Shown: piece by piece, positions 1 through 64,000 of the stretch
Layout: each line of letters begins with the position of its first letter
Position numbering within the stretch: the stretch's first letter is position 1
From: Massilia litorea
GTDB lineage: Bacteria; Pseudomonadota; Gammaproteobacteria; Burkholderiales; Burkholderiaceae_D
NCBI RefSeq assembly: GCF_015101885.1
Contig: NZ_CP062941.1
Coordinates: 3,100,001-3,164,000 of the forward strand
Direction of reading: 5' to 3'
DNA: 64,000 bases
Translations under genes and position numbers: made by a program
The notes under the pieces: generated by a model
What the model saw: the letters and a program-made list of their open reading frames with translations, nothing else
The model's database searches: none
What the model was told of the DNA's origin: nothing

Positions 1-2
1 TC

Positions 3-602
3 GGCGCCGAGAGTGCGGCCGCCGGCGCCTGTCCGGCCGGCGCCACGCTGGCGGCGCGCATCGCCGAATACGCGCTGGCGATCGGCGACATCGAACAAAG
101 CGCGCCGGGCGAGGCGGGCGGGCTCGACCCCCTGCTGCGCCAGGCCGCGCCGGCGGCTTTCGTGCCCGAAGCACCGACTCCGGCTGCTCCCTCGAGCCTG
201 GAGCTGGTGCGCGCCTGCGTCGCGCGCTGGCTGCGCGAGGGCGCGCTCGGCGACACGCTGCCGTCCGGGATGCCGCCCCTCGACGTCGAGGCTGGCGCGG
301 TGAAGGGCGTCCATGCCTGGACCGACGACATGCCGGACGTCGATATCGCGCGCGAGGCCGTCCCGGTCATCGACGCCTGGACGGTCGACACCCCGTTCAG
401 CGACCTCGGCATCGATTCGCTGGCCTCGGTGCCGCTGGCGCTCGAGATCGAGGGGGCAAGCGGGGTGCCGGTCAGCGCCGAGCTGCTCTACGATTACCCG
501 ACGGTGCGCGCCCTGGCAGCCTATATTGACGCACAGCGCGACGAACAGCGCGACGAACGGCGTGATGGCCAGCCTGTCGAGCGGCGCATGGAATTCGAGT
601 GA
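3..602 (+). CDS. C-terminal fragment of a protein ending in an acyl/peptidyl carrier domain
   Basis: The frame is open from the left edge of the window to the TGA at 600-602, so the start lies outside and 199 codons are visible. The last 60 or so residues hold a phosphopantetheine-attachment motif (FSDLGIDSLASVPLA), in which the serine of GIDSL would carry the 4'-phosphopantetheine arm, followed by a typical helix-III segment (LLYDYPTVRALAAYI). Such carrier domains tether intermediates in polyketide, nonribosomal peptide and acyl-ligase enzymes. The part before the domain is Ala/Pro-rich and looks like a linker. The very end is a charged Arg/Glu/Asp-rich tail. The family of the whole protein cannot be told from this fragment. 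Confidence 0.75.
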   Translation, partial: GAESAAAGACPAGATLAARIAEYALAIGDIEQSAPGEAGGLDPLLRQAAPAAFVPEAPTPAAPSSLELVRACVARWLREGALGDTLPSGMPPLDVEAGAVKGVHAWTDDMPDVDIAREAVPVIDAWTVDTPFSDLGIDSLASVPLALEIEGASGVPVSAELLYDYPTVRALAAYIDAQRDEQRDERRDGQPVERRMEFE

Positions 603-676
603 AGAGGGCGGCGACGGCGCTGCCCGCATGGAGCGCAAGGGGGTAGAATAGCCGCTTTATCATTTCGCTTTTCGCC

Positions 677-2092
677 ATGACCGTCCGCACTCCCGTCCGC
701 ACCCGATTTGCTCCCAGCCCGACCGGCTACCTCCACCTCGGCGGCGCGCGCACCGCGCTGTATTCCTGGGCCTATGCCCGCCATTTCGGCGGCACCTTCA
801 TCCTGCGCATCGAGGATACCGACCTCGAGCGCTCGACGCCGGAAGCGGTGCAGGCGATCCTGGACGGCATGCAGTGGCTCGGTCTTTCGCACGACGAAGG
901 CCCGTTCTACCAGATGCAGCGCATGGACCGCTACCGTGAAGTCGTCAAGGGCATGCTGGAGGCCGGGACCGCCTACCTGTGCTACTGCTCGCCCGACGAA
1001 GTCGAGGCCATGCGCGAGCGCATGCGCGCTGCCGGCGAAAAGCCGCGCTACGACGGCACCTGGCGCCCGGAACCGGGCAAGACCCTCCCAAGCGTCCCCG
1101 AAGGCGTCAAGCCGGTGGTGCGCTTCAAGAATCCGCTGGACGGCGAAGTCACCTGGAACGACGTGGTAAAGGGCCCGATCACGATCGCCAACAAGGAGCT
1201 CGACGACCTGATCATCGCGCGTCCGGACGGCACCCCAACTTACAACTTCTGCGTGTCCGTGGACGACTGGGACATGCAGATCACCCACGTCCTGCGCGGC
1301 GACGACCACGTGAACAACACGCCGCGCCAGATCAACATCCTGCGCGCGCTGGGCGCCGAGCTGCCGGAGTACGGCCACCTGCCGATGATCCTGGGCGCCG
1401 ACGGCCAGAAGCTGTCGAAGCGCCACGGTGCCGTCAGCGTCATGGAATACCCGGAGCAGGGCTACCTGCCGGAAGCGATGCTGAACTACCTGGCGCGCCT
1501 GGGCTGGAGCCACGGCGACGACGAGATCTTCTCGATGGAACAGTTCACCGAGTGGTTCAACCTCGAGCACCTGACCGCCTCCGCCGCCCAGTTCAATCCG
1601 GAAAAGCTGGCCTGGCTGAACAACCACTACATCAAGGCCGCCGACAACGAACGCCTGGCAAGCCTGGTGCGTCCGAAGATGGAAGCGCAGGGCGCGCAAT
1701 TTGAAGGTAACCCCGGGGGCAGCCCGGCCGTGCCTGCCGTGCTGGCATTGGTAAAAGACCGCGTCAACACGATCAACGAACTGGCCGACGCGGCGATGCT
1801 CTTTTACCGCCAGCCGCAGCCGGATGCGGCCCTGCTGGCCCAGCACCTGACGGATGCCGTCAAGCCGGCGCTGGCCTCCTTCGCCGAGCGTTGCCGGACG
1901 GTCGAGTGGAACAAGGCGGCGATTGCCGCGATGCTCAAGGAAGTGCTGGCCGCGCATGGTTTGAAGATGCCGCAGATTGCCATGCCGCTGCGCCTGCTCG
2001 TCACCGGCCAGCTGCAGACGCCGGCCATCGACGCGGTGCTGGAACTGTTCGGCCGCGAGACCGTCCTGGCCCGCGTAGGGAAGGGGCTGTAA
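677..2092 (+). CDS. gltX: glutamyl-tRNA synthetase
   Basis: This enzyme charges tRNA-Glu with glutamate in the cytosol for translation. The 471-residue length fits bacterial class I GluRS. Near the N-terminus is the HIGH-type signature in the form [16 protein letters not shown], and around residue 245 the KMSKS-type loop appears as KLSKRHG. The middle carries the usual Glu-tRNA contact region ([12 protein letters not shown]). The C-terminal third matches the helical anticodon-binding domain. ATG at 677 directly precedes the conserved start [11 protein letters not shown]. The next genes downstream are tRNA genes, including three for its own substrate tRNA-Glu(TTC), which is a fitting neighbourhood. 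Confidence 0.97.
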
Positions 2093-2121
2093 GCCGGGTT
2101 TGTAATTCCTCAAATCGGTAT

Positions 2122-2150
2122 TTGCGTAATGCAAGAACCCCCGCTATAAT
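2122..2150 (+). promoter_or_regulatory. candidate sigma-70 promoter of the tRNA-Ala/Glu array
   Basis: A perfect -10 hexamer TATAAT (2145-2150) lies 17 bases after TTGCGT (2122-2127), and a GC-rich stretch follows. The tRNA array begins 19 bases after the -10 box, so this is the obvious start point for its transcription. Confidence 0.7.
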
Positions 2151-2169
2151 GCTCGCACTTCAGCAGTAC

Positions 2170-2245
<76 letters not shown>

Positions 2246-2271
2246 AGTTGAAGTGTAGTCGGTAGTTCAGG

Positions 2272-2347
2272 GTCCCCATCGTCTAGAGGCCTAGGACATC
2301 ACCCTTTCACGGTGAGTACCGGGGTTCGAATCCCCGTGGGGACGCCA
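2272..2347 (+). tRNA. tRNA-Glu(TTC), copy 1
   Basis: A 76-base tRNA with acceptor GTCCCCA/TGGGGAC, loop CTTTCAC with anticodon TTC, T-arm GGGGTTCGAATCCCC and encoded CCA. It is identical to the two later Glu copies. Confidence 0.97.
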
Positions 2348-2434
2348 GGGTTTTGGCGAAGTTTGCCAGAAGCTGCGCCAGCGGCAGCGAGTAGTAGAAG
2401 CAAAAGCGGTATGGTATGATGTTGTTTCCCCGTG

Positions 2435-2510
<76 letters not shown>

Positions 2511-2542
2511 CGTAGAAGAACAAGTAGTTCGGTAGTTCCAGG

Positions 2543-2618
2543 GTCCCCATCGTCTAGAGGCCTAGGACATCACCCTTTCACGGTGAGTACCGGGGTTCGA
2601 ATCCCCGTGGGGACGCCA
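2543..2618 (+). tRNA. tRNA-Glu(TTC), copy 2
   Basis: Identical to the Glu gene at 2272. The spacer before it carries the same GGTAGTTC-type motif as the first Ala-Glu spacer. Confidence 0.97.
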
Positions 2619-2661
2619 AGAATTTGGTAGTCGTAGTAAAGTAGTATCGGAACAGTTTTAG

Positions 2662-2737
2662 GTCCCCATCGTCTAGAGGCCTAGGACATCACCCTTTCAC
2701 GGTGAGTACCGGGGTTCGAATCCCCGTGGGGACGCCA
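2662..2737 (+). tRNA. tRNA-Glu(TTC), copy 3
   Basis: Third identical tRNA-Glu copy and the last member of the array. A strong terminator follows within 10 bases of its CCA end. Confidence 0.97.
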
Positions 2738-2743
2738 GTCAGT

Positions 2744-2776
2744 GCAAAAAGCCGCCTTGAGCGGCTTTTTGCTTTT
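2744..2776 (+). terminator. rho-independent terminator of the tRNA array
   Basis: A perfect 12-bp stem (GCAAAAAGCCGC at 2744-2755 against 2761-2772) with loop CTTGA, followed by a T-rich tail. It ends the tRNA-Ala/Glu operon just before earP. Confidence 0.88.
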
Positions 2777-2802
2777 CTACGTTTATCTCCGTCGAGCATC
2801 TC

Positions 2803-3954
2803 ATGTCCGCTTCCCCCCTGACTCTCGCCATCTTCTGCAAGGTCGTCGACAACTACGGCGACATCGGGATCTGCTGGCGCCTGGCGCGCCAGCTGCAGCG
2901 CGAGCACGGCGTGGCCGTCACACTGTGGGTGGACGACCTGGCCAGCTTCCGCCGCATCTGTCCCGCAGTGGACACGGACAAAGCCGGGCAGGTGGTGGAA
3001 AACGTCGCCGTGCGCCACTGGCGCGGCCAGGACGACGACTATGCCCCTGGCGACATCGCCGACATCGTCATCGAGTTTTTCGCCTGCGACATCCCGCCGC
3101 GCTATATCGAGGCGATGACGCAGCGCATGCCGCGTCCGGTCTGGCTGAACCTGGAGGGCTTGACGGCCGAGGACTGGGTCGAGGGCTGCCACCGGCTGCC
3201 GTCGATGCATCCGCGCCTGAAGCTCACCAAGCATTTCTTTTTCCCGGGTTTTACGGCCCAGACCGGCGGCCTGCTGCGCGAAGCCGGGCTCGAGGAGGAG
3301 CGGCAGCGCTTCCTCGGCCAGCCCGGGCAGGCGCGTGACTTCCTGCGCGGCCTCGGCTTGCCGGATGCCGAGATCGACGCCTTGAAAGTCTCGCTGTTCT
3401 GCTATCCGCATGCGCCGGTGGCCGCGCTGTTCGCGGCCTGGCAACACGGCAGCGAGAAGCTGACCTGCCTGGTACCCGAAGGCGTCGCCGCCGAAGCCGT
3501 CGCAGCCTTCCTGGGCGCGCCGGCCGGCGCCGGGGCGGTCGCCACCCGCGGCGCGCTCACCGTGCGGGTATTGCCCTTCGTGCCCCAGCCCGACTACGAC
3601 CGCCTGCTGTGGGCCTGCGACCTGAACTTCGTGCGCGGCGAGGATTCCTGGGTGCGCGCCCAGTGGGCCGGCAAGCCCTTCGTCTGGCACATCTATCCGC
3701 AGGACGAAAACCTGCATCACAAGAAACTCAAGGCTTTCCTGAACCGCTATGCGGCCGACATCGCGAGCCTGCAGGACGTGATGCTGCACTGGAACGGCGC
3801 GCTGGCCACGGCTGCGGACTGGCCGGCATTGTGGTCGGCGCTGCAGGCCGACCGGGACCGGATCGAGGCGAGGTCAAGCGAGTGGCAGGCGCGCATGTTG
3901 GCAAACGGCGACCTGGCTTCGAACCTGCTTGTCTTCGCCGCTTCACTTCGGTAG
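2803..3954 (+). CDS. earP: EF-P arginine rhamnosyltransferase EarP
   Basis: EarP transfers rhamnose from dTDP-rhamnose to Arg32 of elongation factor P, which activates EF-P to rescue ribosomes stalled at polyproline. The 383-residue protein opens with the family signature (FCKVVDNYGDIGICWRLARQL), and it carries the later block DLNFVRGEDSWVRAQWAGKPFVWHIYPQ typical of the nucleotide-sugar binding half (formerly DUF2331). The gene lies 69 bases upstream of efp on the same strand, the classic earP-efp arrangement. The substrate efp here has Arg at position 32, as this system requires. The dTDP-rhamnose biosynthesis genes are not in the window. Confidence 0.95.
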   Translation: MSASPLTLAIFCKVVDNYGDIGICWRLARQLQREHGVAVTLWVDDLASFRRICPAVDTDKAGQVVENVAVRHWRGQDDDYAPGDIADIVIEFFACDIPPRYIEAMTQRMPRPVWLNLEGLTAEDWVEGCHRLPSMHPRLKLTKHFFFPGFTAQTGGLLREAGLEEERQRFLGQPGQARDFLRGLGLPDAEIDALKVSLFCYPHAPVAALFAAWQHGSEKLTCLVPEGVAAEAVAAFLGAPAGAGAVATRGALTVRVLPFVPQPDYDRLLWACDLNFVRGEDSWVRAQWAGKPFVWHIYPQDENLHHKKLKAFLNRYAADIASLQDVMLHWNGALATAADWPALWSALQADRDRIEARSSEWQARMLANGDLASNLLVFAASLR

Positions 3955-4023
3955 GCACGGCAATCGTTACGTGATATCATGCTCTGTTACTGCAACCCCT
4001 TTTTTTAGATACCTCAGACTCCT

Positions 4024-4599
4024 ATGAAACCCGCAAAAGAGATCCGTGTCGGCAACATCATCATGGTTGATGAGAAGCCATTTATCGTGCTGCGTTCCGA
4101 TGTCAACGGATCGAGCCGCACGGGCTTCACCTACAAGTGGAAGATGAAAAATCTTCTGACCAATGCTCCGCTGGAAAACGTGTTCCGTGGCGATGACAAG
4201 TTCGACGTCGTCGTGCTGGACAAGAAGCCAGTGACCTACTCGTACTTCGCCGATCCGCTGTACGTCTTCATGGACGAAGAGTACAACCAGTTCGAAATCG
4301 AAGAAGAGAACCTGGGCGACGCACTGCACTACCTGAAAGACGGTATGGCATGCGAAGCCGTGTTCTACGACGGCAAGGCCATCTCGGTCGAACTGCCGAC
4401 CACGATCGCACGCCAGGTCGTCTACTCGGAACCAGCCGTCAAGGGCAACACTTCGGGCAACGTCCTGAAGGAAGCCAAGATCGAGAACGCCATCGAAGCC
4501 CACCAGCACATCGTCATGGTGCCGCTGTTCGTGAGCCAGGATGACACCATCGAGATCGATACCCGCACCAACGAATACAAGCGCGTCGTCCGTAACTAA
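4024..4599 (+). CDS. efp: elongation factor P
   Basis: EF-P binds between the P and E sites of the ribosome and promotes peptide-bond formation at consecutive prolines. The protein is 191 residues long with the expected three-domain beta-barrel pattern. The tip loop reads GSSRTG, with Arg32 at the position modified by EarP, in place of the lysine used in the EpmA/B pathway. The C-terminal signature [16 protein letters not shown] is intact. It lies directly after earP and is followed by its own terminator. Confidence 0.98.
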
Positions 4600-4616
4600 G
4601 ACGTACTCGCTTCGGC

Positions 4617-4650
4617 AAAAAACGCTGCCTTTCCAGGCAGCGTTTTTTTT
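4617..4650 (+). terminator. rho-independent terminator after efp
   Basis: The stem AAAAAACGCTGCCT (4617-4630) pairs with AGGCAGCGTTTTTT across a TTCC loop and runs into a string of T. It closes the earP-efp unit. Confidence 0.9.
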
Positions 4651-4742
4651 CGTCCCCCGCTTTTGCCCCGCATCGGTTCAATTGGTGCCGAACAGCAAGC
4701 ACTGCTATGCTATTGCTTTACTATAAATAAAGTGGAGCACGC

Positions 4743-6341
4743 ATGGACCGCAGGGATTTCGTTCGACTGGGTGTGGCTGCCGGCGCCGTTGCCGGCGTGA
4801 CGGCAACGGCAGCGGCTGCGCCGAAAGCAAGCACGGCTGTCGATGATCTGCTCGAGGCCGGCGTGCGCGAGCAGGGCGCGGCCATGGCGGCCGGTAAAAT
4901 CAGTTCGCAGCAACTGGTCAAGCGCTACCTGGCGCGCATCGCCGCCGTCGACAAGGCCGGCCCGAAGCTCAATGCCGTCATCGAACTCAATCCCGACGCC
5001 CTCGCCATTGCCGCCGAGCTCGACCGCGAACGCAAAGCGGGCAAGCTGCGCGGCCCGCTGCACGGCATTCCCGTCCTGCTGAAGGACAATATTGCCACCG
5101 GCGACAAGATGAGCACCAGCGCCGGTTCGCTGGCCCTGAACGGGGTGCGCGCCACCAGGGACGCCTTTGTCGCCGAGCGCCTGCGCGCGGCCGGCGCCGT
5201 CATCATCGGCAAGACGAATTTGTCCGAATGGGCGAACATGCGTTCGACGCATTCCGTCAGCGGTTGGAGCGGGCGCGGTGGCCAGACGAAGAATCCCCAC
5301 GCCCTGGACCGCAATCCGAGCGGTTCGAGCTCCGGCTCGGGCGCGGCGATCGCGGCCAGCCTGGCAACGCTGGCGGTTGGCACCGAGACCGACGGCTCGA
5401 TCGTGTCCCCGGCCTCGAGCTGCGGCATCGTCGGCATCAAGCCGACCCTGGGCCTGGTCAGCCGCAGCGGCATCATCCCGATCGCCCACTCGCAGGACAC
5501 CGCCGGCCCGATGACGCGCAGCGTGGCCGATGCCGCCCTGATGCTGGCCGCGATGACCGGGGTCGACAAGGATGATGCCGTCACCGGCGAGAGCCAGGGC
5601 AAGCTCGCCGATTACGCCGCGGCGCTGCGCCTCGACGGCTTGCGCGGCAAGCGCATCGGCGTGGCGCGTAATTTCTTCGGCGACGGCACGGCCATCGACG
5701 ACATCGTCGAAAAGGAGCTCGCCGTTCTGAAGGCGCAAGGCGCCATCCTGGTCGACGTCAAAGTGCCGAACACCGACAAGTACGGCGACTCGGAAACGGA
5801 AGTGCTGCTCCACGAATTCAAGCCCGACTTGGCGGCCTGGCTGGCCGGCTATGCGCCGCACGCGCCGGTGAAGAACATGGCCGACGTGATTGCCTTCAAC
5901 GAAAAGAATGCGTCGCGCGAGATGCCGTACTTCGGCCAGGAGCACCTGATCGCCGCCGAGGGCAAGGAAGGACTGGACGCGAAAGCCTATCGCGAGGCGC
6001 TGGCGAACAACCATCGTTATTCGCGCGAGGAGGGGATCGACCAGGTGATGCGCGAGCACAAGCTGGACGCCCTGGTGGCGCCGACCGGCGGCCTGGCCTG
6101 GCTGACCGACTACATCAACGGCGACCACTACGGCATGAGCTTCTCGTCGCCGGCGGCCGTGGCCGGTTATCCGCACGTCACGGTGCCGGCCGGTTTTGCG
6201 CGCGGCCTGCCGGTGGGGATCTCGTTCGTGGGCGGCGCCTGGAGCGAGGCGACCCTGATCGGCATGGCCTATGCCTATGAACAGGCCAGCAAGCGGCGCC
6301 GCGCGCCGGCCTTCCCGGGCTCGGTCAACATCAAGGTCTGA
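4743..6341 (+). CDS. exported amidase (amidase-signature family)
   Basis: A hydrolase of the amidase-signature family, which cleaves carboxamides with a Ser-cisSer-Lys triad. The N-terminus MDRRDFVRLG followed by an Ala/Gly-rich hydrophobic stretch to about residue 27 looks like a twin-arginine export signal, so the enzyme probably acts in the periplasm. The catalytic lysine is in VLLKDNIATG (K114). The signature core follows around residues 190-225 as PSGSSSGSGAAIA and GTETDGSIVSPAS, which contain the cis-serine and the nucleophilic serine. At 532 residues the length is normal. It stands alone between the efp terminator and the convergent lipoprotein gene. Its substrate cannot be told; it should not be taken for the GatA subunit, since GatB and GatC are not present. 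Confidence 0.88.
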   Translation: MDRRDFVRLGVAAGAVAGVTATAAAAPKASTAVDDLLEAGVREQGAAMAAGKISSQQLVKRYLARIAAVDKAGPKLNAVIELNPDALAIAAELDRERKAGKLRGPLHGIPVLLKDNIATGDKMSTSAGSLALNGVRATRDAFVAERLRAAGAVIIGKTNLSEWANMRSTHSVSGWSGRGGQTKNPHALDRNPSGSSSGSGAAIAASLATLAVGTETDGSIVSPASSCGIVGIKPTLGLVSRSGIIPIAHSQDTAGPMTRSVADAALMLAAMTGVDKDDAVTGESQGKLADYAAALRLDGLRGKRIGVARNFFGDGTAIDDIVEKELAVLKAQGAILVDVKVPNTDKYGDSETEVLLHEFKPDLAAWLAGYAPHAPVKNMADVIAFNEKNASREMPYFGQEHLIAAEGKEGLDAKAYREALANNHRYSREEGIDQVMREHKLDALVAPTGGLAWLTDYINGDHYGMSFSSPAAVAGYPHVTVPAGFARGLPVGISFVGGAWSEATLIGMAYAYEQASKRRRAPAFPGSVNIKV

Positions 6342-6351
6342 ATCGAAGCCG

Positions 6352-6876
6352 CTACCTGTTTTTCGCGCGCTCGAACACGGGGCCCCATAGCGGATGCCCC
6401 TGTTCGCCGGAATCGAGCGTGAAGTCCGGGTCGATCTTCAGTGCCTTTTCGAACGCCTGCTCGCACTGTTTCGGGCGCGAGGTGACGCAATAGCTGAAAG
6501 CCTGGTATTTCAGTGCCTCGACCCGGATTTTCGTGGGCGAATTGGCGCGGATATCGTTCGAACTCAAGCGCTTGATCGCGCCGTTGAAATCCCCTTCGTT
6601 GTACAGGCGGACGCCTTCGCGCAGCGCGGCCTGGTCGCGGCCGGCCTCGGCCCGCGCTTCGTTGCGTGCTTCGTTGCGCGCCTCCGCACGCGATTCGTTG
6701 CGTGCACCCGGACGCGGCTCATCGCGTCCCACCTCACGCACGACGGTGCGCGAAGGCTTGCGGCCCGTGGCCGAGTCGAGCAGGGAGTTCATTTCGGCGC
6801 AGCCGGCGAGGGCAGCGGTGACCATGAAGGCGCCCAGCAAACGGGAAACCTGGCGGGGAGGAAGGGTTCTCGACAT
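6352..6876 (-). CDS. TPR-type lipoprotein, TssQ-like
   Basis: A 174-residue predicted outer-membrane lipoprotein. The N-terminal signal ends in a lipobox LAGC (Cys near residue 26). A charged linker built of repeated Arg-Asn-Glu-Ala-Arg units follows, then a helical TPR-like half (LYNEGDFNGAIKRLSS, ALKYQAFSYCV, CEQAFEKALKIDPDFTL). The layout and the C-terminal phrase HPLWGPVFERAKN resemble lipoproteins annotated as TssQ, associated with type VI secretion in betaproteobacteria. No other T6SS gene is in this window, so the role is inferred from resemblance only. A good ribosome site (GGAGG) precedes the ATG. It lies 10 bases after the PEGA-domain gene on the same strand, so the two are likely co-transcribed. 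Confidence 0.7.
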   Translation of the reverse strand: MSRTLPPRQVSRLLGAFMVTAALAGCAEMNSLLDSATGRKPSRTVVREVGRDEPRPGARNESRAEARNEARNEARAEAGRDQAALREGVRLYNEGDFNGAIKRLSSNDIRANSPTKIRVEALKYQAFSYCVTSRPKQCEQAFEKALKIDPDFTLDSGEQGHPLWGPVFERAKNR

Positions 6877-6886
6877 GACAGCCTCC

Positions 6887-8416
6887 TTATTCGGCCTTGG
6901 CCGTGAAATCGTGTTGGATGTTCATCGTTTCCTTTGCACCTGCATCGACCGTCATGATGTGTTCCGGAAAACTCGGGTTGACGATCCGGATCGTGTGCTG
7001 GCCCGGCGCCAGCGTCAGGCGCTTGATCGGCGGGCTCACGCCCCGGTCGACGCCGTCGACATACACGGTGCCCCAGGGCTTGATCACCAGTTTATAGGTC
7101 GTGCCATTGACGACGGCCCCGAGGGCCCGGCCGGTCTCCGCCGGCGCGGGCGCAGTGCCAGCGGCAGCGGGATCGGCCGGCGTGCCGGTAGCGGTGTCCG
7201 CTGCGGCGTCGGTTGGCGCGGCGGTGGCCGGCTCAGTGGCCGGGGCCGCCGGAACACTCGCCGGCGGCGCGACGACCGTTTCGCCCTTGTCGAGGCCGGC
7301 TGGAGCGCGCTCGGCCGGCGGCGGCGACAGCGCTACCACGTCATCGCTCTGCTGTAAGTAGGAAACGAGGGCGCTGCCGGCCGCCAGCACCACGATGGCG
7401 GCGCCGGCGAGCATGCCCCAGCGCTGGAGACGGCTGCTGCGGTCGGTCGTCGCCCATGCCTGGGGAGCGCTGGCATAGGGATCCTGAGCGCCAGCCGCCG
7501 GCGTGGCGGACGGTTTGTGCGGCGCGGCTGGTGCCGGGCTCGCTGGGATTGGCGTGCTGCGCGCCGGATGGGCCTCGTCTGCAAGGCTGTCCTGGGTGGC
7601 GGGTTTGCGCAGCATGGCGGCGGGCGTGGCGGCGAGTGAATCTGCCGCCGGCTCCTCGCGCGGCACCGATGCGATGGACGCCGTGTCCAGGCTCGCCACG
7701 GCGACCGGTTCCGGTACCGGATTCTCGACGGGAGGAGGGACGGCGACCGGGGCGGCAAAGTCGGGAGCGGGGGGCTCGACCACCGTGAGCGGCGCTGTGA
7801 TTTCTTGCGGCGCCGGCTCGATCGATGGCTGGGCGTGGACACTGGCGGAGTCATCGGCTCGGACGTCGGCTGGCGCGGAGGCCGCCGGCGGCTCGACGGG
7901 CAGGACGATGCGCGAGACGCTTGCCCCGGCCGCAGGCGGCAGTTCAAGCGCACCGGCCTCGATGCCGAGCAGGGTCCGCATCTCGTCCACGGTGTTCGGG
8001 CGCAGGCGGCGGTTCGGCCCCAGGCAGCTGTCCAGGCCCTTGGTCAACTGCTCGCTGTAATTGTCGTACAGGCGCGGGCCGAGCGGTCCGTCCGGTGGCG
8101 ATTCGGCGGTGATGGCGTAATGGACGACCAGCGCCAGCGCATGCAGGTCGCCCGCCAGGCTCGGCGTGGAGGTGGCGCCTTCGTCGATCGAAGGCATCAG
8201 CAGCGCTTCGCCGTTCGCCAGCATGACCAGCGTGTCGGGCGTGATTGCGCGGTGCGGGGCGCCGCTCGCATACTGCTGCTCCAGCGAGTCGAGGGTGTGG
8301 CGCAGCAAGTTGCGGCACCAGGTCTCGTTGACCAGCGCAGGGGTGTGCTCGACGATGTCGCGCACCGGGCGCCCGTCCGCGAACGGGGTGTAGATCGATG
8401 TGGTTTGGCTGGTCAT
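6887..8416 (-). CDS. pseudokinase-like membrane protein with C-terminal PEGA domain
   Basis: A 509-residue protein in three parts. The first 150 residues resemble the C-lobe of a bacterial Ser/Thr kinase: HRAITPDTLVML sits where HRDLKPxNIL would be, DLHALALVVHYAITA resembles the DxxSLGxxLYxxLTG block, and RRLRPNTVDEM the final Arg motif. The catalytic Asp is replaced by Ala (HRA) and I see no glycine loop, VAIK lysine or DFG, so it should be inactive. The middle is a long Pro/Ala/Glu-rich linker with one membrane helix near residues 305-327. The C-terminus is a PEGA domain (WGTVYVDGVDRGVSPP, LAPGQHTIRIVN). It is upstream of and near-adjacent to the TssQ-like lipoprotein gene. Confidence 0.75.
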   Translation of the reverse strand: MTSQTTSIYTPFADGRPVRDIVEHTPALVNETWCRNLLRHTLDSLEQQYASGAPHRAITPDTLVMLANGEALLMPSIDEGATSTPSLAGDLHALALVVHYAITAESPPDGPLGPRLYDNYSEQLTKGLDSCLGPNRRLRPNTVDEMRTLLGIEAGALELPPAAGASVSRIVLPVEPPAASAPADVRADDSASVHAQPSIEPAPQEITAPLTVVEPPAPDFAAPVAVPPPVENPVPEPVAVASLDTASIASVPREEPAADSLAATPAAMLRKPATQDSLADEAHPARSTPIPASPAPAAPHKPSATPAAGAQDPYASAPQAWATTDRSSRLQRWGMLAGAAIVVLAAGSALVSYLQQSDDVVALSPPPAERAPAGLDKGETVVAPPASVPAAPATEPATAAPTDAAADTATGTPADPAAAGTAPAPAETGRALGAVVNGTTYKLVIKPWGTVYVDGVDRGVSPPIKRLTLAPGQHTIRIVNPSFPEHIMTVDAGAKETMNIQHDFTAKAE

Positions 8417-8518
8417 TTTGCTAAAGGTTTATTTTTAGCAAAACTATGCCAGATTTACCTACTCCGTGTCGCTGTAGAGTTCAAGCGTGCGCACCCTGAA
8501 GTGCGCTTTAGATACTGA

Positions 8519-9925
8519 TCAGACGTCCAGAAAACGCATCTTGAAGCTGCGGCCCTTGAAACTACCGAAATCCGGTCCCAGCTTGTTGCCGGCATTTAGT
8601 TTTCGGTAGGCGGCGTCAGCCACGTCGCGCGCCAGTGCCACATAGGTCTGGAATTCGGTCACGTTGATCTTGCCGACCTGTTCCTTCAGCAAGCCGGCGT
8701 CGCCCGTCAGCGCGCCCAGCACGTCGCCCGGACGCAGCTTGTCCTTCTTGCCGCCGGCAATGATCAGGGTGACCATCGGCGCGGGCGCGGCCGGCAACAC
8801 CGTGTCGCCCAGGTCGTCGAGCTTGTACCAGGACGCCTCGGTGTTCTGGTACTCCTCGATCAGCTTCACCCATTTCTTTTCGTTCGGCGCGCACAGCGAC
8901 AGGGCCAGGCCCGTTTCGTCGCCGCGGCCGGTACGGCCGATGCGGTGCACGTGGACTTCGGCATCCTTCGAGACGTCGACGTTGATCACCGCTTCCAGGT
9001 TGGCGATGTCGAGGCCGCGCGCGGCGACGTCGGTTGCGACCAGCACCGAACAGCTGCGGTTGGCGAACAGGATCAGGATCTCGTCGCGCTCGCGCTGCTC
9101 GAGCTCGCCGTACAGGGCGAGGGCCGAGAAGCCCTGGTCGCGCAGGGAATCGGCCAGTTCGCGGCAGTGGGCCTTGGTGTTGCAGAAGGCCAGTGTCGAG
9201 GCCGGCTGGTAATGGCGCAGCAGGCGCGCCACGGCCTCGTCGCGGTTGTCGAAGCCGACTTCATAGAAGCGCTGCTCGATCTTCGAATCGTCGTGCTGGC
9301 TTTCGACGGCGATCTCGACCGGATCGTTGAGGAAGCCGGCGGTGGCGTGGCGGATGTCGTCCGGATAGGTCGCCGAGAACAGCAGGGTCTGGCGCCGCTG
9401 CGGGCAGGCGGACACGATGCCGGCGATCTCGTCGTAGAAGCCCATGTCGGTCATGCGGTCCGCCTCGTCCAGCACCAGGGTCTGCACCTTGGACAGGTCG
9501 ATCGTGGCGCGCCCGAGGTGGTCGCGGATGCGGCCCGGGGTGCCGACCACGATGTGGGCGCCGTGCTCGAGCGAGGCGATTTGCGGACGCATCGCGGTGC
9601 CGCCGGTCAGGGTCAGGATCTTGACGTTGCCGACACCGCGCGCGAGGCGGCGCAACTCACCCGCGACCTGGTCGGCCAGTTCGCGCGTCGGGCACATGAC
9701 CAGGCCCTGGACCGCGAACCAGGCAGGGTTCAACTTGTGCAACAGGCCGATGCCGAAGGCCGCGGTCTTGCCGCTGCCGGTTTTGGCCTGGGCGATCAGG
9801 TCGCGGCCTTCCAGCACGGAGGGCAGGCTGGCGGCCTGGATCGGGGTCATCTCGTGGTAGCCGAGCGTGCCCAGGTTGTCGAGGAATTGCGGTGCCAGCG
9901 GCAGCGCGGAGAAAGAAGTGGTCAT
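8519..9925 (-). CDS. dbpA: DEAD-box ATP-dependent RNA helicase DbpA
   Basis: DbpA remodels 23S rRNA during large-subunit assembly. All helicase motifs are visible in order: the Q motif (GYHEMTPIQAASLP), Walker A AKTGSGKT, PTRELADQ, DEAD in LVLDEADRM, SAT in LFSATYP, then ARGLD and HRIGRTGR. The C-terminal 75 residues form the RRM-like domain that distinguishes DbpA from other DEAD-box helicases (KDKLRPGDVLGAL, ending FKGRSFKMRFLDV) and that binds hairpin 92 of 23S rRNA. Length is 468 residues. The gene ends about 100 bases downstream of the start of the divergent-side pseudokinase gene and stands as a single unit or with the small gene upstream of it. Confidence 0.93.
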   Translation of the reverse strand: MTTSFSALPLAPQFLDNLGTLGYHEMTPIQAASLPSVLEGRDLIAQAKTGSGKTAAFGIGLLHKLNPAWFAVQGLVMCPTRELADQVAGELRRLARGVGNVKILTLTGGTAMRPQIASLEHGAHIVVGTPGRIRDHLGRATIDLSKVQTLVLDEADRMTDMGFYDEIAGIVSACPQRRQTLLFSATYPDDIRHATAGFLNDPVEIAVESQHDDSKIEQRFYEVGFDNRDEAVARLLRHYQPASTLAFCNTKAHCRELADSLRDQGFSALALYGELEQRERDEILILFANRSCSVLVATDVAARGLDIANLEAVINVDVSKDAEVHVHRIGRTGRGDETGLALSLCAPNEKKWVKLIEEYQNTEASWYKLDDLGDTVLPAAPAPMVTLIIAGGKKDKLRPGDVLGALTGDAGLLKEQVGKINVTEFQTYVALARDVADAAYRKLNAGNKLGPDFGSFKGRSFKMRFLDV

Positions 9926-9951
9926 GTTGGCCTCCAGCCGGAAATACCGGG

Positions 9952-10197
9952 CTACTCTGAGGCCGGTGCCCAGACCGGCAAGCCGGTCAAATCAAGGTTG
10001 TCGTCGCGGCGCCAGACTGGCAGGCCGCTGGTGTCGGTTTCTTCGAGCAGGGAAATCTGTTCCTGCTTCATGCCGGTGCGGCGGGGACGGGGAGTGTTGC
10101 GCCTGGGCTCGCCCTGGGTAAAAGCGCCGGCTTCGAGCGGGGCGGCCGGTTCGAAACCCGGCAGGTCGATCGTGGCGTTGTCTTTCTTGTCTCTCAT
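9952..10197 (-). CDS. small hypothetical protein
   Basis: An 81-codon ORF lying 26 bases upstream of dbpA on the same strand. The product is hydrophilic and probably disordered, with a basic patch (PRRNTPRPRRTG) and two similar short motifs near the end (SGLPVWRRDD, TGLPVWAP). No signal peptide, membrane helix or known domain is apparent. The repeated GLPVW phrase and its position in an otherwise compact region argue for a real gene, but coding by chance in GC-rich DNA cannot be excluded. Confidence 0.45.
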   Translation of the reverse strand: MRDKKDNATIDLPGFEPAAPLEAGAFTQGEPRRNTPRPRRTGMKQEQISLLEETDTSGLPVWRRDDNLDLTGLPVWAPASE

Positions 10198-10221
10198 CCG
10201 GCGTCGCTGGGCCCAGAAAAC

Positions 10222-10255
10222 AAAAGCCCGGCTGCAAGAGTCGGGCTTTTTTAAA
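10222..10255 (-). terminator. rho-independent terminator of the initiator tRNA gene
   Basis: The complementary arms AAAAGCCCG (10222-10230) and CGGGCTTTT (10242-10250) enclose an 11-base loop. Read on the minus strand the hairpin is followed by a T-rich stretch. It lies just past the 3' end of the tRNA. Confidence 0.75.
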
Positions 10256-10264
10256 GCTAGTATT

Positions 10265-10341
10265 TGGTTGCGGGGACAGGATTTGAACCTGTGACCTTCG
10301 GGTTATGAGCCCGACGAGCTGCCAGACTGCTCCACCCCGCA
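10265..10341 (-). tRNA. initiator tRNA-fMet(CAT)
   Basis: A 77-base tRNA with CCA encoded. The anticodon arm TCGGG/CCCGA around CTCATAA shows the three consecutive G-C pairs (GGG/CCC) that mark initiator tRNA. The body resembles other bacterial fMet tRNAs. The first base is T facing A72, giving a possible weak U1-A72 pair where the commonest bacterial form is a C1-A72 mismatch. Confidence 0.95.
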
Positions 10342-10388
10342 GCGCTATTGTACTGCTTCGTGCGCCAGGATGCAAATGCGGGGGAAAT

Positions 10389-11534
10389 TTACCCGTTTGC
10401 GCTGCGCAGACGCCACAGGGAAGTCACTTCCTGCGCCCGGGCCGCGTGCAGCGGATCGTCCGCATCCTGCGCCTTCGGGTGGGTCGGGCGCACGTCGTGG
10501 CGGCCTGCCACTTCCAGGCCGGGCGCTGCGATCCAGCCCAGCAGCTGCTCGCGCGAGCGCAGGCCCAGGTGTTCGGCGAAATCCGACAGCACCAGCCAGC
10601 CTTCGCCGCCCGGCGCCAGGTGCGCGTGTAATCCGTTCAGGAAACCGCGCAGCATGCGGCTGTCCGGATCGTAGATCGCGTATTCGATGGCCGAACTCGG
10701 CTTGCCCGGCAGCCAGGGCGGATTGCAGACGACGACATCGGCCCGGCCTTCGGGGAAGAGGTCGGCCTCGATGATCTCGACCTGCGCGCCCAGGCCCAGG
10801 CGTTCGATGTTCTCGCGTGCGCAGCCCAGCGCACGCGCATCCATGTCGGTCGCGACCACGCGCCGCAGGCCGCGCCGCGCCAGCACGGCGGACAGCACGC
10901 CGGTACCGGCGCCGATGTCGAAGGCGAGATGCGCGTTTTTCGGGAGCGGCGCCTGCGCCACCAGCTCGACGTATTCGCCGCGCACCGGCGAGAACACGCC
11001 ATACCAGGGGTGGATGCGCGCATCGAGTGCCGGGACGGGCACGCCCTTGCTGCGCCACTCGTGCGCGCCGATCAGGCCCAGCAGTTCGCGCAGCGAGACC
11101 ACGAAGGGCTCGCCCTGGGCGCCATAGGCTTCATTACAGGCTTGCCGTACGTCGGGCGCGCGGCGCAGCGGGATCGTATAGTCGAGATCGAACGGGATCA
11201 GCAGCATCGCCAGCGTGCGGGCGCGTTGCAGCTGCGCCAGGCGGTGGCGGTGGAACTGTTCGGTCAGCGTAGGCGCAGTTGCGCCGGCCCTGGAACGCCT
11301 GGCGCGTGCAGGCTTGTGGTCGATGCGGCGCGCGAGCGCCTGCAGCAGCTGGCGCGCATTCTGGAAGTCGCCACGCCAGAGCAGGGCGGTGCCGTCCAGC
11401 GCCAGGCGATAGGCCGTGTCTGCCGCCATCGTGTCGTCGGCGATCACGACCTTTTTCGGCGCCGGCCAGCCGCTCTCCGAGCGCCACAGCGCGGACCTTG
11501 CCACGCCGTTTTCCACCCATTCGATGTGGGTCAT
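10389..11534 (-). CDS. class I SAM-dependent methyltransferase
   Basis: A 381-residue cytosolic methyltransferase. The C-terminal half has the Rossmann-type SAM site (FDIGAGTGVLSAVLARRG), an acidic loop at the end of strand 2 (ATDMDARALG) and the motif VVCNPPWLPG. The NPPW form resembles the NPP(F/Y) motif of enzymes methylating planar nitrogens in RNA bases or glutamine side chains (HemK/PrmC and RsmC relatives). The N-terminal 130 residues have no recognised domain. The exact substrate cannot be told. The start codon lies one base after the stop of the small cysteine-rich gene upstream, so the two form one transcription unit. Confidence 0.82.
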   Translation of the reverse strand: MTHIEWVENGVARSALWRSESGWPAPKKVVIADDTMAADTAYRLALDGTALLWRGDFQNARQLLQALARRIDHKPARARRSRAGATAPTLTEQFHRHRLAQLQRARTLAMLLIPFDLDYTIPLRRAPDVRQACNEAYGAQGEPFVVSLRELLGLIGAHEWRSKGVPVPALDARIHPWYGVFSPVRGEYVELVAQAPLPKNAHLAFDIGAGTGVLSAVLARRGLRRVVATDMDARALGCARENIERLGLGAQVEIIEADLFPEGRADVVVCNPPWLPGKPSSAIEYAIYDPDSRMLRGFLNGLHAHLAPGGEGWLVLSDFAEHLGLRSREQLLGWIAAPGLEVAGRHDVRPTHPKAQDADDPLHAARAQEVTSLWRLRSANG

Positions 11535-11535
11535 G

Positions 11536-11745
11536 TCAGTGATGGTGATGCCAGTTGCCGTCGCCCGACTCGAGGAAGGATTTCACGGCGTCCGGGTTGC
11601 CGGTCGCATGGCGGCGCACTTCGCCGCAGCCGCAGATGCCCTGGTAAGGCTGGATGTGCGAGCAGGCCGAGACTTTCTGCAGGAAGACGGTGACGTTCTT
11701 GGCGCACTTGGCGCATTTGAAGGTGAGGGTGCGGGCGGGTTTCAT
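11536..11745 (-). CDS. small zinc-ribbon-like protein
   Basis: A 69-residue protein with two Cys pairs, CAKCAK near the N-terminus and GICGCGE later, plus an extra Cys (SACSHI). This spacing is consistent with a small zinc-binding fold. It ends in GNWHHHH. I chose the internal ATG at 11745 (MKPARTLTFKCAKC) over the longer frame beginning at 11787 because the extra 14 residues look non-coding. It directly precedes the methyltransferase gene with a one-base gap, which suggests a joint function, for example as an accessory or nucleic-acid contact. That is inference. Confidence 0.65.
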   Translation of the reverse strand: MKPARTLTFKCAKCAKNVTVFLQKVSACSHIQPYQGICGCGEVRRHATGNPDAVKSFLESGDGNWHHHH

Positions 11746-11805
11746 GTTATCGATCAGGTGCGGGATGCAAAGGGCGTCATTGTACAACGGCGCATCCCGG
11801 CACCG

Positions 11806-14800
11806 TTACGTCCCGACGCTCACCGCGCTGCTTCCGCCGCCCGTGGGTCTCACCTGGATCTTGGCCGCGATCCGCTCCGTCATTTCCTGCACGTGCGAGA
11901 TCACGCCCACTTTCCGGCCCATCGACTGCAGGGCGTCGAGCGCGTCCATCGCGATGCCGAGGGTGTCGCTGTCGAGCGATCCGAAACCTTCGTCGATGAA
12001 CAGCGACTCGACCCGCACCCGGTTCGAGGACAGCGAAGCCAGGCCCAGGGCCAGCGCCAGCGAGACCAGGAAGGATTCGCCGCCCGAGAGCGAATTCACC
12101 GAGCGGATTTCGCCGCCCATGTCCTGGTCGCGCACCATCAATGCCAATGAAGGCGCGCCGGCATTGTCGACGCGCTCCAGCCGGTAGCGCCGCGCCAGCT
12201 GGTTCAGGTGGCTGTTGGCGTAGCCGAGCAGGACGTCGAGCGTGAACTGCTGGGCGTAGTTGCGGAATTTCTTGCCGTCCGCGGAACCGATCAGCTCGGA
12301 CAAGCGTCCCCAGCGCGCCTCGATCGCCTGCTGGCGCTCGATCTCGGCCAGCATCGATTGCGCCTTCACCCGCCGCTCGTCGTCCTGCGCCGCCTGCAGG
12401 CGCAGGGTGGTTGCCCGCTCATGCACGGCGCTGCGTTCTTCCAGCACCGCTTCCAGCGCGTCGGCGACCGCCGGGCCGTCCTGCATGGCGCCATCCGGGG
12501 CTGCGCTTTGTTCGTGCAGGTCGCGCTGGGTCTTGCGCTCGGCCAGCACGGCGGCCGCCTTGGCCAGTGCCGCATCCAGGTCCGCCAGGGCCGCGCGTTC
12601 CTGGGCCAGCCAGGCGGCGCCGACCCCCAGCAGACTCGCCAGCTGCGCCTGGTTCTCGACCGCTTCCAGGTCGCCGTGGTGGGCGGCGTAGTCTTCGATC
12701 CAGTCGGCCAGGCGCGCGGCGGCGTCCCGCGCATCGTCCTGCAAGGCGCCGATGCGTTCCTGGGCCTGGACGAGCGTGGTGCGCACACGCGTTTCGCGCT
12801 GGGCCGCTTCGCCGGCGGCGGCCTGGCGCGCGGCCAGGCTTTCGCGGGCGCCCGTCACGGCCTGGCGCAGGCTGTGTTCGACCTCGCCCACGGCGCGCCC
12901 TTCGAACAGGGCGGCACGGGCGGCGCGCCGTTCGCGCAGCTCGGCTTCGCTGCGGGCACAGGCCTCCATCGCCGCGGCGGCGGCGCTTGCCGCATGCTCG
13001 GCGCGCACGGCCGCCTCGCGCTGCGCGGACGCCAGGGACGCCAGGGCGGCGCGCTGTTCGGCCAACTGCGCCGACTGCGCCGTCCACGCCTTGGCTTCGG
13101 CCGCGCGCGCCGCATGCCACTGGACGGGATTGCGGCGCCACAGGGTTTGCCAGCCGTCGCCGGCGGCGTCGACCAGTACGGGGTCGAGATCGGCCAGGAC
13201 GGCGGCCAGCGAAGCGCGCTCGCGTTCGAGCTGGGCGCTCAAGGTCCTGTGTTCGGCCTCCAGCGTGCCCAGTGCGGCCTGCGCCTTGTGGGCGGCATCG
13301 CGCAGGCGCAGCTGTTCGGCGGTGGCGGCCTCGAAGCTCGCCTGGGCCGTCTCGCGGGCCTGCATCGCGCGCCGGGCCGTCTGCTGGCGCGCCTCGACGG
13401 CGAGCAGGGCCTCGCGCACGGCGGACATCTGCGCCTCGAACCAGGGCTGGCGCTCGCCGGCCGGCGGGGCTTCGGCCGAGACCGGGTTGGCGCCCCAGGC
13501 GCCCTCGAGTTCGGCGAGGTCGGCACCCAGGACCACACGCTCCGCGGCGAGCGCATGCAGGCGTTCGCCGTTCGACGCGAACTCGGCACGGCGCGTCGCC
13601 TGCTCCGACAGGTTGCGCTGGACGTCGGCGCGGCGCTCGGCGACCTGGGTGCGCAGCAGGTCGAAGACGGCATGCAGGCGCGCGTCCTGATGGGCGTACG
13701 GGTGGGCTTCGCTGCCGCAGACCGGGCAGGGTTCGCCATCGGCCAGCGCTTCGCGCAAGGCTTCGACATTGTCGGCGCAGGCCAGTTCGGCGGCGTTCAA
13801 GGCCTGTTCCGCCTGGGCGGCGGCGCCAGCCAGCGCAGGCTCGGCGGCGACGGCCGCCGCCAGCTGGACTTCGGCGGCGCTGCGCGCGGCGCGCGTGCGT
13901 TCGAGGTCGGCGTCGACCCGGGCCAGGTGCTCGCGCGCCGTGTGCAGGCCTTTCGCGAGGCGGACCGCGGCGGCCAGCTGTTCGCGCCGCGCGTCCAGGC
14001 GCTGGCGTTCCTCCGCCAGTGCGTCCGGATCGACGCCGGCCAGCGCCGCAGCCGCGGCCTGGCGCGCCGCCTCGAGTTCGGCGATGCGCGCCGTCGCCTG
14101 TGCGGCGGCGTCCTGCGCAGCCTGCGCGGTGGCGGCCGCGTTCACGCGCGCGCGCTCGGCCCTGGCCAGTGCGGCCAGGTTCTGCTCTTCCAGCGCGGCG
14201 GCCTGCGCGGCCTGCATGAACAGCTTGTCCCAGCGCGGCCATTGGCTGGCCAGGGCTTCGTGCCTGGCGTAGGTGGCGAGCCAGGCGGCGCTGCGCGTTT
14301 CGGCCTCGCGCGTCTGCGCCAGGCGGCTCTCGGCATCGAGCAGCAGGGCGCGCGTGCGGACGACTTGCGCCGCCGTCTCGTCGCGCCGCGCCGCGAGTTG
14401 CGCATGTGCGCCGGACAGCGTCCCGATCGTCGCGTCGAGCGCCTTGGCCGCATCGAGCCGGGCGGCGGCTTCAAACTGCGCCGCTTCGGCCGACGCCAAT
14501 GCCAGCGTCGCGGTCTGCACTTCCTGCAGCGCCTGGCGCGCCGCTTCGGCGGCGCGGGCCAGGTCGGCCTGGCCGTTGGCCAGCGTCGCTTCGATCTGCA
14601 CGCGTTCGGCATCGAGGCGCGCGAGTTCCGCCATCAGCGGGCGCGCCGCCTGCACTTCATCGAGGGTCGCCAGGCGGATGCGGCGTGCGCCCGCGGCGTC
14701 GACCTGCGCGCGCGCCTCCTGCAGCAGGCTTTCCGCCTGCGCTTCGCGCTGGCGCAGCCGTTCGCGTTCCTGGTGCCAGCGCAGCTGGGCCTCCAGCAGC

Positions 14801-15567
14801 GCGCGCCGCACGTCGACCGCCTGCAGCGCGACCTCGGCCGCCGCGCGTTCGGCATCGAGTTCGGCCCGTGCTTCCTGGGCCAGCGGGGTCTGGTCGGCCA
14901 GGCGCGAAGTCAGGCGGCGCACCGCGTCCTGCTCCTGCTTGTAGCGTTCGTAGGCGCGCTTCGAGATCTCGCTGTAGACGGCGCTGCCGGTCAGGGTTTC
15001 GAGCAACTCGCCGCGTTCGTTCTCGTCGGTCTTGAGGAAGGCCGAGAATTCGTTCTGCGCCAGCAGCACCGAGCGCGTGAACTGCTCGAACGACAGGCCG
15101 ATCCGCGCCGCGATCTCGGCCTGCGCCTCGGTCTTGGTGCCGCCCAGGGCGACTAATTCCGGCAGCCGGTGCAGGGTCATGTTCGAGGCCTGCAGCAGGC
15201 CGCTGACCTTGTTGCGCGAGCGCCGTACGCTCCAGCGCGCGCGGTAGTGCACGCCGTCGTTGCCGACGAAATCGACTTCCGCGTGCCCTTCGGCCGCGCC
15301 GCGGCGCAGCAGGTTGCGGGCGTCGGTGGTCGACACCGACTCGCCGCCGGCGTCGGGCAGGGCGCCGCGGCTGCTGCGTTGCTGCAGGCGCGGCGTGTTG
15401 CCATACAGGGCCAGGCAGAGCGCGTCGAGCAGGGTGCTTTTGCCGGCGCCGGTCGGGCCGCAGATCGCGAACAGGCCCGACGACGCCAGCGGTTCGCTTT
15501 CAAAGTCGACGCAGAAATCCCCGGCCAGGGACGCCAGGTTGCGTCCCGAGATACGCAGGATCTTCAT
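11806..15567 (-). CDS. sbcC: exonuclease subunit SbcC (Rad50-type ATPase)
   Basis: The large subunit of the SbcCD nuclease, which cleaves DNA hairpins and processes double-strand ends. The 1,253-residue protein starts MKILRISGRNLASLAG, and the Walker A GPTGAGKST lies near residue 40. Two very long Ala/Glu/Arg/Gln-rich coiled-coil arms follow, separated by the zinc-hook motif CPVCGSEAHP. The C-terminal ATPase half has the ABC signature SLSGGESFLVSLALALG and Walker B SLFIDEGFGSLD. The frame stays open for another 670 bases upstream, but the start at 15567 gives the standard N-terminus and a 4-base ATGA overlap with sbcD. Confidence 0.95.
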   Translation of the reverse strand: MKILRISGRNLASLAGDFCVDFESEPLASSGLFAICGPTGAGKSTLLDALCLALYGNTPRLQQRSSRGALPDAGGESVSTTDARNLLRRGAAEGHAEVDFVGNDGVHYRARWSVRRSRNKVSGLLQASNMTLHRLPELVALGGTKTEAQAEIAARIGLSFEQFTRSVLLAQNEFSAFLKTDENERGELLETLTGSAVYSEISKRAYERYKQEQDAVRRLTSRLADQTPLAQEARAELDAERAAAEVALQAVDVRRALLEAQLRWHQERERLRQREAQAESLLQEARAQVDAAGARRIRLATLDEVQAARPLMAELARLDAERVQIEATLANGQADLARAAEAARQALQEVQTATLALASAEAAQFEAAARLDAAKALDATIGTLSGAHAQLAARRDETAAQVVRTRALLLDAESRLAQTREAETRSAAWLATYARHEALASQWPRWDKLFMQAAQAAALEEQNLAALARAERARVNAAATAQAAQDAAAQATARIAELEAARQAAAAALAGVDPDALAEERQRLDARREQLAAAVRLAKGLHTAREHLARVDADLERTRAARSAAEVQLAAAVAAEPALAGAAAQAEQALNAAELACADNVEALREALADGEPCPVCGSEAHPYAHQDARLHAVFDLLRTQVAERRADVQRNLSEQATRRAEFASNGERLHALAAERVVLGADLAELEGAWGANPVSAEAPPAGERQPWFEAQMSAVREALLAVEARQQTARRAMQARETAQASFEAATAEQLRLRDAAHKAQAALGTLEAEHRTLSAQLERERASLAAVLADLDPVLVDAAGDGWQTLWRRNPVQWHAARAAEAKAWTAQSAQLAEQRAALASLASAQREAAVRAEHAASAAAAAMEACARSEAELRERRAARAALFEGRAVGEVEHSLRQAVTGARESLAARQAAAGEAAQRETRVRTTLVQAQERIGALQDDARDAAARLADWIEDYAAHHGDLEAVENQAQLASLLGVGAAWLAQERAALADLDAALAKAAAVLAERKTQRDLHEQSAAPDGAMQDGPAVADALEAVLEERSAVHERATTLRLQAAQDDERRVKAQSMLAEIERQQAIEARWGRLSELIGSADGKKFRNYAQQFTLDVLLGYANSHLNQLARRYRLERVDNAGAPSLALMVRDQDMGGEIRSVNSLSGGESFLVSLALALGLASLSSNRVRVESLFIDEGFGSLDSDTLGIAMDALDALQSMGRKVGVISHVQEMTERIAAKIQVRPTGGGSSAVSVGT

Positions 15568-16805
15568 GCGCGCTCCGCGTCGCCGGGGAGCATCAGTTCG
15601 GCAAAGGCCGTCAACTGTTCGTTCGGTGCCTCTTCGCCGAAGCGCTGCTGCCACAGGCGGCGGAAGATGTCGTCCGGCTGCAGCTGGGCCAGCTGGTCGA
15701 GCGTCAGGGCGTCGGCACCAATCTCGCGGGTGACCGTCTTGCGGGTCGGTTCGATCTTCGCCAGCCGCACCGGCTTGCCGGCAATGGCCGCCTCCACCTG
15801 GGCGCGCAGGCTCGGCTCGGGACCGTCGAGCAGCACCCGCACTTCCAGGTAGGGCCGGCATTGCGGCGGCAGGTCGGGGTCGAGGTCGAGCGCCTCCAGG
15901 GCGGCCAGCACTTCCGGCAGCGGCGCCGGTTTCGGCGGCACGCGCAGCAGCTCGACCGCGCGCGGCACCAGCAGCGGCGTGATCTGCTTCGCCACCGGGC
16001 CGTCGAGGTCGATGCGCAAGACCTGGTGCTGGTAGCCGACTTCGGCGAAGGACAGCGGCAGCGGGCTGCCCGAATAGCGCAAATGGTCCTTCTTGCCGAC
16101 GCGCTGGGCCAGGTGCAGGTGGCCGAGGGCCGCGTAGGCGATCGCGGGATCGAACATCGAGGCCGGCAGCGCCTCGGTGCCGCCGATGACGATGCGGCGC
16201 TCGGAGTCGGTCGAGGACTGGCCGTCGACCATGTGGCAATGGCCCATGGCCAGGATGGCCTGCTGCGGTTCACGGCGCGACTGCGCCAGCGCGAAAGCCT
16301 GCTGGTAGAGCAGGGCGATGCCGTTCAGGTAGGCGTCGCCTTCGACCTCCGCCTTCGGCACGTCGCCCGGACGCAGGAAAGGCACGCCCAGGCACCAGGC
16401 CTTCACTTCCCCGGATTTGTCGTGCAGCGGCACGATCAGGCGTTCGAGGTCGATCGCGCCGTCGCGGCCGCGCACCACGTTGCCGATCACCACCGTGCCG
16501 TGGGCTTCCAGCAGCGGCCCCGGCGCTTCCAGCCGGCCTGGCGAATCGTGGTTGCCGGCGATGACGACGATCTGCAGCTGCGGCGCGCGCGCTTTCGCGC
16601 GCTGCAGGAACCCGTACAGCTGGCGCTGGGCGGCGGACGAGGGATTGGCGTTGTCGAAAATGTCGCCCGCGATCAGGAGCGCGTCGGCCTCTTCTTCTAC
16701 GATGGTGTCGAGCAGCCAGTCGAGGAAGCACTGGTGTTCGTAGGTCCGGTCGTAATTGTGCAGGGTCTGGCCGAGGTGCCAGTCGGAAGTGTGCAACAGC
16801 CGCAT
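15564..16805 (-). CDS. sbcD: exonuclease subunit SbcD (Mre11-type nuclease)
   Basis: The nuclease subunit of SbcCD. The 413-residue protein begins MRLLHTSDWHLGQ, which contains the first metal-binding motif. The other phosphoesterase motifs follow as IAGDIFDNA and VIAGNHDSP, with GHCH and LGHLHLAQ later, the set that binds two Mn ions. A TTG five codons further upstream could also start the frame, but the ATG at 16805 matches the family. Its stop overlaps the sbcC start by four bases, so the two subunits are translationally coupled. Confidence 0.95.
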   Translation of the reverse strand: MRLLHTSDWHLGQTLHNYDRTYEHQCFLDWLLDTIVEEEADALLIAGDIFDNANPSSAAQRQLYGFLQRAKARAPQLQIVVIAGNHDSPGRLEAPGPLLEAHGTVVIGNVVRGRDGAIDLERLIVPLHDKSGEVKAWCLGVPFLRPGDVPKAEVEGDAYLNGIALLYQQAFALAQSRREPQQAILAMGHCHMVDGQSSTDSERRIVIGGTEALPASMFDPAIAYAALGHLHLAQRVGKKDHLRYSGSPLPLSFAEVGYQHQVLRIDLDGPVAKQITPLLVPRAVELLRVPPKPAPLPEVLAALEALDLDPDLPPQCRPYLEVRVLLDGPEPSLRAQVEAAIAGKPVRLAKIEPTRKTVTREIGADALTLDQLAQLQPDDIFRRLWQQRFGEEAPNEQLTAFAELMLPGDAERA

Positions 16806-16922
16806 GCGGAAATCGATCAAGGGGAGGTGGGGACGGCTGCACTATAGCGCAGCTGGTCCGCGCGTTCAAAAAAATTCCGGGCGGCCACGCGCCGGTGCGC
16901 GAAACCTCATTAGAATATTTAC

Positions 16923-18161
16923 ATGAGCGACATTATCCTCTCGATCGGCGCCGCCCGCGCCCTGCACCTCGCTGCCCAGGGCTTGCTGCAACCCCGCCGG
17001 CGCAAGGCGGTCAAGGACGATGTGCTGGACACCATCCGCCGCATGGGCGTGTTGCAAATCGACACGATCAACGTCGTCGCGCGCAGTCCCTATCTGGTGC
17101 TGTGGAGCCGGCTCGGCGATTACCCGGGCGCATGGCTGGACGAGTTGTTGGCGGAAGGCAAGCTCTTCGAATACTGGGCGCACGAGGCCTGCTTCATCCC
17201 GCGTGAGGATTACGGCCTGTATCGGCACCGCATGCTCGACCCCAGCGCGATGGGCTGGAAATATTCCGCGACCTGGATGCGCGAGCGCGCGGGTGAAGTC
17301 GCCGCGCTGCTGGCCCATATCCGCACCCATGGCCCGGTGCGCTCATCGGACTTCGAACGCAGCGACGGCAAGGCGGCAGGCTGGTGGGAATGGAAGCCCG
17401 AGAAGCGCTCGCTGGAAGTCCTGTTTACCTCGGGCGCCCTGATGATCGCGCGCCGCCACAATTTCCAGCGCGTCTACGACCTGGCCGAGCGCGTGCATCC
17501 GGAATGGGACGATACGCGGATGCCGTCCCTGGCGCAGGTCCAGCGCAGCTTCGCCTTGCGGGCGGTGAGAGCGTTGGGCGTCGCGCGCGCCGCCTGGGTT
17601 CCCGACTACCACCGCACGCGGCGTCCGCACGTCGACCTGGCGCAGCTGGCGGACGAAGGCCTGCTGCTGCGCGCCCGCGTCACCGGCTGGGACGACCCGG
17701 TCTACCTCCACCCCGACCACGCCGGACTGGCGCAACAGGCGGCAAACGGTGCGCTGGCACCGACCCTGAGCACCATCCTCTCTCCCTTCGATCCCGTGGT
17801 CTGGGACCGGCGCCGCGCCATGGAACTGTTCGGCTTCGACTACCGCCTCGAGTGCTACACGCCGGCCGCCAAACGGCGCTACGGCTATTTCACCTTGCCG
17901 GTGCTGCGCCGCGGCGCCCTGGTCGCGCGCGTCGACGCCAAGGCACACCGGCGCGAAGGCGTATTCGAAGTCAAGGCCGTGTTCTTCGAGCCCGGCGTGC
18001 GCGCCAGCGATGCGCTGCTGCGCGATGTGGCCGGGGCGCTGCAGCGCTGCGCGCGCTGGCACGGATGCCCGAAGCTGCGCATCGTGCGCAGCGAGCCGGC
18101 TTCGCTCGACGCGCGCCTCGGCGAACTGCTCGGCAGCGAAGCGGTCGCGGCGGCCGCATGA
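16923..18161 (+). CDS. YcaQ-family DNA glycosylase (winged-helix)
   Basis: A 412-residue member of the AlkZ/YcaQ glycosylase family (HTH_42 fold), enzymes that remove bulky or cross-linked alkylated bases. The catalytic Q-x-D/Q signature appears as QID at residues 45-47 in MGVLQIDTINVV, the version characteristic of the YcaQ (AlkX) branch. The conserved block EYWAHEACFIP follows, and later PFDPVVWDRRRAMELFGFDYRLECY. It is divergent from sbcD, which is also a repair gene. Its stop overlaps the start of the DUF2804 gene (ATGA). Confidence 0.88.
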   Translation: MSDIILSIGAARALHLAAQGLLQPRRRKAVKDDVLDTIRRMGVLQIDTINVVARSPYLVLWSRLGDYPGAWLDELLAEGKLFEYWAHEACFIPREDYGLYRHRMLDPSAMGWKYSATWMRERAGEVAALLAHIRTHGPVRSSDFERSDGKAAGWWEWKPEKRSLEVLFTSGALMIARRHNFQRVYDLAERVHPEWDDTRMPSLAQVQRSFALRAVRALGVARAAWVPDYHRTRRPHVDLAQLADEGLLLRARVTGWDDPVYLHPDHAGLAQQAANGALAPTLSTILSPFDPVVWDRRRAMELFGFDYRLECYTPAAKRRYGYFTLPVLRRGALVARVDAKAHRREGVFEVKAVFFEPGVRASDALLRDVAGALQRCARWHGCPKLRIVRSEPASLDARLGELLGSEAVAAAA

Positions 18162-19138
18162 TCCTGCCGCCGGCCCCGTCGAATGCCGTCGGCCCGGACG
18201 GGCTGCCGCGCTTCGGCCGCTATCAGGGGCTGGCCGGTGCCCCGGGCTGGGCGCAGCTGGCCGCACCCCATGCGCGGCCTTCCCTGTGGCGGCGCCTGCA
18301 TCACAAGCGCTGGCATTTCGTCGCCCTCGTCACCGATGAGCTGTTCTGCGGAGTGGCGATCGTCGATATCGGCTGGAGCAATACCGCTTTTGCCTACGTG
18401 TTCGACCGCGCCGGGCGCCGCGTCCTTGCTGCATTTTCTCCGCTGGGCGTAGCGGGCCTCACGGCCGCGGTCGGCGCCACGGTGGCCGAGGGCGCGCGGT
18501 TTACGATGCCGGGCCGGCAGGTTGCGATCGAAGGGGCGGGCGAGCACGGCCACCGGCTGCGGTTGCGCGCCGGGCGCTTTCGCATCGACGCCGCCTACGC
18601 GGGCGAGGGGCCGCGCCTGCTGGCGATCGGCCCCGTCTTCGACGGCGGCAGCGTGCACAGCACCCAGAAGTCGCCGGGACTGGCGCTGGAAGGGACGCTC
18701 GAAGCCGGCGGGCGCCGTTATTCCCTCGACGGCGGGATGGCCAGCTACGACTTCTCGAACGGTCTGCTGGGGCGCCGCACGGCCTGGCGCTGGATCTCGG
18801 CGCACGGCGGCCGGATCGGCTTCAATCTGCAGGCCGGCTATTTCGGCGACGCCGAAAATGCGCTCTGGCTGGACGGTGCATTGCTTCCGCTTGCGCATGT
18901 CGAGGTGGGAATCGAGCCTGGCGGCTGCTGGATGCTGCGCACCGCCGACGGCCTGCTCGACCTGCGCTTCACGCCGGAGGGCACTCGGAATGACAATAAG
19001 CAATTGCTGATTGCAAGCAGCAACATGCGCCAGCATGTGGGTCGTTTCGACGGCTGGGTGAGGGCGGCGCCGGATGCGCCACGGCATGCCGTAACCGGGC
19101 TCGCGGGCCTGGCCGAGGACTACCGCGCACGCTGGTAA
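18158..19138 (+). CDS. DUF2804 domain-containing protein
   Basis: A 326-residue protein matching the pattern of DUF2804 proteins: KRWHFVALVTDELFCGVAIVDIGWSNTAFAYVFD near the start, a mid-protein stretch GGMASYDFSNGLLGRRTAWRW, and a C-terminal FDGWV. These proteins are predicted beta-rich and have no assigned biochemical role. Some resemble lipocalin/AttH-like folds, but that is not visible here. The ATG at 18158 overlaps the preceding glycosylase stop by four bases, so translation is probably coupled. The next gene is 225 bases away. Confidence 0.8.
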   Translation: MILPPAPSNAVGPDGLPRFGRYQGLAGAPGWAQLAAPHARPSLWRRLHHKRWHFVALVTDELFCGVAIVDIGWSNTAFAYVFDRAGRRVLAAFSPLGVAGLTAAVGATVAEGARFTMPGRQVAIEGAGEHGHRLRLRAGRFRIDAAYAGEGPRLLAIGPVFDGGSVHSTQKSPGLALEGTLEAGGRRYSLDGGMASYDFSNGLLGRRTAWRWISAHGGRIGFNLQAGYFGDAENALWLDGALLPLAHVEVGIEPGGCWMLRTADGLLDLRFTPEGTRNDNKQLLIASSNMRQHVGRFDGWVRAAPDAPRHAVTGLAGLAEDYRARW

Positions 19139-19363
19139 ACCGTAACGCATGGCGCTTTCGCCGGTTGACGTTTGGCGCTCAGCAGCCTAGGCGGAGTTTG
19201 ATCAATATCAAACCCGCACCCCAGCCGCTCCTTACACTACTAGTTCCTTCAGGCTGAAGAGAAGAAAAATCATCCGCCCCAGCCTGTCCAAAACCAATGT
19301 CCAGCCACGCCGTGTTCCCCTGCGGAGCATGCGCTTGCGTTGACGACGCCGAGAGGAGACTGA

Positions 19364-19954
19364 ATGCTTACCGCGACCTACACCCTCGTTGCGCTTTCCG
19401 TGGAACAAACCAGCATGCGGGTCAGCCTGCATGCCGTGCAACAGCTCGTACAGAAAAGCTATGCCCGCCAGAGTGCGCTGACCGAGGGTCAGGCCGATTA
19501 CGTTTGCGATACCTTGCGCCGGCTCTACGAAAGCTGCCAGGGCCGCAAGCTCGACCGTTTCCTGTTGCCGGCACTGCGCCGCGCTGGCGCCGGTGCGGAG
19601 CCGCTCTTGTGCGAGCTCGACATGCTCAGCCGCAGCGCGGCCGAGGCGCTGGGCACCGCCTGCCGCCTGGCTGCGGGAAGCATCAACGACGAGGAGGGCG
19701 TCGATGCCTTCTGCCTGGCGGTCGAGCGTTTCTGCGTGGCGCTCGAACTGCGCTTCGATCGCGAGGAGCGCGAGCTGTTTCCGATTGCGCGCGCGGCCAT
19801 CGCCGGCGAGGCCTGGTTTGCCGTGGCGAACCAGATGCTGGCCTATGACGCCTACCGCGAAGAGCACCGCGGACGGGCACCGCCGCCGGCCCACCGCCCC
19901 GTCCGCGCCGAGCATACTCATCGGCAAGGTCCGCCGGTCTCCCACGTGCACTAA
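19364..19954 (+). CDS. hypothetical protein, possibly hemerythrin-like
   Basis: A 196-residue, mostly helical cytosolic protein behind an excellent ribosome site (GAGAGGAGA, then ATG at 19364). The middle has helices rich in Leu/Ala/Arg (DYVCDTLRRLYESC, DRFLLPALRRA), and near residues 125-140 an acidic stretch (LRFDREERELFPIARAAI) that recalls the E-x-x-x-x-P helix of HHE hemerythrin-like proteins. The usual set of iron-binding histidines is not evident, so this may be a non-metal relative. The C-terminal 30 residues are Pro/Arg/His-rich. The function is unknown. Confidence 0.62.
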   Translation: MLTATYTLVALSVEQTSMRVSLHAVQQLVQKSYARQSALTEGQADYVCDTLRRLYESCQGRKLDRFLLPALRRAGAGAEPLLCELDMLSRSAAEALGTACRLAAGSINDEEGVDAFCLAVERFCVALELRFDREERELFPIARAAIAGEAWFAVANQMLAYDAYREEHRGRAPPPAHRPVRAEHTHRQGPPVSHVH

Positions 19955-20034
19955 TCCCGTTGCCGCCGGGGACGCCACAAAAAAACCCGCATCGTTCTTT
20001 GCTATGATGGGGGTTTTGGAAGTGCGATTTCATC

Positions 20035-22695
20035 ATGTTCGAATTCCTTTTCAAGCGTCAGGGCGATAAATCGGGCAATGGACGCGGCGCGCAAACCGAC
20101 GCGCCGTCCCGCTCGGCCAAGGCGGCAGCGGCCCCTGGCGACCCGGACGGCAAGTCGAAGGAAGGCGCGCCCGCAGGCACGGCCGGGGCGCGTCCCCCTT
20201 CGCCCGTCCGCGAGCAGCAGGCCCAGCAGCTGAAAATGCTGGACGGCGATGAATCGCGCGCAGTGGACTTCATCCTCGGCTGCGAATTTTCCGAACTCCG
20301 CCTCTCCGCGGCCGAGCTGGTGCACAGCCGCGCCGCGCTCGAGCGCGTGCACACGGCCATGCGCAACCTCGACCGCCGCGTTGCCAAGCTGATGCAGTCG
20401 CGCCTGGATGCGATCCGCCACCACGACGCCGAACTGGCGCGCGGCCAGGCCACCCTGGAACAGGCGCGCGCCTTGCTGGCGGACGCCCACCTGACGCCCA
20501 ACCAGGTGGCCGATCTCGACCGTAAATGGGCCGTGATCGCCGCCCCCGAACTGACGGACGCATTCACGCCCGTGCGTGCCGAGCTCGGCGCCCGCCTGGA
20601 AGCCCAGGTGCAGCTGCAACGCGCCATGATCGACCGCCTGGGCGCCCTGCGCCGGCTGGAGACGGCTGGCCTGAATGCAGCCGACATGGCCGGCAGCCTG
20701 GAAGGAATGCTGGCCGAGCAGGCCGCAGCGCTGGCCGCACCCGAGCATGCCTCGCTGCCGCGTGCGCTGGTGGCGGAATTCGCCTCCGAGCATGCGCGCC
20801 TGTCCGCGATGCTCGCCACGCTCGAACAATCGCAGGCGGCCCTGGCCGCGCGCGAGGCGGCGCTCGCCGAATGGCAGGCGCAGCCGGTTGCCGAATTGAG
20901 CGCCGAGACCCTGCGCAAATCCTGGCAAAAGCTGCCGCCGCTGCCCGAAGGCGCGGCGGCGAGCGAGCTGCAGTCGCGCTTCGATGCGCTGCTGGCCAGT
21001 TTGCCCCAGCCGGTGCATAAATCGGCCCGATCGCCGGCCCCGGCTGCCGCGAGCAGCGACGCTGCGGCAGCCGACGCGCACGCCGCCCGTCCCCCCAAAG
21101 CCACGAAGGGCGCCGACCAGTCCTTCCTCGACAACATGGATGCGCTGGAAGCCGCCCTGCAGCAGGGCTCGCTTGCCCACGCGGCCGAACTCGACAAGGC
21201 GCTGAAAGAGACCAAGAGCAAGGGCATTCGTCTGACCGGCCCGCAGGCCGACCGCCTGGCCCATTTGCGCGCCGAACTGAAGCGCCTGTCGGACTGGGCG
21301 CGCTGGGGCGGCAATGTCTCGCGCGAAGAACTGATCAAGACGGTCGAAGGCCTGCCGACGCAAAACCTGGCGATGGCGGAGCTGGCGAAGAAGGTCGGCA
21401 GCATGCGCGAGCGCTGGAAGGCGCTCGACAGCCTGTCCGGCGCGGCGCCGAAAAGCCTGTGGGAACGCTTCGACCACGCCTGCACGGTGGCCTATGCCCC
21501 GGCCGCGGCCCATTTCAAACACCTGGCCGACGAGCGCCATGCGAATGCGGCGAAGGGCGAAGCCATCGTCGCCGAGGCCCAGGCCGAGATCGCGCGCCTG
21601 GAATCGGGCGAAGCCGACTGGAAGCACGTCGCCGGCACGGTGCAGCGCCTGCGCCTGGCCTGGAGCCACCTGGGCGCAATCGACCGCAAGGACAAGAAGC
21701 GCCTGGACCAGTTGTTCGGCGCCGCGCTGACCACGCTGCAGGGCCCGCTGGAAGAGCAGCGCAAGATGGAAGTGGCGGGGCGCGAGGAACTGATCGACGA
21801 AGTGCTCGCCATCGATCCGCACGACCGGCACGCGGTCGACCACCTGCGCGACATCCAGGCGCGCTGGCAGGAACATGCGCGCGCGCTGCCGCTCGAACGC
21901 AAGGCCGAGCAGGCGCTGTGGCAGCGTTTCCGCGCCGCCTGCGACGACCTGTTCGCCCGGCGCAAGGAAACCGCGCACGCGCTCGACGCCGAGCGCCGCG
22001 CCCACGAAGCGGCCAAGGAAGCGATCAGCGCACGCCTGGAAGCGGCCGCGCCGGAGGCCACCGCGGCCAGCGCCGGAAAACTGCTGCGCGAAGCGGCGGC
22101 CGAATGGCATGCGATCGGGCCCGTACCACGTGCGCACGAGGCGCGGGTCGAGAAGCGCTACCACGAGGCCGTGGCCAAGGTGCAGCACCACGCCGACCTG
22201 TCGCGCCGCGCCGCCGGCCTGGCGCTGGCCGGCGCCCTGCGCGACAAGCTGCGCGCCGTCCAGGAACTCGAGGATTCCCTGGCCCAGCCGGACCAGCCGG
22301 TCTCGAGCGCCGACTGGCGCGCGCGCTGGGCTGCGCTGCTGGCGGCCGGTCCCGAATACGATCCGGTGCTGGACGCCCGTTTCGAGGCGGCCCTGAACGC
22401 CCTCGATACCGACCGCGCCGGCTATGCGCGCCTGCTCGAAGCCAACCGGCCGACCCTGCTCGGCGAATTGCTGCGCCAGGAAGTCGCAGCCGGCATCGAC
22501 AGCGGCGCCGAATTCGCGCGCGACCGCCTGAAACTCCAGGTCGAGGCCTTGCAGTCGACCCTCAAGGCAGGCAACAAGCCGGCCGGGCGCCATACCGCCT
22601 TGCACGCGCTCTGCGCGCTGCCGGCACTGGTCGACGAACGGACGGCGCTGCGTATCGATCAGCTCCTGATGCGCACGGCACGGGAGGGAAAATGA
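20035..22695 (+). CDS. DUF349 repeat protein
   Basis: A long (886-residue), highly charged helical protein. It contains repeated DUF349-type units recognisable by spaced W-F-x-A blocks such as ERWKALDSLSGAAPKSLWERFDHAC, RLAWSHLGAIDRKDKKRLDQLF, ARWQEHARALPLERKAEQALWQRFRAAC and EWHAIGPVPRAHEARVEKRYHEA. The N-terminal 60 residues and a stretch near 325-355 are low-complexity Ala/Pro/Lys linkers. There is no signal peptide or membrane helix. Proteins of this kind are common in beta- and gammaproteobacteria, and I know of no established activity. The last four bases overlap the start of moaE. Confidence 0.85.
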   Translation: MFEFLFKRQGDKSGNGRGAQTDAPSRSAKAAAAPGDPDGKSKEGAPAGTAGARPPSPVREQQAQQLKMLDGDESRAVDFILGCEFSELRLSAAELVHSRAALERVHTAMRNLDRRVAKLMQSRLDAIRHHDAELARGQATLEQARALLADAHLTPNQVADLDRKWAVIAAPELTDAFTPVRAELGARLEAQVQLQRAMIDRLGALRRLETAGLNAADMAGSLEGMLAEQAAALAAPEHASLPRALVAEFASEHARLSAMLATLEQSQAALAAREAALAEWQAQPVAELSAETLRKSWQKLPPLPEGAAASELQSRFDALLASLPQPVHKSARSPAPAAASSDAAAADAHAARPPKATKGADQSFLDNMDALEAALQQGSLAHAAELDKALKETKSKGIRLTGPQADRLAHLRAELKRLSDWARWGGNVSREELIKTVEGLPTQNLAMAELAKKVGSMRERWKALDSLSGAAPKSLWERFDHACTVAYAPAAAHFKHLADERHANAAKGEAIVAEAQAEIARLESGEADWKHVAGTVQRLRLAWSHLGAIDRKDKKRLDQLFGAALTTLQGPLEEQRKMEVAGREELIDEVLAIDPHDRHAVDHLRDIQARWQEHARALPLERKAEQALWQRFRAACDDLFARRKETAHALDAERRAHEAAKEAISARLEAAAPEATAASAGKLLREAAAEWHAIGPVPRAHEARVEKRYHEAVAKVQHHADLSRRAAGLALAGALRDKLRAVQELEDSLAQPDQPVSSADWRARWAALLAAGPEYDPVLDARFEAALNALDTDRAGYARLLEANRPTLLGELLRQEVAAGIDSGAEFARDRLKLQVEALQSTLKAGNKPAGRHTALHALCALPALVDERTALRIDQLLMRTAREGK

Positions 22696-23150
22696 GCGAG
22701 GTGAGAGTACAGGCCGGGGACTTCGACCTCGGCCGGGAACTGGCGCGCCTGCGCGAAGGCGACGCGCGCGTTGGCGCCGTGGTCAGCTTCGTCGGCACCG
22801 TGCGCGACATGAACGATGGTGCATCGGTCTCCGAGATGGAGCTGGAACACTATCCGGGCATGACCGAGCGCGCGCTGGAAGCCATCGTGGCCCAGGCGCA
22901 GGAGCGCTGGCCGCTCTACAACGCGCTGGTGATCCACCGCGTCGGCCCGCTGGCGCCGCTCGAGCAGATCGTGCTGGTGGCGGTGAGCGCCGCGCACCGC
23001 GGTGAAGCCTTCGCCGCCTGCGAATTCATCATCGACTATCTGAAAACCGACGCCCCGTTCTGGAAGAAGGAGCAGACGCCCGAGGGCGCACGCTGGGTCG
23101 ACGCCCGCATCAGCGACGACAGCGCCAAGGCCAAGTGGGTGAACGCTTGA
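22692..23150 (+). CDS. moaE: molybdopterin synthase catalytic subunit MoaE
   Basis: MoaE is the large subunit of molybdopterin synthase, which uses the thiocarboxylated MoaD tail to convert precursor Z into molybdopterin. The 152-residue protein carries the family blocks GAVVSFVGTVRDMN, LEHYPGMTERALEAI, RVGPL and the catalytic-lysine region AFWKKEQTPEG in the form PFWKKEQTPEGARWVDA. The ATG overlaps the stop of the DUF349 gene (ATGA). moaD and the other molybdenum-cofactor genes are not in the window, so moaE is separated from its usual partner. Confidence 0.95.
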   Translation: MSEVRVQAGDFDLGRELARLREGDARVGAVVSFVGTVRDMNDGASVSEMELEHYPGMTERALEAIVAQAQERWPLYNALVIHRVGPLAPLEQIVLVAVSAAHRGEAFAACEFIIDYLKTDAPFWKKEQTPEGARWVDARISDDSAKAKWVNA

Positions 23151-23521
23151 GCTGGCTGGCGGTCGGTGCCGGCGCCGCGCTCGGCGCCTGGCTGCGCTGG
23201 GGGCTGGGCATGTGGCTGACCAATGTCCACGCCCAGGTGCAGGCCGGCACACTGGCGGCCAATCTGGTCGGCGGCTACCTGATCGGCATTGCGGTGGGGT
23301 TTTTCAGCGCCAGCCCGCACCTGAACCCCGAATGGCGGCTGTTCATCGTCACCGGCTTCCTCGGCGGCCTGACGACTTTCTCCAGCTTCTCCGCCGAATC
23401 GGTGGGACTAATGCAGCGCGGCGACTACGGCTGGGCGCTGGCGCATACGCTGCTGCACCTGGGCGGGTCGATCCTGCTGTGTGTGGCCGGCTTCGCGACC
23501 TGGCGCGCGCTACGCGGCTGA
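23135..23521 (+). CDS. crcB: fluoride exporter CrcB/Fluc
   Basis: A small membrane channel exporting fluoride, which works as an antiparallel dimer. The 128-residue protein has four hydrophobic helices and the Fluc signatures LAANLVGGYLIG and TGFLGGLTTFSSFS (the TTFSTF-type phenylalanine-box region). The frame starts at GTG 23135, inside the end of moaE. A TTG at 23147, overlapping the moaE stop as TTGA, is an alternative start. Either way the two genes are coupled. I see no fluoride riboswitch upstream, and the overlap leaves no room for one. Confidence 0.93.
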   Translation: MGERLSWLAVGAGAALGAWLRWGLGMWLTNVHAQVQAGTLAANLVGGYLIGIAVGFFSASPHLNPEWRLFIVTGFLGGLTTFSSFSAESVGLMQRGDYGWALAHTLLHLGGSILLCVAGFATWRALRG

Positions 23522-23659
23522 TCCGAACCCGGTTGCTGGGTGGTCCCGACGCCACCCTGCGCACCGCACGGTATCACCAGCCGATACTCCTGCAGTTTCT
23601 CAATCATCCAGTGATTCGCCATGCTAGACTTTCTGCCGGACAACTAACGGGAGCCCGCC

Positions 23660-24079
23660 ATGACCACTGTTCAACGACCGACCGCCGCCTTCGTCGGCGC
23701 ATCCTGGGCCGCGCTCTTCATCGGCGCCTGTGCTTTCCTGATCGGTCTCTGGAACGCGCAGATGGCGCTCAACGAGAAAGGTTATTACCTGACCTTGTTG
23801 CTGTATGGCCTGTTCGCTTCGGTCTCGCTGCAAAAATCAGTGCGCGACCGCAGCGAGGGGATCGCGGTCACCGGGATGTATTTCATGCTGTGCTGGGTCT
23901 CGCTGTGCGCCGTCATCGTGCTGCTGGCCGTCGGTCTCTGGAATGCGAGCTTGCAGCCGAGCGAGAAGGGCTTCTACGCGATGTCGTTCTTGCTGAGCTT
24001 GTTCGCCGTGGTGGCGGTACAGAAGAACGTGCGCGACCTGGGCGGAAAGGCTGCGCAGGTCCAGGCCGACTACACCTGA
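23660..24079 (+). CDS. YiaA/YiaB-type inner-membrane protein
   Basis: A 139-residue membrane protein with four predicted helices arranged as an internal repeat. Each half contains IGLWNAQMALNEKGYY... or VGLWNASLQPSEKGFY... followed by a helix and QK(S/N)VRD, the duplicated YiaAB two-helix domain known from E. coli YiaA. The physiological role of the family is not established. The ATG at 23660 has a GGGAG ribosome site. Confidence 0.88.
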   Translation: MTTVQRPTAAFVGASWAALFIGACAFLIGLWNAQMALNEKGYYLTLLLYGLFASVSLQKSVRDRSEGIAVTGMYFMLCWVSLCAVIVLLAVGLWNASLQPSEKGFYAMSFLLSLFAVVAVQKNVRDLGGKAAQVQADYT

Positions 24080-24277
24080 ACCGCCAAGGCTGGCAAAGCT
24101 GGGTGCGCCCGTCAACGCGGGTTCTCCAGGCGCGTCGCCGCTTCGAGTTCCTTCATCCAGTTTTCCTGCATCGGTCCCGATCCGTCTGGGTGGTCAGCAG
24201 CAGGAGCGATCAGGTGAGATATCGCATAGCTCCGTGGATGTTGCAGGAAAGCATGAATTTACCACTGTCTTGCGCAT

Positions 24278-24305
24278 CTTGAAATGTGTCGCGGCACCCC
24301 AATTT
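24278..24305 (+). promoter_or_regulatory. candidate heat-shock (sigma-32) promoter of clpB
   Basis: CTTGAA (24278-24283) and CCCCAATTT starting at 24297 are separated by 13 bases. This closely matches the sigma-32 consensus (CTTGAA, 13-15 bases, CCCCAT-T). It ends about 38 bases before the clpB ATG, and clpB is a classic sigma-32 target. Confidence 0.78.
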
Positions 24306-24342
24306 TATTTCCTAGTCAAGAACACTCACTAGGGAGTACAAC

Positions 24343-26955
<2,613 letters not shown>

Positions 26956-26976
26956 GCCGGTTCCGCGGAAAGGAAG

Positions 26977-27006
26977 GGGGCGCAGCGATGCGCCCCTTTT
27001 TTTTCG
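26977..27006 (+). terminator. rho-independent terminator after clpB
   Basis: The stem GGGGCGCA (26977-26984) pairs with TGCGCCCC (26989-26996) around GCGA, followed by eight or more T. Confidence 0.88.
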
Positions 27007-27022
27007 TTTGCCGTTGTGTAAC

Positions 27023-27156
27023 GTAGGGTGGGCTCCCGAGCCCACGCGTTGCGGCCTCGCCTGCTACGCGACAGTGTCGCTGTCCGTACCTTGGCGCTGG
27101 GCGAAGCAGTGCGAGATGCGGGCGCTGCGACGCGTGGGCTCGAGAGCCCACCCTAC
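27023..27156. repeat. inverted-repeat element, copy A
   Basis: A 134-bp element whose ends are near-perfect inverted copies over about 33 bases, starting GTAGGGTGGGCT (27023-27034) and ending AGCCCACCCTAC (27145-27156). Each arm also contains an internal short palindrome (GGGCTC-GAGCCC). It fills the space between the clpB terminator and the MFS gene. A related element lies at 45027. It encodes nothing obvious and looks like a non-autonomous or structure-forming intergenic repeat. Confidence 0.8.
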
Positions 27157-27264
27157 GGTGCACTACCGTCAGGTGTAAATACGGGCTCATCGACATTCCC
27201 CGCGCCAGCAAACCTTGCTGGTTTTGACTACACTGGTCTTTTTCGTATCTCAACGAACAACACC

Positions 27265-28470
27265 ATGAGCACAACAAGCCTGCGCCAGGACGCGCGCGTG
27301 ATCGCCCTGGTCGGCGTCTCGCACGGGGTCTCCCACTTCTATCACCTGATCCTGGCCGGCCTGTTCCCCTGGCTGAAGTCGGCGTTCACCCTTTCGTATG
27401 CCGAGCTGGGGCTCCTGATGAGCGTGTTCTTCGTCGTCTCCGGCGTCGGCCAGGCCTTGTCGGGCTTCCTGGTCGACCGGGTCGGCGCGCGGCGTGTGCT
27501 GTTGTCCGGTCATGCGCTGCTGGGCGCCGGCGCCCTGGTGCTGGCCAGCGCGCCCAACTATGCCATGCTGCTGCTCGGCTCCCTGATCGCCGGCTGCGGC
27601 AATGCGGTGTTCCACCCGGCCGGCTATACGCTGCTGAACCAGAACGTCTCGAAGGCGCGCCTGCCGTATGCGTTTTCGATGCACGGCATTTCCGGCAACA
27701 TCGGCTGGGCGGCCGCGCCCCTGTTCCTGGCGGGCGTGGCCACGCTCTCGAGCTGGCGCGTGGCCCTGCTGGCGGCCTCCGTCATTCCCGCACTGATGCT
27801 GCTGACGCTGTTCCTGAACCGCAGCGTGCTGGGGACGAATGCGCCGCCGCAGCCGGGCGCGCAGGCGGCGGGCGGCTCCTTTGGTTTCCTGCGCCTGCCG
27901 GCGGTCTGGATGTGCTTCGGCTTCTTTTTCCTCACCTCGGTCGCGCTGGGCGGCATCCAGGCTTTCTCGTCGACCAGCCTGACCTCGCTCTACGCCATTT
28001 CGCTGCCGACCGCGGCAACGGCCTACACGACCTTCATGCTGTGCTCGGCGGCAGGGATGGTGGCCGGCGGTTTCCTGGCCGCGCGTGCGCACAACCATGA
28101 CCGCACGATCGCAGTGTGTTTCCTGTTCGCGGCGGCGCTTGCCCTGCTGTTGTCGGCCTCGATCGTACCGGGGCCGCTGGTGGTGCTGGTGATGGGGGCG
28201 ATCGGCCTGGCGACCGGCGTGGCCGGGCCCTCGCGCGATCTGCTGATCCGCGCCGCGGCGCCGCCGAACGCCACCGGCCGCGTGTTCGGCGTGGTGTATT
28301 CGGGGCTGGACAGCGGCATGGCCGTCGGCCCGGTGCTGTTCGGCATGCTGATGGATGGCGGCCACCCGGCCGGGCTGTTCATCGGCGTGGCCCTGTTCCA
28401 GACGCTGGCGATCGCGACCGCGGTGGGCGCCGGCGGCAAGGGGCGGGCGCCGTTGCCGCACAAGGCCTGA
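27265..28470 (+). CDS. major facilitator superfamily transporter
   Basis: A 401-residue inner-membrane transporter with about 12 hydrophobic helices. The opening block GVSHGVSHFYHLILAGLFPWLKSAF and the loop FLVDRVGARRVLLSG (the MFS D-R-x-G-R motif between helices 2 and 3) place it in the MFS. The SHFYHL start resembles fosmidomycin-resistance-type and related efflux members, but the substrate cannot be told. I used the ATG at 27265. The frame is open further upstream through the repeat element, which is not plausible coding sequence. It is a single-gene unit closed by its own terminator. Confidence 0.85.
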   Translation: MSTTSLRQDARVIALVGVSHGVSHFYHLILAGLFPWLKSAFTLSYAELGLLMSVFFVVSGVGQALSGFLVDRVGARRVLLSGHALLGAGALVLASAPNYAMLLLGSLIAGCGNAVFHPAGYTLLNQNVSKARLPYAFSMHGISGNIGWAAAPLFLAGVATLSSWRVALLAASVIPALMLLTLFLNRSVLGTNAPPQPGAQAAGGSFGFLRLPAVWMCFGFFFLTSVALGGIQAFSSTSLTSLYAISLPTAATAYTTFMLCSAAGMVAGGFLAARAHNHDRTIAVCFLFAAALALLLSASIVPGPLVVLVMGAIGLATGVAGPSRDLLIRAAAPPNATGRVFGVVYSGLDSGMAVGPVLFGMLMDGGHPAGLFIGVALFQTLAIATAVGAGGKGRAPLPHKA

Positions 28471-28484
28471 GCGTCGGGAGGGCG

Positions 28485-28517
28485 AAAAAAATGCGGGCCG
28501 CGGCCCGCATTTTTTAT
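28485..28517 (+). terminator. rho-independent terminator after the MFS gene
   Basis: AAAAAATGCGGG pairs with CCCGCATTTTTT around a GC-rich centre CCGCGG, giving a strong hairpin with a T tail. Confidence 0.82.
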
Positions 28518-28851
28518 TCCGTTGCACGCACTTCGTTGCGCTTCCGGAGCGCCAGGCGGATCAGAGCGAGTTCAACCAGCAGCAAGTGCTTGTCCTCAAT
28601 ATGCCGGGCTCCAACGCCGGATATCGTGAATGCCTGGTACCAAATCTCTCAGCCGGAACACTGGCAGCTTGCAGCAACGCTGCAGCTTTCCACCATGTGA
28701 GATGCCACCGTCAGGGCGTGAAACGCTGCAGCAGACCATGCCTTAAATCCGCTTTCATGCTGAGAAATTCTGTTTCGTATCATGGAACGATTGAATTAAC
28801 TGGCTGATTTTTAAGGTCAAAAAAATATTCAAATGTCTTATATAAGAGTGA
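28518..28851. other. intergenic stretch without recognisable gene
   Basis: About 330 bases between the MFS terminator and the aceA promoter. Base composition drops towards the aceA side, with A/T runs around 28800-28850. Short open frames exist, but none has a ribosome site or recognisable domain. I see no repeat or RNA structure that I can support. Confidence 0.5.
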
Positions 28852-28879
28852 TTGTGCGCTGCGCAAGCTGCGCTATGAT
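28852..28879 (+). promoter_or_regulatory. candidate promoter of aceA
   Basis: TTGTGC (28852-28857) and TATGAT (28874-28879) are spaced by 16 bases and lie about 54 bases before the aceA ATG. The spacer is itself a palindrome-like GCGCAAGCTGCGC, which could bind a regulator. Confidence 0.5.
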
Positions 28880-28932
28880 TTATCCAACGGATTTCACTTC
28901 GCAATCAGCTATTTCATTATCAGGAGAATCAG

Positions 28933-30231
28933 ATGGCAACGCGTGAACAGCAGATCGCAGCATTGCAAAACGACTGGGACACCAACCCACGCTGGAAAGG
29001 TGTCGTCCGCAATTACACCGCCGAAGACGTGGTACGCCTGCGCGGTTCGCTCCAGATCGAGCACACGCTGGCCAAGCGCGGTGCCGAGAAGCTGTGGGAC
29101 CTGGTCAACAACGAGCCCTTCGTCAATGCCCTGGGCGCGCTGACCGGCAACCAGGCGATGCAACAGGTGAAAGCCGGCTTGAAGGCAATCTACCTGTCGG
29201 GCTGGCAAGTTGCGGGGGACGCCAACGTGGCCGGCGAAATGTATCCGGACCAGTCGCTGTATCCGGCCAACTCGGTGCCGATGGTCGTACGGCGCATCAA
29301 CAACACCTTCCAGCGCGCCGACCAGATCCAGTGGTCGGAAGGCAAGGACGACATCGATTATTTCGCGCCGATCGTGGCCGATGCCGAAGCGGGCTTCGGC
29401 GGCGTGCTGAACGCCTTCGAGCTGATGAAGGCGATGATCGAAGCGGGCGCGGCCGGCGTGCACTTCGAAGACCAGCTGGCCTCGGTCAAGAAATGCGGCC
29501 ACATGGGCGGCAAGGTGCTGGTGCCCTCGCGCGAAGCCGTCGAGAAGCTGACCGCCGCGCGCCTGGCGGCCGACGTGATGGGCACCCCGACCCTGGTGAT
29601 CGCCCGTACCGATGCCGAAGCGGCCGACCTGCTGACCTCGGACGTCGACGACAATGACAAGGAATTCTGCACCGGCGAACGCACGGTCGAAGGCTTCTAT
29701 AAAGTGCGTGCCGGCCTGGACCAGGCCATCTCGCGCGCGCTGGCCTATGCGCCGTTCGCCGACCTGGTCTGGTGCGAGACCGGCAAGCCGGACCTGGAAT
29801 TCGCGAAGAAATTCGCCGACGCCGTGCACGCGAAATTCCCGGGCAAGATGCTCGCCTACAACTGCTCGCCTTCGTTCAACTGGAAGAAAAACCTGGACGA
29901 CGCCACGATTGCCAGGTTCCAGAAGGAACTCGGCGCGATGGGCTATAAATTCCAGTTCATCACCCTGGCCGGCTTCCATGCCCTGAACTACGGCATGTTC
30001 AACCTCGCCCACGGCTATGCACGCCGCCAGATGTCGGCCTTCGTCGAGCTGCAGGAAGCCGAATTCGCCGCCGCCGAGAAGGGCTTCACGGCCGTCAAGC
30101 ACCAGCGCGAAGTCGGCACCGGCTACTTCGACGCCGTGACCCAGACCATCCAGCAGAACCAGAGCTCGACCACGGCGCTGCACGGTTCGACCGAGGACGA
30201 ACAGTTCTTCGACGAGAAAAAAGTCGCCTGA
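28933..30231 (+). CDS. aceA: isocitrate lyase
   Basis: The first enzyme of the glyoxylate bypass, splitting isocitrate into succinate and glyoxylate so that cells can grow on acetate or fatty acids. The 432-residue protein is full length. The active-site loop KKCGH is at residues 186-190 with the catalytic Cys189. Metal and substrate motifs include [10 protein letters not shown] and [11 protein letters not shown] strong ribosome site (CAGGAG) precedes the ATG. It is a single gene with its own promoter and terminator. Malate synthase is not in the window. Confidence 0.97.
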
Positions 30232-30257
30232 TATCCTCGGGCAGACGAAAAGTGGGT

Positions 30258-30290
30258 AAAAGCCGCGGCCAACAGGCTGCGGCTTTTTTC
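30258..30290 (+). terminator. rho-independent terminator after aceA
   Basis: AAAAGCCGC (30258-30266) pairs with GCGGCTTTT (30279-30287), followed by more T and a 12-base loop. Confidence 0.85.
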
Positions 30291-30397
30291 GTTTGAGGCC
30301 GATTATTTCGGCCACCGGGCGGTTGTAGTGGATAATGTCGACAATTGCGCCGCCTCGCGCGGCCGCCGCATTGACCTATTAGATTGGAATTCCCCTT

Positions 30398-31696
30398 ATG
30401 TTGAGCTACCGCCACGCCTTCCACGCGGGTAACCACGCCGACGTCCTCAAGCATTTCGTCCAGGTGCAACTGCATCAGTACATGAATCAGAAGGACACTG
30501 CCTACACCTATATCGATACCCACTCGGGTGCCGGCGTGTATGCGCTCGACGGCAGCTTCGCGTCAAAGAATGCCGAGTTCGACACGGGCATCGGCCCGCT
30601 GTGGGGCCGTACCGACCTGCCGCCGGCGCTCGCCGAGTATGTCGACCTGGTGAAGGGCATGAACCCGAGCGGCAAGATGCGCTACTACCCGGGTTCGCCC
30701 TGGGTGGCCGACCAGATGACGCGGCCGGACGACCGCCTGCGCCTGTTCGAGCTGCATCCGGCCGACAGCAAAATCCTCGCGGACAATTTCCGCAAGGCGG
30801 AAGCACACAAGGCGGAGCAGGGCGAGCGGTCGCGCGGCAAGCGCGTGATGATCGAGCGCGGCGACGGCTTCATGAGCATGAAGGCGCTGCTGCCGCCGCC
30901 GTCGCGGCGCGCGCTGGTGCTGATCGACCCGCCCTACGAGATGAAAGACGACTACCGCAAGGTCAAGGACGCGGTGGAAGAGGCCCTCGGGCGCTTCCCG
31001 AGCGGCATCTTCGCGATCTGGTATCCGGTGCTGCAGCGCATGGAATCGCGCCAGTTCGCCGACCGCCTGAAACGCCTGCCGGCCAAGGAGTGGCTGCACG
31101 TGACCCTGACCGTGTCGACGCCCGGCCCGGACGGTTTTGGTTTGCACAGCAGCGGCATGTTCATCCTGAATCCACCGTACACGCTCGAACCCCTGCTGCG
31201 CGAAGTCATGCCCTATCTGGTGAAAGTGCTGGGGAAGGATGCGGGCGCCAGTTTCGTCATCGAACGCGGCACCCAGGTGACGGGCGCGGCCGCTGCCCGC
31301 GTCGGGGCCGGCGGTGCGGCCCGCCAGCCGGTCGGCAATGCACGCCGCGCCAGCCCGCTGTCGGGCACCGGCAGCCTGCGCCTGCCGGGCCAGGCCGCAG
31401 TGCCGCGCGCGGAAGCGGCGCCCGCCGAGGCACGCCGTCCGGATGGCGCCGCCGCCGGCAAGGTGGGGGCTGCAGAGCGTGCCAAGCGTTTCTCGCGTCC
31501 GGAAGCCGACCGTCCGGACGAGCGTTTCGACCCGGCGCGCAGTCCGGCCGGGAATGCGGCCAAGGCGCCGCGCGCACGCTATGCGGACGAGCGTCCGAAA
31601 GCTGCCGGTGCACGGCCGGAGCGCGCGGCCAGCGGCCGCCCGAGCTCGGGACGTCCAACCGCAGGCACGGGACCGGCGCGTCCACGCAAGCGCTGA
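30398..31696 (+). CDS. rlmJ: 23S rRNA m6A2030 methyltransferase RlmJ with long C-terminal tail
   Basis: RlmJ methylates N6 of A2030 in 23S rRNA. The first 285 or so residues match the family: MLSYRHAFHAGNHADVLKH at the start, the SAM-binding region THSGAGVY, and the catalytic motif LIDPPYEMKDDY. The end of the enzymatic part is SFVIERGTQ. The E. coli enzyme is about 280 residues long, whereas this product is 432. The extra 145 residues are low-complexity Ala/Arg/Pro/Gly/Lys and strongly basic, probably a disordered RNA-binding tail. No frameshift is needed to reach the stop. Confidence 0.92.
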   Translation: MLSYRHAFHAGNHADVLKHFVQVQLHQYMNQKDTAYTYIDTHSGAGVYALDGSFASKNAEFDTGIGPLWGRTDLPPALAEYVDLVKGMNPSGKMRYYPGSPWVADQMTRPDDRLRLFELHPADSKILADNFRKAEAHKAEQGERSRGKRVMIERGDGFMSMKALLPPPSRRALVLIDPPYEMKDDYRKVKDAVEEALGRFPSGIFAIWYPVLQRMESRQFADRLKRLPAKEWLHVTLTVSTPGPDGFGLHSSGMFILNPPYTLEPLLREVMPYLVKVLGKDAGASFVIERGTQVTGAAAARVGAGGAARQPVGNARRASPLSGTGSLRLPGQAAVPRAEAAPAEARRPDGAAAGKVGAAERAKRFSRPEADRPDERFDPARSPAGNAAKAPRARYADERPKAAGARPERAASGRPSSGRPTAGTGPARPRKR

Positions 31697-31975
31697 GCGG
31701 GCAGGGGTAGTCGCCCCGCCTTACAACACGCGTCCGCCACGCGCGTCCGGTCCGGTTGGCGCCGTCGCTGTAAGGCCGAGCCCGTCAACCTGCCGGCCAG
31801 ATGCCCGTTAACGCATTGATATCCATACAATCCGGACCATTTGCGCAACGCGGCTGTGCGTTCGTTTCGATGTAAAAATGTAAAGATTGGCGCGATAGTG
31901 TATAGTCGCCGTAGGTGCGCAACCGTGCGTTTGCCTTGCCGCGCCTATGGGGCAATAAGGTTTTCAGGAGTGTAC

Positions 31976-33247
31976 ATGCTTGCCAAAGCAAGGCCGGTAT
32001 CGACGATACCGGCCGACGAATTTTTCCTGGCGCGCCAGCCCATTCTGGGACGCGACCAGCATATGGTTGCTTACGAGCTGCTCTTTCGTGCAGCAGGCGA
32101 GCACGACGACGCACGTCTGACCGACGGCGCGGCGGCCACCGCTGCGGTCATCTCTCACGCTTCCCAGCTCGGACTTGAGCAAGTTGTTGGTAATAATCTG
32201 GCATTCGTCAACGTCGACGAAGTGGTCCTGATGGACGACTATGTCCGTTTCCTGCCGCCACATAAGGTTATCCTCGAAATTCTCGAAACCGTCAAGCCGA
32301 CAGAGCCGTTGCTGGCCCGTGTGGCCGAGCTCAAGGAACTCGGGTTCAAGTTCGCGCTCGACGACGTCATCGACCATAGCGAAGAGGTCGAGAAGCTGCT
32401 CGGACTGGTCGATGTGGTGAAGATCGATTTGCAGGGCGTCGCGCCCGAGGCCTTGGGCCACCTGTGCGCGTCGCTGCGCACGAGCGGCAAGAAGCTGCTC
32501 GCGGAAAAGGTCGAGACCCAGCAGGAATTCCGCCTGTGCATGGAGCTCGGCTTCGACTACTTCCAGGGATATTATTTTGCGCGCCCGGTGATCCTCAGCG
32601 GACGCAAGATCACGCCCTCGGAACTGGTGATCCTGCACCTGCTCGAACTGATCAATTCCGACGCCGACGATGCGACGATCGAAACCGCCGTCAAGCGCGA
32701 CCCGCTGATCAGCCTGAACCTGCTGCGCCTGGTGAACAGCCGCGCCGCCGGCCCCGAGCGCCGCATCGAATCCGTCGCCGAGGCGCTGACCCAGCTCGGC
32801 CGCAAACAATTGCGGCGCTGGCTGCAGATCCTGATGTTCGCTGCGCCCGGTAGCCAGGTCGAGCTCGCTTCGCCCCTGCTGCAACTGGCCACCACGCGCG
32901 GCAAGCTGCTCGAGCTGATGTCGCTGGAGGTCTACCCGCTCGATGTGAGCGGCGCCGAACGCGCCTTCACGGTCGGCATCATGTCGCTGGCCGACGCCCT
33001 GTTCTCGATGCCGATGGCCGACATCCTGGACAACGTCGAACTCGCCAGCGACGTGCGCGCCGCGTTGCTGGAGCGGGCAGGGGACCTGGGCGCCATGCTC
33101 GACGTCGTCGAGCGCCTGGAAAAAGCGGATACGGGGCGCTGCTTTACCCAGGCCCTGCGCCGGCTCGGGCTGACCTCGAAGCAGGTGCGCGAGATCGAGC
33201 TGGCTGCCTTCGACTGGGTGAGCGAGCTGGTGCACGACGCGGCGTGA
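31976..33247 (+). CDS. EAL-HDOD domain signalling protein
   Basis: A 423-residue cytosolic protein with an N-terminal EAL-type domain (about 15-200) and a C-terminal HDOD domain (about 205-400), the YuxH-type architecture. The EAL domain is degenerate: ELL in MVAYELLFRAA replaces EAL, and other metal ligands are incomplete (FALDDVI, VKIDLQG), so c-di-GMP hydrolysis is unlikely and a binding or sensing role is more probable. The HDOD part shows LLRLVNS and the ALTQLGRKQLRRWL block. The ATG at 31976 has an AGGAG site (TTCAGGAGTGTAC), which is why I reject the longer upstream frame. Confidence 0.88.
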   Translation: MLAKARPVSTIPADEFFLARQPILGRDQHMVAYELLFRAAGEHDDARLTDGAAATAAVISHASQLGLEQVVGNNLAFVNVDEVVLMDDYVRFLPPHKVILEILETVKPTEPLLARVAELKELGFKFALDDVIDHSEEVEKLLGLVDVVKIDLQGVAPEALGHLCASLRTSGKKLLAEKVETQQEFRLCMELGFDYFQGYYFARPVILSGRKITPSELVILHLLELINSDADDATIETAVKRDPLISLNLLRLVNSRAAGPERRIESVAEALTQLGRKQLRRWLQILMFAAPGSQVELASPLLQLATTRGKLLELMSLEVYPLDVSGAERAFTVGIMSLADALFSMPMADILDNVELASDVRAALLERAGDLGAMLDVVERLEKADTGRCFTQALRRLGLTSKQVREIELAAFDWVSELVHDAA

Positions 33248-33313
33248 TCATCCACCTGGGGGCATGAGGCCGATGGCCTCATGCCGGCCCCACTGCGGGG
33301 CGCCCACCCTGGC

Positions 33314-34063
33314 TTACTGGCCGAGAAACAGGAACACCGTCGGCTTCTTGTGAAACTCCGGCATCTTCCCGCTCGCCAGCTGCGCTTTCCACTTCGCCGC
33401 CGTCAGTGTGCGCACCGATTCCGTCGGCAGCGACAAATCCGTCGCCACGCACACCAGCGTTCCCGGCTGGCAACTCGCCACCAGCGCTTCCAGCATTTGC
33501 CCGTTGCGATACGGCGTCTCGATCAGCAACTGCGTCTGCTTTTCACCCCGCGAGCGCGCTTCCAGTTCGCGGATGCGCTTGGTGCGCGCCGCCGCATCGG
33601 TCGGGAGGTAGCCGTTGAAGGCGAAGCTCTGTCCGTTCAGCCCGCTCGCCATGACGGCCAGCAGCAGGGAGGAGGGCCCCACCAGCGGCCGCACCGTCAC
33701 CCCATGCTGGTGCGCCAGGCGCACGAGATCGGCGCCGGGGTCGGCCACGGCCGGCACGCCGGCTTCCGAAACCAGTCCCGCATCTTCGCCCGCCAGTAAG
33801 GGCTCGAGCAATTGCGTTAATGCAGCGGCCGGCGTGTTGACGTTCAGTTCGGCAATGCGGATTTCCTGCAGCGGTTTCGCCAGCGGATGATCGATCGCGA
33901 CCAGCTTGAGGAAGGCGCGCGCCGTCTTCGCGTTTTCGGCGACGAAATAGCTCAGTTGCGAGGTAAGCGCCTGCACCTGGCCGGGCAGGACGTGGGAGAG
34001 GGCGCCGGGTGCGGCGTCGGTTGGACCAAGGGTGTTCGGAATCAGGTAAAGGGTGCCGGGCAT
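33314..34063 (-). CDS. RsmI-like SAM-dependent methyltransferase (tetrapyrrole methylase fold)
   Basis: A 249-residue protein of the tetrapyrrole methylase superfamily. The fold is shown by GTLYLIPNTLG at the start, the glycine-rich GEDAGLVSEAGVPAVADPGADLV and the SAM-binding VRPLVGPSSLLLAVMASGL. RsmI, which 2'-O-methylates C1402 of 16S rRNA, shares these blocks, but this protein is shorter and the first 50 residues differ from RsmI, so it may be the separate RsmI paralogue found in betaproteobacteria. It runs on the same strand just downstream of the Maf gene, a gap of 15 bases, so the two are probably one unit. Confidence 0.8.
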   Translation of the reverse strand: MPGTLYLIPNTLGPTDAAPGALSHVLPGQVQALTSQLSYFVAENAKTARAFLKLVAIDHPLAKPLQEIRIAELNVNTPAAALTQLLEPLLAGEDAGLVSEAGVPAVADPGADLVRLAHQHGVTVRPLVGPSSLLLAVMASGLNGQSFAFNGYLPTDAAARTKRIRELEARSRGEKQTQLLIETPYRNGQMLEALVASCQPGTLVCVATDLSLPTESVRTLTAAKWKAQLASGKMPEFHKKPTVFLFLGQ

Positions 34064-34078
34064 GAGTCAATCAATAAG

Positions 34079-34681
34079 TTAAATGCCGAAAAATGCCACG
34101 CCGGCGCGGCGCAGCATACCGGTCAGGGCGATCAGGGGCAGGCCGGTGAGGGCGGTTGGGTCGGAGGAGTCGATGCGTTCCAGCAGGGCGATGCCCAGCC
34201 CTTCGTTCTTGGCGCTGCCGGCGCAATCGTAGGGCTGCTCGATGCGCAGGTAGGCGTCGAGCTCGGCATCGGGCAAATCGCGAAAGCGCACGAAAACCTG
34301 GATATTTTCCACCTGGGCGCTGTGGTCGCGGCCGTCCCACAGGCACAAGGCCGTATGGAACACGACTTCGCGCCCGCGCATCGTCTGCAGTTGGGCCAGG
34401 GCGCGCGGATGGTCGCCCGGTTTGCCGATCTGCTCGCCATCGAGCGTGGCGACCTGGTCGGAGCCGATGACGAGCGCGCCCGGATGCCGGAGGGCGATCG
34501 CCTCGGCCTTGGCGCGCGCCAGGCGCAGGGCGGTCGCCTGCGGTGCCTCGCCGGCCAGGGGCGTCTCGTCGATATGGGGTGCGATCGCCTCGAAGGGCAG
34601 GTGCAGGCGCCCCAGCAGCTCGCGGCGATAACTGGAACTCGAGGCCAGGATCAGGCGCGGCGTGGAAGAACTTGGTATCAT
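34079..34681 (-). CDS. yceF: Maf-family nucleotide pyrophosphatase (YceF type)
   Basis: A 200-residue Maf-like pyrophosphatase, a house-cleaning enzyme. The signature LILASSSSYRRELLGRL and the catalytic-loop VIGSDQVATL are clear. The N-terminal S-S-S-x-Y-R-R-E-L-L form and the neighbourhood (divergent from yceD-rpmF-plsX) point to the YceF branch, which hydrolyses 7-methyl-GTP. The other Maf types act on dTTP/UTP or broader substrates, and the assignment between them is by resemblance. Confidence 0.88.
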   Translation of the reverse strand: MIPSSSTPRLILASSSSYRRELLGRLHLPFEAIAPHIDETPLAGEAPQATALRLARAKAEAIALRHPGALVIGSDQVATLDGEQIGKPGDHPRALAQLQTMRGREVVFHTALCLWDGRDHSAQVENIQVFVRFRDLPDAELDAYLRIEQPYDCAGSAKNEGLGIALLERIDSSDPTALTGLPLIALTGMLRRAGVAFFGI

Positions 34682-34815
34682 GTGCGCGCTTCAGCAAAAT
34701 TGAACAGGAAAAGCAGTCCCGGCAGGCAGCGCCCATGAAGGGGCCAGCGCAGGCGCCGGGCCGTGGCGCGCCGCAACAGATGGACGGCGCCAGGGCCAAA
34801 AAAACGCGCAAGTCT

Positions 34816-34845
34816 TTGACTGCGCGAGGATAACCCTGTTATTAT
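34816..34845 (+). promoter_or_regulatory. candidate sigma-70 promoter of the yceD-rpmF-fab operon
   Basis: TTGACT (34816-34821) and TATTAT (34840-34845) are separated by 18 bases and lie about 30 bases before the yceD ATG. It would also drive rpmF, plsX and the fab genes if transcription continues through the 179-base gap after yceD. Confidence 0.6.
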
Positions 34846-34873
34846 CGCAGGTTTTCCGGGGACGTTTTCTGCA

Positions 34874-35371
34874 ATGAGCGCTTTTGTCATCGACGCCTTT
34901 GAGTTCTGCCGCACTGGCGGCTATCGCGAAGGGGTGACCCCGGTCACGGAAATGACCCGCCTTGCCGCCGACTGCGCCAACGCCAGTGGCGAGATCGCCT
35001 GGTCGATCCAGGGTGGTGTAACCCCGCAAGGCTATCCGACGATGACCCTGTCGGTGGCCGGTCCGGTCCAGCTGGTATGCCAGCGTTGCCTGGCCCCGTT
35101 TGATTACCGCATCGATTCGTCGACCCAGCTGGTCTTGGGGCGCGACGACGAGGAAGCGGACGGGATGGAAGAAGTCCTCGACGATGAAAGCATCGACGTG
35201 ATCGTCGGCAGCCACACTGCCGATATCCGCGAGCTGCTCGAGGACGAAGCGCTGCTGGCCCTGCCGCAGGCGCCGAAACACGAGGTATGTCCGAGCACCA
35301 CGCTGCTCGACACCCTGAAGTCTGAAAAGGTATCGCCGTTCGCCGGCTTGAAGAACCTGAAATCCGAATAA
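34874..35371 (+). CDS. yceD: DUF177 protein YceD
   Basis: A 165-residue member of the YceD/DUF177 family, which co-occurs with rpmF and is implicated in large ribosomal RNA maturation. The characteristic Cys pair lies in VQLVCQRCLAPFDY, and the acidic patch DDEEADGMEEVLDDESIDV and the later ELLEDEALLALPQAPKHE are typical. It is the first gene of the cluster leading to rpmF, plsX and fabH. Confidence 0.92.
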   Translation: MSAFVIDAFEFCRTGGYREGVTPVTEMTRLAADCANASGEIAWSIQGGVTPQGYPTMTLSVAGPVQLVCQRCLAPFDYRIDSSTQLVLGRDDEEADGMEEVLDDESIDVIVGSHTADIRELLEDEALLALPQAPKHEVCPSTTLLDTLKSEKVSPFAGLKNLKSE

Positions 35372-35550
35372 GCCGAATTGGCAAATAAGTCGTAGTAAGC
35401 AGTTGTAGTCAAACGCGCGCACAGTCGAGTATGTCAGGGCAGCGTTTCAAATATTCCGGCAATCGTGAGGTTGCCGGTGGGATACTCGATGTGCATGTTT
35501 TTGCAAATCGATTGTGTTAGAATTTTAGAACTTTAGTATTAGGAGTCATC

Positions 35551-35733
35551 ATGGCAGTTCAGCAGAATAAGAAGTCCCCATCGAAGCGCGGTATGCACCG
35601 TTCGCACGATTTCCTGGTTGCCCCTAACCTGGCAGTCGAGCCGACGACCGGTGAAACCCACCTGCGTCACCACATCAGCCCGAACGGCTTCTACCGTGGT
35701 CGCAAAGTCCTGAAGACCAAGAACGACGAGTAA
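35551..35733 (+). CDS. rpmF: 50S ribosomal protein L32
   Basis: A 60-residue basic protein of the large ribosomal subunit. The N-terminus [20 protein letters not shown] and the later [10 protein letters not shown] and FYRGRKVL are standard for L32. A good ribosome site (TAGGAGTC) precedes the ATG. It keeps the conserved place between yceD and plsX. Confidence 0.98.
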
Positions 35734-35921
35734 TCGCCGTCTTGTTTTTCTGTACCATGAAAGCGGTGCAACGTATGTTGAGTGCGTGGCGCCGCTTTTT
35801 CTTTGTCCCCGGTCGCCGATTTTTGCGCACCAACACGGTTGCTGTCCCGGACCGGCATCGCGCCGACGCGCGCATGCACCTTGCCGCCACCGTCGTGTGA
35901 GTCGCGGTATTACCCCCACAG

Positions 35922-36947
35922 ATGACAATTAAAATATCCATCGACTGCATGGGCGGAGACCACGGTCCTTCCGTTACCATTCCAGCAGCCCTGTCCTTTC
36001 TCAAGCAGCAGCCCGAAGCCGAACTGATCCTCGTCGGCCTGGAAGAGTCGCTGCGCGCCGAACTGAAAAAACACCACGCCGACACCAATCCGCGCGTGAC
36101 CATCAAGCACGCCTCCGAAGTGGTGGAGATGGACGATCCGGTCGAAGTCGCGCTGCGCCGCAAGAAAGATTCCTCGATGCGCGTCGCGGTCGAGCTGGTC
36201 AAGGACGGCACGGCCAATGTCTGCGTGTCCGCCGGCAATACCGGCGCCCTGATGGCCGTCTCGCGCTATGTGCTCAAGACCATGGCCGGCGTCGACCGTC
36301 CGGCGATCTGCTCGATCCTGCCGAACCAGAAGAACGGCCCGACCTACATGCTCGACCTCGGCGCCAACGTCGACTGCAGCCCGCACCACCTGCACCAGTT
36401 CGCGATCATGGGCTCGGTCCTGTTCTCGGCCATGGAAGGGGTCAAGAAACCGACCATCGGCCTGCTCAACGTGGGCACCGAAGAGATCAAGGGCAACGAC
36501 GTCGTCAAGGAAACGGCGCTGCTGCTGCGCGCCGACCACGAGCGCGGCTCCCTGAATTTCCATGGCAACGTCGAAGGCAACGACATCTTCAAGGGCACGA
36601 CCGACGTCGTCGTCTGCGACGGTTTCGTCGGCAATGTCACGCTGAAAGCCATCGAAGGCCTGTCGCGCTACATGAAGTCGGTGTTCAAGCAAAGCTGGCT
36701 CTCGATGCTGGGTGCACTGATCGCCCGCGGCGCGCTGAAAAAACTGAACCCGGAACGCTATAACGGCGCCGGCCTGCTCGGTTTGAAGGGCCTGGTGTTC
36801 AAGAGCCACGGCGGCGCGAATGCGTACGCTTTCGAGTGGGCAATCAAGCGCGCTTTCGACGCGGCGAAATATAATGTACAAGAGCAACTCTCGGCGATGA
36901 TCGCCGAGCTGATGCCAGACACGCCTGACGCCCAGCGCCAGGTTTGA
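35922..36947 (+). CDS. plsX: phosphate acyltransferase PlsX
   Basis: PlsX converts acyl-ACP into acyl-phosphate, which PlsY then uses for phospholipid synthesis at the inner membrane. The 341-residue protein begins [23 protein letters not shown], the family hallmark, and carries [10 protein letters not shown] and [13 protein letters not shown]. It opens the run of lipid genes plsX-fabH-fabD-fabG-acpP-fabF, all on one strand with short gaps. Confidence 0.97.
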
Positions 36948-36975
36948 TTGACGACGGAACTCGGGTGGAATCGCA

Positions 36976-37959
36976 ATGACTGTCTACAGCAAAATCATCG
37001 GCACCGGCAGCTACCTGCCTGCGCGCAGGGTCAGCAACGACGAACTGGCGGCCGAACTGGCCGCCAAGGGCATCGAGACCTCGGACGAATGGATCAGCTC
37101 GCGCAGCGGCATTTCCGCGCGCTACTATGCAGCGGCCGACCAGAACTCGTCCGACCTCGCCGTCGAAGCAGCCCAGCGCGCCCTCGAGGCTGCGGGCAAG
37201 AGCGCAACCGATATCGACATGGTGATCGTTGCCAGCTCGACGCCGGATTTCCAGGGCAGCTTCCCGAGCACCGCCTGCATCGTCCAGCGCAAGCTCGGCA
37301 TGACCAACCATAGCGCCGCCTTCGACGTGCAGGCCGTCTGCAGCGGCTTCGTCTACGCGGTTGCCACCGCCGACGCCTTCATCAAGGCCGGCATGCACAA
37401 GACGGTGCTGGTGATCGGTTCGGAAGTGTTTTCGCGCATCCTGAATTTCGAAGACCGCACCACCTGCGTGCTGTTCGGCGACGGCGCCGGCGCCGTGGTC
37501 ATGAGCGCTTCGCAGGAGCCGGGCATCCTGGCCGCCAAGCTGCACGCCGACGGTACCCATTCCGACATCCTGTCGATCCCGCCGAGCCCGGCCGGCAGCC
37601 CGGCCAGCGGCGGCTTCCTGCACATGGATGGCCAGGCCGTGTTCAAGCTGGCCGTCACCGTGCTCGAAGAAGTCGCGACCGAAGTGCTGGACGCGGCCCA
37701 GATGGCGCCATCCGACGTCGACTGGCTGATCCCGCACCAGGCGAATATCCGCATCATGAAGAGCACGGCCAAGAAACTCGGCCTGCCGCTCGAGCGCATG
37801 GTCGTCACCGTCGACGAGCATGGCAATACCTCGGCCGCCTCGATCCCGCTGGCGCTCGACCTTGCCGTGCGCGACGGTCGCATCAAAGCAGGCGACAATA
37901 TCCTGATGGAAGGCGTCGGCGGCGGCTTTACCTGGGGCGCCGTCCTCGCGCGCATGTAA
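36976..37959 (+). CDS. fabH: beta-ketoacyl-ACP synthase III
   Basis: FabH starts fatty-acid synthesis by condensing acetyl-CoA with malonyl-ACP. The 327-residue protein has the Cys-His-Asn triad: Cys122 in [11 protein letters not shown], His in [11 protein letters not shown] and Asn in [10 protein letters not shown]. The gap to plsX is 28 bases. Confidence 0.97.
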
Positions 37960-37992
37960 CGCAGTAAGCTTCAATACGAGGAACATAACAAG

Positions 37993-38931
37993 ATGAGCAA
38001 ATTCGCATTCCTGTTCACCGGCCAGGGCGCGCAAGCGGTCGGCATGCTGAACGGCTTCGCCGGTAACGCCGTGGTGGAGCAGACCGTCGCCGAGGCATCC
38101 GATGCCCTCGGCCTGGACATCGGCAAGCTGATCGCCGAAGGCCCGAAGGAAGACCTCGACCTCACCACCAACACCCAGCCGGTCATGCTGACCGCCGCCG
38201 TGGCCGTGTACCGCGCCTGGATCGCGGCCGGTGGTCCCGTGCCCGCCATCGTGGCCGGCCACAGCCTCGGCGAATACTCGGCCCTGGTAGCCGCCGGCGT
38301 GATCGATTTCAAGGACGCGGTGCCGCTGGTGCGCTTCCGTGCCCAGTCGATGCAGGAAGCGGTGCCGGTCGGGCAGGGCGGCATGGCCGTCGTGCTCGGC
38401 CTGTCCGCTGACGACGTGCGCGCCGTCTGTGCCGAGGCAGCCCAGGGCGACGTGGTCGAAGCCGTGAATTTCAACGAGCCGACCCAGATCGTGATCGCCG
38501 GCCACGCCGCCGCGATCGACCGCGCCTGCGAGATCGCCAAGGCGAAGGGCGCCAAGCGCGCCATGAAGCTGGCAGTCTCGGCGCCGTTCCACTCCTCGCT
38601 GCTGAAGCCTGCTTCGGACCGCCTGCGCGAGTACATGGAAAAACTGAGTTTCAATGCGCCGCGTATCGATTTGATCAACAACGTCGACGTGGCTATCCTG
38701 AAAGACCCGGAGGCGATCAAGGATGCCCTGGTGCGCCAGGCAGCCGGCCCGGTGCGCTGGGTCGAGACCATGGAGAAAATGGCGGCCGAGGGAGTCACGC
38801 AAGTCATCGAATGCGCCCCGAGCAAGACCCTGATCGGCATGGCGAAACGCATCGATCCGGTGCTCGTCGGCGAAGCCCTGACGGACCAGGCCGCGCTCGA
38901 GCGCGTGCTGGCAGCCGTCAAGGGCGCCTGA
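37993..38931 (+). CDS. fabD: malonyl-CoA:ACP transacylase
   Basis: FabD loads malonate from CoA onto ACP. The 312-residue protein shows the N-terminal FLFTGQGAQAVGML, the nucleophile motif VAGHSLGEYSALVAAG (Ser of GHSLG) and the catalytic histidine in LAVSAPFHSSLL. It follows fabH by 33 bases with an AGGAA-type ribosome site. Confidence 0.97.
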   Translation: MSKFAFLFTGQGAQAVGMLNGFAGNAVVEQTVAEASDALGLDIGKLIAEGPKEDLDLTTNTQPVMLTAAVAVYRAWIAAGGPVPAIVAGHSLGEYSALVAAGVIDFKDAVPLVRFRAQSMQEAVPVGQGGMAVVLGLSADDVRAVCAEAAQGDVVEAVNFNEPTQIVIAGHAAAIDRACEIAKAKGAKRAMKLAVSAPFHSSLLKPASDRLREYMEKLSFNAPRIDLINNVDVAILKDPEAIKDALVRQAAGPVRWVETMEKMAAEGVTQVIECAPSKTLIGMAKRIDPVLVGEALTDQAALERVLAAVKGA

Positions 38932-38962
38932 GCGTCAACATCGTTTCAAGTAAAGGAACAGA

Positions 38963-39700
38963 ATGAATCTGGAGAACCAAGTCGCTCTCGTCACCGGTGC
39001 CTCGCGCGGCATCGGCAAAGCCATCGCTCTCGAACTGGCCCGTCAAGGCGCAAAAGTCGTCGGCACCGCTACCAGCGAATCCGGCGCGGCGGCCATCACC
39101 GAATACCTGGCCGAGTTCGGAGGCAAGGGTCTCGTGCTCGACGTCACCGACGCAGCGCGCTGCACCGCCGTCATCGACGAGGTGCAGAAGGGCTTCGGCA
39201 GCCTGTCCATCCTCGTCAACAATGCCGGCATTACCCAGGACAACCTGGCCATGCGCATGAAGGACGAGGAATGGGACAGCGTCATCGCGACCAACCTCAC
39301 CGCCGTCGGCCGCCTCTCGCGCGCCGTGCTGCGCGGCATGATGAAGGCCAAGCAAGGCCGCATCATCAACATCACCTCGGTCGTCGGTTCGTCCGGCAAC
39401 CCGGGCCAGATGAACTACGCCGCCGCCAAGGCCGGCGTGGCCGGCATGACGCGCGCACTGGCACGCGAAATCGGCAGCCGCAACATCACCGTCAATTGCG
39501 TCGCGCCGGGCTTCATCGATACCGACATGACCAAGGGTCTGGGCGAAGGCCAGCACGAAGCGCTGCTCACGCAAATCCCGCTGGGCCGTCTCGGCCAGCC
39601 GGAAGACATCGCCCATGCGGTGGCTTTCCTGGCCGGTCCGACCGCGGCTTATGTCACCGGTACCACGCTGCACGTGAATGGCGGCATGTACATGAATTGA
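38963..39700 (+). CDS. fabG: 3-oxoacyl-ACP reductase
   Basis: A short-chain dehydrogenase that reduces the beta-keto group of growing acyl-ACP chains with NADPH. The 245-residue protein has the cofactor motif TGASRGIGKAIAL, NNAGITQDN, and the Ser-Tyr-Lys catalytic set (ITSVVGSSGNPGQ, MNYAAAKAGV). A GGAACAG site precedes the ATG. The position between fabD and acpP is standard. Confidence 0.97.
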   Translation: MNLENQVALVTGASRGIGKAIALELARQGAKVVGTATSESGAAAITEYLAEFGGKGLVLDVTDAARCTAVIDEVQKGFGSLSILVNNAGITQDNLAMRMKDEEWDSVIATNLTAVGRLSRAVLRGMMKAKQGRIINITSVVGSSGNPGQMNYAAAKAGVAGMTRALAREIGSRNITVNCVAPGFIDTDMTKGLGEGQHEALLTQIPLGRLGQPEDIAHAVAFLAGPTAAYVTGTTLHVNGGMYMN

Positions 39701-39881
39701 CTGAAAGTCTGCCGGCACGGGGCGTACGATTGAATTTCGCCCCATTTACATCACGGCAGAATCTCATCTTTTAGCAGGAGTTTCGGCTGAATTAGCGTCA
39801 GACGCCGAAAATAGTTTTTCAGCGCGCAAACCTGATAAAATGCGCGCACTTTCCGCAACACATACCTAATGGAGCCATAAC

Positions 39882-40121
39882 ATGTCGGATATCGAACAAC
39901 GCGTTAAAAAAATCGTCGCTGAGCAACTGGGTGTTGCAGAAGCCGACATCAAAATCGAGTCCTCGTTCGTTGACGATCTCGGCGCCGATTCCCTGGACAC
40001 CGTTGAGCTGGTGATGGCCCTGGAAGACGAGTTCGAAATGGAAATCCCTGACGAGCAGGCTGAGAAAATCACCACCGTCAAGCAGGCGATCGACTACGCG
40101 ACCGCGCACGTTAAGGCCTAA
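39882..40121 (+). CDS. acpP: acyl carrier protein
   Basis: A 79-residue acidic carrier of fatty-acid intermediates. The phosphopantetheine serine is Ser37 in [18 protein letters not shown]. The 181-base gap after fabG, ending in an AT-richer stretch with GATAAAAT around 39834-39841, probably carries an extra promoter to allow the high expression ACP needs. Confidence 0.98.
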
Positions 40122-40157
40122 GCGGGCCTAAGCTGTTTTAGTTTTCGGGAGAATCGC

Positions 40158-41405
40158 TTGAGCCGTTCACGCAACCGCCGCGTTGTCATTACCGGCCTGG
40201 GCTGCGTTTCACCTATCGGCAATAACATTGCCGATGCGTGGAGCGCAGCGCTGGCTGGCAAGTCGGGCATTGCCAACATCACCAGGTTCGATGCAACGCC
40301 GTTTTCGACCCGCTTTGCCGGCGAAGTCAAAGGCTTCAATATCGAGGATGTCATCCCCGCCAAGGAAGCCCGCAACATGGATACGTTTATCCATTTCGGC
40401 ATGGCAGCGGGTATCGAGGCGCTGCAGGATTCCGGGATTGAAGTCACCGAAGAGAATGCAGACCGTATCGGCGTGATCGTCGGTTCGGGCATCGGCGGCT
40501 TGCCGCGCATCGAAGAGCAGAAGGACGAATACGACAAGCGCGGCCCGCGCCGCATTTCGCCGTTCTTCGTGCCTGCTTCGATCATCAACATGATCTCGGG
40601 CGACCTCTCGATCAAATTCGGGTTGCGCGGTCCGAACCTGGCCATCGTCACGGCCTGCACCACCGGCCTGCATTGCATCGGCGCGGCCGGCCGCCTGATC
40701 GAATACGGCGACGCCGACGTGATGATCGCCGGCGGTGCCGAGTCGACCATCTCGCCGCTGGGCCTGGGCGGTTTCGCCTCGGCACGCGCGCTGTCCTCGC
40801 GCAACGAGGATCCGGCCACCGCTTCGCGTCCCTGGGACCGCGACCGCGACGGCTTCGTGCTGGGCGAGGGCGCCGGTGTCATGGTGCTGGAAGAGTACGA
40901 ACATGCGAAGGCACGCGGCGCGAAGATCTACGCCGAGCTGCTGGGCTTTGGCATGAGCGCGGACGCCCACCACATCACGGCGCCGATGGAAGACGGCAGC
41001 GGCGCAAGCCGGTGCATGGTCTCCGCCATGGCCAATGCCGGCATCAATGCCGACCAGGTGCACTACGTCAATGCGCATGGCACCTCGACGCCGCTGGGCG
41101 ACCTGGCTGAAGTGCAGGGGATCAAGCGTACCTTCGGCGACCATGCCCACAAGCTGGTGGTCAACTCGACCAAGTCGATGACCGGCCACCTGCTGGGCGG
41201 CGCTGGCGGCCTCGAGTCGGTGTTCACGGTGCTGGCGATCCACAACCAGGTCTCGCCGCCGACGATCAACCTGTTCAACCAGGATCCGGCCTGCGATCTC
41301 GACTTCGTGGCGAACACCGCCCGCGACATGCAGATCGACTATGCCGTGAAGAACTCGTTCGGCTTCGGCGGTACCAACGGTACCCTCGTCTTCGCCAAGG
41401 TCTGA
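40158..41405 (+). CDS. fabF: beta-ketoacyl-ACP synthase II
   Basis: FabF extends acyl-ACP chains. The 415-residue protein has the thiolase-fold triad: Cys in [12 protein letters not shown], His in [12 protein letters not shown] and His in [14 protein letters not shown]. The start is TTG at 40158 ([15 protein letters not shown]), supported by GGGAGA seven bases upstream and by the lack of a closer ATG. It ends the fab cluster at a clear terminator. Confidence 0.97.
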
Positions 41406-41429
41406 AGTTCGAGCATGTGAACAAGACAG

Positions 41430-41462
41430 ATCGACACCCGAGTGGTGTCGATTTGTTTTTTT
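41430..41462 (+). terminator. rho-independent terminator of the fab operon
   Basis: The 9-bp stem ATCGACACC/GGTGTCGAT (41430-41438 with 41444-41452) around CGAGT is followed by TTGTTTTTTT. Confidence 0.9.
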
Positions 41463-41571
41463 GCAGCTTATGTCTGAACCTGCTGCGCCCGGTCCTGTCT
41501 AAGGTATTGGACGCCTGACCCTGCCGCACCCCGCGCGCGGCAGGCGTTCCGTTTCACTTTCCCTTCATATC

Positions 41572-42060
41572 GTGTCCCTTGCCGTGTCCGCACGTGTTGC
41601 GCCGTCACGCCGTTTGCGCGCAGGCCTCCTGCTGTTCGCGCTGGCGCAGCTATGCGCCGCCACTCTCGTCGGCATGGTGTTGCCGGGCCGCTTAGCCGGC
41701 GCCCCTTTTTGCGTCGCTTTTTTCCTGCTTGCAGCGCTCAGTTTGCTGCACCGATGGGCGAGCACGACAAAGACGCACCGGATTGATGTATCTGGAACCG
41801 GCACCATCCGCCTGACGGTACAACAGGAGATGGGAGCCGAACCGCCGGCCTCCGACGGACGGGTGGTCACACTGTTGCCCGCAAGCCTGGTCTGGCCTTC
41901 GATGCTGCTGCTGCATCTGGCCGACGAGGCCGGTACCAGGCACCTCGTCCCGGTGCTGCGCGACAGCCTGCCGCCATCCGACTACCGGGCGCTACGCGTG
42001 GTGATCGGCACGCTGGGCAGGCACCCCGGGCGAGCGGCAACGACATCCGAAATACTTTGA
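41572..42060 (+). CDS. hypothetical membrane protein, YgfX-like
   Basis: A 162-residue protein beginning at GTG 41572. Two hydrophobic helices near the N-terminus (LLLFALAQLCAATLVGMVLPG and FCVAFFLLAALSLL) are followed by a soluble domain with W-P-S-M-L-L-L-H-L and a C-terminal PVLRDSLPPSDYRALRVVI. This plan, two helices and then a small beta domain ending in R-x-S-L-x-x-x-x-Y/F-R-x-L-R, resembles the YgfX (CptA) family. The gene lies just upstream of rpoE, and the putative sigma-E promoter overlaps its last codons. Function is not established. Confidence 0.6.
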   Translation: MSLAVSARVAPSRRLRAGLLLFALAQLCAATLVGMVLPGRLAGAPFCVAFFLLAALSLLHRWASTTKTHRIDVSGTGTIRLTVQQEMGAEPPASDGRVVTLLPASLVWPSMLLLHLADEAGTRHLVPVLRDSLPPSDYRALRVVIGTLGRHPGRAATTSEIL

Positions 42061-42085
42061 ACTTATTGCAGCGGGCCAACTCTTA
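42058..42085 (+). promoter_or_regulatory. candidate sigma-E promoter upstream of rpoE
   Basis: TGAACTT (42058-42064) and TCTTA (42081-42085) are separated by 16 bases, close to the sigma-E pattern GGAACTT-N16-TCTGA. It overlaps the stop codon of the preceding gene and lies about 55 bases before rpoE, consistent with the autoregulation seen for this sigma factor in other bacteria. Confidence 0.5.
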
Positions 42086-42140
42086 GACAGGGAGGAGATA
42101 CGATTCTCCCGTCGGCGCAGGCCCCAACGGGACACGGTCA

Positions 42141-42743
42141 GTGACGACAGAACGCGAGGGTGATCAACTGCTGGTCGAACGCGTCCAGGCCGGCGACAGG
42201 CAGGCGTTCGACTTGCTGGTGGCGAAGTATCAGCGTAGGCTGATGCGGCTGGTGTCGCGCCTCGTGCACGACCCTGCCGAAGCCGAGGACGTGGTGCAGG
42301 AAACCTTCATCAAGGCCTTTCGCGCCTTGCGCCATTTCCGCGGCGAGTCCGCGTTTTATACCTGGCTGTATCGGATCGGCATCAACACGGCAAAGAATTA
42401 TCTCGTCACACAGGGCCGGCGCGCACCGACCTCGACCGAGGCAGATACGGAACGCGCTGAAGCGTTTGACGATGCGGATAGCTTGCGAGACATTAATACA
42501 CCGGAATCAGTGTTAGCGAGTAAGCAGATCGCCTACACGGTCAATGCGGCAATGGAAGCGCTCCCGCTGGAACTGCGGACAGCAATTGTCTTGCGCGAAA
42601 TTGAGGGTTTGAGCTACGAAGAAATCTCCGAAGTGATGGCGTGTCCAATTGGAACCGTGCGCAGCAGGATTTTTCGCGCGCGCGAAGTCATCGCCGAAAA
42701 ATTGAAGCCTTTGCTCGATTTTCCGGCTGACAAACGTCGGTAG
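42141..42743 (+). CDS. rpoE: RNA polymerase sigma factor RpoE (ECF)
   Basis: An extracytoplasmic-function sigma factor for envelope stress. The 200-residue protein has region 2 (RQAFDLLVAKYQRRLMRLV, DVVQETFIKAFRAL, FYTWLYRIGINTAKNYL) and region 4 (ALPLELRTAIVLREIEGLSYEEISEVMACPIGTVRSRIFRAR). The start is GTG at 42141. A stronger GGAGGAG box lies 40 bases further upstream without a suitable start codon near it. It is followed by an anti-sigma-type gene and degP, as expected. Confidence 0.95.
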   Translation: MTTEREGDQLLVERVQAGDRQAFDLLVAKYQRRLMRLVSRLVHDPAEAEDVVQETFIKAFRALRHFRGESAFYTWLYRIGINTAKNYLVTQGRRAPTSTEADTERAEAFDDADSLRDINTPESVLASKQIAYTVNAAMEALPLELRTAIVLREIEGLSYEEISEVMACPIGTVRSRIFRAREVIAEKLKPLLDFPADKRR

Positions 42744-42849
42744 CTAGCGTTATCGCAACAACAAGGAGGGCGGAAGGTCAAAGCAGATGGATCGCTCGCC
42801 TCCCTGAAAACTGGACCACTTTTTGGATCAACAGCTACTGGAACGACCG

Positions 42850-43149
42850 ATGGACACGAACAAAAAAAACCGCGAACGTATCTCCGCCCTGAGCGACGAT
42901 GCATTGCCGAAAGACGACCACGAACTGGCCTGCGCAGCCCTGCGCACGGCCGATGGAATGGCAGCGTGGGAAGTGTATCACCTGATCGGCGATGTGCTGC
43001 GCACGGGAGAGCCTGCCGATCTCTCGCCCGGCTTCGCGGCACGCCTCAGCGCGCGCCTGGCGGCCGAGCCGCTGCATCCGCGCCGCCCCCTCGTCGAGGC
43101 CGAGCTCGCCAAGCCTGGCGTGCTGGCGGCCTCCACACCCTCGTCCTGA
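42850..43149 (+). CDS. short RseA-like anti-sigma factor (N-terminal domain only)
   Basis: A 99-residue protein matching the N-terminal sigma-binding domain of RseA: RERISALSDDALPKDDHELACAAL, then WEVYHLIGDVLRTG, and a final SPGFAARLSARLAAEP. In normal RseA a transmembrane helix and a periplasmic domain follow; here translation stops 26 codons after that block. The next 165 bases contain no long frame in phase, though another phase reads an Ala-rich stretch (PASAASRPAIVATIAA) that could be leftover membrane-helix coding. rseB, normally next, is absent. It may be a truncated anti-sigma gene or a soluble variant. Confidence 0.72.
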   Translation: MDTNKKNRERISALSDDALPKDDHELACAALRTADGMAAWEVYHLIGDVLRTGEPADLSPGFAARLSARLAAEPLHPRRPLVEAELAKPGVLAASTPSS

Positions 43150-43315
43150 TACCTGCCTCTGCGGCAAGCCGGCCGGCGATCGTCGCCACGATCGCTGCGC
43201 GGTCCTCGCCTCCTTTTCCGCGGCTGCGCCGCGCACCCGTCCGCCGGATGCGCGACAAGACGGTGGTTTTTGGCTTACCATAACGTCAATTCCCCCGTCC
43301 TCAACCGTGACTTCC

Positions 43316-44770
43316 ATGACAAGCAAAAAAATTGCCAACGTAGTCGTGTCGGCCCTGCTGTTGGCGTGCGCCGGCTTTTCCGTTTCCACTGCCGCTAGCG
43401 CCGCCGCTCCCGTGCCGGTCCCGGTGGTGACGGGCCTGCCCGACTTTTCCGACCTGATCGACAAGGCAGGTCCCGCGGTCGTGAACATCCGCACCACCGA
43501 GCGTGTACGGATGGGGCAGGGCGGACCGGGCGAAGAGGAAATGCAGGAATTCCTGCGCCGCTTCTTCGGCCAGCCGATTCCGCGCCGCCGCTCCCCCCAG
43601 CAGCAGCCGCAGCAGGAAGAAGAAGTGCAGCGCGGCGTCGGCTCCGGCTTCATTATTTCCGACGACGGCTATGTGCTGACCAATGCCCACGTGGTCGAGG
43701 GTGCCGACGAAGTGACCGTCACGCTGACCGACCGCCGCGAATTCAAGGCCAAGGTGCTGGGCTCGGACAAGCGCTCCGACGTCGCCCTGCTGAAGGTCAG
43801 TGCGACCAATCTGCCTTACCTGCGCACCGGCGACTCGAGCAAGATCCGGGTCGGCGAGTGGGTGATCGCCATCGGTTCGCCATTCAATCTCGATAACACG
43901 GTGACAGCCGGCATCATCTCGGCCAAGTCGCGCGACACCGGCGAATACCTGCCGCTCATTCAAAGCGACGTCGCCGTCAATCCCGGCAATTCGGGCGGCC
44001 CCTTGATCAACATGCGCGGCGAAGTTATCGGCATCAACTCGCAGATCGCCACGCTTTCCGGCGCCTACAACGGCATTTCCTTCGCCGTGCCGATCGACGA
44101 GGTCATGCGCGTGGCCGAGCAGCTCAAGAAGACCGGCACCGTCACCCGTGGCCGCCTGGGCGTGCAGATCAGCGAAGTCACGCGCGACGTCGCCGAGTCG
44201 CTGGGCCTGGGCAAGGCGCGCGGGGCCGAAGTGTCGATGGTCGAAGCGGGCGGCCCGGCCGAAAAGGGCGGCATCAAGGTCGGCGACATCATCCTGAAGT
44301 TCAACGGCCAGGCGATCGAGACCACGCGCGACCTGCCGCGCCTGGTCGGCGCGACCAAGGTCGGCGCGCGCGCGACGGTCACCGTCTGGCGGCGCGGCCA
44401 GCAGATCGATGTGCCGGTGACGATCGTCGCGCTGGAAGACGAAAAGGCGGTCGCCCCCAAGCCGCAACCGAACAAGCCGGCGCCGGGCGCAGCGCCGAAT
44501 GCGCTCGGCCTGCATGTGTCGAACCTGAATGCCGAACAGCGCCGCGGCCTGCGCCTCGAGGGCGGCGTCGTGGTCGACAGCGCCGAGGGCAGGGCGGCCG
44601 CGGCGGGCGTGCGCGAGGGCGACCTGATCCTGCAGATGAACAATGTCGAGATCAAGGACGCGGCCCAGTTCAACGCGCTGGCCGGCAAGCTCGATCCGAA
44701 GAAGAGCGTGGCGGTGCTGGTGCGGCGCGAGAACGTGACGCAATACCTCGTCATCAAGCCGGTCAAGTGA
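43316..44770 (+). CDS. degP: DegP/MucD-type periplasmic serine protease
   Basis: An HtrA-family protease and chaperone that degrades misfolded envelope proteins. The 484-residue protein has an export signal (residues 1-30, ending AASAAAP), the trypsin-like domain with His in LTNAHVVEG, Asp in SDVALLKV and Ser in NPGNSGGPL, and two PDZ domains (RGRLGVQISEV and LGLHVSNLN onwards). A Pro/Gln-rich insert lies near residue 85-105. The ATG at 43316 gives the signal peptide, and earlier frame starts do not. It belongs to the rpoE regulon in related bacteria. Confidence 0.95.
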   Translation: MTSKKIANVVVSALLLACAGFSVSTAASAAAPVPVPVVTGLPDFSDLIDKAGPAVVNIRTTERVRMGQGGPGEEEMQEFLRRFFGQPIPRRRSPQQQPQQEEEVQRGVGSGFIISDDGYVLTNAHVVEGADEVTVTLTDRREFKAKVLGSDKRSDVALLKVSATNLPYLRTGDSSKIRVGEWVIAIGSPFNLDNTVTAGIISAKSRDTGEYLPLIQSDVAVNPGNSGGPLINMRGEVIGINSQIATLSGAYNGISFAVPIDEVMRVAEQLKKTGTVTRGRLGVQISEVTRDVAESLGLGKARGAEVSMVEAGGPAEKGGIKVGDIILKFNGQAIETTRDLPRLVGATKVGARATVTVWRRGQQIDVPVTIVALEDEKAVAPKPQPNKPAPGAAPNALGLHVSNLNAEQRRGLRLEGGVVVDSAEGRAAAAGVREGDLILQMNNVEIKDAAQFNALAGKLDPKKSVAVLVRRENVTQYLVIKPVK

Positions 44771-45030
44771 TGCGCTTTACTCTCTATTCGCGCAGCTACT
44801 GCCATCTTTGCGAGGATATGCTGAACGCCCTGCAGGCCATGGCGCCGGCGGGGCAGGCCTTCGAGGTCGACGTCATCGATGTCGATGCCGACCCGGCGCT
44901 GGTGGAGCGTTTCGACGAGCTGGTGCCGGTGCTGTATGGGCGGCTCGATGAGCCTGAGCTGTGTCACTATTTTCTCGATGCCGAGGCGGTACGGCGCTAT
45001 CTCGACCGCGAGCTGGTGCGGGCTTCGTAG
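44770..45030 (+). CDS. glutaredoxin-family protein
   Basis: An 86-residue thioredoxin-fold protein with an N-terminal redox motif YCHLCEDM (CxxC) after strand FTLYSRS, matching the DUF836/glutaredoxin-like family. The conserved LVPVLYG (cis-proline) is present. The ATG overlaps the degP stop (TGATG). Its own stop TAG is formed by the first bases of an inverted-repeat element, so the natural C-terminus may have been altered by that insertion. The gene is normally found between degP and lepA in related genomes. Confidence 0.85.
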   Translation: MRFTLYSRSYCHLCEDMLNALQAMAPAGQAFEVDVIDVDADPALVERFDELVPVLYGRLDEPELCHYFLDAEAVRRYLDRELVRAS

Positions 45031-45132
45031 GGTGGGCTCCGCCCACGCGGAACACGGCATGCAAACCGCACCGTTTCCCGCAAGCTGGGGCGGTATGCAC
45101 GAGTTCGACCGCGTGGGCAGAGCCCACCCTGC
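45027..45132. repeat. inverted-repeat element, copy B
   Basis: A 106-bp element related to the one at 27023. It begins GTAGGGTGGGCTCCGCCCAC and ends in the reverse complement form GTGGGCAGAGCCCACCCTGC. The right flank continues GGTGC, as at copy A. It lies directly on the end of the glutaredoxin-like gene. The internal 45 bases are not related to copy A in any way I can show. Confidence 0.78.
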
Positions 45133-45268
45133 GGTGCGCCGACCTTACTGGTCACAAAGACTCCCCAGCAGCCCTCCCACAGAAACCGGGCTTTCTACCC
45201 TGAAATCCGGTAAAATGCCTGGCTTGGAAAAGCTTTTGTCCCTCGCACACAGGCTTACACGTTGAGAT

Positions 45269-45315
45269 AAGGCGCTCGCCTGGGGAGAACCAGCCCCACA
45301 CGAAGCGCCTTTTTC
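45269..45315 (+). terminator. branched hairpin terminator before lepA
   Basis: The outer stem AAGGCGCT/AGCGCCTT encloses an inner hairpin TGGGG/CCCCA and is followed by TTTTC. It probably separates the degP unit from lepA. It could also act as an attenuator of lepA. Confidence 0.6.
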
Positions 45316-45392
45316 GTATTGCGCCGGCAGTTCGCGGCGCCGCCCGGCAGCCTGTCGGCGGCTTCGCCCCTTTTTGGTTTTGAGCTTTGTTA

Positions 45393-47186
45393 ATGAACAA
45401 CATACGTAACTTCTCCATCATCGCCCACATCGACCACGGCAAATCGACCCTGGCCGACCGCATCATCCAGCTGTGCGGCGGCCTGTCGGACCGCGAAATG
45501 GACGCGCAGGTGCTCGACTCGATGGACCTGGAGCGCGAGCGCGGCATTACCATCAAGGCGCAGACCGCTGCCCTGCAATACAAGGCGCGCGACGGCCAGG
45601 TCTACAACCTGAACCTGATCGATACCCCGGGCCACGTCGACTTCAGCTATGAAGTCTCGCGCTCGCTGTCCGCCTGCGAAGGCGCGCTGCTCGTCGTCGA
45701 CGCTTCGCAAGGCGTGGAAGCGCAGACGGTCGCCAACTGCTACACCGCACTGGACCTCGGCGTGGAAGTCGTGCCGATCCTGAACAAGATCGACCTGCCG
45801 CACGCCGATCCCGAGAACGCCAAGAAGGAAATCGAGGACGTGATCGGCATCGACGCGTCCGACGCGACCGTGTGCTCGGCCAAGACCGGCCTCGGCGTGG
45901 AAGACGTGCTGGAAACCCTGATCGCGAAAGTCCCGCCGCCGAAGGGCGACCCGGACGCACCGCTGCAGGCCCTGATCGTCGACTCCTGGTACGACCCCTA
46001 CGTCGGCGTCGTGATGCTGGTGCGCGTCGTCAACGGCACCCTGCGTCCGAAGGACAAGATCCTCCTGATGGCGACCGAGTCGGTGAACCTGGTCGAGAAC
46101 ATCGGCGTCTTCACGCCGCGCTCGGTCTCGCTGCCGGAACTGAAAGCGGGCCAGGTCGGCTTCATCATCGCCGGCATCAAGGAACTGACCGCCGCCAAAG
46201 TGGGCGACACCGTGACCCTGGCGAACCGTCCGGCCTCAAGCCCGCTGCCGGGCTTCAAGGAAGTGCAACCGCAGGTCTTCGCCGGCCTGTTCCCGGTGGA
46301 AGCGAACCAGTACGACGCGCTGCGCGACTCGCTGGAAAAGCTGAAGCTGAACGACGCCGCGCTGATGTACGAGCCGGAAGTGTCGCAGGCGCTGGGCTTC
46401 GGCTTCCGCTGCGGCTTCCTGGGCCTGCTGCACATGGAAATCGTGCAGGAACGCCTCGAGCGCGAATTCGACATGGACCTGATCACGACGGCCCCGACCG
46501 TGGTCTACGAGGTCGAGATGCGCGACGGAACGGTTATTCGCGTCGACAACCCGTCGAAGATGCCGGAACCATCGAAGATCAACGAAGTGCGCGAGCCGAT
46601 CGTCGACGTCAACCTTTACATGCCGCAGGAATATGTCGGCTCGGTGATGACGCTCTGTAACGGCAAGCGCGGCATCCAGATGGACATGGCCTACCACGGC
46701 CGCCAGGTGAAACTGCACTACGAAATCCCGATGGCGGAAATCGTGCTCGACTTCTTCGACCGCCTGAAGTCGACCTCGCGCGGCTATGCCTCGATGGACT
46801 ACGAGTTCAAGGAATACCGCTCGGCCGACGTGGTGAAGGTCGACATGCTGATCAACAGCGAAAAGGTCGATGCGCTGGCGATCATCGTGCACCGCGCCAA
46901 CGCGCCGTACCGCGGGCGTCAGGTAGCAGCGAAAATGCGCGAACTGATCCCGCGCCAGATGTTCGACGTGGCCATCCAGGCGGCGATCGGCGCCACCATC
47001 ATCTCGCGCGAAAACGTCAAGGCGCTGCGCAAGAACGTGCTGGCGAAGTGCTACGGCGGCGACATCAGCCGCAAGAAGAAACTGCTTGAGAAACAAAAAG
47101 CCGGTAAAAAACGCATGAAACAGGTTGGTTCGGTGGAGATTCCACAGGAAGCCTTCCTCGCCATCCTTCAAGTGGAAGATAAATGA
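45393..47186 (+). CDS. lepA: elongation factor 4 (LepA)
   Basis: A ribosome-associated GTPase linked to translation initiation and back-translocation. The 597-residue protein starts [24 protein letters not shown], with the G1 P-loop, G2 RGITIK, G3 DTPGHVDF and G4 NKIDLP. The C-terminal LepA_C region ([29 protein letters not shown]) is complete. I chose the ATG at 45393. It runs into lepB with a 4-base overlap, the usual lepA-lepB pair. Confidence 0.97.
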
Positions 47187-48100
47187 ACCTGCAACCAATC
47201 CTGGGGAATTTTGCGCTTATTCTGTTCGTACTCATGGTGGTCACGGGCGTCGTCTGGTTCCTGGACGTCTTCGTCCTGGCCAGGCAACGCCGGGCCGCCG
47301 CGGACGCCGCGCTGGCCGAATACGATGCCCGCACGGCCAAGCTGATTGCGGACGGCATCAAGGTCGACAACAACGGCAACCGCGCGGCAATCGAGGCGGC
47401 GCACCTGCGCCAGCCGACCTGGGTCGAGTACTCGGGCAGCTTTTTTCCGGTGATCGCGCTGGTGTTCTTCCTGCGTTCCTTCCTGTGGGAACCGTTCAAG
47501 ATCCCGTCGAGCTCGATGGTGCCGACCCTGCTGGTCGGCGACCTGATCCTCGTGAACAAGTACACCTACGGCATTCGTCTGCCGATCGTCAACAAGAAGA
47601 TCATCGAGATCAACGATCCGCAGCGCGGCGACGTCATGGTCTTCAAGTATCCGAAGGACATGAGCCAGGACTACATCAAGCGCGTCATCGGTGTGCCGGG
47701 CGACAAGATCACCTACGAAAACAAGCGCCTGACCGTGAACGGCGTGCCGGTGCAGTACACCCCGCTCGACGAATACCTGGACGACGAACGGCCGGTCTAC
47801 CACAAGCAGTTCGTGGAAAAACTGCCGGGCATGGAACACCGCATCCTGAACACGGATCCGGCACGCTCCTTCAACCTCGACGGCGTGGAGAACTTCCCGC
47901 ACCGCGACGCCTGCGACTATTCGTATGATAAATTTACCTGTACCGTACCGGCAGGCAACTACTTCATGATGGGCGACAACCGCGACAACAGCGCGGACAG
48001 CCGCTACTGGGGTTTCGTCCCGGACAAGAATATCGTCGGCAAGGCCTTCCTGGTCTGGATGAACTTCGGCGATCCGAAGCGCATCGGCGCGATCAAGTAA
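47183..48100 (+). CDS. lepB: signal peptidase I
   Basis: An inner-membrane protease that removes export signals. The 305-residue protein has an N-terminal membrane helix (residues 9-32), a second near 87-98, and the catalytic serine Ser111 in [13 protein letters not shown]. The general-base lysine is in [14 protein letters not shown], and box E is [17 protein letters not shown]. The ATG overlaps the lepA stop. Confidence 0.96.
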
Positions 48101-48136
48101 CAGGAAAGAGGCCGGGTTCGGCCTCGCCAAGGAGTC

Positions 48137-48544
48137 ATGATGCAGGACCGCAAACCCGTAAGCTCGACGAAGCAGCAGGGCATCTCGCTCACCGGCCTGA
48201 TCCTGGTGTTGATGGTGCTGGGCGTGTTCGCCCTGCTGGCGATCAAGGTCGTTCCGTCCTATCTCGAGTTCCGCGCCGTTCGCGACGGCATCGCGCGCGC
48301 CAAGGCGGCCGGCGGCAGCGTTTCCGAGATGCGGCAAGCCTTCGATAAGTCGGCTGAAATCAATAATATCGATGCGATCCGCGGCCGCGACCTCGTCATC
48401 GGCAACGAAGGCGGCAGCCCGCAGATCAGCTTCGCCTACGAAAAACGCATTCCCCTGACCGCGCGCGCCACCCTCGTCATCGATTACGATGGCACGACCG
48501 ACCCGAGCGGCGTCGTGGCGGCGAAAGAGGGCGGCTCGAACTGA
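48137..48544 (+). CDS. DUF4845 membrane-anchored protein
   Basis: A 135-residue protein with one N-terminal membrane helix ([22 protein letters not shown]) preceded by a QQG motif that resembles a type IV pilin-like entry, then a soluble domain [18 protein letters not shown] typical of DUF4845. Genes of this family commonly sit between lepB and rnc in betaproteobacteria, as here. The function is unknown. The start is ATG at 48137, or the next codon, ATG 48140. Confidence 0.85.
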
Positions 48545-48701
48545 TCCGCCATCCGGCCGCGCCGCTTCGACGCGTGCCGGGCAGGGAACCCGCCGCTGCC
48601 CGTCTTGGAGCGGGGGAACCCTCATGGCGCGCGCCGCCCGGCGCCGCCCAACCGAGCAGGAAGCGCCGCCTTCGCTGCGGCCGTACTACAATACATCGAC
48701 A

Positions 48702-49502
48702 ATGAATCTTCAGTTATTGCAAACACGCTTGGCTTATACGTTCCGGGATGCTGGCCTCTTGCAGCAGGCCCTGACACATCGTAGCCATAGCAGCCTGCAT
48801 AACGAACGCCTCGAATTCCTGGGCGACTCGATCCTGAACTGCGTCGTGGCCTCGATCCTGTACGAACGCTTCAGCCACCTCGACGAGGGCGACCTGTCGC
48901 GCCTGCGCGCCAATCTCGTCAAGCAGCAGTCGCTCTTCGAAATCGCGACCAGGCTCGAACTGTCGCAATTCCTGCGCCTGGGCGAAGGCGAGCTGAAATC
49001 GGGCGGCTTCCGCCGTCCCTCGATCCTGGCCGACACGCTCGAGGCCCTGCTCGGCGCCATCTTCCTCGACGCCGGTTTCGATGCCGCGCGCGACGTCATC
49101 CGTGCTTTCTACATTCCCTTGCTCGACACGGTCGACCCGCGCACCCTCGGCAAGGATGCCAAGACGCTGCTGCAGGAATTCCTGCAAAGCCGCAAGATTT
49201 CCTTGCCTACCTATAACGTGATCGCCACCCATGGCGCCGCCCACAGCCAGGAATTCGAAATCGAATGCCTGGTCCCGAAACTCGGCATCCAGGTCTTCGG
49301 CCGCGGCGGCAGCCGCCGCGCCGGCGAACAGGCCGCCGCGCGCCTGGCGCTGGAAACAGCCGAACAGGCGCTGCGCAAGACCCCGGCCGCCGGCCGCAAG
49401 GCCAAGCCGCGCGCCGCCCAGCTCAAGCTGGCCGGCATCGCCACCATCCAGGGCGACGAGGCCGCAGACGCGCCACTCGCCGTTCCGACCAAACAGGCAT
49501 GA
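48702..49502 (+). CDS. rnc: ribonuclease III
   Basis: An endonuclease for double-stranded RNA, acting on rRNA precursors and regulatory RNAs. The 266-residue protein has the signature [13 protein letters not shown], the second metal site region [17 protein letters not shown], and a C-terminal dsRNA-binding domain ([21 protein letters not shown] to [19 protein letters not shown]). About 40 further residues of Ala/Lys-rich tail follow. The ATG at 48702 was chosen because upstream frame is unlike the family. It overlaps era by four bases. Confidence 0.96.
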
Positions 49503-50530
49503 AGAAGCTCAGTATGAATACCGAAGACCACACCCCCGACAACACGCCCGGCCAGGACCTTCCCCAGAACGACGCGGGTGAAGAGCAGGGCGCCGACCTG
49601 AACGCCTTCTTTGCCGACCGCAAGGACGCCAGCGGCGGCGCCTCGCCGCAAGGTTTCCGCTGCGGCTACATCGCCATCGTCGGCCGCCCGAACGTGGGCA
49701 AGTCGACGCTGATGAACCAGTTGATCGGCGCCAAGGTGTCGATCACCTCGCGCAAGGCGCAGACCACGCGCCACCGCATCACCGGCATCCAGACCCATGA
49801 CGACGCCCAGTTTATCTATGTCGATACGCCCGGCTTCCAGACCCGTCATGCGAATGCACTGAACAAAACGCTCAATAAAACTGTCTCGAACACGCTGACC
49901 GCCTCGGACGTCGTCCTGTTCGTGATCGAGGCCGGCAGCTTCGGCCCGGCTGACCAGCAAGTGCTGGACCTGCTGCCGAAGAACGTGCCCGTGATCCTGG
50001 TCATCAACAAGTCGGACCACATGAAGGACAAGGCGACCCTGATGCCCTTCGCGCAGAAGGTGGCGTCCCTGCGCGACTTCACGGCCATCGTGCCGGTGTC
50101 GGCCAAGTTGCGCTTCCAGATCGATTCGCTCGAACGCGAGATCCGCAGCCACCTGCCGGAAAATCCGCCCGTGTTCGGACCGGACGACATCACCGACCGC
50201 AGCGAGAAATTCCTTGCGGCCGAGATCGTGCGCGAGAAAGTGTTCCGCCTGCTGGGCGACGAGCTGCCTTACACGAGCACGGTGATCATCGAGCAATTCC
50301 TGCAGGAAGGGAATCTGCGCCGCATCTTCGCCGCCATCCTGGTCGAGCGCGATACCCACAAATCGATGATCATCGGTAACAAGGGTGCGCGCCTGAAGGA
50401 AATCTCGACCCAGTCGCGCCTCGACATGGAAAAGCTGTTCGGCGGCCCCGTGTACCTGGAGATCTGGGTCAAGGTCAAGTCCGGCTGGGCCGACAACGAA
50501 GCGGGCCTGCGCGCCTACGGCTACGAGTAA
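49499..50530 (+). CDS. era: GTPase Era with N-terminal extension
   Basis: A GTPase required for 16S rRNA maturation and 30S assembly. G motifs are clear: [19 protein letters not shown] and NKSDHM. The C-terminal KH domain binds the 3' end of 16S rRNA ([14 protein letters not shown]). From the ATG at 49499 the product has 343 residues, about 40 more than E. coli Era. The excess is an acidic, probably disordered N-terminal arm (about residues 1-48). ATG 49514 is a second possible start inside that arm. Confidence 0.94.
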
Positions 50531-50555
50531 GCCCCCGGAGGACTTCCCCCAACGC

Positions 50556-51356
50556 ATGACGAGCCTCGACACTCCTCTCGATCCCGACAAGACGGCGGCC
50601 GAGGGCTCCGCGCCCGTGCCTCGGCGCAGCCGCGCGCCCCTCAGCCAGGTCCGTGTCAACGGCCAGCCTGCGTTCGTGCTGCACAGCTATCCCTACAAGG
50701 AAACGAGCCTCATCGTCGACCTGTTTACGCGCGACCACGGGCGCATTGCCGTCGTGGCGAAGGGCGCGAAGCGGCCGCTCTCCAAACTGCGCGGGGTGCT
50801 GCAGACTTTCCAGCCCTTGTCGGTGTCCTGGAGCGGCAAGTCCGAGCTGCGTACCCTGATCGACGCCGAATGGGTCGGCGGCATGCTGCCCATCGAACGC
50901 ACGGCCTTGCTGTGCGGCTTCTACCTGAACGAATTGCTGGTGAAATTGCTGGCGCGCGATGATCCGCACCGGGCGCTGTTCGACCACTACATTTCGACGC
51001 TGAACGAGCTGGCGCACGGCGAACCGGCACAAATTGCCTTGCGAAAGTTCGAACGGGCCTTACTTAAGGAAACAGGCGTCGCCGCCGACCTGAAACGCTC
51101 GACGACGACGCGCGAGACGGTCGACGCCGCGCTCGATTACGTGGTCGATCCCGAGCGTGGCGCCCGCGAAGCGCGCGTGTCCGATGTCTGGCCGGTTGTT
51201 TCCGGCAAGACCCTGCTCGACATGGAGCGCGAGGATTACGCCGATCCGGCGACGCAGGCGCAGAGCAAGCAATTGATGCGCTTCCTGCTGGCGCACCACC
51301 TGGGCGGGGTGCCCTTGAATACGCGGCAGATTTTGATCGATTTGATGCAGTTATAA
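50556..51356 (+). CDS. recO: DNA repair protein RecO
   Basis: A mediator that loads RecA at gaps together with RecR. The 266-residue protein has the N-terminal OB-fold block ([39 protein letters not shown]) and the helical C-terminal part with [17 protein letters not shown]. About 30 residues of extra polar sequence precede the OB fold. It sits in the usual place after era. The GGAGG box at 50537 is somewhat far from the ATG. Confidence 0.94.
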
Positions 51357-51369
51357 AACCTAAACAACC

Positions 51370-52140
51370 ATGAGCTTCCTGCAACCCGTCGGCCCGGTCA
51401 TCGACCTGGGCGTCAACATCGACCACATCGCCACCGTGCGCAACGCGCGCGGCACCGTTTACCCGGACCCGTTGCGCGCCGCCTTATTGGCCGAGCAGGC
51501 CGGCGCCGACCTGATCACGCTGCACCTGCGCGAAGACCGGCGCCACATCAAGGACGCCGACGTGCTGGCGATGCGCCCGCAGCTGGCCACCCGCATGAAC
51601 CTGGAAGCGGCCGTCACGCAGGAGATGATCGACTTCGCCTGCCAGGTGCGTCCGCAGGACGTCTGCCTGGTGCCGGAGCGGCGCGAGGAAGTCACGACCG
51701 AAGGCGGCCTCGACGTCATCCGCTATTTCAAGGAAGTCGAGACGGCGGTAAAGCAGCTGAAAGGCGAGGGCATCCGCGTCTCGCTTTTCATCGATGCCGA
51801 CGAACAGCAGATCGAAGCCGCGGCCCGCACCGGCGCCACCGTGATCGAGCTGCACACCGGGCGCTATGCCGAGGCGGAAGCTTCCGAGGCGCTGCACGAA
51901 CTGGAGCGCATCAAGGCCGGCGTGGCAGCCGGCGTGAAGCACAGCCTGGTCGTGAACGCCGGCCACGGCCTGCACTACACCAACGTGCAGCCGGTCGCCG
52001 CGATCCGCGACATCGCCGAACTGAACATCGGCCACGCGATCGTGGCCCACGCCTTGTTCGCCGGCTGGGAAAACGCCGTGCGCGAAATGAAGGCGATCAT
52101 GGTTGCCGCGCGCTTGGGCGTGACGCTGGGGGCACAGTGA
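51370..52140 (+). CDS. pdxJ: pyridoxine 5'-phosphate synthase
   Basis: The last enzyme of the DXP-dependent vitamin B6 route, condensing 1-deoxyxylulose 5-phosphate with 3-amino-2-oxopropyl phosphate. The 256-residue protein shows [48 protein letters not shown] and [11 protein letters not shown], all family hallmarks. It is between recO and acpS as in E. coli. Confidence 0.97.
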
Positions 52141-52153
52141 GCGAGGGGTTGAC

Positions 52154-52570
52154 ATGATTTATGGCATCGGCACCGACATCGTCCAGATCTCGCGTGTCGA
52201 GGCCGCGCTCGCGCGCAGTGGCCCACGTTTCGCGGAAAAGATCCTCGGGCCCCAGGAGCTCGAGAAATACCATGCGCGGCGCGCGCGCAGCGAAGTACGC
52301 GGCCTGCGTTTCCTGGCCACGCGCTTTTCGGCCAAGGAAGCGTTCTCGAAGGCGATCGGCCTGGGCATGCGCATGCCCATGACCTGGCGCTCGGCGCAAA
52401 TGCTCAACGCCCCGAGCGGCAAGCCGATGATCGTCTGCAGCGGCGCACTCGAGGAATTCATGCGCGAGCACCGCCTGAGCGCGCAGGTAACGATCAGCGA
52501 CGAGGCTGATTACGGTGTTGCCTTCGTGATCGTAACGCAGGACGCCGCGCCATCGTCATCAGATAAGTGA
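52154..52570 (+). CDS. acpS: holo-ACP synthase
   Basis: It transfers 4'-phosphopantetheine from CoA to apo-ACP, the product of acpP upstream in this window. The 138-residue protein has [16 protein letters not shown] (metal-binding Asp) and [17 protein letters not shown] (the W/F-x-x-K-E-A motif). The start is 13 bases after pdxJ with a GAGGGG ribosome site. Confidence 0.96.
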
Positions 52571-52577
52571 TACGCCA

Positions 52578-54677
52578 GTGACCCAGGAAGTGGATTCGAA
52601 CGAGTTGCCGGAGGACCCGGCGCCAGACAACAAGCCTGCCCATGCGGTGGCGGAAGCGCCGATCGCCTATGCGGCCGCGGGCGGGGCCGCCATGCCTGCG
52701 CCGCATCCCGTCGAGGGCAAGCCCGCGAGAGGCAAGCGAGCCGAGGGCTCCGCCCCGCGCGCCCGTCCCGACGCCTGGCAGGTAATGAAGGAAGAGCTGA
52801 CGGCGACCCTCAAGGGCGACGCCCTTGACCCCGTGCAGCCCAGCCTGTCGGCGCGCGAGCAGGTGCTGGCGACCGTTGCCAAGCTGCCCGGCCTGCCTGG
52901 TGTCTACCGCTATTTCGACGCCAACCAGAACGTGCTCTACGTCGGCAAGGCCCGCAACCTGAAGAACCGCGTGTCGAGCTATTTCCAGAAGAACCTGTCG
53001 AGCCCGCGCATCGCGATGATGGTGTCCCAGATCGCCCATCTGGAAACGACGGTCACGCACAGCGAAGCCGAAGCCCTGATCCTGGAAAACAACCTGATCA
53101 AGGCTTTGAAGCCGCGCTACAACATCCTGTTCCGCGACGACAAGTCCTATCCCTATTTGAAGATCACGGGCGGCGATTTCCCGCGCATGGCGTATTACCG
53201 CGGCGCCCTGGACAAGAAGAACCAGTATTTCGGCCCTTTCCCAAGCGCTTGGGCGGTCAAGGAATCCATGCAGATCCTGCAGAAGGTGTTCATGCTGCGC
53301 ACCTGCGAGGACAGCGTGTTCGCCAACCGCACGCGTCCCTGCCTGCTGCACCAGATCGGCCGCTGCAGCGGGCCCTGCGTCAACCTCATCGACAAGGAAG
53401 CCTACAAGGTAGATGTCGAGAACGCCGCGAAGTTCCTGCGCGGGCGCCAGACCGAGGTCATGGAAGACCTGCAGGGCAAAATGCACGGCTTCGCCGAAAA
53501 ACTGATGTTCGAGCAGGCGGCCGGCGTGCGCAACCAGATCCAGTCGCTTTCGCGCGTGCTGCACCAGCAGAGCATGGAAACGACGGGGGACGCCGACGTC
53601 GACGTCATCGCCGTGGTGGTGCAGGGTGGGCGCGCCTGCGTCAATCTCGCCATGGTGCGCGGCGGACGCCACCTGGGCGACCGCGCCTATTTCCCGACCC
53701 AGGTCGGCGAGGCGATCGCCGAGCTGTCGATCGAATGCGAAGTACTGGCCGCCTTCCTGGTCCAGCACTACACGGACAAATTCATCCCGGGCACCCTGAT
53801 CCTGAACATCGAGTTCGACCAGCCGGAACTGATGGTGGCGCTGATCGAGCAGTGTGGTCACCGCATCAACCTGATTTTCCAGCCGCAGGGCCAGCGCCGC
53901 CAGTGGCTTGAGCTTGCTCAAAAGGGCGCCGAGATCTCGCTGGCCCGCCTGCTGTCTGAACAAGGGTCGCAACAGTCGCGCACGCGCGCACTGGCCGAGG
54001 CCTTGTCGCTGGACGCGACCGATCTCGACACCTTGCGCATCGAATGCTTCGACATCAGCCACACGGCAGGGGAGGCGACCCAGGCATCCTGCGTGGTGTT
54101 CCACCACCACGCGATGCAGAACGGCGAATACCGGCGCTACAACATCAACGGCATCACGCCGGGCGACGACTATGCGGCAATGCGGCAGGTGCTGATGCGC
54201 CGCTACGAAAAAGTGGCGAGCGGCGACGGCGTGATGCCCGACGTCGTGCTGGTCGACGGCGGCAAGGGCCAGGTCGAGATGGCGCGCCAGGTATTGTCCG
54301 AGCTGGGCCTGGACATCGGCCTGATCGTCGGCGTGGCGAAGGGAGAAGGCCGGCGGGTCGGCCTGGAAACGCTGATCTTCGCCGACGGCCGCGCACCCCA
54401 GGAGCTGGGCAAGGAGTCGGCCGCCCTGATGCTGGTCGCCCTGATCCGCGACGAGGCGCACCGTTTCGCCATTACCGGCATGCGCGCCAAGCGTGCCAAG
54501 ACGCGCCAGGCTTCGCGTCTCGAGGAAATCGAAGGCATCGGCGCCAAGCGCCGCCAGCGCCTGCTGGCCCGCTTCGGCGGCCTGCGCGGCGTGGTCGACG
54601 CCAGCGTCGAAGACCTGTGCCAGGTCGAGGGCATCTCGACCGCGCTGGCGGAAGAGATTTATCGGCAGTTGCATTGA
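52578..54677 (+). CDS. uvrC: excinuclease ABC subunit C with N-terminal extension
   Basis: The nuclease that makes both incisions in nucleotide excision repair. The domains are GIY-YIG ([31 protein letters not shown], beginning near residue 105), UVR ([16 protein letters not shown]), the RNase H-like half ([24 protein letters not shown]) and tandem helix-hairpin-helix ([19 protein letters not shown]). The frame from GTG 52578 has about 95 residues before the GIY-YIG core, Ala/Pro-rich and unlike UvrC; a start at ATG 52785 would give a more usual length. Confidence 0.94.
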
Positions 54678-54740
54678 AGGCTCATGCCCTTCGCGCTTGC
54701 ATCGGGCGGAGGTCATCGCCAACTCTGTGCCGACGCTGCA

Positions 54741-54768
54741 AACGCGTGGAGTCAGGACTCCACGCGTT
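54741..54768. repeat. short perfect palindrome between uvrC and pgsA (possible third repeat copy)
   Basis: AACGCGTGGAGT (54741-54752) and its exact reverse complement (54757-54768) are separated by CAGG. The flank TACGGTGC on the right matches the flank of repeat copy A. It could be a reduced relative of the elements at 27023 and 45027. It may also form a hairpin at the end of the uvrC transcript, though no T-tail follows. Confidence 0.6.
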
Positions 54769-54890
54769 ACGGTGCCTGCATCCCGCCACCGCATCTCCTC
54801 GCCCCTGCCGAGCTCAACTGGTTTAAAAAGCAATACCCATGTAGACTAGCGGCGCACGCATTTTTCAACGGTAAGCCAGATCACGCCCTT

Positions 54891-55469
54891 ATGCCTTTCA
54901 ACATCCCGATTCTCCTGACCTGGTTACGTGTAGCACTCATTCCCCTCGTTGTCGGCGTCTACTACCTCCCCACGCACTGGCTGCCGGTCGCCGACCGCAA
55001 CCTGGCTGCCACCCTGGTCTTCATCGTGGCCGCGATCACCGACTGGTTCGACGGCTTCCTGGCGCGCCGCTGGAACGAAACCTCGGCCTTCGGCGCCTTC
55101 CTCGATCCGGTCGCGGACAAATTGATGGTGGCCGGCGCGCTGCTGGTGCTGGTCCAGCTCGACCGCGTGAACGCGATCATCGCCTTCGTCATCATCGGCC
55201 GCGAAATCACGATCTCGGCCCTGCGCGAATGGATGGCCGAAATCGGCGCCCGCAAGTCCGTCGCCGTGAGTTCGCTGGGGAAGGTGAAGACCGCGGCCCA
55301 GATGGTGGCGATCCCGGCGCTCCTGTTCCACGACACCCTGTTCGGGATCGACGTCCACTTCTGGGGCGAGATCCTGTTATGGGTCGCCGGCGTCCTCACG
55401 GTGTGGTCGATGTTCTACTATCTGCGCAAAGCGTGGCCGGTGATTAAGGAAAAAGGCGGGAATCTGTAA
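54891..55469 (+). CDS. pgsA: CDP-diacylglycerol-glycerol-3-phosphate 3-phosphatidyltransferase
   Basis: An inner-membrane enzyme making phosphatidylglycerophosphate. The 192-residue protein has the CDP-alcohol transferase motif D-G-x2-A-R-x8-G-x3-D-x3-D as FDGFLARRWNETSAFGAFLD with DPVADK following, and several membrane helices. ATG at 54891 gives the conserved start (MPFNIPILLTWLR), so the longer frame starting 207 bases upstream is not used. It follows uvrC, as in many proteobacteria. Confidence 0.96.
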   Translation: MPFNIPILLTWLRVALIPLVVGVYYLPTHWLPVADRNLAATLVFIVAAITDWFDGFLARRWNETSAFGAFLDPVADKLMVAGALLVLVQLDRVNAIIAFVIIGREITISALREWMAEIGARKSVAVSSLGKVKTAAQMVAIPALLFHDTLFGIDVHFWGEILLWVAGVLTVWSMFYYLRKAWPVIKEKGGNL

Positions 55470-55488
55470 GATTACTTCTCTGTCATCC

Positions 55489-55516
55489 TTGACGTACGGA
55501 TCAGATCATCTATAAT
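55489..55516 (+). promoter_or_regulatory. strong sigma-70 promoter of the tRNA-Gly/Cys operon
   Basis: TTGACG (55489-55494), 16 bases and a perfect TATAAT (55511-55516). The downstream GCTTGCC is GC-rich as in growth-rate-controlled stable-RNA promoters. The first tRNA-Gly starts 42 bases after the -10 box. Confidence 0.82.
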
Positions 55517-55557
55517 GCTTGCCTGTTGTGACGACATCGCAGCAAACGACAGACAAA

Positions 55558-55633
55558 GCGGGAGTAGCTCAGTTGGTAGAGCGCAACCTTGCCAAGGTTG
55601 AGGTCGAGAGTTCGAGACTCTTCTCCCGCTCCA
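55558..55633 (+). tRNA. tRNA-Gly(GCC), copy 1
   Basis: A 76-base tRNA, acceptor GCGGGAG/CTCCCGC, anticodon arm CAACC/GGTTG around TTGCCAA (anticodon GCC), encoded CCA. Confidence 0.97.
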
Positions 55634-55718
55634 AAGTTTGCAGCAGTCGGCAGTAGCAAGCAGTAAGGGTTGTCTTGGAAATTGCCACTAATTCTGAGAT
55701 AATCGATGTTTCCAGAAT

Positions 55719-55794
55719 GCGGGAGTAGCTCAGTTGGTAGAGCGCAACCTTGCCAAGGTTGAGGTCGAGAGTTCGAGACTCTTCTCCCGCTCCA
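55719..55794 (+). tRNA. tRNA-Gly(GCC), copy 2
   Basis: Identical to the copy at 55558. The spacer before it is 85 bases and unrelated. Confidence 0.97.
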
Positions 55795-55834
55795 CTCCGG
55801 AGCAGCAGTAAGCAGGTAAAGAAACACACTCCAT

Positions 55835-55910
55835 GCGGGAGTAGCTCAGTTGGTAGAGCGCAACCTTGCCAAGGTTGAGGTCGAGAGTTCGAGACTCTTC
55901 TCCCGCTCCA
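55835..55910 (+). tRNA. tRNA-Gly(GCC), copy 3
   Basis: Identical to the other Gly copies, after a 40-base spacer that shares AGCAGTAAGCAG-like fragments with the previous spacer. Confidence 0.97.
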
Positions 55911-55939
55911 AAAAGCGTGTGGTTAGCAGTAACTCCTAA

Positions 55940-56015
55940 GCGGGAGTAGCTCAGTTGGTAGAGCGCAACCTTGCCAAGGTTGAGGTCGAGAGTTCGAGAC
56001 TCTTCTCCCGCTCCA
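55940..56015 (+). tRNA. tRNA-Gly(GCC), copy 4
   Basis: Last identical tRNA-Gly copy, 29 bases after copy 3. Confidence 0.97.
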
Positions 56016-56091
56016 AGAATTCAGAGAAGTCCTTCTTCTCCTGTTGATGCGGCACATAACCCGCCGGCTCAGCAGCAATACCATATCCTCT

Positions 56092-56165
56092 GGCGAGGTA
56101 GCAAAGCGGTTATGCAGCGGCCTGCAAAGCCGTCTAGACGGGTTCGACTCCCGTCCTCGCCTCCA
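56092..56165 (+). tRNA. tRNA-Cys(GCA), rebuilt at an island junction
   Basis: A 74-base tRNA with acceptor GGCGAGG/CCTCGCC, loop CTGCAAA with anticodon GCA, and encoded CCA. Its last 48 bases (56118-56165) recur exactly at 61260-61307. Everything needed for a functional tRNA is present here, so the gene stayed intact after integration. It is the final member of the Gly-Cys operon. Confidence 0.96.
56118..56165 (+). repeat. attL: 48-bp direct repeat inside tRNA-Cys
   Basis: The 3' end of tRNA-Cys from the anticodon stem to CCA is the left copy of an exact 48-bp direct repeat (right copy 61260-61307). An identical tRNA 3' segment at both ends of a foreign-looking segment is the standard mark of integration by a tyrosine recombinase. 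Confidence 0.9.
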
Positions 56166-56297
56166 AATATCAAGGACTTAGCTCGCATTGGGCTGGTTCA
56201 TCAAGCGGTAGCACCTCCCGACGCGGTAGGTGCACCTCCCAGTGAAACGGCCAATTGGCCGTCGTCTTCCGGATGCAGGCTCAGTGAGGGTTGAGTC

Positions 56298-56549
56298 ATG
56301 GCATCCATCAAACAAACTCCATCCGGCGCATTCCAGCTCTGCGTCAAGAACCGGCTCCTTCCGAAAACGCTGTGGGCGACGTTCGACACGCGCGAAGCGG
56401 CCGAACAGTACGGCCTCCAGCTTTAGCGGCTGCTCGGGCAGGGCATTGTGCCCTCGGCGCTGCTCGTGCGCGTCAAGGTTGGGCTGAAGCCAGGCCAGCG
56501 GAAGCCGCCTATTAAGATCGATGAGGATGCGCCTTGCTTGTCTTCGTAG
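56298..56549 (+). pseudogene. remnant of a site-specific integrase (N-terminal end)
   Basis: From ATG 56298 the frame reads MASIKQTPSGAFQLCV, then LLPKTLWATFDTREAAEQYG, the opening typical of tyrosine-type phage integrases (the SAM-like/AP2-type arm-binding region). It hits TAG at codon 43, then continues in the same frame with RLLGQGIVPSALLVRV, which would join on naturally (...QLxxLLxQGIVPxxL), until a second TAG at 56547. The catalytic core with R-H-R-Y residues is missing. It is oriented away from the tRNA junction as expected for an island integrase. Confidence 0.7.
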
Positions 56550-56615
56550 AAGGGCGAGGAGACTTTTCAGGTTCCGGGATTCGTCAACGTCGTACCGACG
56601 GGTGCACGCGGCGCG

Positions 56616-56840
56616 GTGGACACACTCGCGTTTGGGATCGTGGGAATGACCTCAGTGTCGGCGAAAGGTAAGCGTACTTACGAGATCAATATTCGGGGCA
56701 GCGCTCGACCGGTGGTCGTAAGACACTGCCTTGGCGCCGAAGGCGTGAATTTTCGCCTTTACCATCGTATGGGAGATGCTAAACCATATGCGACGTATTA
56801 CTTCGCCCTCGGTTACGACACCGAGCGGGACTGCCGGTGA
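56616..56840 (+). CDS. uncertain small ORF in the island
   Basis: A 74-codon frame starting at GTG, with no obvious ribosome site. The same frame is open back to the second stop of the integrase remnant (56550), so the visible piece might be the surviving end of a larger, decayed gene. The predicted product (for example GKRTYEINIRGSARPVVVRH, YATYYFALGYDTERDC) has a beta-rich look but no domain that I recognise. It could be non-coding. Confidence 0.3.
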   Translation: MDTLAFGIVGMTSVSAKGKRTYEINIRGSARPVVVRHCLGAEGVNFRLYHRMGDAKPYATYYFALGYDTERDCR

Positions 56841-56884
56841 GTTCGTTTAGCACCGAAACAGCGGAATCCATGGCCGGGCGGTGA

Positions 56885-57481
56885 CTATTTTCCTGCCTCT
56901 TCCTGCATTCGATTAATCAGTCCCTCCAGACAGGCCATCAGCGGCTTTGCCTCCTCGGCCGAGAGCGCACCTGAGAAACTCACGACCGTGTCATATGGTT
57001 GATTCTTGTAGCGGGTGGCGAACTGCATCCGTTCGCCCTCTAGCAGTGCGGTGACCGCAGACAACGTACCGATGAAGTCGGCGAGACCAAGAATGTATCC
57101 TGGCGAGTCGGCAGCAAATATCTTTGTCGGGATAAGCGCTTTGCCTTCTGATTCTTTCGCGATCCAGAAGTTAGTCGGGCCAGGCAGCACGACCTTTTGT
57201 TCGAACTGCCCCTTTTTGAACTTGGCTCCGGGCGTCTGCAGCTTGCCAGCCTTAATAGCTCCCGCGGTCATGCCAAGACGCAGATTAAGAGAAAAGTCGT
57301 ATGCCTCGACCACGTCAGGTTTCATGTCAAGCACGACAGCGCGCATACCGCACGTGGTGTAACCGTTCGCGTCCCTGCCAATCTGAGGTTGGAGTTGCGC
57401 ACTTGCCGCTTGCATGACAACTTGGGCCTGTACGGGAAGGCTCAGCGTACTTACCAGGCCCATCAATATTAGTTTTTTCAT
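56885..57481 (-). CDS. exported hypothetical protein in the island
   Basis: A 198-residue protein with a clear signal peptide (MKKLILMGLVSTLSLPVQAQ), so it should be periplasmic or beyond. The mature part has two cysteines, one in GYTTCGMRAVV and one in PLMACLEGL, which could form a disulphide. A central block KKGQFEQKVVLPGPTNFWI and a helical C-terminus follow. I do not recognise the family. I used the ATG at 57481 because of the signal peptide; the frame is open 189 bases further. It is transcribed divergently from hxsB across a 188-base AT-richer region. Its place inside the island next to the Hxs operon makes it a candidate accessory factor, which is inference only. Confidence 0.72.
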   Translation of the reverse strand: MKKLILMGLVSTLSLPVQAQVVMQAASAQLQPQIGRDANGYTTCGMRAVVLDMKPDVVEAYDFSLNLRLGMTAGAIKAGKLQTPGAKFKKGQFEQKVVLPGPTNFWIAKESEGKALIPTKIFAADSPGYILGLADFIGTLSAVTALLEGERMQFATRYKNQPYDTVVSFSGALSAEEAKPLMACLEGLINRMQEEAGK

Positions 57482-57669
57482 CCTGACGATTATACCGTCG
57501 GGTTTGATGCTCGGTAGCAAGTTCGAAGGTCGGGACAGCATTGGCCTATCGTATGTAGGGCCGACGGTGATTTGTCGATCGTCGATATTTTCTACAAGTG
57601 ACAATGTGAGATATTTTTCCGTAAAGATACTGATAAGCTTGGTTGCAAACGTAAACAGAAGTTCGGCCA
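57482..57669. promoter_or_regulatory. divergent promoter region between the exported gene and hxsB
   Basis: 188 bases, noticeably richer in A/T than the surroundings (for example around 57580-57660). No unambiguous -35/-10 pair stands out to me, but both divergent units must start here or within it. Confidence 0.45.
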
Positions 57670-59205
57670 ATGCACCCGCTTGTATTCCATCCTCCTTCCA
57701 AGAGAAGTCGCGTTGCGATTTCGACAGAGCGCCATTCCGAATACACGTCGGCCGCCATGCACAGGCAAAACCGGACGCTACCGTTCGACGTACGCACGCT
57801 TACGGATGGCGCCCTGGTAGGGATATCCGCGACAGGGGATCACCTGTTTCTTCATCAAGATGAGCTCGATTGCCTGCTCAACGATCCTGACAAGTTCCCG
57901 CCGAAGCGCAAGGCCGAGCTGGCGGCGCGCTTCTTTCTCCCTAACCACGGTCGCAACGTGGGAAAGGAGCGCCTGCTCGCCGCCCGCCGTGCCGCGAAAC
58001 GCGAAACCGTCGCCGCTGGCCCGTCGCTCCACATCATCGTGCCAACGCTGCAGTGTGGGCACACTTGTCAGTACTGCCAAGTTAGCCGCGCCCAGTCCGA
58101 CTCCGGATTTTCCATGACGCCAGCGGCGCTCGACGCCGCGTGCGAGCGCATCTGGGAGAGCGACGCAGATGTCCTGACGGTGGAGTTTCAGGGCGGCGAT
58201 CCACTGTTGCGCTTTGACCTGATCGTTCGGGCGGTGGAGAGACTGACCGACATGAACCATGACGGAAATAAGCGCCTCCGATTCGTGGTTGCATCGACCT
58301 TGCACCAGCTGACCGAGGAAATGTGCGCATTCTTTCGGGCACATGACGTGGTTCTGTCCACCAGCCTCGACGGGCCGGAACACTTGCACAACCGTAACCG
58401 GCCAGTGCCGGGTAGGGACAGCTATCGGCGCACCCTGGACGGAATCGCGCTGGCCCGGCAGCGCATTGGCGAACACGCGGTATCGGCGCTGATGACGACG
58501 ACTCGAGCGTCTCTCGAGTTTCCCGAGCAGATCGTCGATGAGTACGTTCGCCTGGGCTTCAACGAAATCTTCTTACGCCCCCTGAGCATTTATGGCTTCG
58601 CGAAGCGCAACTTGGCGCGGGTCGGCTATTCGCAGGAAGAGTTCCAGGTGTTTTACGAGCGGGCGCTGCAGCGAATACTGTGGTGGAACCAGCAGGGCGT
58701 CCCGGTGCGCGAAGTGTACATGTCCATCGTGATGAACAAGATTCTGTCGACCTTCGACGCCGGCTATGTGGATCTGCAAAGTCCGACTGGCGCCGGATCG
58801 AGCGTGCTGGTCTACAACTACGACGGCTGGGTCTACCCGAGCGACGAGGCGCGCATGCTCGTCGAGACCGGCGATGCGAGCCTGCGTATGGGCCGAGTAA
58901 CCGATTCGCTGGCCCAGTTGCTGTCTTCGGAAACGAGACTGCAACTGATACAGGCGAGCGAAACCGCGGCAGCCGACTGCACCTCATGTGCTTACCGCCA
59001 CTATTGCGCCCCGAACCCAGTGGACAGCCAGGCCCAGTTCGGCCGGCCCGACGTGCCGGCGCATCAGACGGAGCATTGCGGGCGTCACCAATGGTTGTTC
59101 GACACGGCGTTCGCGCTGCTGCATGGTGCTGACGCAAATTCGGAAGAGATGTTCCATGTATGGGCGCGGCCGAGTACGACGCAGGAGGCCGCATGCGACA
59201 GGTAA
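57670..59205 (+). CDS. hxsB: His-Xaa-Ser system radical SAM maturase HxsB
   Basis: A radical S-adenosylmethionine enzyme expected to modify the HxsA target in the cytosol. The iron-sulphur motif CxxxCxxC is in PTLQCGHTCQYCQVSR (about residue 130). EFQGGDPLLRFDLI follows as the SAM-binding GGDP/GGEP element. The C-terminal CTSCAYRHYCAPN with a later HCGRHQWLF gives a SPASM-like set of extra cysteines for auxiliary clusters. N-terminal LPFDVRTL and the LFLHQDELDCLL block match the HxsB opening. From ATG 57670 (AGAAG eight bases before it) the length is 511; ATG 57757 would give 482, nearer the family length. It overlaps hxsC by 13 bases. Confidence 0.87.
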   Translation: MHPLVFHPPSKRSRVAISTERHSEYTSAAMHRQNRTLPFDVRTLTDGALVGISATGDHLFLHQDELDCLLNDPDKFPPKRKAELAARFFLPNHGRNVGKERLLAARRAAKRETVAAGPSLHIIVPTLQCGHTCQYCQVSRAQSDSGFSMTPAALDAACERIWESDADVLTVEFQGGDPLLRFDLIVRAVERLTDMNHDGNKRLRFVVASTLHQLTEEMCAFFRAHDVVLSTSLDGPEHLHNRNRPVPGRDSYRRTLDGIALARQRIGEHAVSALMTTTRASLEFPEQIVDEYVRLGFNEIFLRPLSIYGFAKRNLARVGYSQEEFQVFYERALQRILWWNQQGVPVREVYMSIVMNKILSTFDAGYVDLQSPTGAGSSVLVYNYDGWVYPSDEARMLVETGDASLRMGRVTDSLAQLLSSETRLQLIQASETAAADCTSCAYRHYCAPNPVDSQAQFGRPDVPAHQTEHCGRHQWLFDTAFALLHGADANSEEMFHVWARPSTTQEAACDR

Positions 59206-60320
59206 GCGTCGAGGTAGGGATGGCCGCGGCGCGCGGCATCTATCGCGTCGTCGCGTTCGCAAACCTGGCGGAGCAGTGGCAGGACGATCTCCAGTTCCTG
59301 GTGCTGGCGCCCGACGAGGCGTCGTTGGCCCAGGTCGAGACTTTGCGTCAGAAAGGGCTTCGCAATATCGCGGCGGCGACGGCGCTCGGCTTGGAGGAGG
59401 GCGACATTGTCGACTGCGAACCTGATCGCGCGAGGGCGACTGTGCTGTTCCGCGAGAGCGACGTGCACCACAGCTTGTTCCTGACCAACCGCTGCAACAG
59501 CTACTGCGTCATGTGTTCCCAGCCGCCGACTCGTCATGACGACGGATGGCTGGTGGACCAGGCAATCGATATCGTGCGTCATGTCAGAGTGCCGCCACCT
59601 GTCATCGGCGTCTCCGGCGGCGAGCCGCTGCTTGCTGCCGCAGGGCTGGAGCGCGTCCTTGCGAGTATCAAGGACTGCTGGCCCGGGACGGACGTCGAGG
59701 TATTGACGAACGGCCGCCTGCTGCATGATGTCCGCGTCAAGGAAGCGCTGTTCAGCGAGCCGCCGGCCAATGTCCGCTGGCTGGTGCCGCTCTACGGGCA
59801 CGCTGACTTCCTGCATGATTTCGTGGTCCAGTCGCCTGGCGCATTCGACGAGACGCTAGATGGACTGCTTACCCTGCAGGAGATGCGCCAGCCGATCCAG
59901 CTGAGGATCGTGCTTATCCAACCGGTGCTCGACGTCCTGGACGAGCTGTGCCGCTTCATCGGGCATAACCTGCCGTTCGTCGAGTGTGTCGCCTTGATGG
60001 CTTGCGAGCCGACAGGGTTTGCGCTGGCGAACCGGGACATCTGTGACCTGGACTTGTTTGAGGCGGGACCAGCGCTGGAGCGCGCTTCGCGTGTACTCGA
60101 CCGATATCAGGTTCGGCACGTCTTCATGAACGCGCCGCTGTGTGCGCTGCCGCCGCGTCTTTGGACGCGGGCCACACGCAGTATTTCGGACTGGAAGAAT
60201 ACGTATGCCGACGACTGCGCGAGGTGTACGGTCAAGGACCGCTGTTGCGGGCTATTCGCGTGGCACGAGAAGAATTGGAAACCCACCAAGTTGAAGCCGA
60301 TAGAGGAAGCGATCGCATGA
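59193..60320 (+). CDS. hxsC: His-Xaa-Ser system radical SAM maturase HxsC
   Basis: The second radical SAM enzyme of the pair, 375 residues. The cluster motif reads LTNRCNSYCVMCSQPP (CxxxCxxC, about residues 105-116), and the NSYC-MCSQPP form is characteristic of HxsC. GVSGGEPLLAAAGL is the SAM-site element, and C-terminal cysteines (CARCTVKDRCCGLF) could bind another cluster. An ideal AGGAGG lies six bases before the ATG, inside the end of hxsB. The stop overlaps the hxsA start (ATGA), so B, C and A are translationally linked, as expected for enzymes and their substrate. Confidence 0.9.
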   Translation: MRQVSVEVGMAAARGIYRVVAFANLAEQWQDDLQFLVLAPDEASLAQVETLRQKGLRNIAAATALGLEEGDIVDCEPDRARATVLFRESDVHHSLFLTNRCNSYCVMCSQPPTRHDDGWLVDQAIDIVRHVRVPPPVIGVSGGEPLLAAAGLERVLASIKDCWPGTDVEVLTNGRLLHDVRVKEALFSEPPANVRWLVPLYGHADFLHDFVVQSPGAFDETLDGLLTLQEMRQPIQLRIVLIQPVLDVLDELCRFIGHNLPFVECVALMACEPTGFALANRDICDLDLFEAGPALERASRVLDRYQVRHVFMNAPLCALPPRLWTRATRSISDWKNTYADDCARCTVKDRCCGLFAWHEKNWKPTKLKPIEEAIA

Positions 60321-60892
60321 GCAAATTTATTCGAAATCTCACCCTGTTCATCGCTGGGCTGCCGCTCGCGACAAGTCGCGCCGCCGAGGTACCTGCGCCG
60401 CAGGCGCCTCGACTCGACGACCTCGATAAAGCGGTTTCGCTTCGGCCGCTGAACCTGGAGATGGACAATCTGTTTGCATCCCATCGTTCGCATTCGTCCC
60501 ATCGCTCGCACTCGAGCCACAGTTCGCACTACTCTGGGTCTGGCGCGAGTAGCAGCTACGTGCCCAGTTATACCCCGCCGGCGGCGCCTACCCCGTCGCC
60601 TGAGCCGGTGGTGACAACACGCGCCGCGCGGCTCACCGACGCAAACGAGGCGGCGATGGCCGCGAGCGCGAGACCGCCTGCTTTGACCGTCGACGAAAAA
60701 CGCCGGCTACAGGTGATGCGTGTTCAAATAAGACTGAACAGCTTGCACCTGTACGATGGGCACCTCGACGGAATCTTCAGTAGCGAGACGAAGGAGGCGC
60801 TCAAGCTGTTCCAGAAGGTAAAGGGACTGCCCGATACCGGGCTGATGAGTACTCCAACGCTGAATGCGCTTGGCATTTCGGCGGTGAAGTAG
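60317..60892 (+). CDS. hxsA: His-Xaa-Ser repeat protein HxsA (target of HxsB/HxsC)
   Basis: A 191-residue exported protein. Residues 1-23 form a signal peptide (ends ATSRAAE). Six consecutive His-Xaa-Ser units occupy residues 56-73, the His at 56, 59, 62, 65, 68 and 71 (HRS, HSS, HRS, HSS, HSS, HYS), followed by a Gly/Ser/Pro-rich linker. Residues 125-190 are a peptidoglycan-binding type 1 domain (VQIRLNSLHLYDGHLDGIFSSETKEALKLFQ, then GLPDTGLMSTPTLNALGI). The repeat is the presumed site of radical chemistry by HxsB/HxsC. The final product would be anchored at the cell wall. GAGGAAG precedes the ATG. Confidence 0.9.
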   Translation: MSKFIRNLTLFIAGLPLATSRAAEVPAPQAPRLDDLDKAVSLRPLNLEMDNLFASHRSHSSHRSHSSHSSHYSGSGASSSYVPSYTPPAAPTPSPEPVVTTRAARLTDANEAAMAASARPPALTVDEKRRLQVMRVQIRLNSLHLYDGHLDGIFSSETKEALKLFQKVKGLPDTGLMSTPTLNALGISAVK

Positions 60893-61259
60893 AGGGTGGA
60901 TGCAGTTGGTCCGCGAATCACCTACCAAGCGTTTCGAGCTCGTTTCGCCTACGGCTGACCGCGAAGCCGGGATTGACGCCGACACTAGACGAATGACGAT
61001 AGAGGAATTACCCGTTCGCTAACTCGGGTAGCTGACTATCAAGGTCAAATTTGTTCAGAGATCGCATGCATCGTCAAAGACCCATTGGACCAATGCTTTC
61101 CACGTGGCACGATTGAGGGCGTGATGTAGCTCTACTAACGCTGGTAGCTGCTACACCCATCCAACTACGATGGCCTTGTACCGATAAAGCGCCCTAAATT
61201 CCCCACGGTCGGCTCAAAAGGAGGTTCCAATGCAAGCTCCTGATTTTACTGATGAGATA
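60893..61259. other. non-coding right end of the island
   Basis: About 370 bases after hxsA with no long open frame, no hairpin terminator that I can support directly after hxsA, and no HxsD-like frame. The stretch is mixed in composition. It ends at the right copy of the 48-bp repeat. Confidence 0.5.
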
Positions 61260-61307
61260 CGGCCTGCAAAGCCGTCTAGACGGGTTCGACTCCCGTCCTC
61301 GCCTCCA
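61260..61307 (+). repeat. attR: 48-bp copy of the tRNA-Cys 3' end
   Basis: An exact copy of 56118-56165, beginning at the anticodon stem of tRNA-Cys and ending CCTCGCCTCCA. The 5' half of a tRNA is absent, so it is not a second tRNA gene. It marks the right end of the island and is followed by the original chromosomal continuation. Confidence 0.9.
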
Positions 61308-61318
61308 GAATGCAAGTC

Positions 61319-61350
61319 AAAATCGCCTCCTGAAGGCGATTTTGCATTTC
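61319..61350 (+). terminator. terminator-like hairpin of the tRNA-Gly/Cys operon, displaced by the island
   Basis: AAAATCGCCT (61319-61328) and AGGCGATTTT (61334-61343) form a 10-bp stem with loop CCTGA and a T-rich end, 12 bases after the tRNA-Cys copy. Before integration it would have ended the tRNA operon; now it is 5.1 kb away from the intact tRNA. Confidence 0.75.
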
Positions 61351-61497
61351 TGGCACCTCAGGCATGAGCGCGTCCCGGCGTCCGACGTCAAACTGCTTGA
61401 TACCGTGCATCTGTTACCTGCCCTGCACCTGTCGCCGCCAGGATACCGGGCGATGGTAGGGCGGGGCAGTCTGAACGGCTTGCGGCCTCCCGCCGGA

Positions 61498-63471
61498 TTA
61501 CAGGTTGGGGCCGAGATTCATCGTCGGCGAGGGGCGGTACATCGCGTGGGCGACGCGCACCTCGCTGGCTGCGATGTCCGCCGCCATGCCTTCGAGCGCC
61601 TCGAGCAGCCGGTGCGCCAGCGCGGCCTGGTCCTTGTCGAGCCGCGAGCGGTCCACCGCGTCGTGCCAGGTGCGCGGCGTGGCCCCGTCGACCGACTGCA
61701 GGGCCAGCTCCTCCAGGTTGCCAAGCACCGAGATGAGCCGTATCTCCTCGTGATTCGCCCAGCCGTCGCCGCTTGCGGGAAGAAAGCGCCTGCGCAGCTG
61801 GTCCGCCGCGCAGGCGCCGGCGGCGGCAAGATTGCCCACCTGTTCAGGATCCATGTTCAGATGCAGTCCGCCCTCGTCCTGCTTCAGGCTCAGATGGACG
61901 ACCCGGTCGCGGTAACCGGCATACGGAAACAAGATATCGTCGCGCCAGGACTGCATGGTGTTGACGATCGCGGTGAGGAAGGGCAGGATGCCGGCGCTTT
62001 CCGCCGCCGGCTCGGTCCAGTGCCTGCCGCGGCCGGCGCTGTTGTTACGCGGCAGGTAGGCACGCCCGTTCGCGGGACAGGCCAGCCTGTCGTCGATCCG
62101 GAAGCTCGGGTGTTCGCGTTTCAGGTTCACCGCGAAGGTGGGATGGCGCGGCAGCAGCGCGTCGAAGAACTGGAGCGGCAGGTTGCTGCTGATGCCGCCA
62201 TCGGAAAACCACACGCGTTTCAGGGGTGCCGGTCCGTGGCGGGCTTTCTCGGTATAGTCGAAGGCGTACAGCGGAATGGCGGAGAGCAGGATCGGGAAAC
62301 TCAGGCTCATGCGGACGGCGACGATGACCGGCAGCGCGCCGGCGCGCGGCAGGGGCAGCAGCTGGCGGCCGTCTTTCGTTACCGGACCGGGTTCGCCCTC
62401 TTTCGCGGCCGCGCGCAGGTAGTCCAGCACCGTCTCGGGGAACAGTTTGTCCCATTCGTCCGGATCGAAATACCAGGCCTGTGCATCGGCGCGAAAAGGC
62501 AGGGCATAGGGCGTGTGCTGGGATACGGCCGTCGTCACCACCTGCAGGTCGATGGCGCGTTCTTCATCGGCAGTCGCCGCGCCATGGTGCCACAGGTCGC
62601 CGAAGGTGAGGGGAACGCCCGGCGCCATGCCCGCCAGCTCATTCAGGTAGACGTGCAGCCAGTCGGTGAGCGCGGGCGCGCGGGTCGGCCCCATGGTGCG
62701 GCCGGAACACATGCCATGAAAATTGCTGCGCAGCGCAGCCAGGAAGCCGCGCAAGGCAGCGCCCAAGCCCCAGGCGCAGGACAGGATGCTGGCAAAAACG
62801 GCTGCGAGCAGCCAGGCAGGCGCGGCGCCCGGATGGTCGCGCCAATAGATGCCGGTGGCCAGCACGCCTGCCGCGGCGGCGACGAAGGCGGCGCTGCCGG
62901 TCCGGTCGGGGCCGGCAGCGCCGGCGCGGCCGGCCAGGGCCCACGCGATGGCGCCGGCCAATCCTGCCGCACCCAGTGCCGCCAGTTGGGAAATCGCTAC
63001 CCTGTGCCAGGGCAGGCCGGTGGCCGCGCTCACGGCTAGCGTGGTGCAGAGCAGGAGCAGGAGCGGCCAGCGGACGGCGCCGGCCAGCCGCAACAGCACC
63101 GAGCAGGCGGCCGCGCCAGGGTTGGGTGCGGAAACGGCGGCCAGCAATAACTCGAATGCGCGCCCGGCCGCGGCGATGGGCTGGAACAGGTGCAGCAGCC
63201 GGCTGCGCCCGCCGCTGTGCCGGCCACTGCGTGCGCCCAGCTGTTCTGGCAACTCGTCGAGGGCGTCGAAGGCGTCGGGGCGGCGCCCGGACTGGCGTCC
63301 AAGCTCCGCGGCGGCGCAGGCGGCAGCGGCAATCGCGCCCGCCGACGTGCCGCCGATATTCTTGAAACGATAATCACGCGCCAGGCGGCTGGCCAGGCGT
63401 GGATAGATGATTCCGCTTGTGACGCCGCCTTTCATGACGATGTCGCACAGGGGCAGCGTGGTCGGGTCCAT
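61498..63471 (-). CDS. patatin-like phospholipase with inserted membrane region
   Basis: A 657-residue predicted lipid acyl hydrolase. The nucleophile elbow GTSAG lies at residues 41-45 (Ser43) in FKNIGGTSAGAIAAA, with the oxyanion motif KGGVTSG at 14-20. The dyad aspartate is in WFSDGGISSNLPLQF near residue 420. Between them, about residues 135-250, is a long hydrophobic region with several likely membrane helices (PLLLLLCTTLAVSAATG, AALGAAGLAGAIAWALAG, WLLAAVFASILSCAWG), an insertion that would place the enzyme in the membrane. The substrate is not known. It is convergent with the island and stands alone. Confidence 0.82.
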   Translation of the reverse strand: MDPTTLPLCDIVMKGGVTSGIIYPRLASRLARDYRFKNIGGTSAGAIAAAACAAAELGRQSGRRPDAFDALDELPEQLGARSGRHSGGRSRLLHLFQPIAAAGRAFELLLAAVSAPNPGAAACSVLLRLAGAVRWPLLLLLCTTLAVSAATGLPWHRVAISQLAALGAAGLAGAIAWALAGRAGAAGPDRTGSAAFVAAAAGVLATGIYWRDHPGAAPAWLLAAVFASILSCAWGLGAALRGFLAALRSNFHGMCSGRTMGPTRAPALTDWLHVYLNELAGMAPGVPLTFGDLWHHGAATADEERAIDLQVVTTAVSQHTPYALPFRADAQAWYFDPDEWDKLFPETVLDYLRAAAKEGEPGPVTKDGRQLLPLPRAGALPVIVAVRMSLSFPILLSAIPLYAFDYTEKARHGPAPLKRVWFSDGGISSNLPLQFFDALLPRHPTFAVNLKREHPSFRIDDRLACPANGRAYLPRNNSAGRGRHWTEPAAESAGILPFLTAIVNTMQSWRDDILFPYAGYRDRVVHLSLKQDEGGLHLNMDPEQVGNLAAAGACAADQLRRRFLPASGDGWANHEEIRLISVLGNLEELALQSVDGATPRTWHDAVDRSRLDKDQAALAHRLLEALEGMAADIAASEVRVAHAMYRPSPTMNLGPNL

Positions 63472-63816
63472 GGCAAGGAGGATAGCAGCATGCTAAGAAT
63501 GCGGCGCATGAACAAGCGTTGCGGCCCGACGGGGGCCGCAATGCTCGCTGGCACGCGCAGGCACGCATTCAGCGGTTCCACGGTGAGGGACAGAGGATTT
63601 ATCTACCCGAGTATTCATTTTTAGTCAGGAAAGTGTCAACATGGGTGGTGTTGGCTGATCCATTCCATCGGCCCCTCGAGCGAAGTCGCTCGGCGTCAAT
63701 ACGCCCGCGCCGCTCGAGAGGCTGATCATTCGCGACACAGCGGCCTTGTCCGCCGCTGCCTCGTGGACGCTCCGGCCCAGCCGTCTTCCACTCTACAACC
63801 AATCGAATCACCGTCC
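63472..63816. other. intergenic region between the patatin gene and lldD
   Basis: 345 bases between divergent starts. Both promoters must be here. I see no clear operator. A short palindrome GAGCGAAGTCGCTC lies near 63678 and could be a regulator site for lldD, but nothing supports that beyond symmetry. Confidence 0.35.
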
Positions 63817-64000
63817 ATGATCATTTCGTCCGCCACCGATTTCCGCGAAGCCGCCCGCCGCAAGCTGCCGCCATTCCTGTTCCACTACCTCGATGGCGGC
63901 GCCGGTGCCGAGCAGACGCTGCGCAATAACGTCAGCGACCTGCAGGCGGTCAAGCTGCGCCAGCGCGTGTTGCGCGGCGCCGAGCAGCTCGACCTCGGCG
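63817..64000 (+). CDS. lldD: L-lactate dehydrogenase (FMN-dependent), N-terminal part
   Basis: The first 61 codons of a membrane-associated flavoenzyme oxidising L-lactate to pyruvate; the rest is beyond the window. The opening [20 protein letters not shown] followed by [18 protein letters not shown] is the LldD N-terminus, with the FMN-binding region still to come. The related glycolate and mandelate oxidases share part of this pattern, but MIIS...D(F/Y)R is typical of LldD. Confidence 0.88.

Follow-up and report, generated by a model that had tools for sequence, protein, structure and literature searches.

A His-Xaa-Ser operon without detectable HxsD on a probably mobile segment of the Massilia litorea genome, and a candidate chemistry for its repeat

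The window analysed here (64,000 nucleotides of Massilia litorea DNA) carries a three-gene operon which, judged from its sequence, is a genuine and intact-looking member of the Hxs (His-Xaa-Ser) kind, without HxsD and on a probably mobile segment. It combines family membership of all three products, invariant motifs in both enzymes, extreme conservation of a repeated core peptide, no detectable HxsD and signs of mobility. HxsB and HxsC very probably alter the repeated His-Ser stretch of a cell-wall protein, in a system that is known and chemically unsolved: a passage of PMC9062424, citing Haft and Basu 2011, has the two enzymes 'putatively' maturing the motif, and no report of Hxs chemistry was found in the open-access literature searched (most subscription journals fall outside it, and such a report may be in print there). 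New in comparison with the first-pass annotation are the absence of HxsD, the layout of the HxsB clusters and the position of the operon beside a tRNA-Cys repeat.

Three overlapping genes had been placed at 57670..60892 by that annotation, two with radical SAM motifs and the third with six consecutive His-Xaa-Ser units, and they had been read as hxsB, hxsC and hxsA. The coordinates proved correct:

57670..59205 (stop included), + strand: hxsB, radical SAM maturase HxsB, 511 aa (TIGR03978, 522.8 bits, cut-off 370)
59193..60320 (stop included), + strand: hxsC, radical SAM maturase HxsC, 375 aa (TIGR03977, 325.8 bits, cut-off 267.9)
60317..60892 (stop included), + strand: hxsA, His-Xaa-Ser repeat protein, 191 aa (TIGR03979, 159 bits, cut-off 121.65)

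The genes, in the order B-C-A, overlap by 13 bases (hxsB/hxsC) and 4 bases (hxsC/hxsA), and the HxsB start (MHPLVFHP, at 57670) is kept in the two nearest relatives (L002 and L003). Family calls were made with NCBIfam models and their curated cut-offs; since all three products exceed these, the earlier family assignment stands. So do the motifs (C129xxxC133xxC136 and GGDP in HxsB, C101xxxC105xxC108 and GGEP in HxsC), and Pfam Radical_SAM matched both enzymes. A best match to sulfatase maturases, set beforehand as grounds for rejecting the assignment, was not seen: that model gave 73 bits (cut-off 349) vs 523 for the HxsB family model, and sulfatase maturase identity was rejected. Anti-phage defence was likewise dropped as a lead, PADLOC having matched only HxsC, to viperin models, with 19-23 bits over residues 95-184 (the radical SAM core). 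Profile searches of the window's own genome returned one HxsB and one HxsA above cut-off; a second match to the HxsA model was weak (34.8 bits) and confined to the profile's C-terminal part.

Two stretches of HxsA stand out:

60482..60535, + strand: HxS core HRSHSSHRSHSSHSSHYS, HxsA residues 56-73 (identical in 48/80 HxsA)
60710..60871, + strand: peptidoglycan-binding domain of HxsA, residues 132-185 (PF01471, 47.7 bits, cut-off 23)

The six consecutive units were borne out, and runs of at least four occurred in none of 100,000 shuffles of HxsA, the longest being three units, reached in 6 shuffles. The core was followed in a set of 81 loci, consisting of the window and the best 80 of 156 relatives confirmed in a scan with an HxsB alignment. 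It is present in 80 of them, the exception (L039) being truncated by a contig end, and in 48 of these 80 HxsA (window counted) it is identical to the 18 residues of the window. Six units make up the core in 66 cases, seven in 8 and five in 6; it begins with HRS in 79/80 and ends with HYS in 70/80. The 48 identical peptides are encoded by 38 distinct DNA sequences, those of the other 47 loci being 63-93% identical to the window's (median 65%). The flanks of the core are more variable, except for a short L(R/Q)PLN...DNLFA-like stretch right before it in the window's clade. Conservation of one peptide across such widely differing DNA, between more variable flanks, points to very strong selection on the HxS peptide. 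Cores occur in Pseudomonadota and at one Verrucomicrobiota locus (L100), which has its own core variant. The three genes occur together at 80 of the 81 loci (again all except L039), and damaged copies were seen at two: hxsC is split by an insertion in L040 and the hxsB frame is shortened in L095. The N-terminus of HxsA, MSKFIRNLTLFIAGLPLATSRA, was judged by eye for export; together with the C-terminal PF01471 domain it suggests that HxsA is exported, and the domain itself suggests attachment to the cell wall.

HxsD was sought with the curated model TIGR03976 in 36 genomes selected from the 81 loci. No match at E < 0.05 was obtained in any of the 24 genomes of the window's clade, the window's own included. 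The positive controls were 12 genomes of a sister clade, in which HxsB is 40-48% identical to that of the window: 9 matched with E 1e-9 or better, 7 of them above cut-off, and the three failures are all Alphaproteobacteria (L060 Brevundimonas, L093 Hyphomonadaceae and L096 Phenylobacterium). Upstream of hxsB, sister-clade loci have a small ORF carrying an LND..LR-like motif. A profile seeded with such ORFs (E 1e-5) found it at 48/51 sister-clade and 0/30 window-clade loci, but with seeds taken from the sister clade it is a less even-handed test than the curated model. Among six plasmid or phage records HxsD adjoins HxsB in four, and an unnamed small ORF is found there in two; hxsB and hxsC are named without a named hxsD in two of the six. 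In an HxsB tree of 48 of the 81 rows (omitted were L035, L036 and the majority of the similar Pseudomonas rows), the window falls inside a supported branch of 21 rows, to none of which HxsD could be assigned.

Traces of HxsD were also looked for directly upstream of hxsB. Eight of the 30 window-clade loci have an ORF of 95-160 aa that stops no more than 36 bases past the start of the HxsB ORF and whose tail resembles HxsD by eye; at further loci different ORFs terminate close to the HxsB start. A profile of seven of the eight (L036, a near-copy of L035, omitted) matched HxsD with 53.8% probability over a D..LR..I tail. When single small ORFs were compared with HxsD, only that of L043 exceeded 5% (60%); of 60 random control ORFs, four reached at least 99.95% and are evidently HxsD themselves, the best of the others giving 1.5%. 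The NCBIfam HxsD model matched none of L033, L043, L044 and L024, while the positive control L052 was matched, and the upstream ORF of L024 showed no HxsD likeness (0.03%). It is possible, then, that some relatives keep a worn HxsD; none was seen in the window. Nor was a fourth partner common to the window's clade found when ORFs of at least 90 aa were clustered over the 81 loci: the families present in at least 3 of the 30 window-clade loci are the three hxs genes, ORFs inside them and neighbours confined to subgroups. As side observations, 6 gammaproteobacterial loci share two ORFs after hxsA, of 131 aa and 475 aa, neither being in the window, and the window's neighbour at 56885-57481 also lies beside hxs in L021, being present at fewer than 3 window-clade loci. 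Since enzymes and core are conserved, the HxsD-free system presumably still works; on such comparisons an Hxs system seems able to live without HxsD, and we treat hxsD as a usual companion, not as a defining component.

The genomic setting argues for mobility. The segment is bounded by

56092..56165, + strand: tRNA-Cys (gca), left edge of the hxs-carrying segment (ARAGORN)
61260..61307, + strand: 48-nt exact copy of the tRNA-Cys 3' end, right edge

which lie 5.1 kb apart with the operon between them. The region of the right-hand repeat has a weaker match (82% over 148 bases) some 3.8 kb further on, outside the window, where a tRNA-Cys query at E 1e-4 gave no match; a third copy of the repeat, if real, is worn. 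A 42-aa ORF right after the tRNA-Cys, integrase-start-like by eye, was rejected as an integrase remnant, Pfam and tblastn giving it no support. The left flank up to the tRNA-Cys is kept in three genomes of the same genus (L102-L104; 82-87% in long matches), and the hxs segment and the DNA following it did not align in the 18-19 kb compared in each. HxsB above cut-off was found in 3 of 61 genomes of the genus, the window's own included. The operon does align in two relatives (L021, 78% over 4,014 bases; L022, 74% over 3,130), where it has a different place; ARAGORN found no tRNA in either 17.5-kb locus. A tRNA lies in the compared flanks of 5 of the 80 other loci, so that a tRNA neighbourhood is not a rule. 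Relatives of HxsB were found at E 1e-40 in 410 of 72,556 plasmid records (316 from Klebsiella, 326 typed as conjugative; 30-46% identical among the matches listed) and at E 1e-20 in 2 of 50,697 phage records. Passages of two papers also bear on this, one listing, for a P. aeruginosa isolate, hxs genes alongside genes of integrative elements (PMC8446631), the other placing a His-Xaa-Ser system within a variable Vibrio region (PMC6537148). From the repeat at its edges, the different place in two relatives and the occurrence on plasmids, the segment carrying the operon is probably mobile and the operon its cargo.

The two enzymes were compared with relatives and with other radical SAM proteins at the following positions:

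58054..58077, + strand: HxsB CxxxCxxC (C129, C133, C136), SAM-binding cluster, invariant in 35/35 aligned HxsB
58843..58845, + strand: HxsB D392, aligned with the Asp after the auxiliary-cluster Cys of sulfatase maturase (YPC-D), D in 35/35
58978..59079, + strand: HxsB auxiliary cluster motif C437xxC440x5C446...C470, invariant in 35/35
59493..59516, + strand: HxsC CxxxCxxC (C101, C105, C108), invariant in 27/27 aligned HxsC
60141..60245, + strand: four more invariant HxsC Cys (C317, C342, C345, C351), probably a single auxiliary cluster, 27/27

In a HMMER alignment to anSMEcpe (4k37), YPC-D of the latter pairs with YPS391-D392 of HxsB. Position 391 is Ser in 32/35 and Ala in 3/35, and the auxiliary-I Cys is thus missing in 35/35; HxsB keeps the motif of one auxiliary Fe-S cluster and the invariant Asp, one Cys of the other cluster being missing. 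The layout was compared across a small sample of 19 mostly annotated radical SAM/SPASM proteins (L114, L115 and L117 left out). The auxiliary-I Cys and the following Asp are both present in 7/7 sulfatase maturases, among which the unannotated L127 was counted by its tblastn match; CbpB and QhpD have the Cys without the Asp. The Asp is kept and the auxiliary-I Cys absent in 4/4 FxsB-type proteins, 1/1 YhhB, 1/1 XyeB and ChlB (PDB sequence); the FxsB-type L111 has two nearby Cys outside the aligned ligand columns and scores below the FxsB cut-off (264.7 vs 370 bits). In GrrM/OscB the Asp is absent in 4/4 and a Cys stands at the auxiliary-I column in 1/4, GrrM, missed by the CxxCx5C pattern, having been judged from the alignment. 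Within this sample the predicted layout of HxsB is that of FxsB, YhhB and XyeB (auxiliary-II motif only, with the Asp) and not that of sulfatase maturases.

We infer the modification itself, its chemistry and function, the order of events and the surface location as follows. In the cytosol the two enzymes would first modify the stretch of six HxS units; HxsA would next be secreted through Sec and retained at the peptidoglycan by its PF01471 domain. In every unit HxsB would create a bond between a carbon of the His ring and the beta carbon of the Ser at i+2, forming three-residue His-Ser cyclophanes, and HxsC would add a second change or complete the set; the product would be a rigid, multiply bridged surface segment. 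The cross-links are favoured by the FxsB/YhhB/XyeB-like layout together with the i,i+2 spacing. According to passages of PMC11002830, the bonds formed run from Phe C4 to Ser C-beta (MscB), from His C2 to Ala C-beta (HaaB) and from His C2 to Arg C-beta (YhhB), and an i to i+2 spacing is stated for XncB, OscB and MscB; ChlB is a multiple cyclophane synthase by a paper title in the reference list of PMC12636437. As His-x-Ser fits this geometry, His-Ser cyclophanes are ranked first, ahead of a division of labour between the enzymes and of serine oxidation. The whole account, an HxsD-free mobile operon whose enzymes modify the HxS stretch, most likely to His-Ser cyclophanes, of a protein then exported and held at peptidoglycan, is offered tentatively, its chances lying somewhat below even.

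Several observations weigh against the cyclophanes. In a tree of 30 rows (11 of the 35 HxsB used) HxsB lies outside the cyclophane synthases, nearer to CbpB and QhpD, on long branches, and a single clade of HxsB, FxsB, YhhB, XyeB and GrrM was rejected (p-AU 0.009, long branches being involved); if both the shared layout and the separate position are right, that layout has more than one origin. On balance the cross-links proposed by the first-pass annotation have gained support through the FxsB-like Fe-S layout, with the tree grouping counting against them. GrrM/OscB, also annotated as cyclophane-forming, are without the Asp. The role of HxsC is left unexplained as well, and its fold neighbours and cluster motifs differ from those of HxsB, as would be expected if the two enzymes did different reactions, only one of them a cross-link, the other for example epimerising or modifying the residue at X or the Tyr of the closing HYS. 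The X positions are indeed constrained, as the HRS starts and HYS ends show, and this account, although rather doubtful, is the best surviving alternative. The nearest fold to HxsB, ahead of ChlB, is that of the serine-oxidising sulfatase maturase, which shares the Asp. HxsB might accordingly oxidise each HxS Ser to an aldehyde, or dehydrate it, for reaction with the neighbouring His or through HxsC; this is unlikely, as HxsB lacks the auxiliary-I Cys of the sulfatase maturases and separates from them in the tree, and as a change to Ser alone leaves the equal constancy of His unexplained. That HxsA is a His-rich, metal-binding surface segment, the enzymes acting elsewhere or on few residues, is very improbable: His residues set at regular intervals close to a peptidoglycan-binding domain might hold metal, and the unit number does vary from 5 to 7, but X is restricted and the company of the three genes is hard to explain unless HxsA is the enzymes' target.

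The cyclophane proposal can be taken further. HxsB, with HxsC, might turn every His-x-Ser into a cyclophane, so that an unbroken row of five to seven rings would stand on a peptidoglycan-bound protein, by a triceptide chemistry independent of FxsB-type enzymes, in an HxsD-free system spread on islands, plasmids and phage; in this full form we think it improbable. Were it true, a wall-anchored protein with such a row of His-Ser rings would represent a novel type of surface material. As a family discovery the operon is ordinary; it is useful as a small system for testing, for which the expected chemistry is now more precise. If three genes work without HxsD, they would be the minimal set for reconstitution and would make laboratory tests simpler, and the HxsB cluster layout gives a definite predicted product (a shift of -2 Da for each HxS unit and a bond between His C and Ser C-beta).

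Among known systems, the ranthipeptide and sactipeptide maturases PapB, CteB and SkfB make thioethers from Cys. Such chemistry was rejected here, since no Cys occurs in any of 80 HxsA between 5 residues upstream and 30 downstream of the core (outside this stretch, in the part examined from 45 residues upstream of the core, 3/80 have one). Anaerobic sulfatase maturases differ in keeping the auxiliary-I Cys (7/7) that HxsB lacks (35/35). With the three-residue cyclophane synthases FxsB, ChlB, YhhB and XyeB, HxsB shares a target of the aromatic-x-residue type and, within the enzyme, the auxiliary-II motif, the Asp and the absence of an adjacent auxiliary-I Cys, a layout common to 6/6 FxsB/YhhB/XyeB, the Asp not extending to the 4/4 GrrM; HxsB differs from them in its pairing with HxsC and in its target, an extended repeat within a protein that carries a wall-binding domain, and it reaches only 41.5 bits on the FxsB model (cut-off 370). 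The closest comparison is the His-Xaa-Ser system HxsABCD (NCBIfam TIGR03976-TIGR03979; Haft and Basu 2011), which was named from comparative genomics. The window differs from it in having no HxsD by the curated model and in its order B-C-A, and resembles it in HxsA, HxsB and HxsC that pass the curated cut-offs, in the same gene cluster and with the same HxS core.

The tRNA-Cys gene that opens the hxs segment looks like an integration hot spot. In the window, the segment and its flanks comprise the following features, to which a further site in the same genome, outside the window, is added:

56092-56165, tRNA-Cys gene; a copy of its 3' end at 61260-61307 bounds the hxs segment
56885-57481, minus strand, divergent gene for a small protein with no Pfam or NCBIfam match at cut-off
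61498-63471, minus strand, patatin-like phospholipase gene (PF01734), a short way past the right-hand tRNA-Cys repeat
G000:C1:3164974-3165121, further site listed with the tRNA-Cys gene and the right-hand repeat

When a 281-base query around the right-hand repeat was compared with the genomes of the genus, at least two matches were obtained in 44 out of 61; part of these matches may simply reflect a second, normal tRNA gene or fall outside the tRNA part. Ahead of tRNA-Cys lies a tandem of four nearly identical tRNA-Gly genes (55558-56015), which is found in three other genomes of the genus as well. The small product of the divergent gene (56885-57481) is probably exported; this gene adjoins hxs in one relative with an aligning operon (L021) and is outside the matching segment of the other (L022).

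Among the loci fetched by HxsB similarity, two ORF families, one of 131 aa and one of 475 aa, are found repeatedly 3' of hxsA (L033, L035, L036, L037, L040 and L046). These six loci are gammaproteobacterial and belong to the window's HxsB clade (Pseudomonas, Halomonas, Salinicola); there the two ORFs are possible hxs partners. Neither family is present in the window. In L040 (9322-15666, uncultured Halomonas), hxsC is split by an insertion of ~5 kb bearing two genes named by reading the ORFs, one resolvase-like and the other for a Tn3-like transposase. In a Pseudomonas fontis contig (L095, 3172-4584), the HxsB match begins well upstream of the ORF holding its end, and the hxsB frame looks shortened.

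HxsB relatives are present in 316 Klebsiella plasmid records, and on one such plasmid (L105, conjugative IncF) hxsDBCA is flanked by insertion-sequence genes. A Leptospira phage record (L106, 3990-7299) carries, according to its annotation, a full hxsA-hxsD-hxsB-hxsC set.
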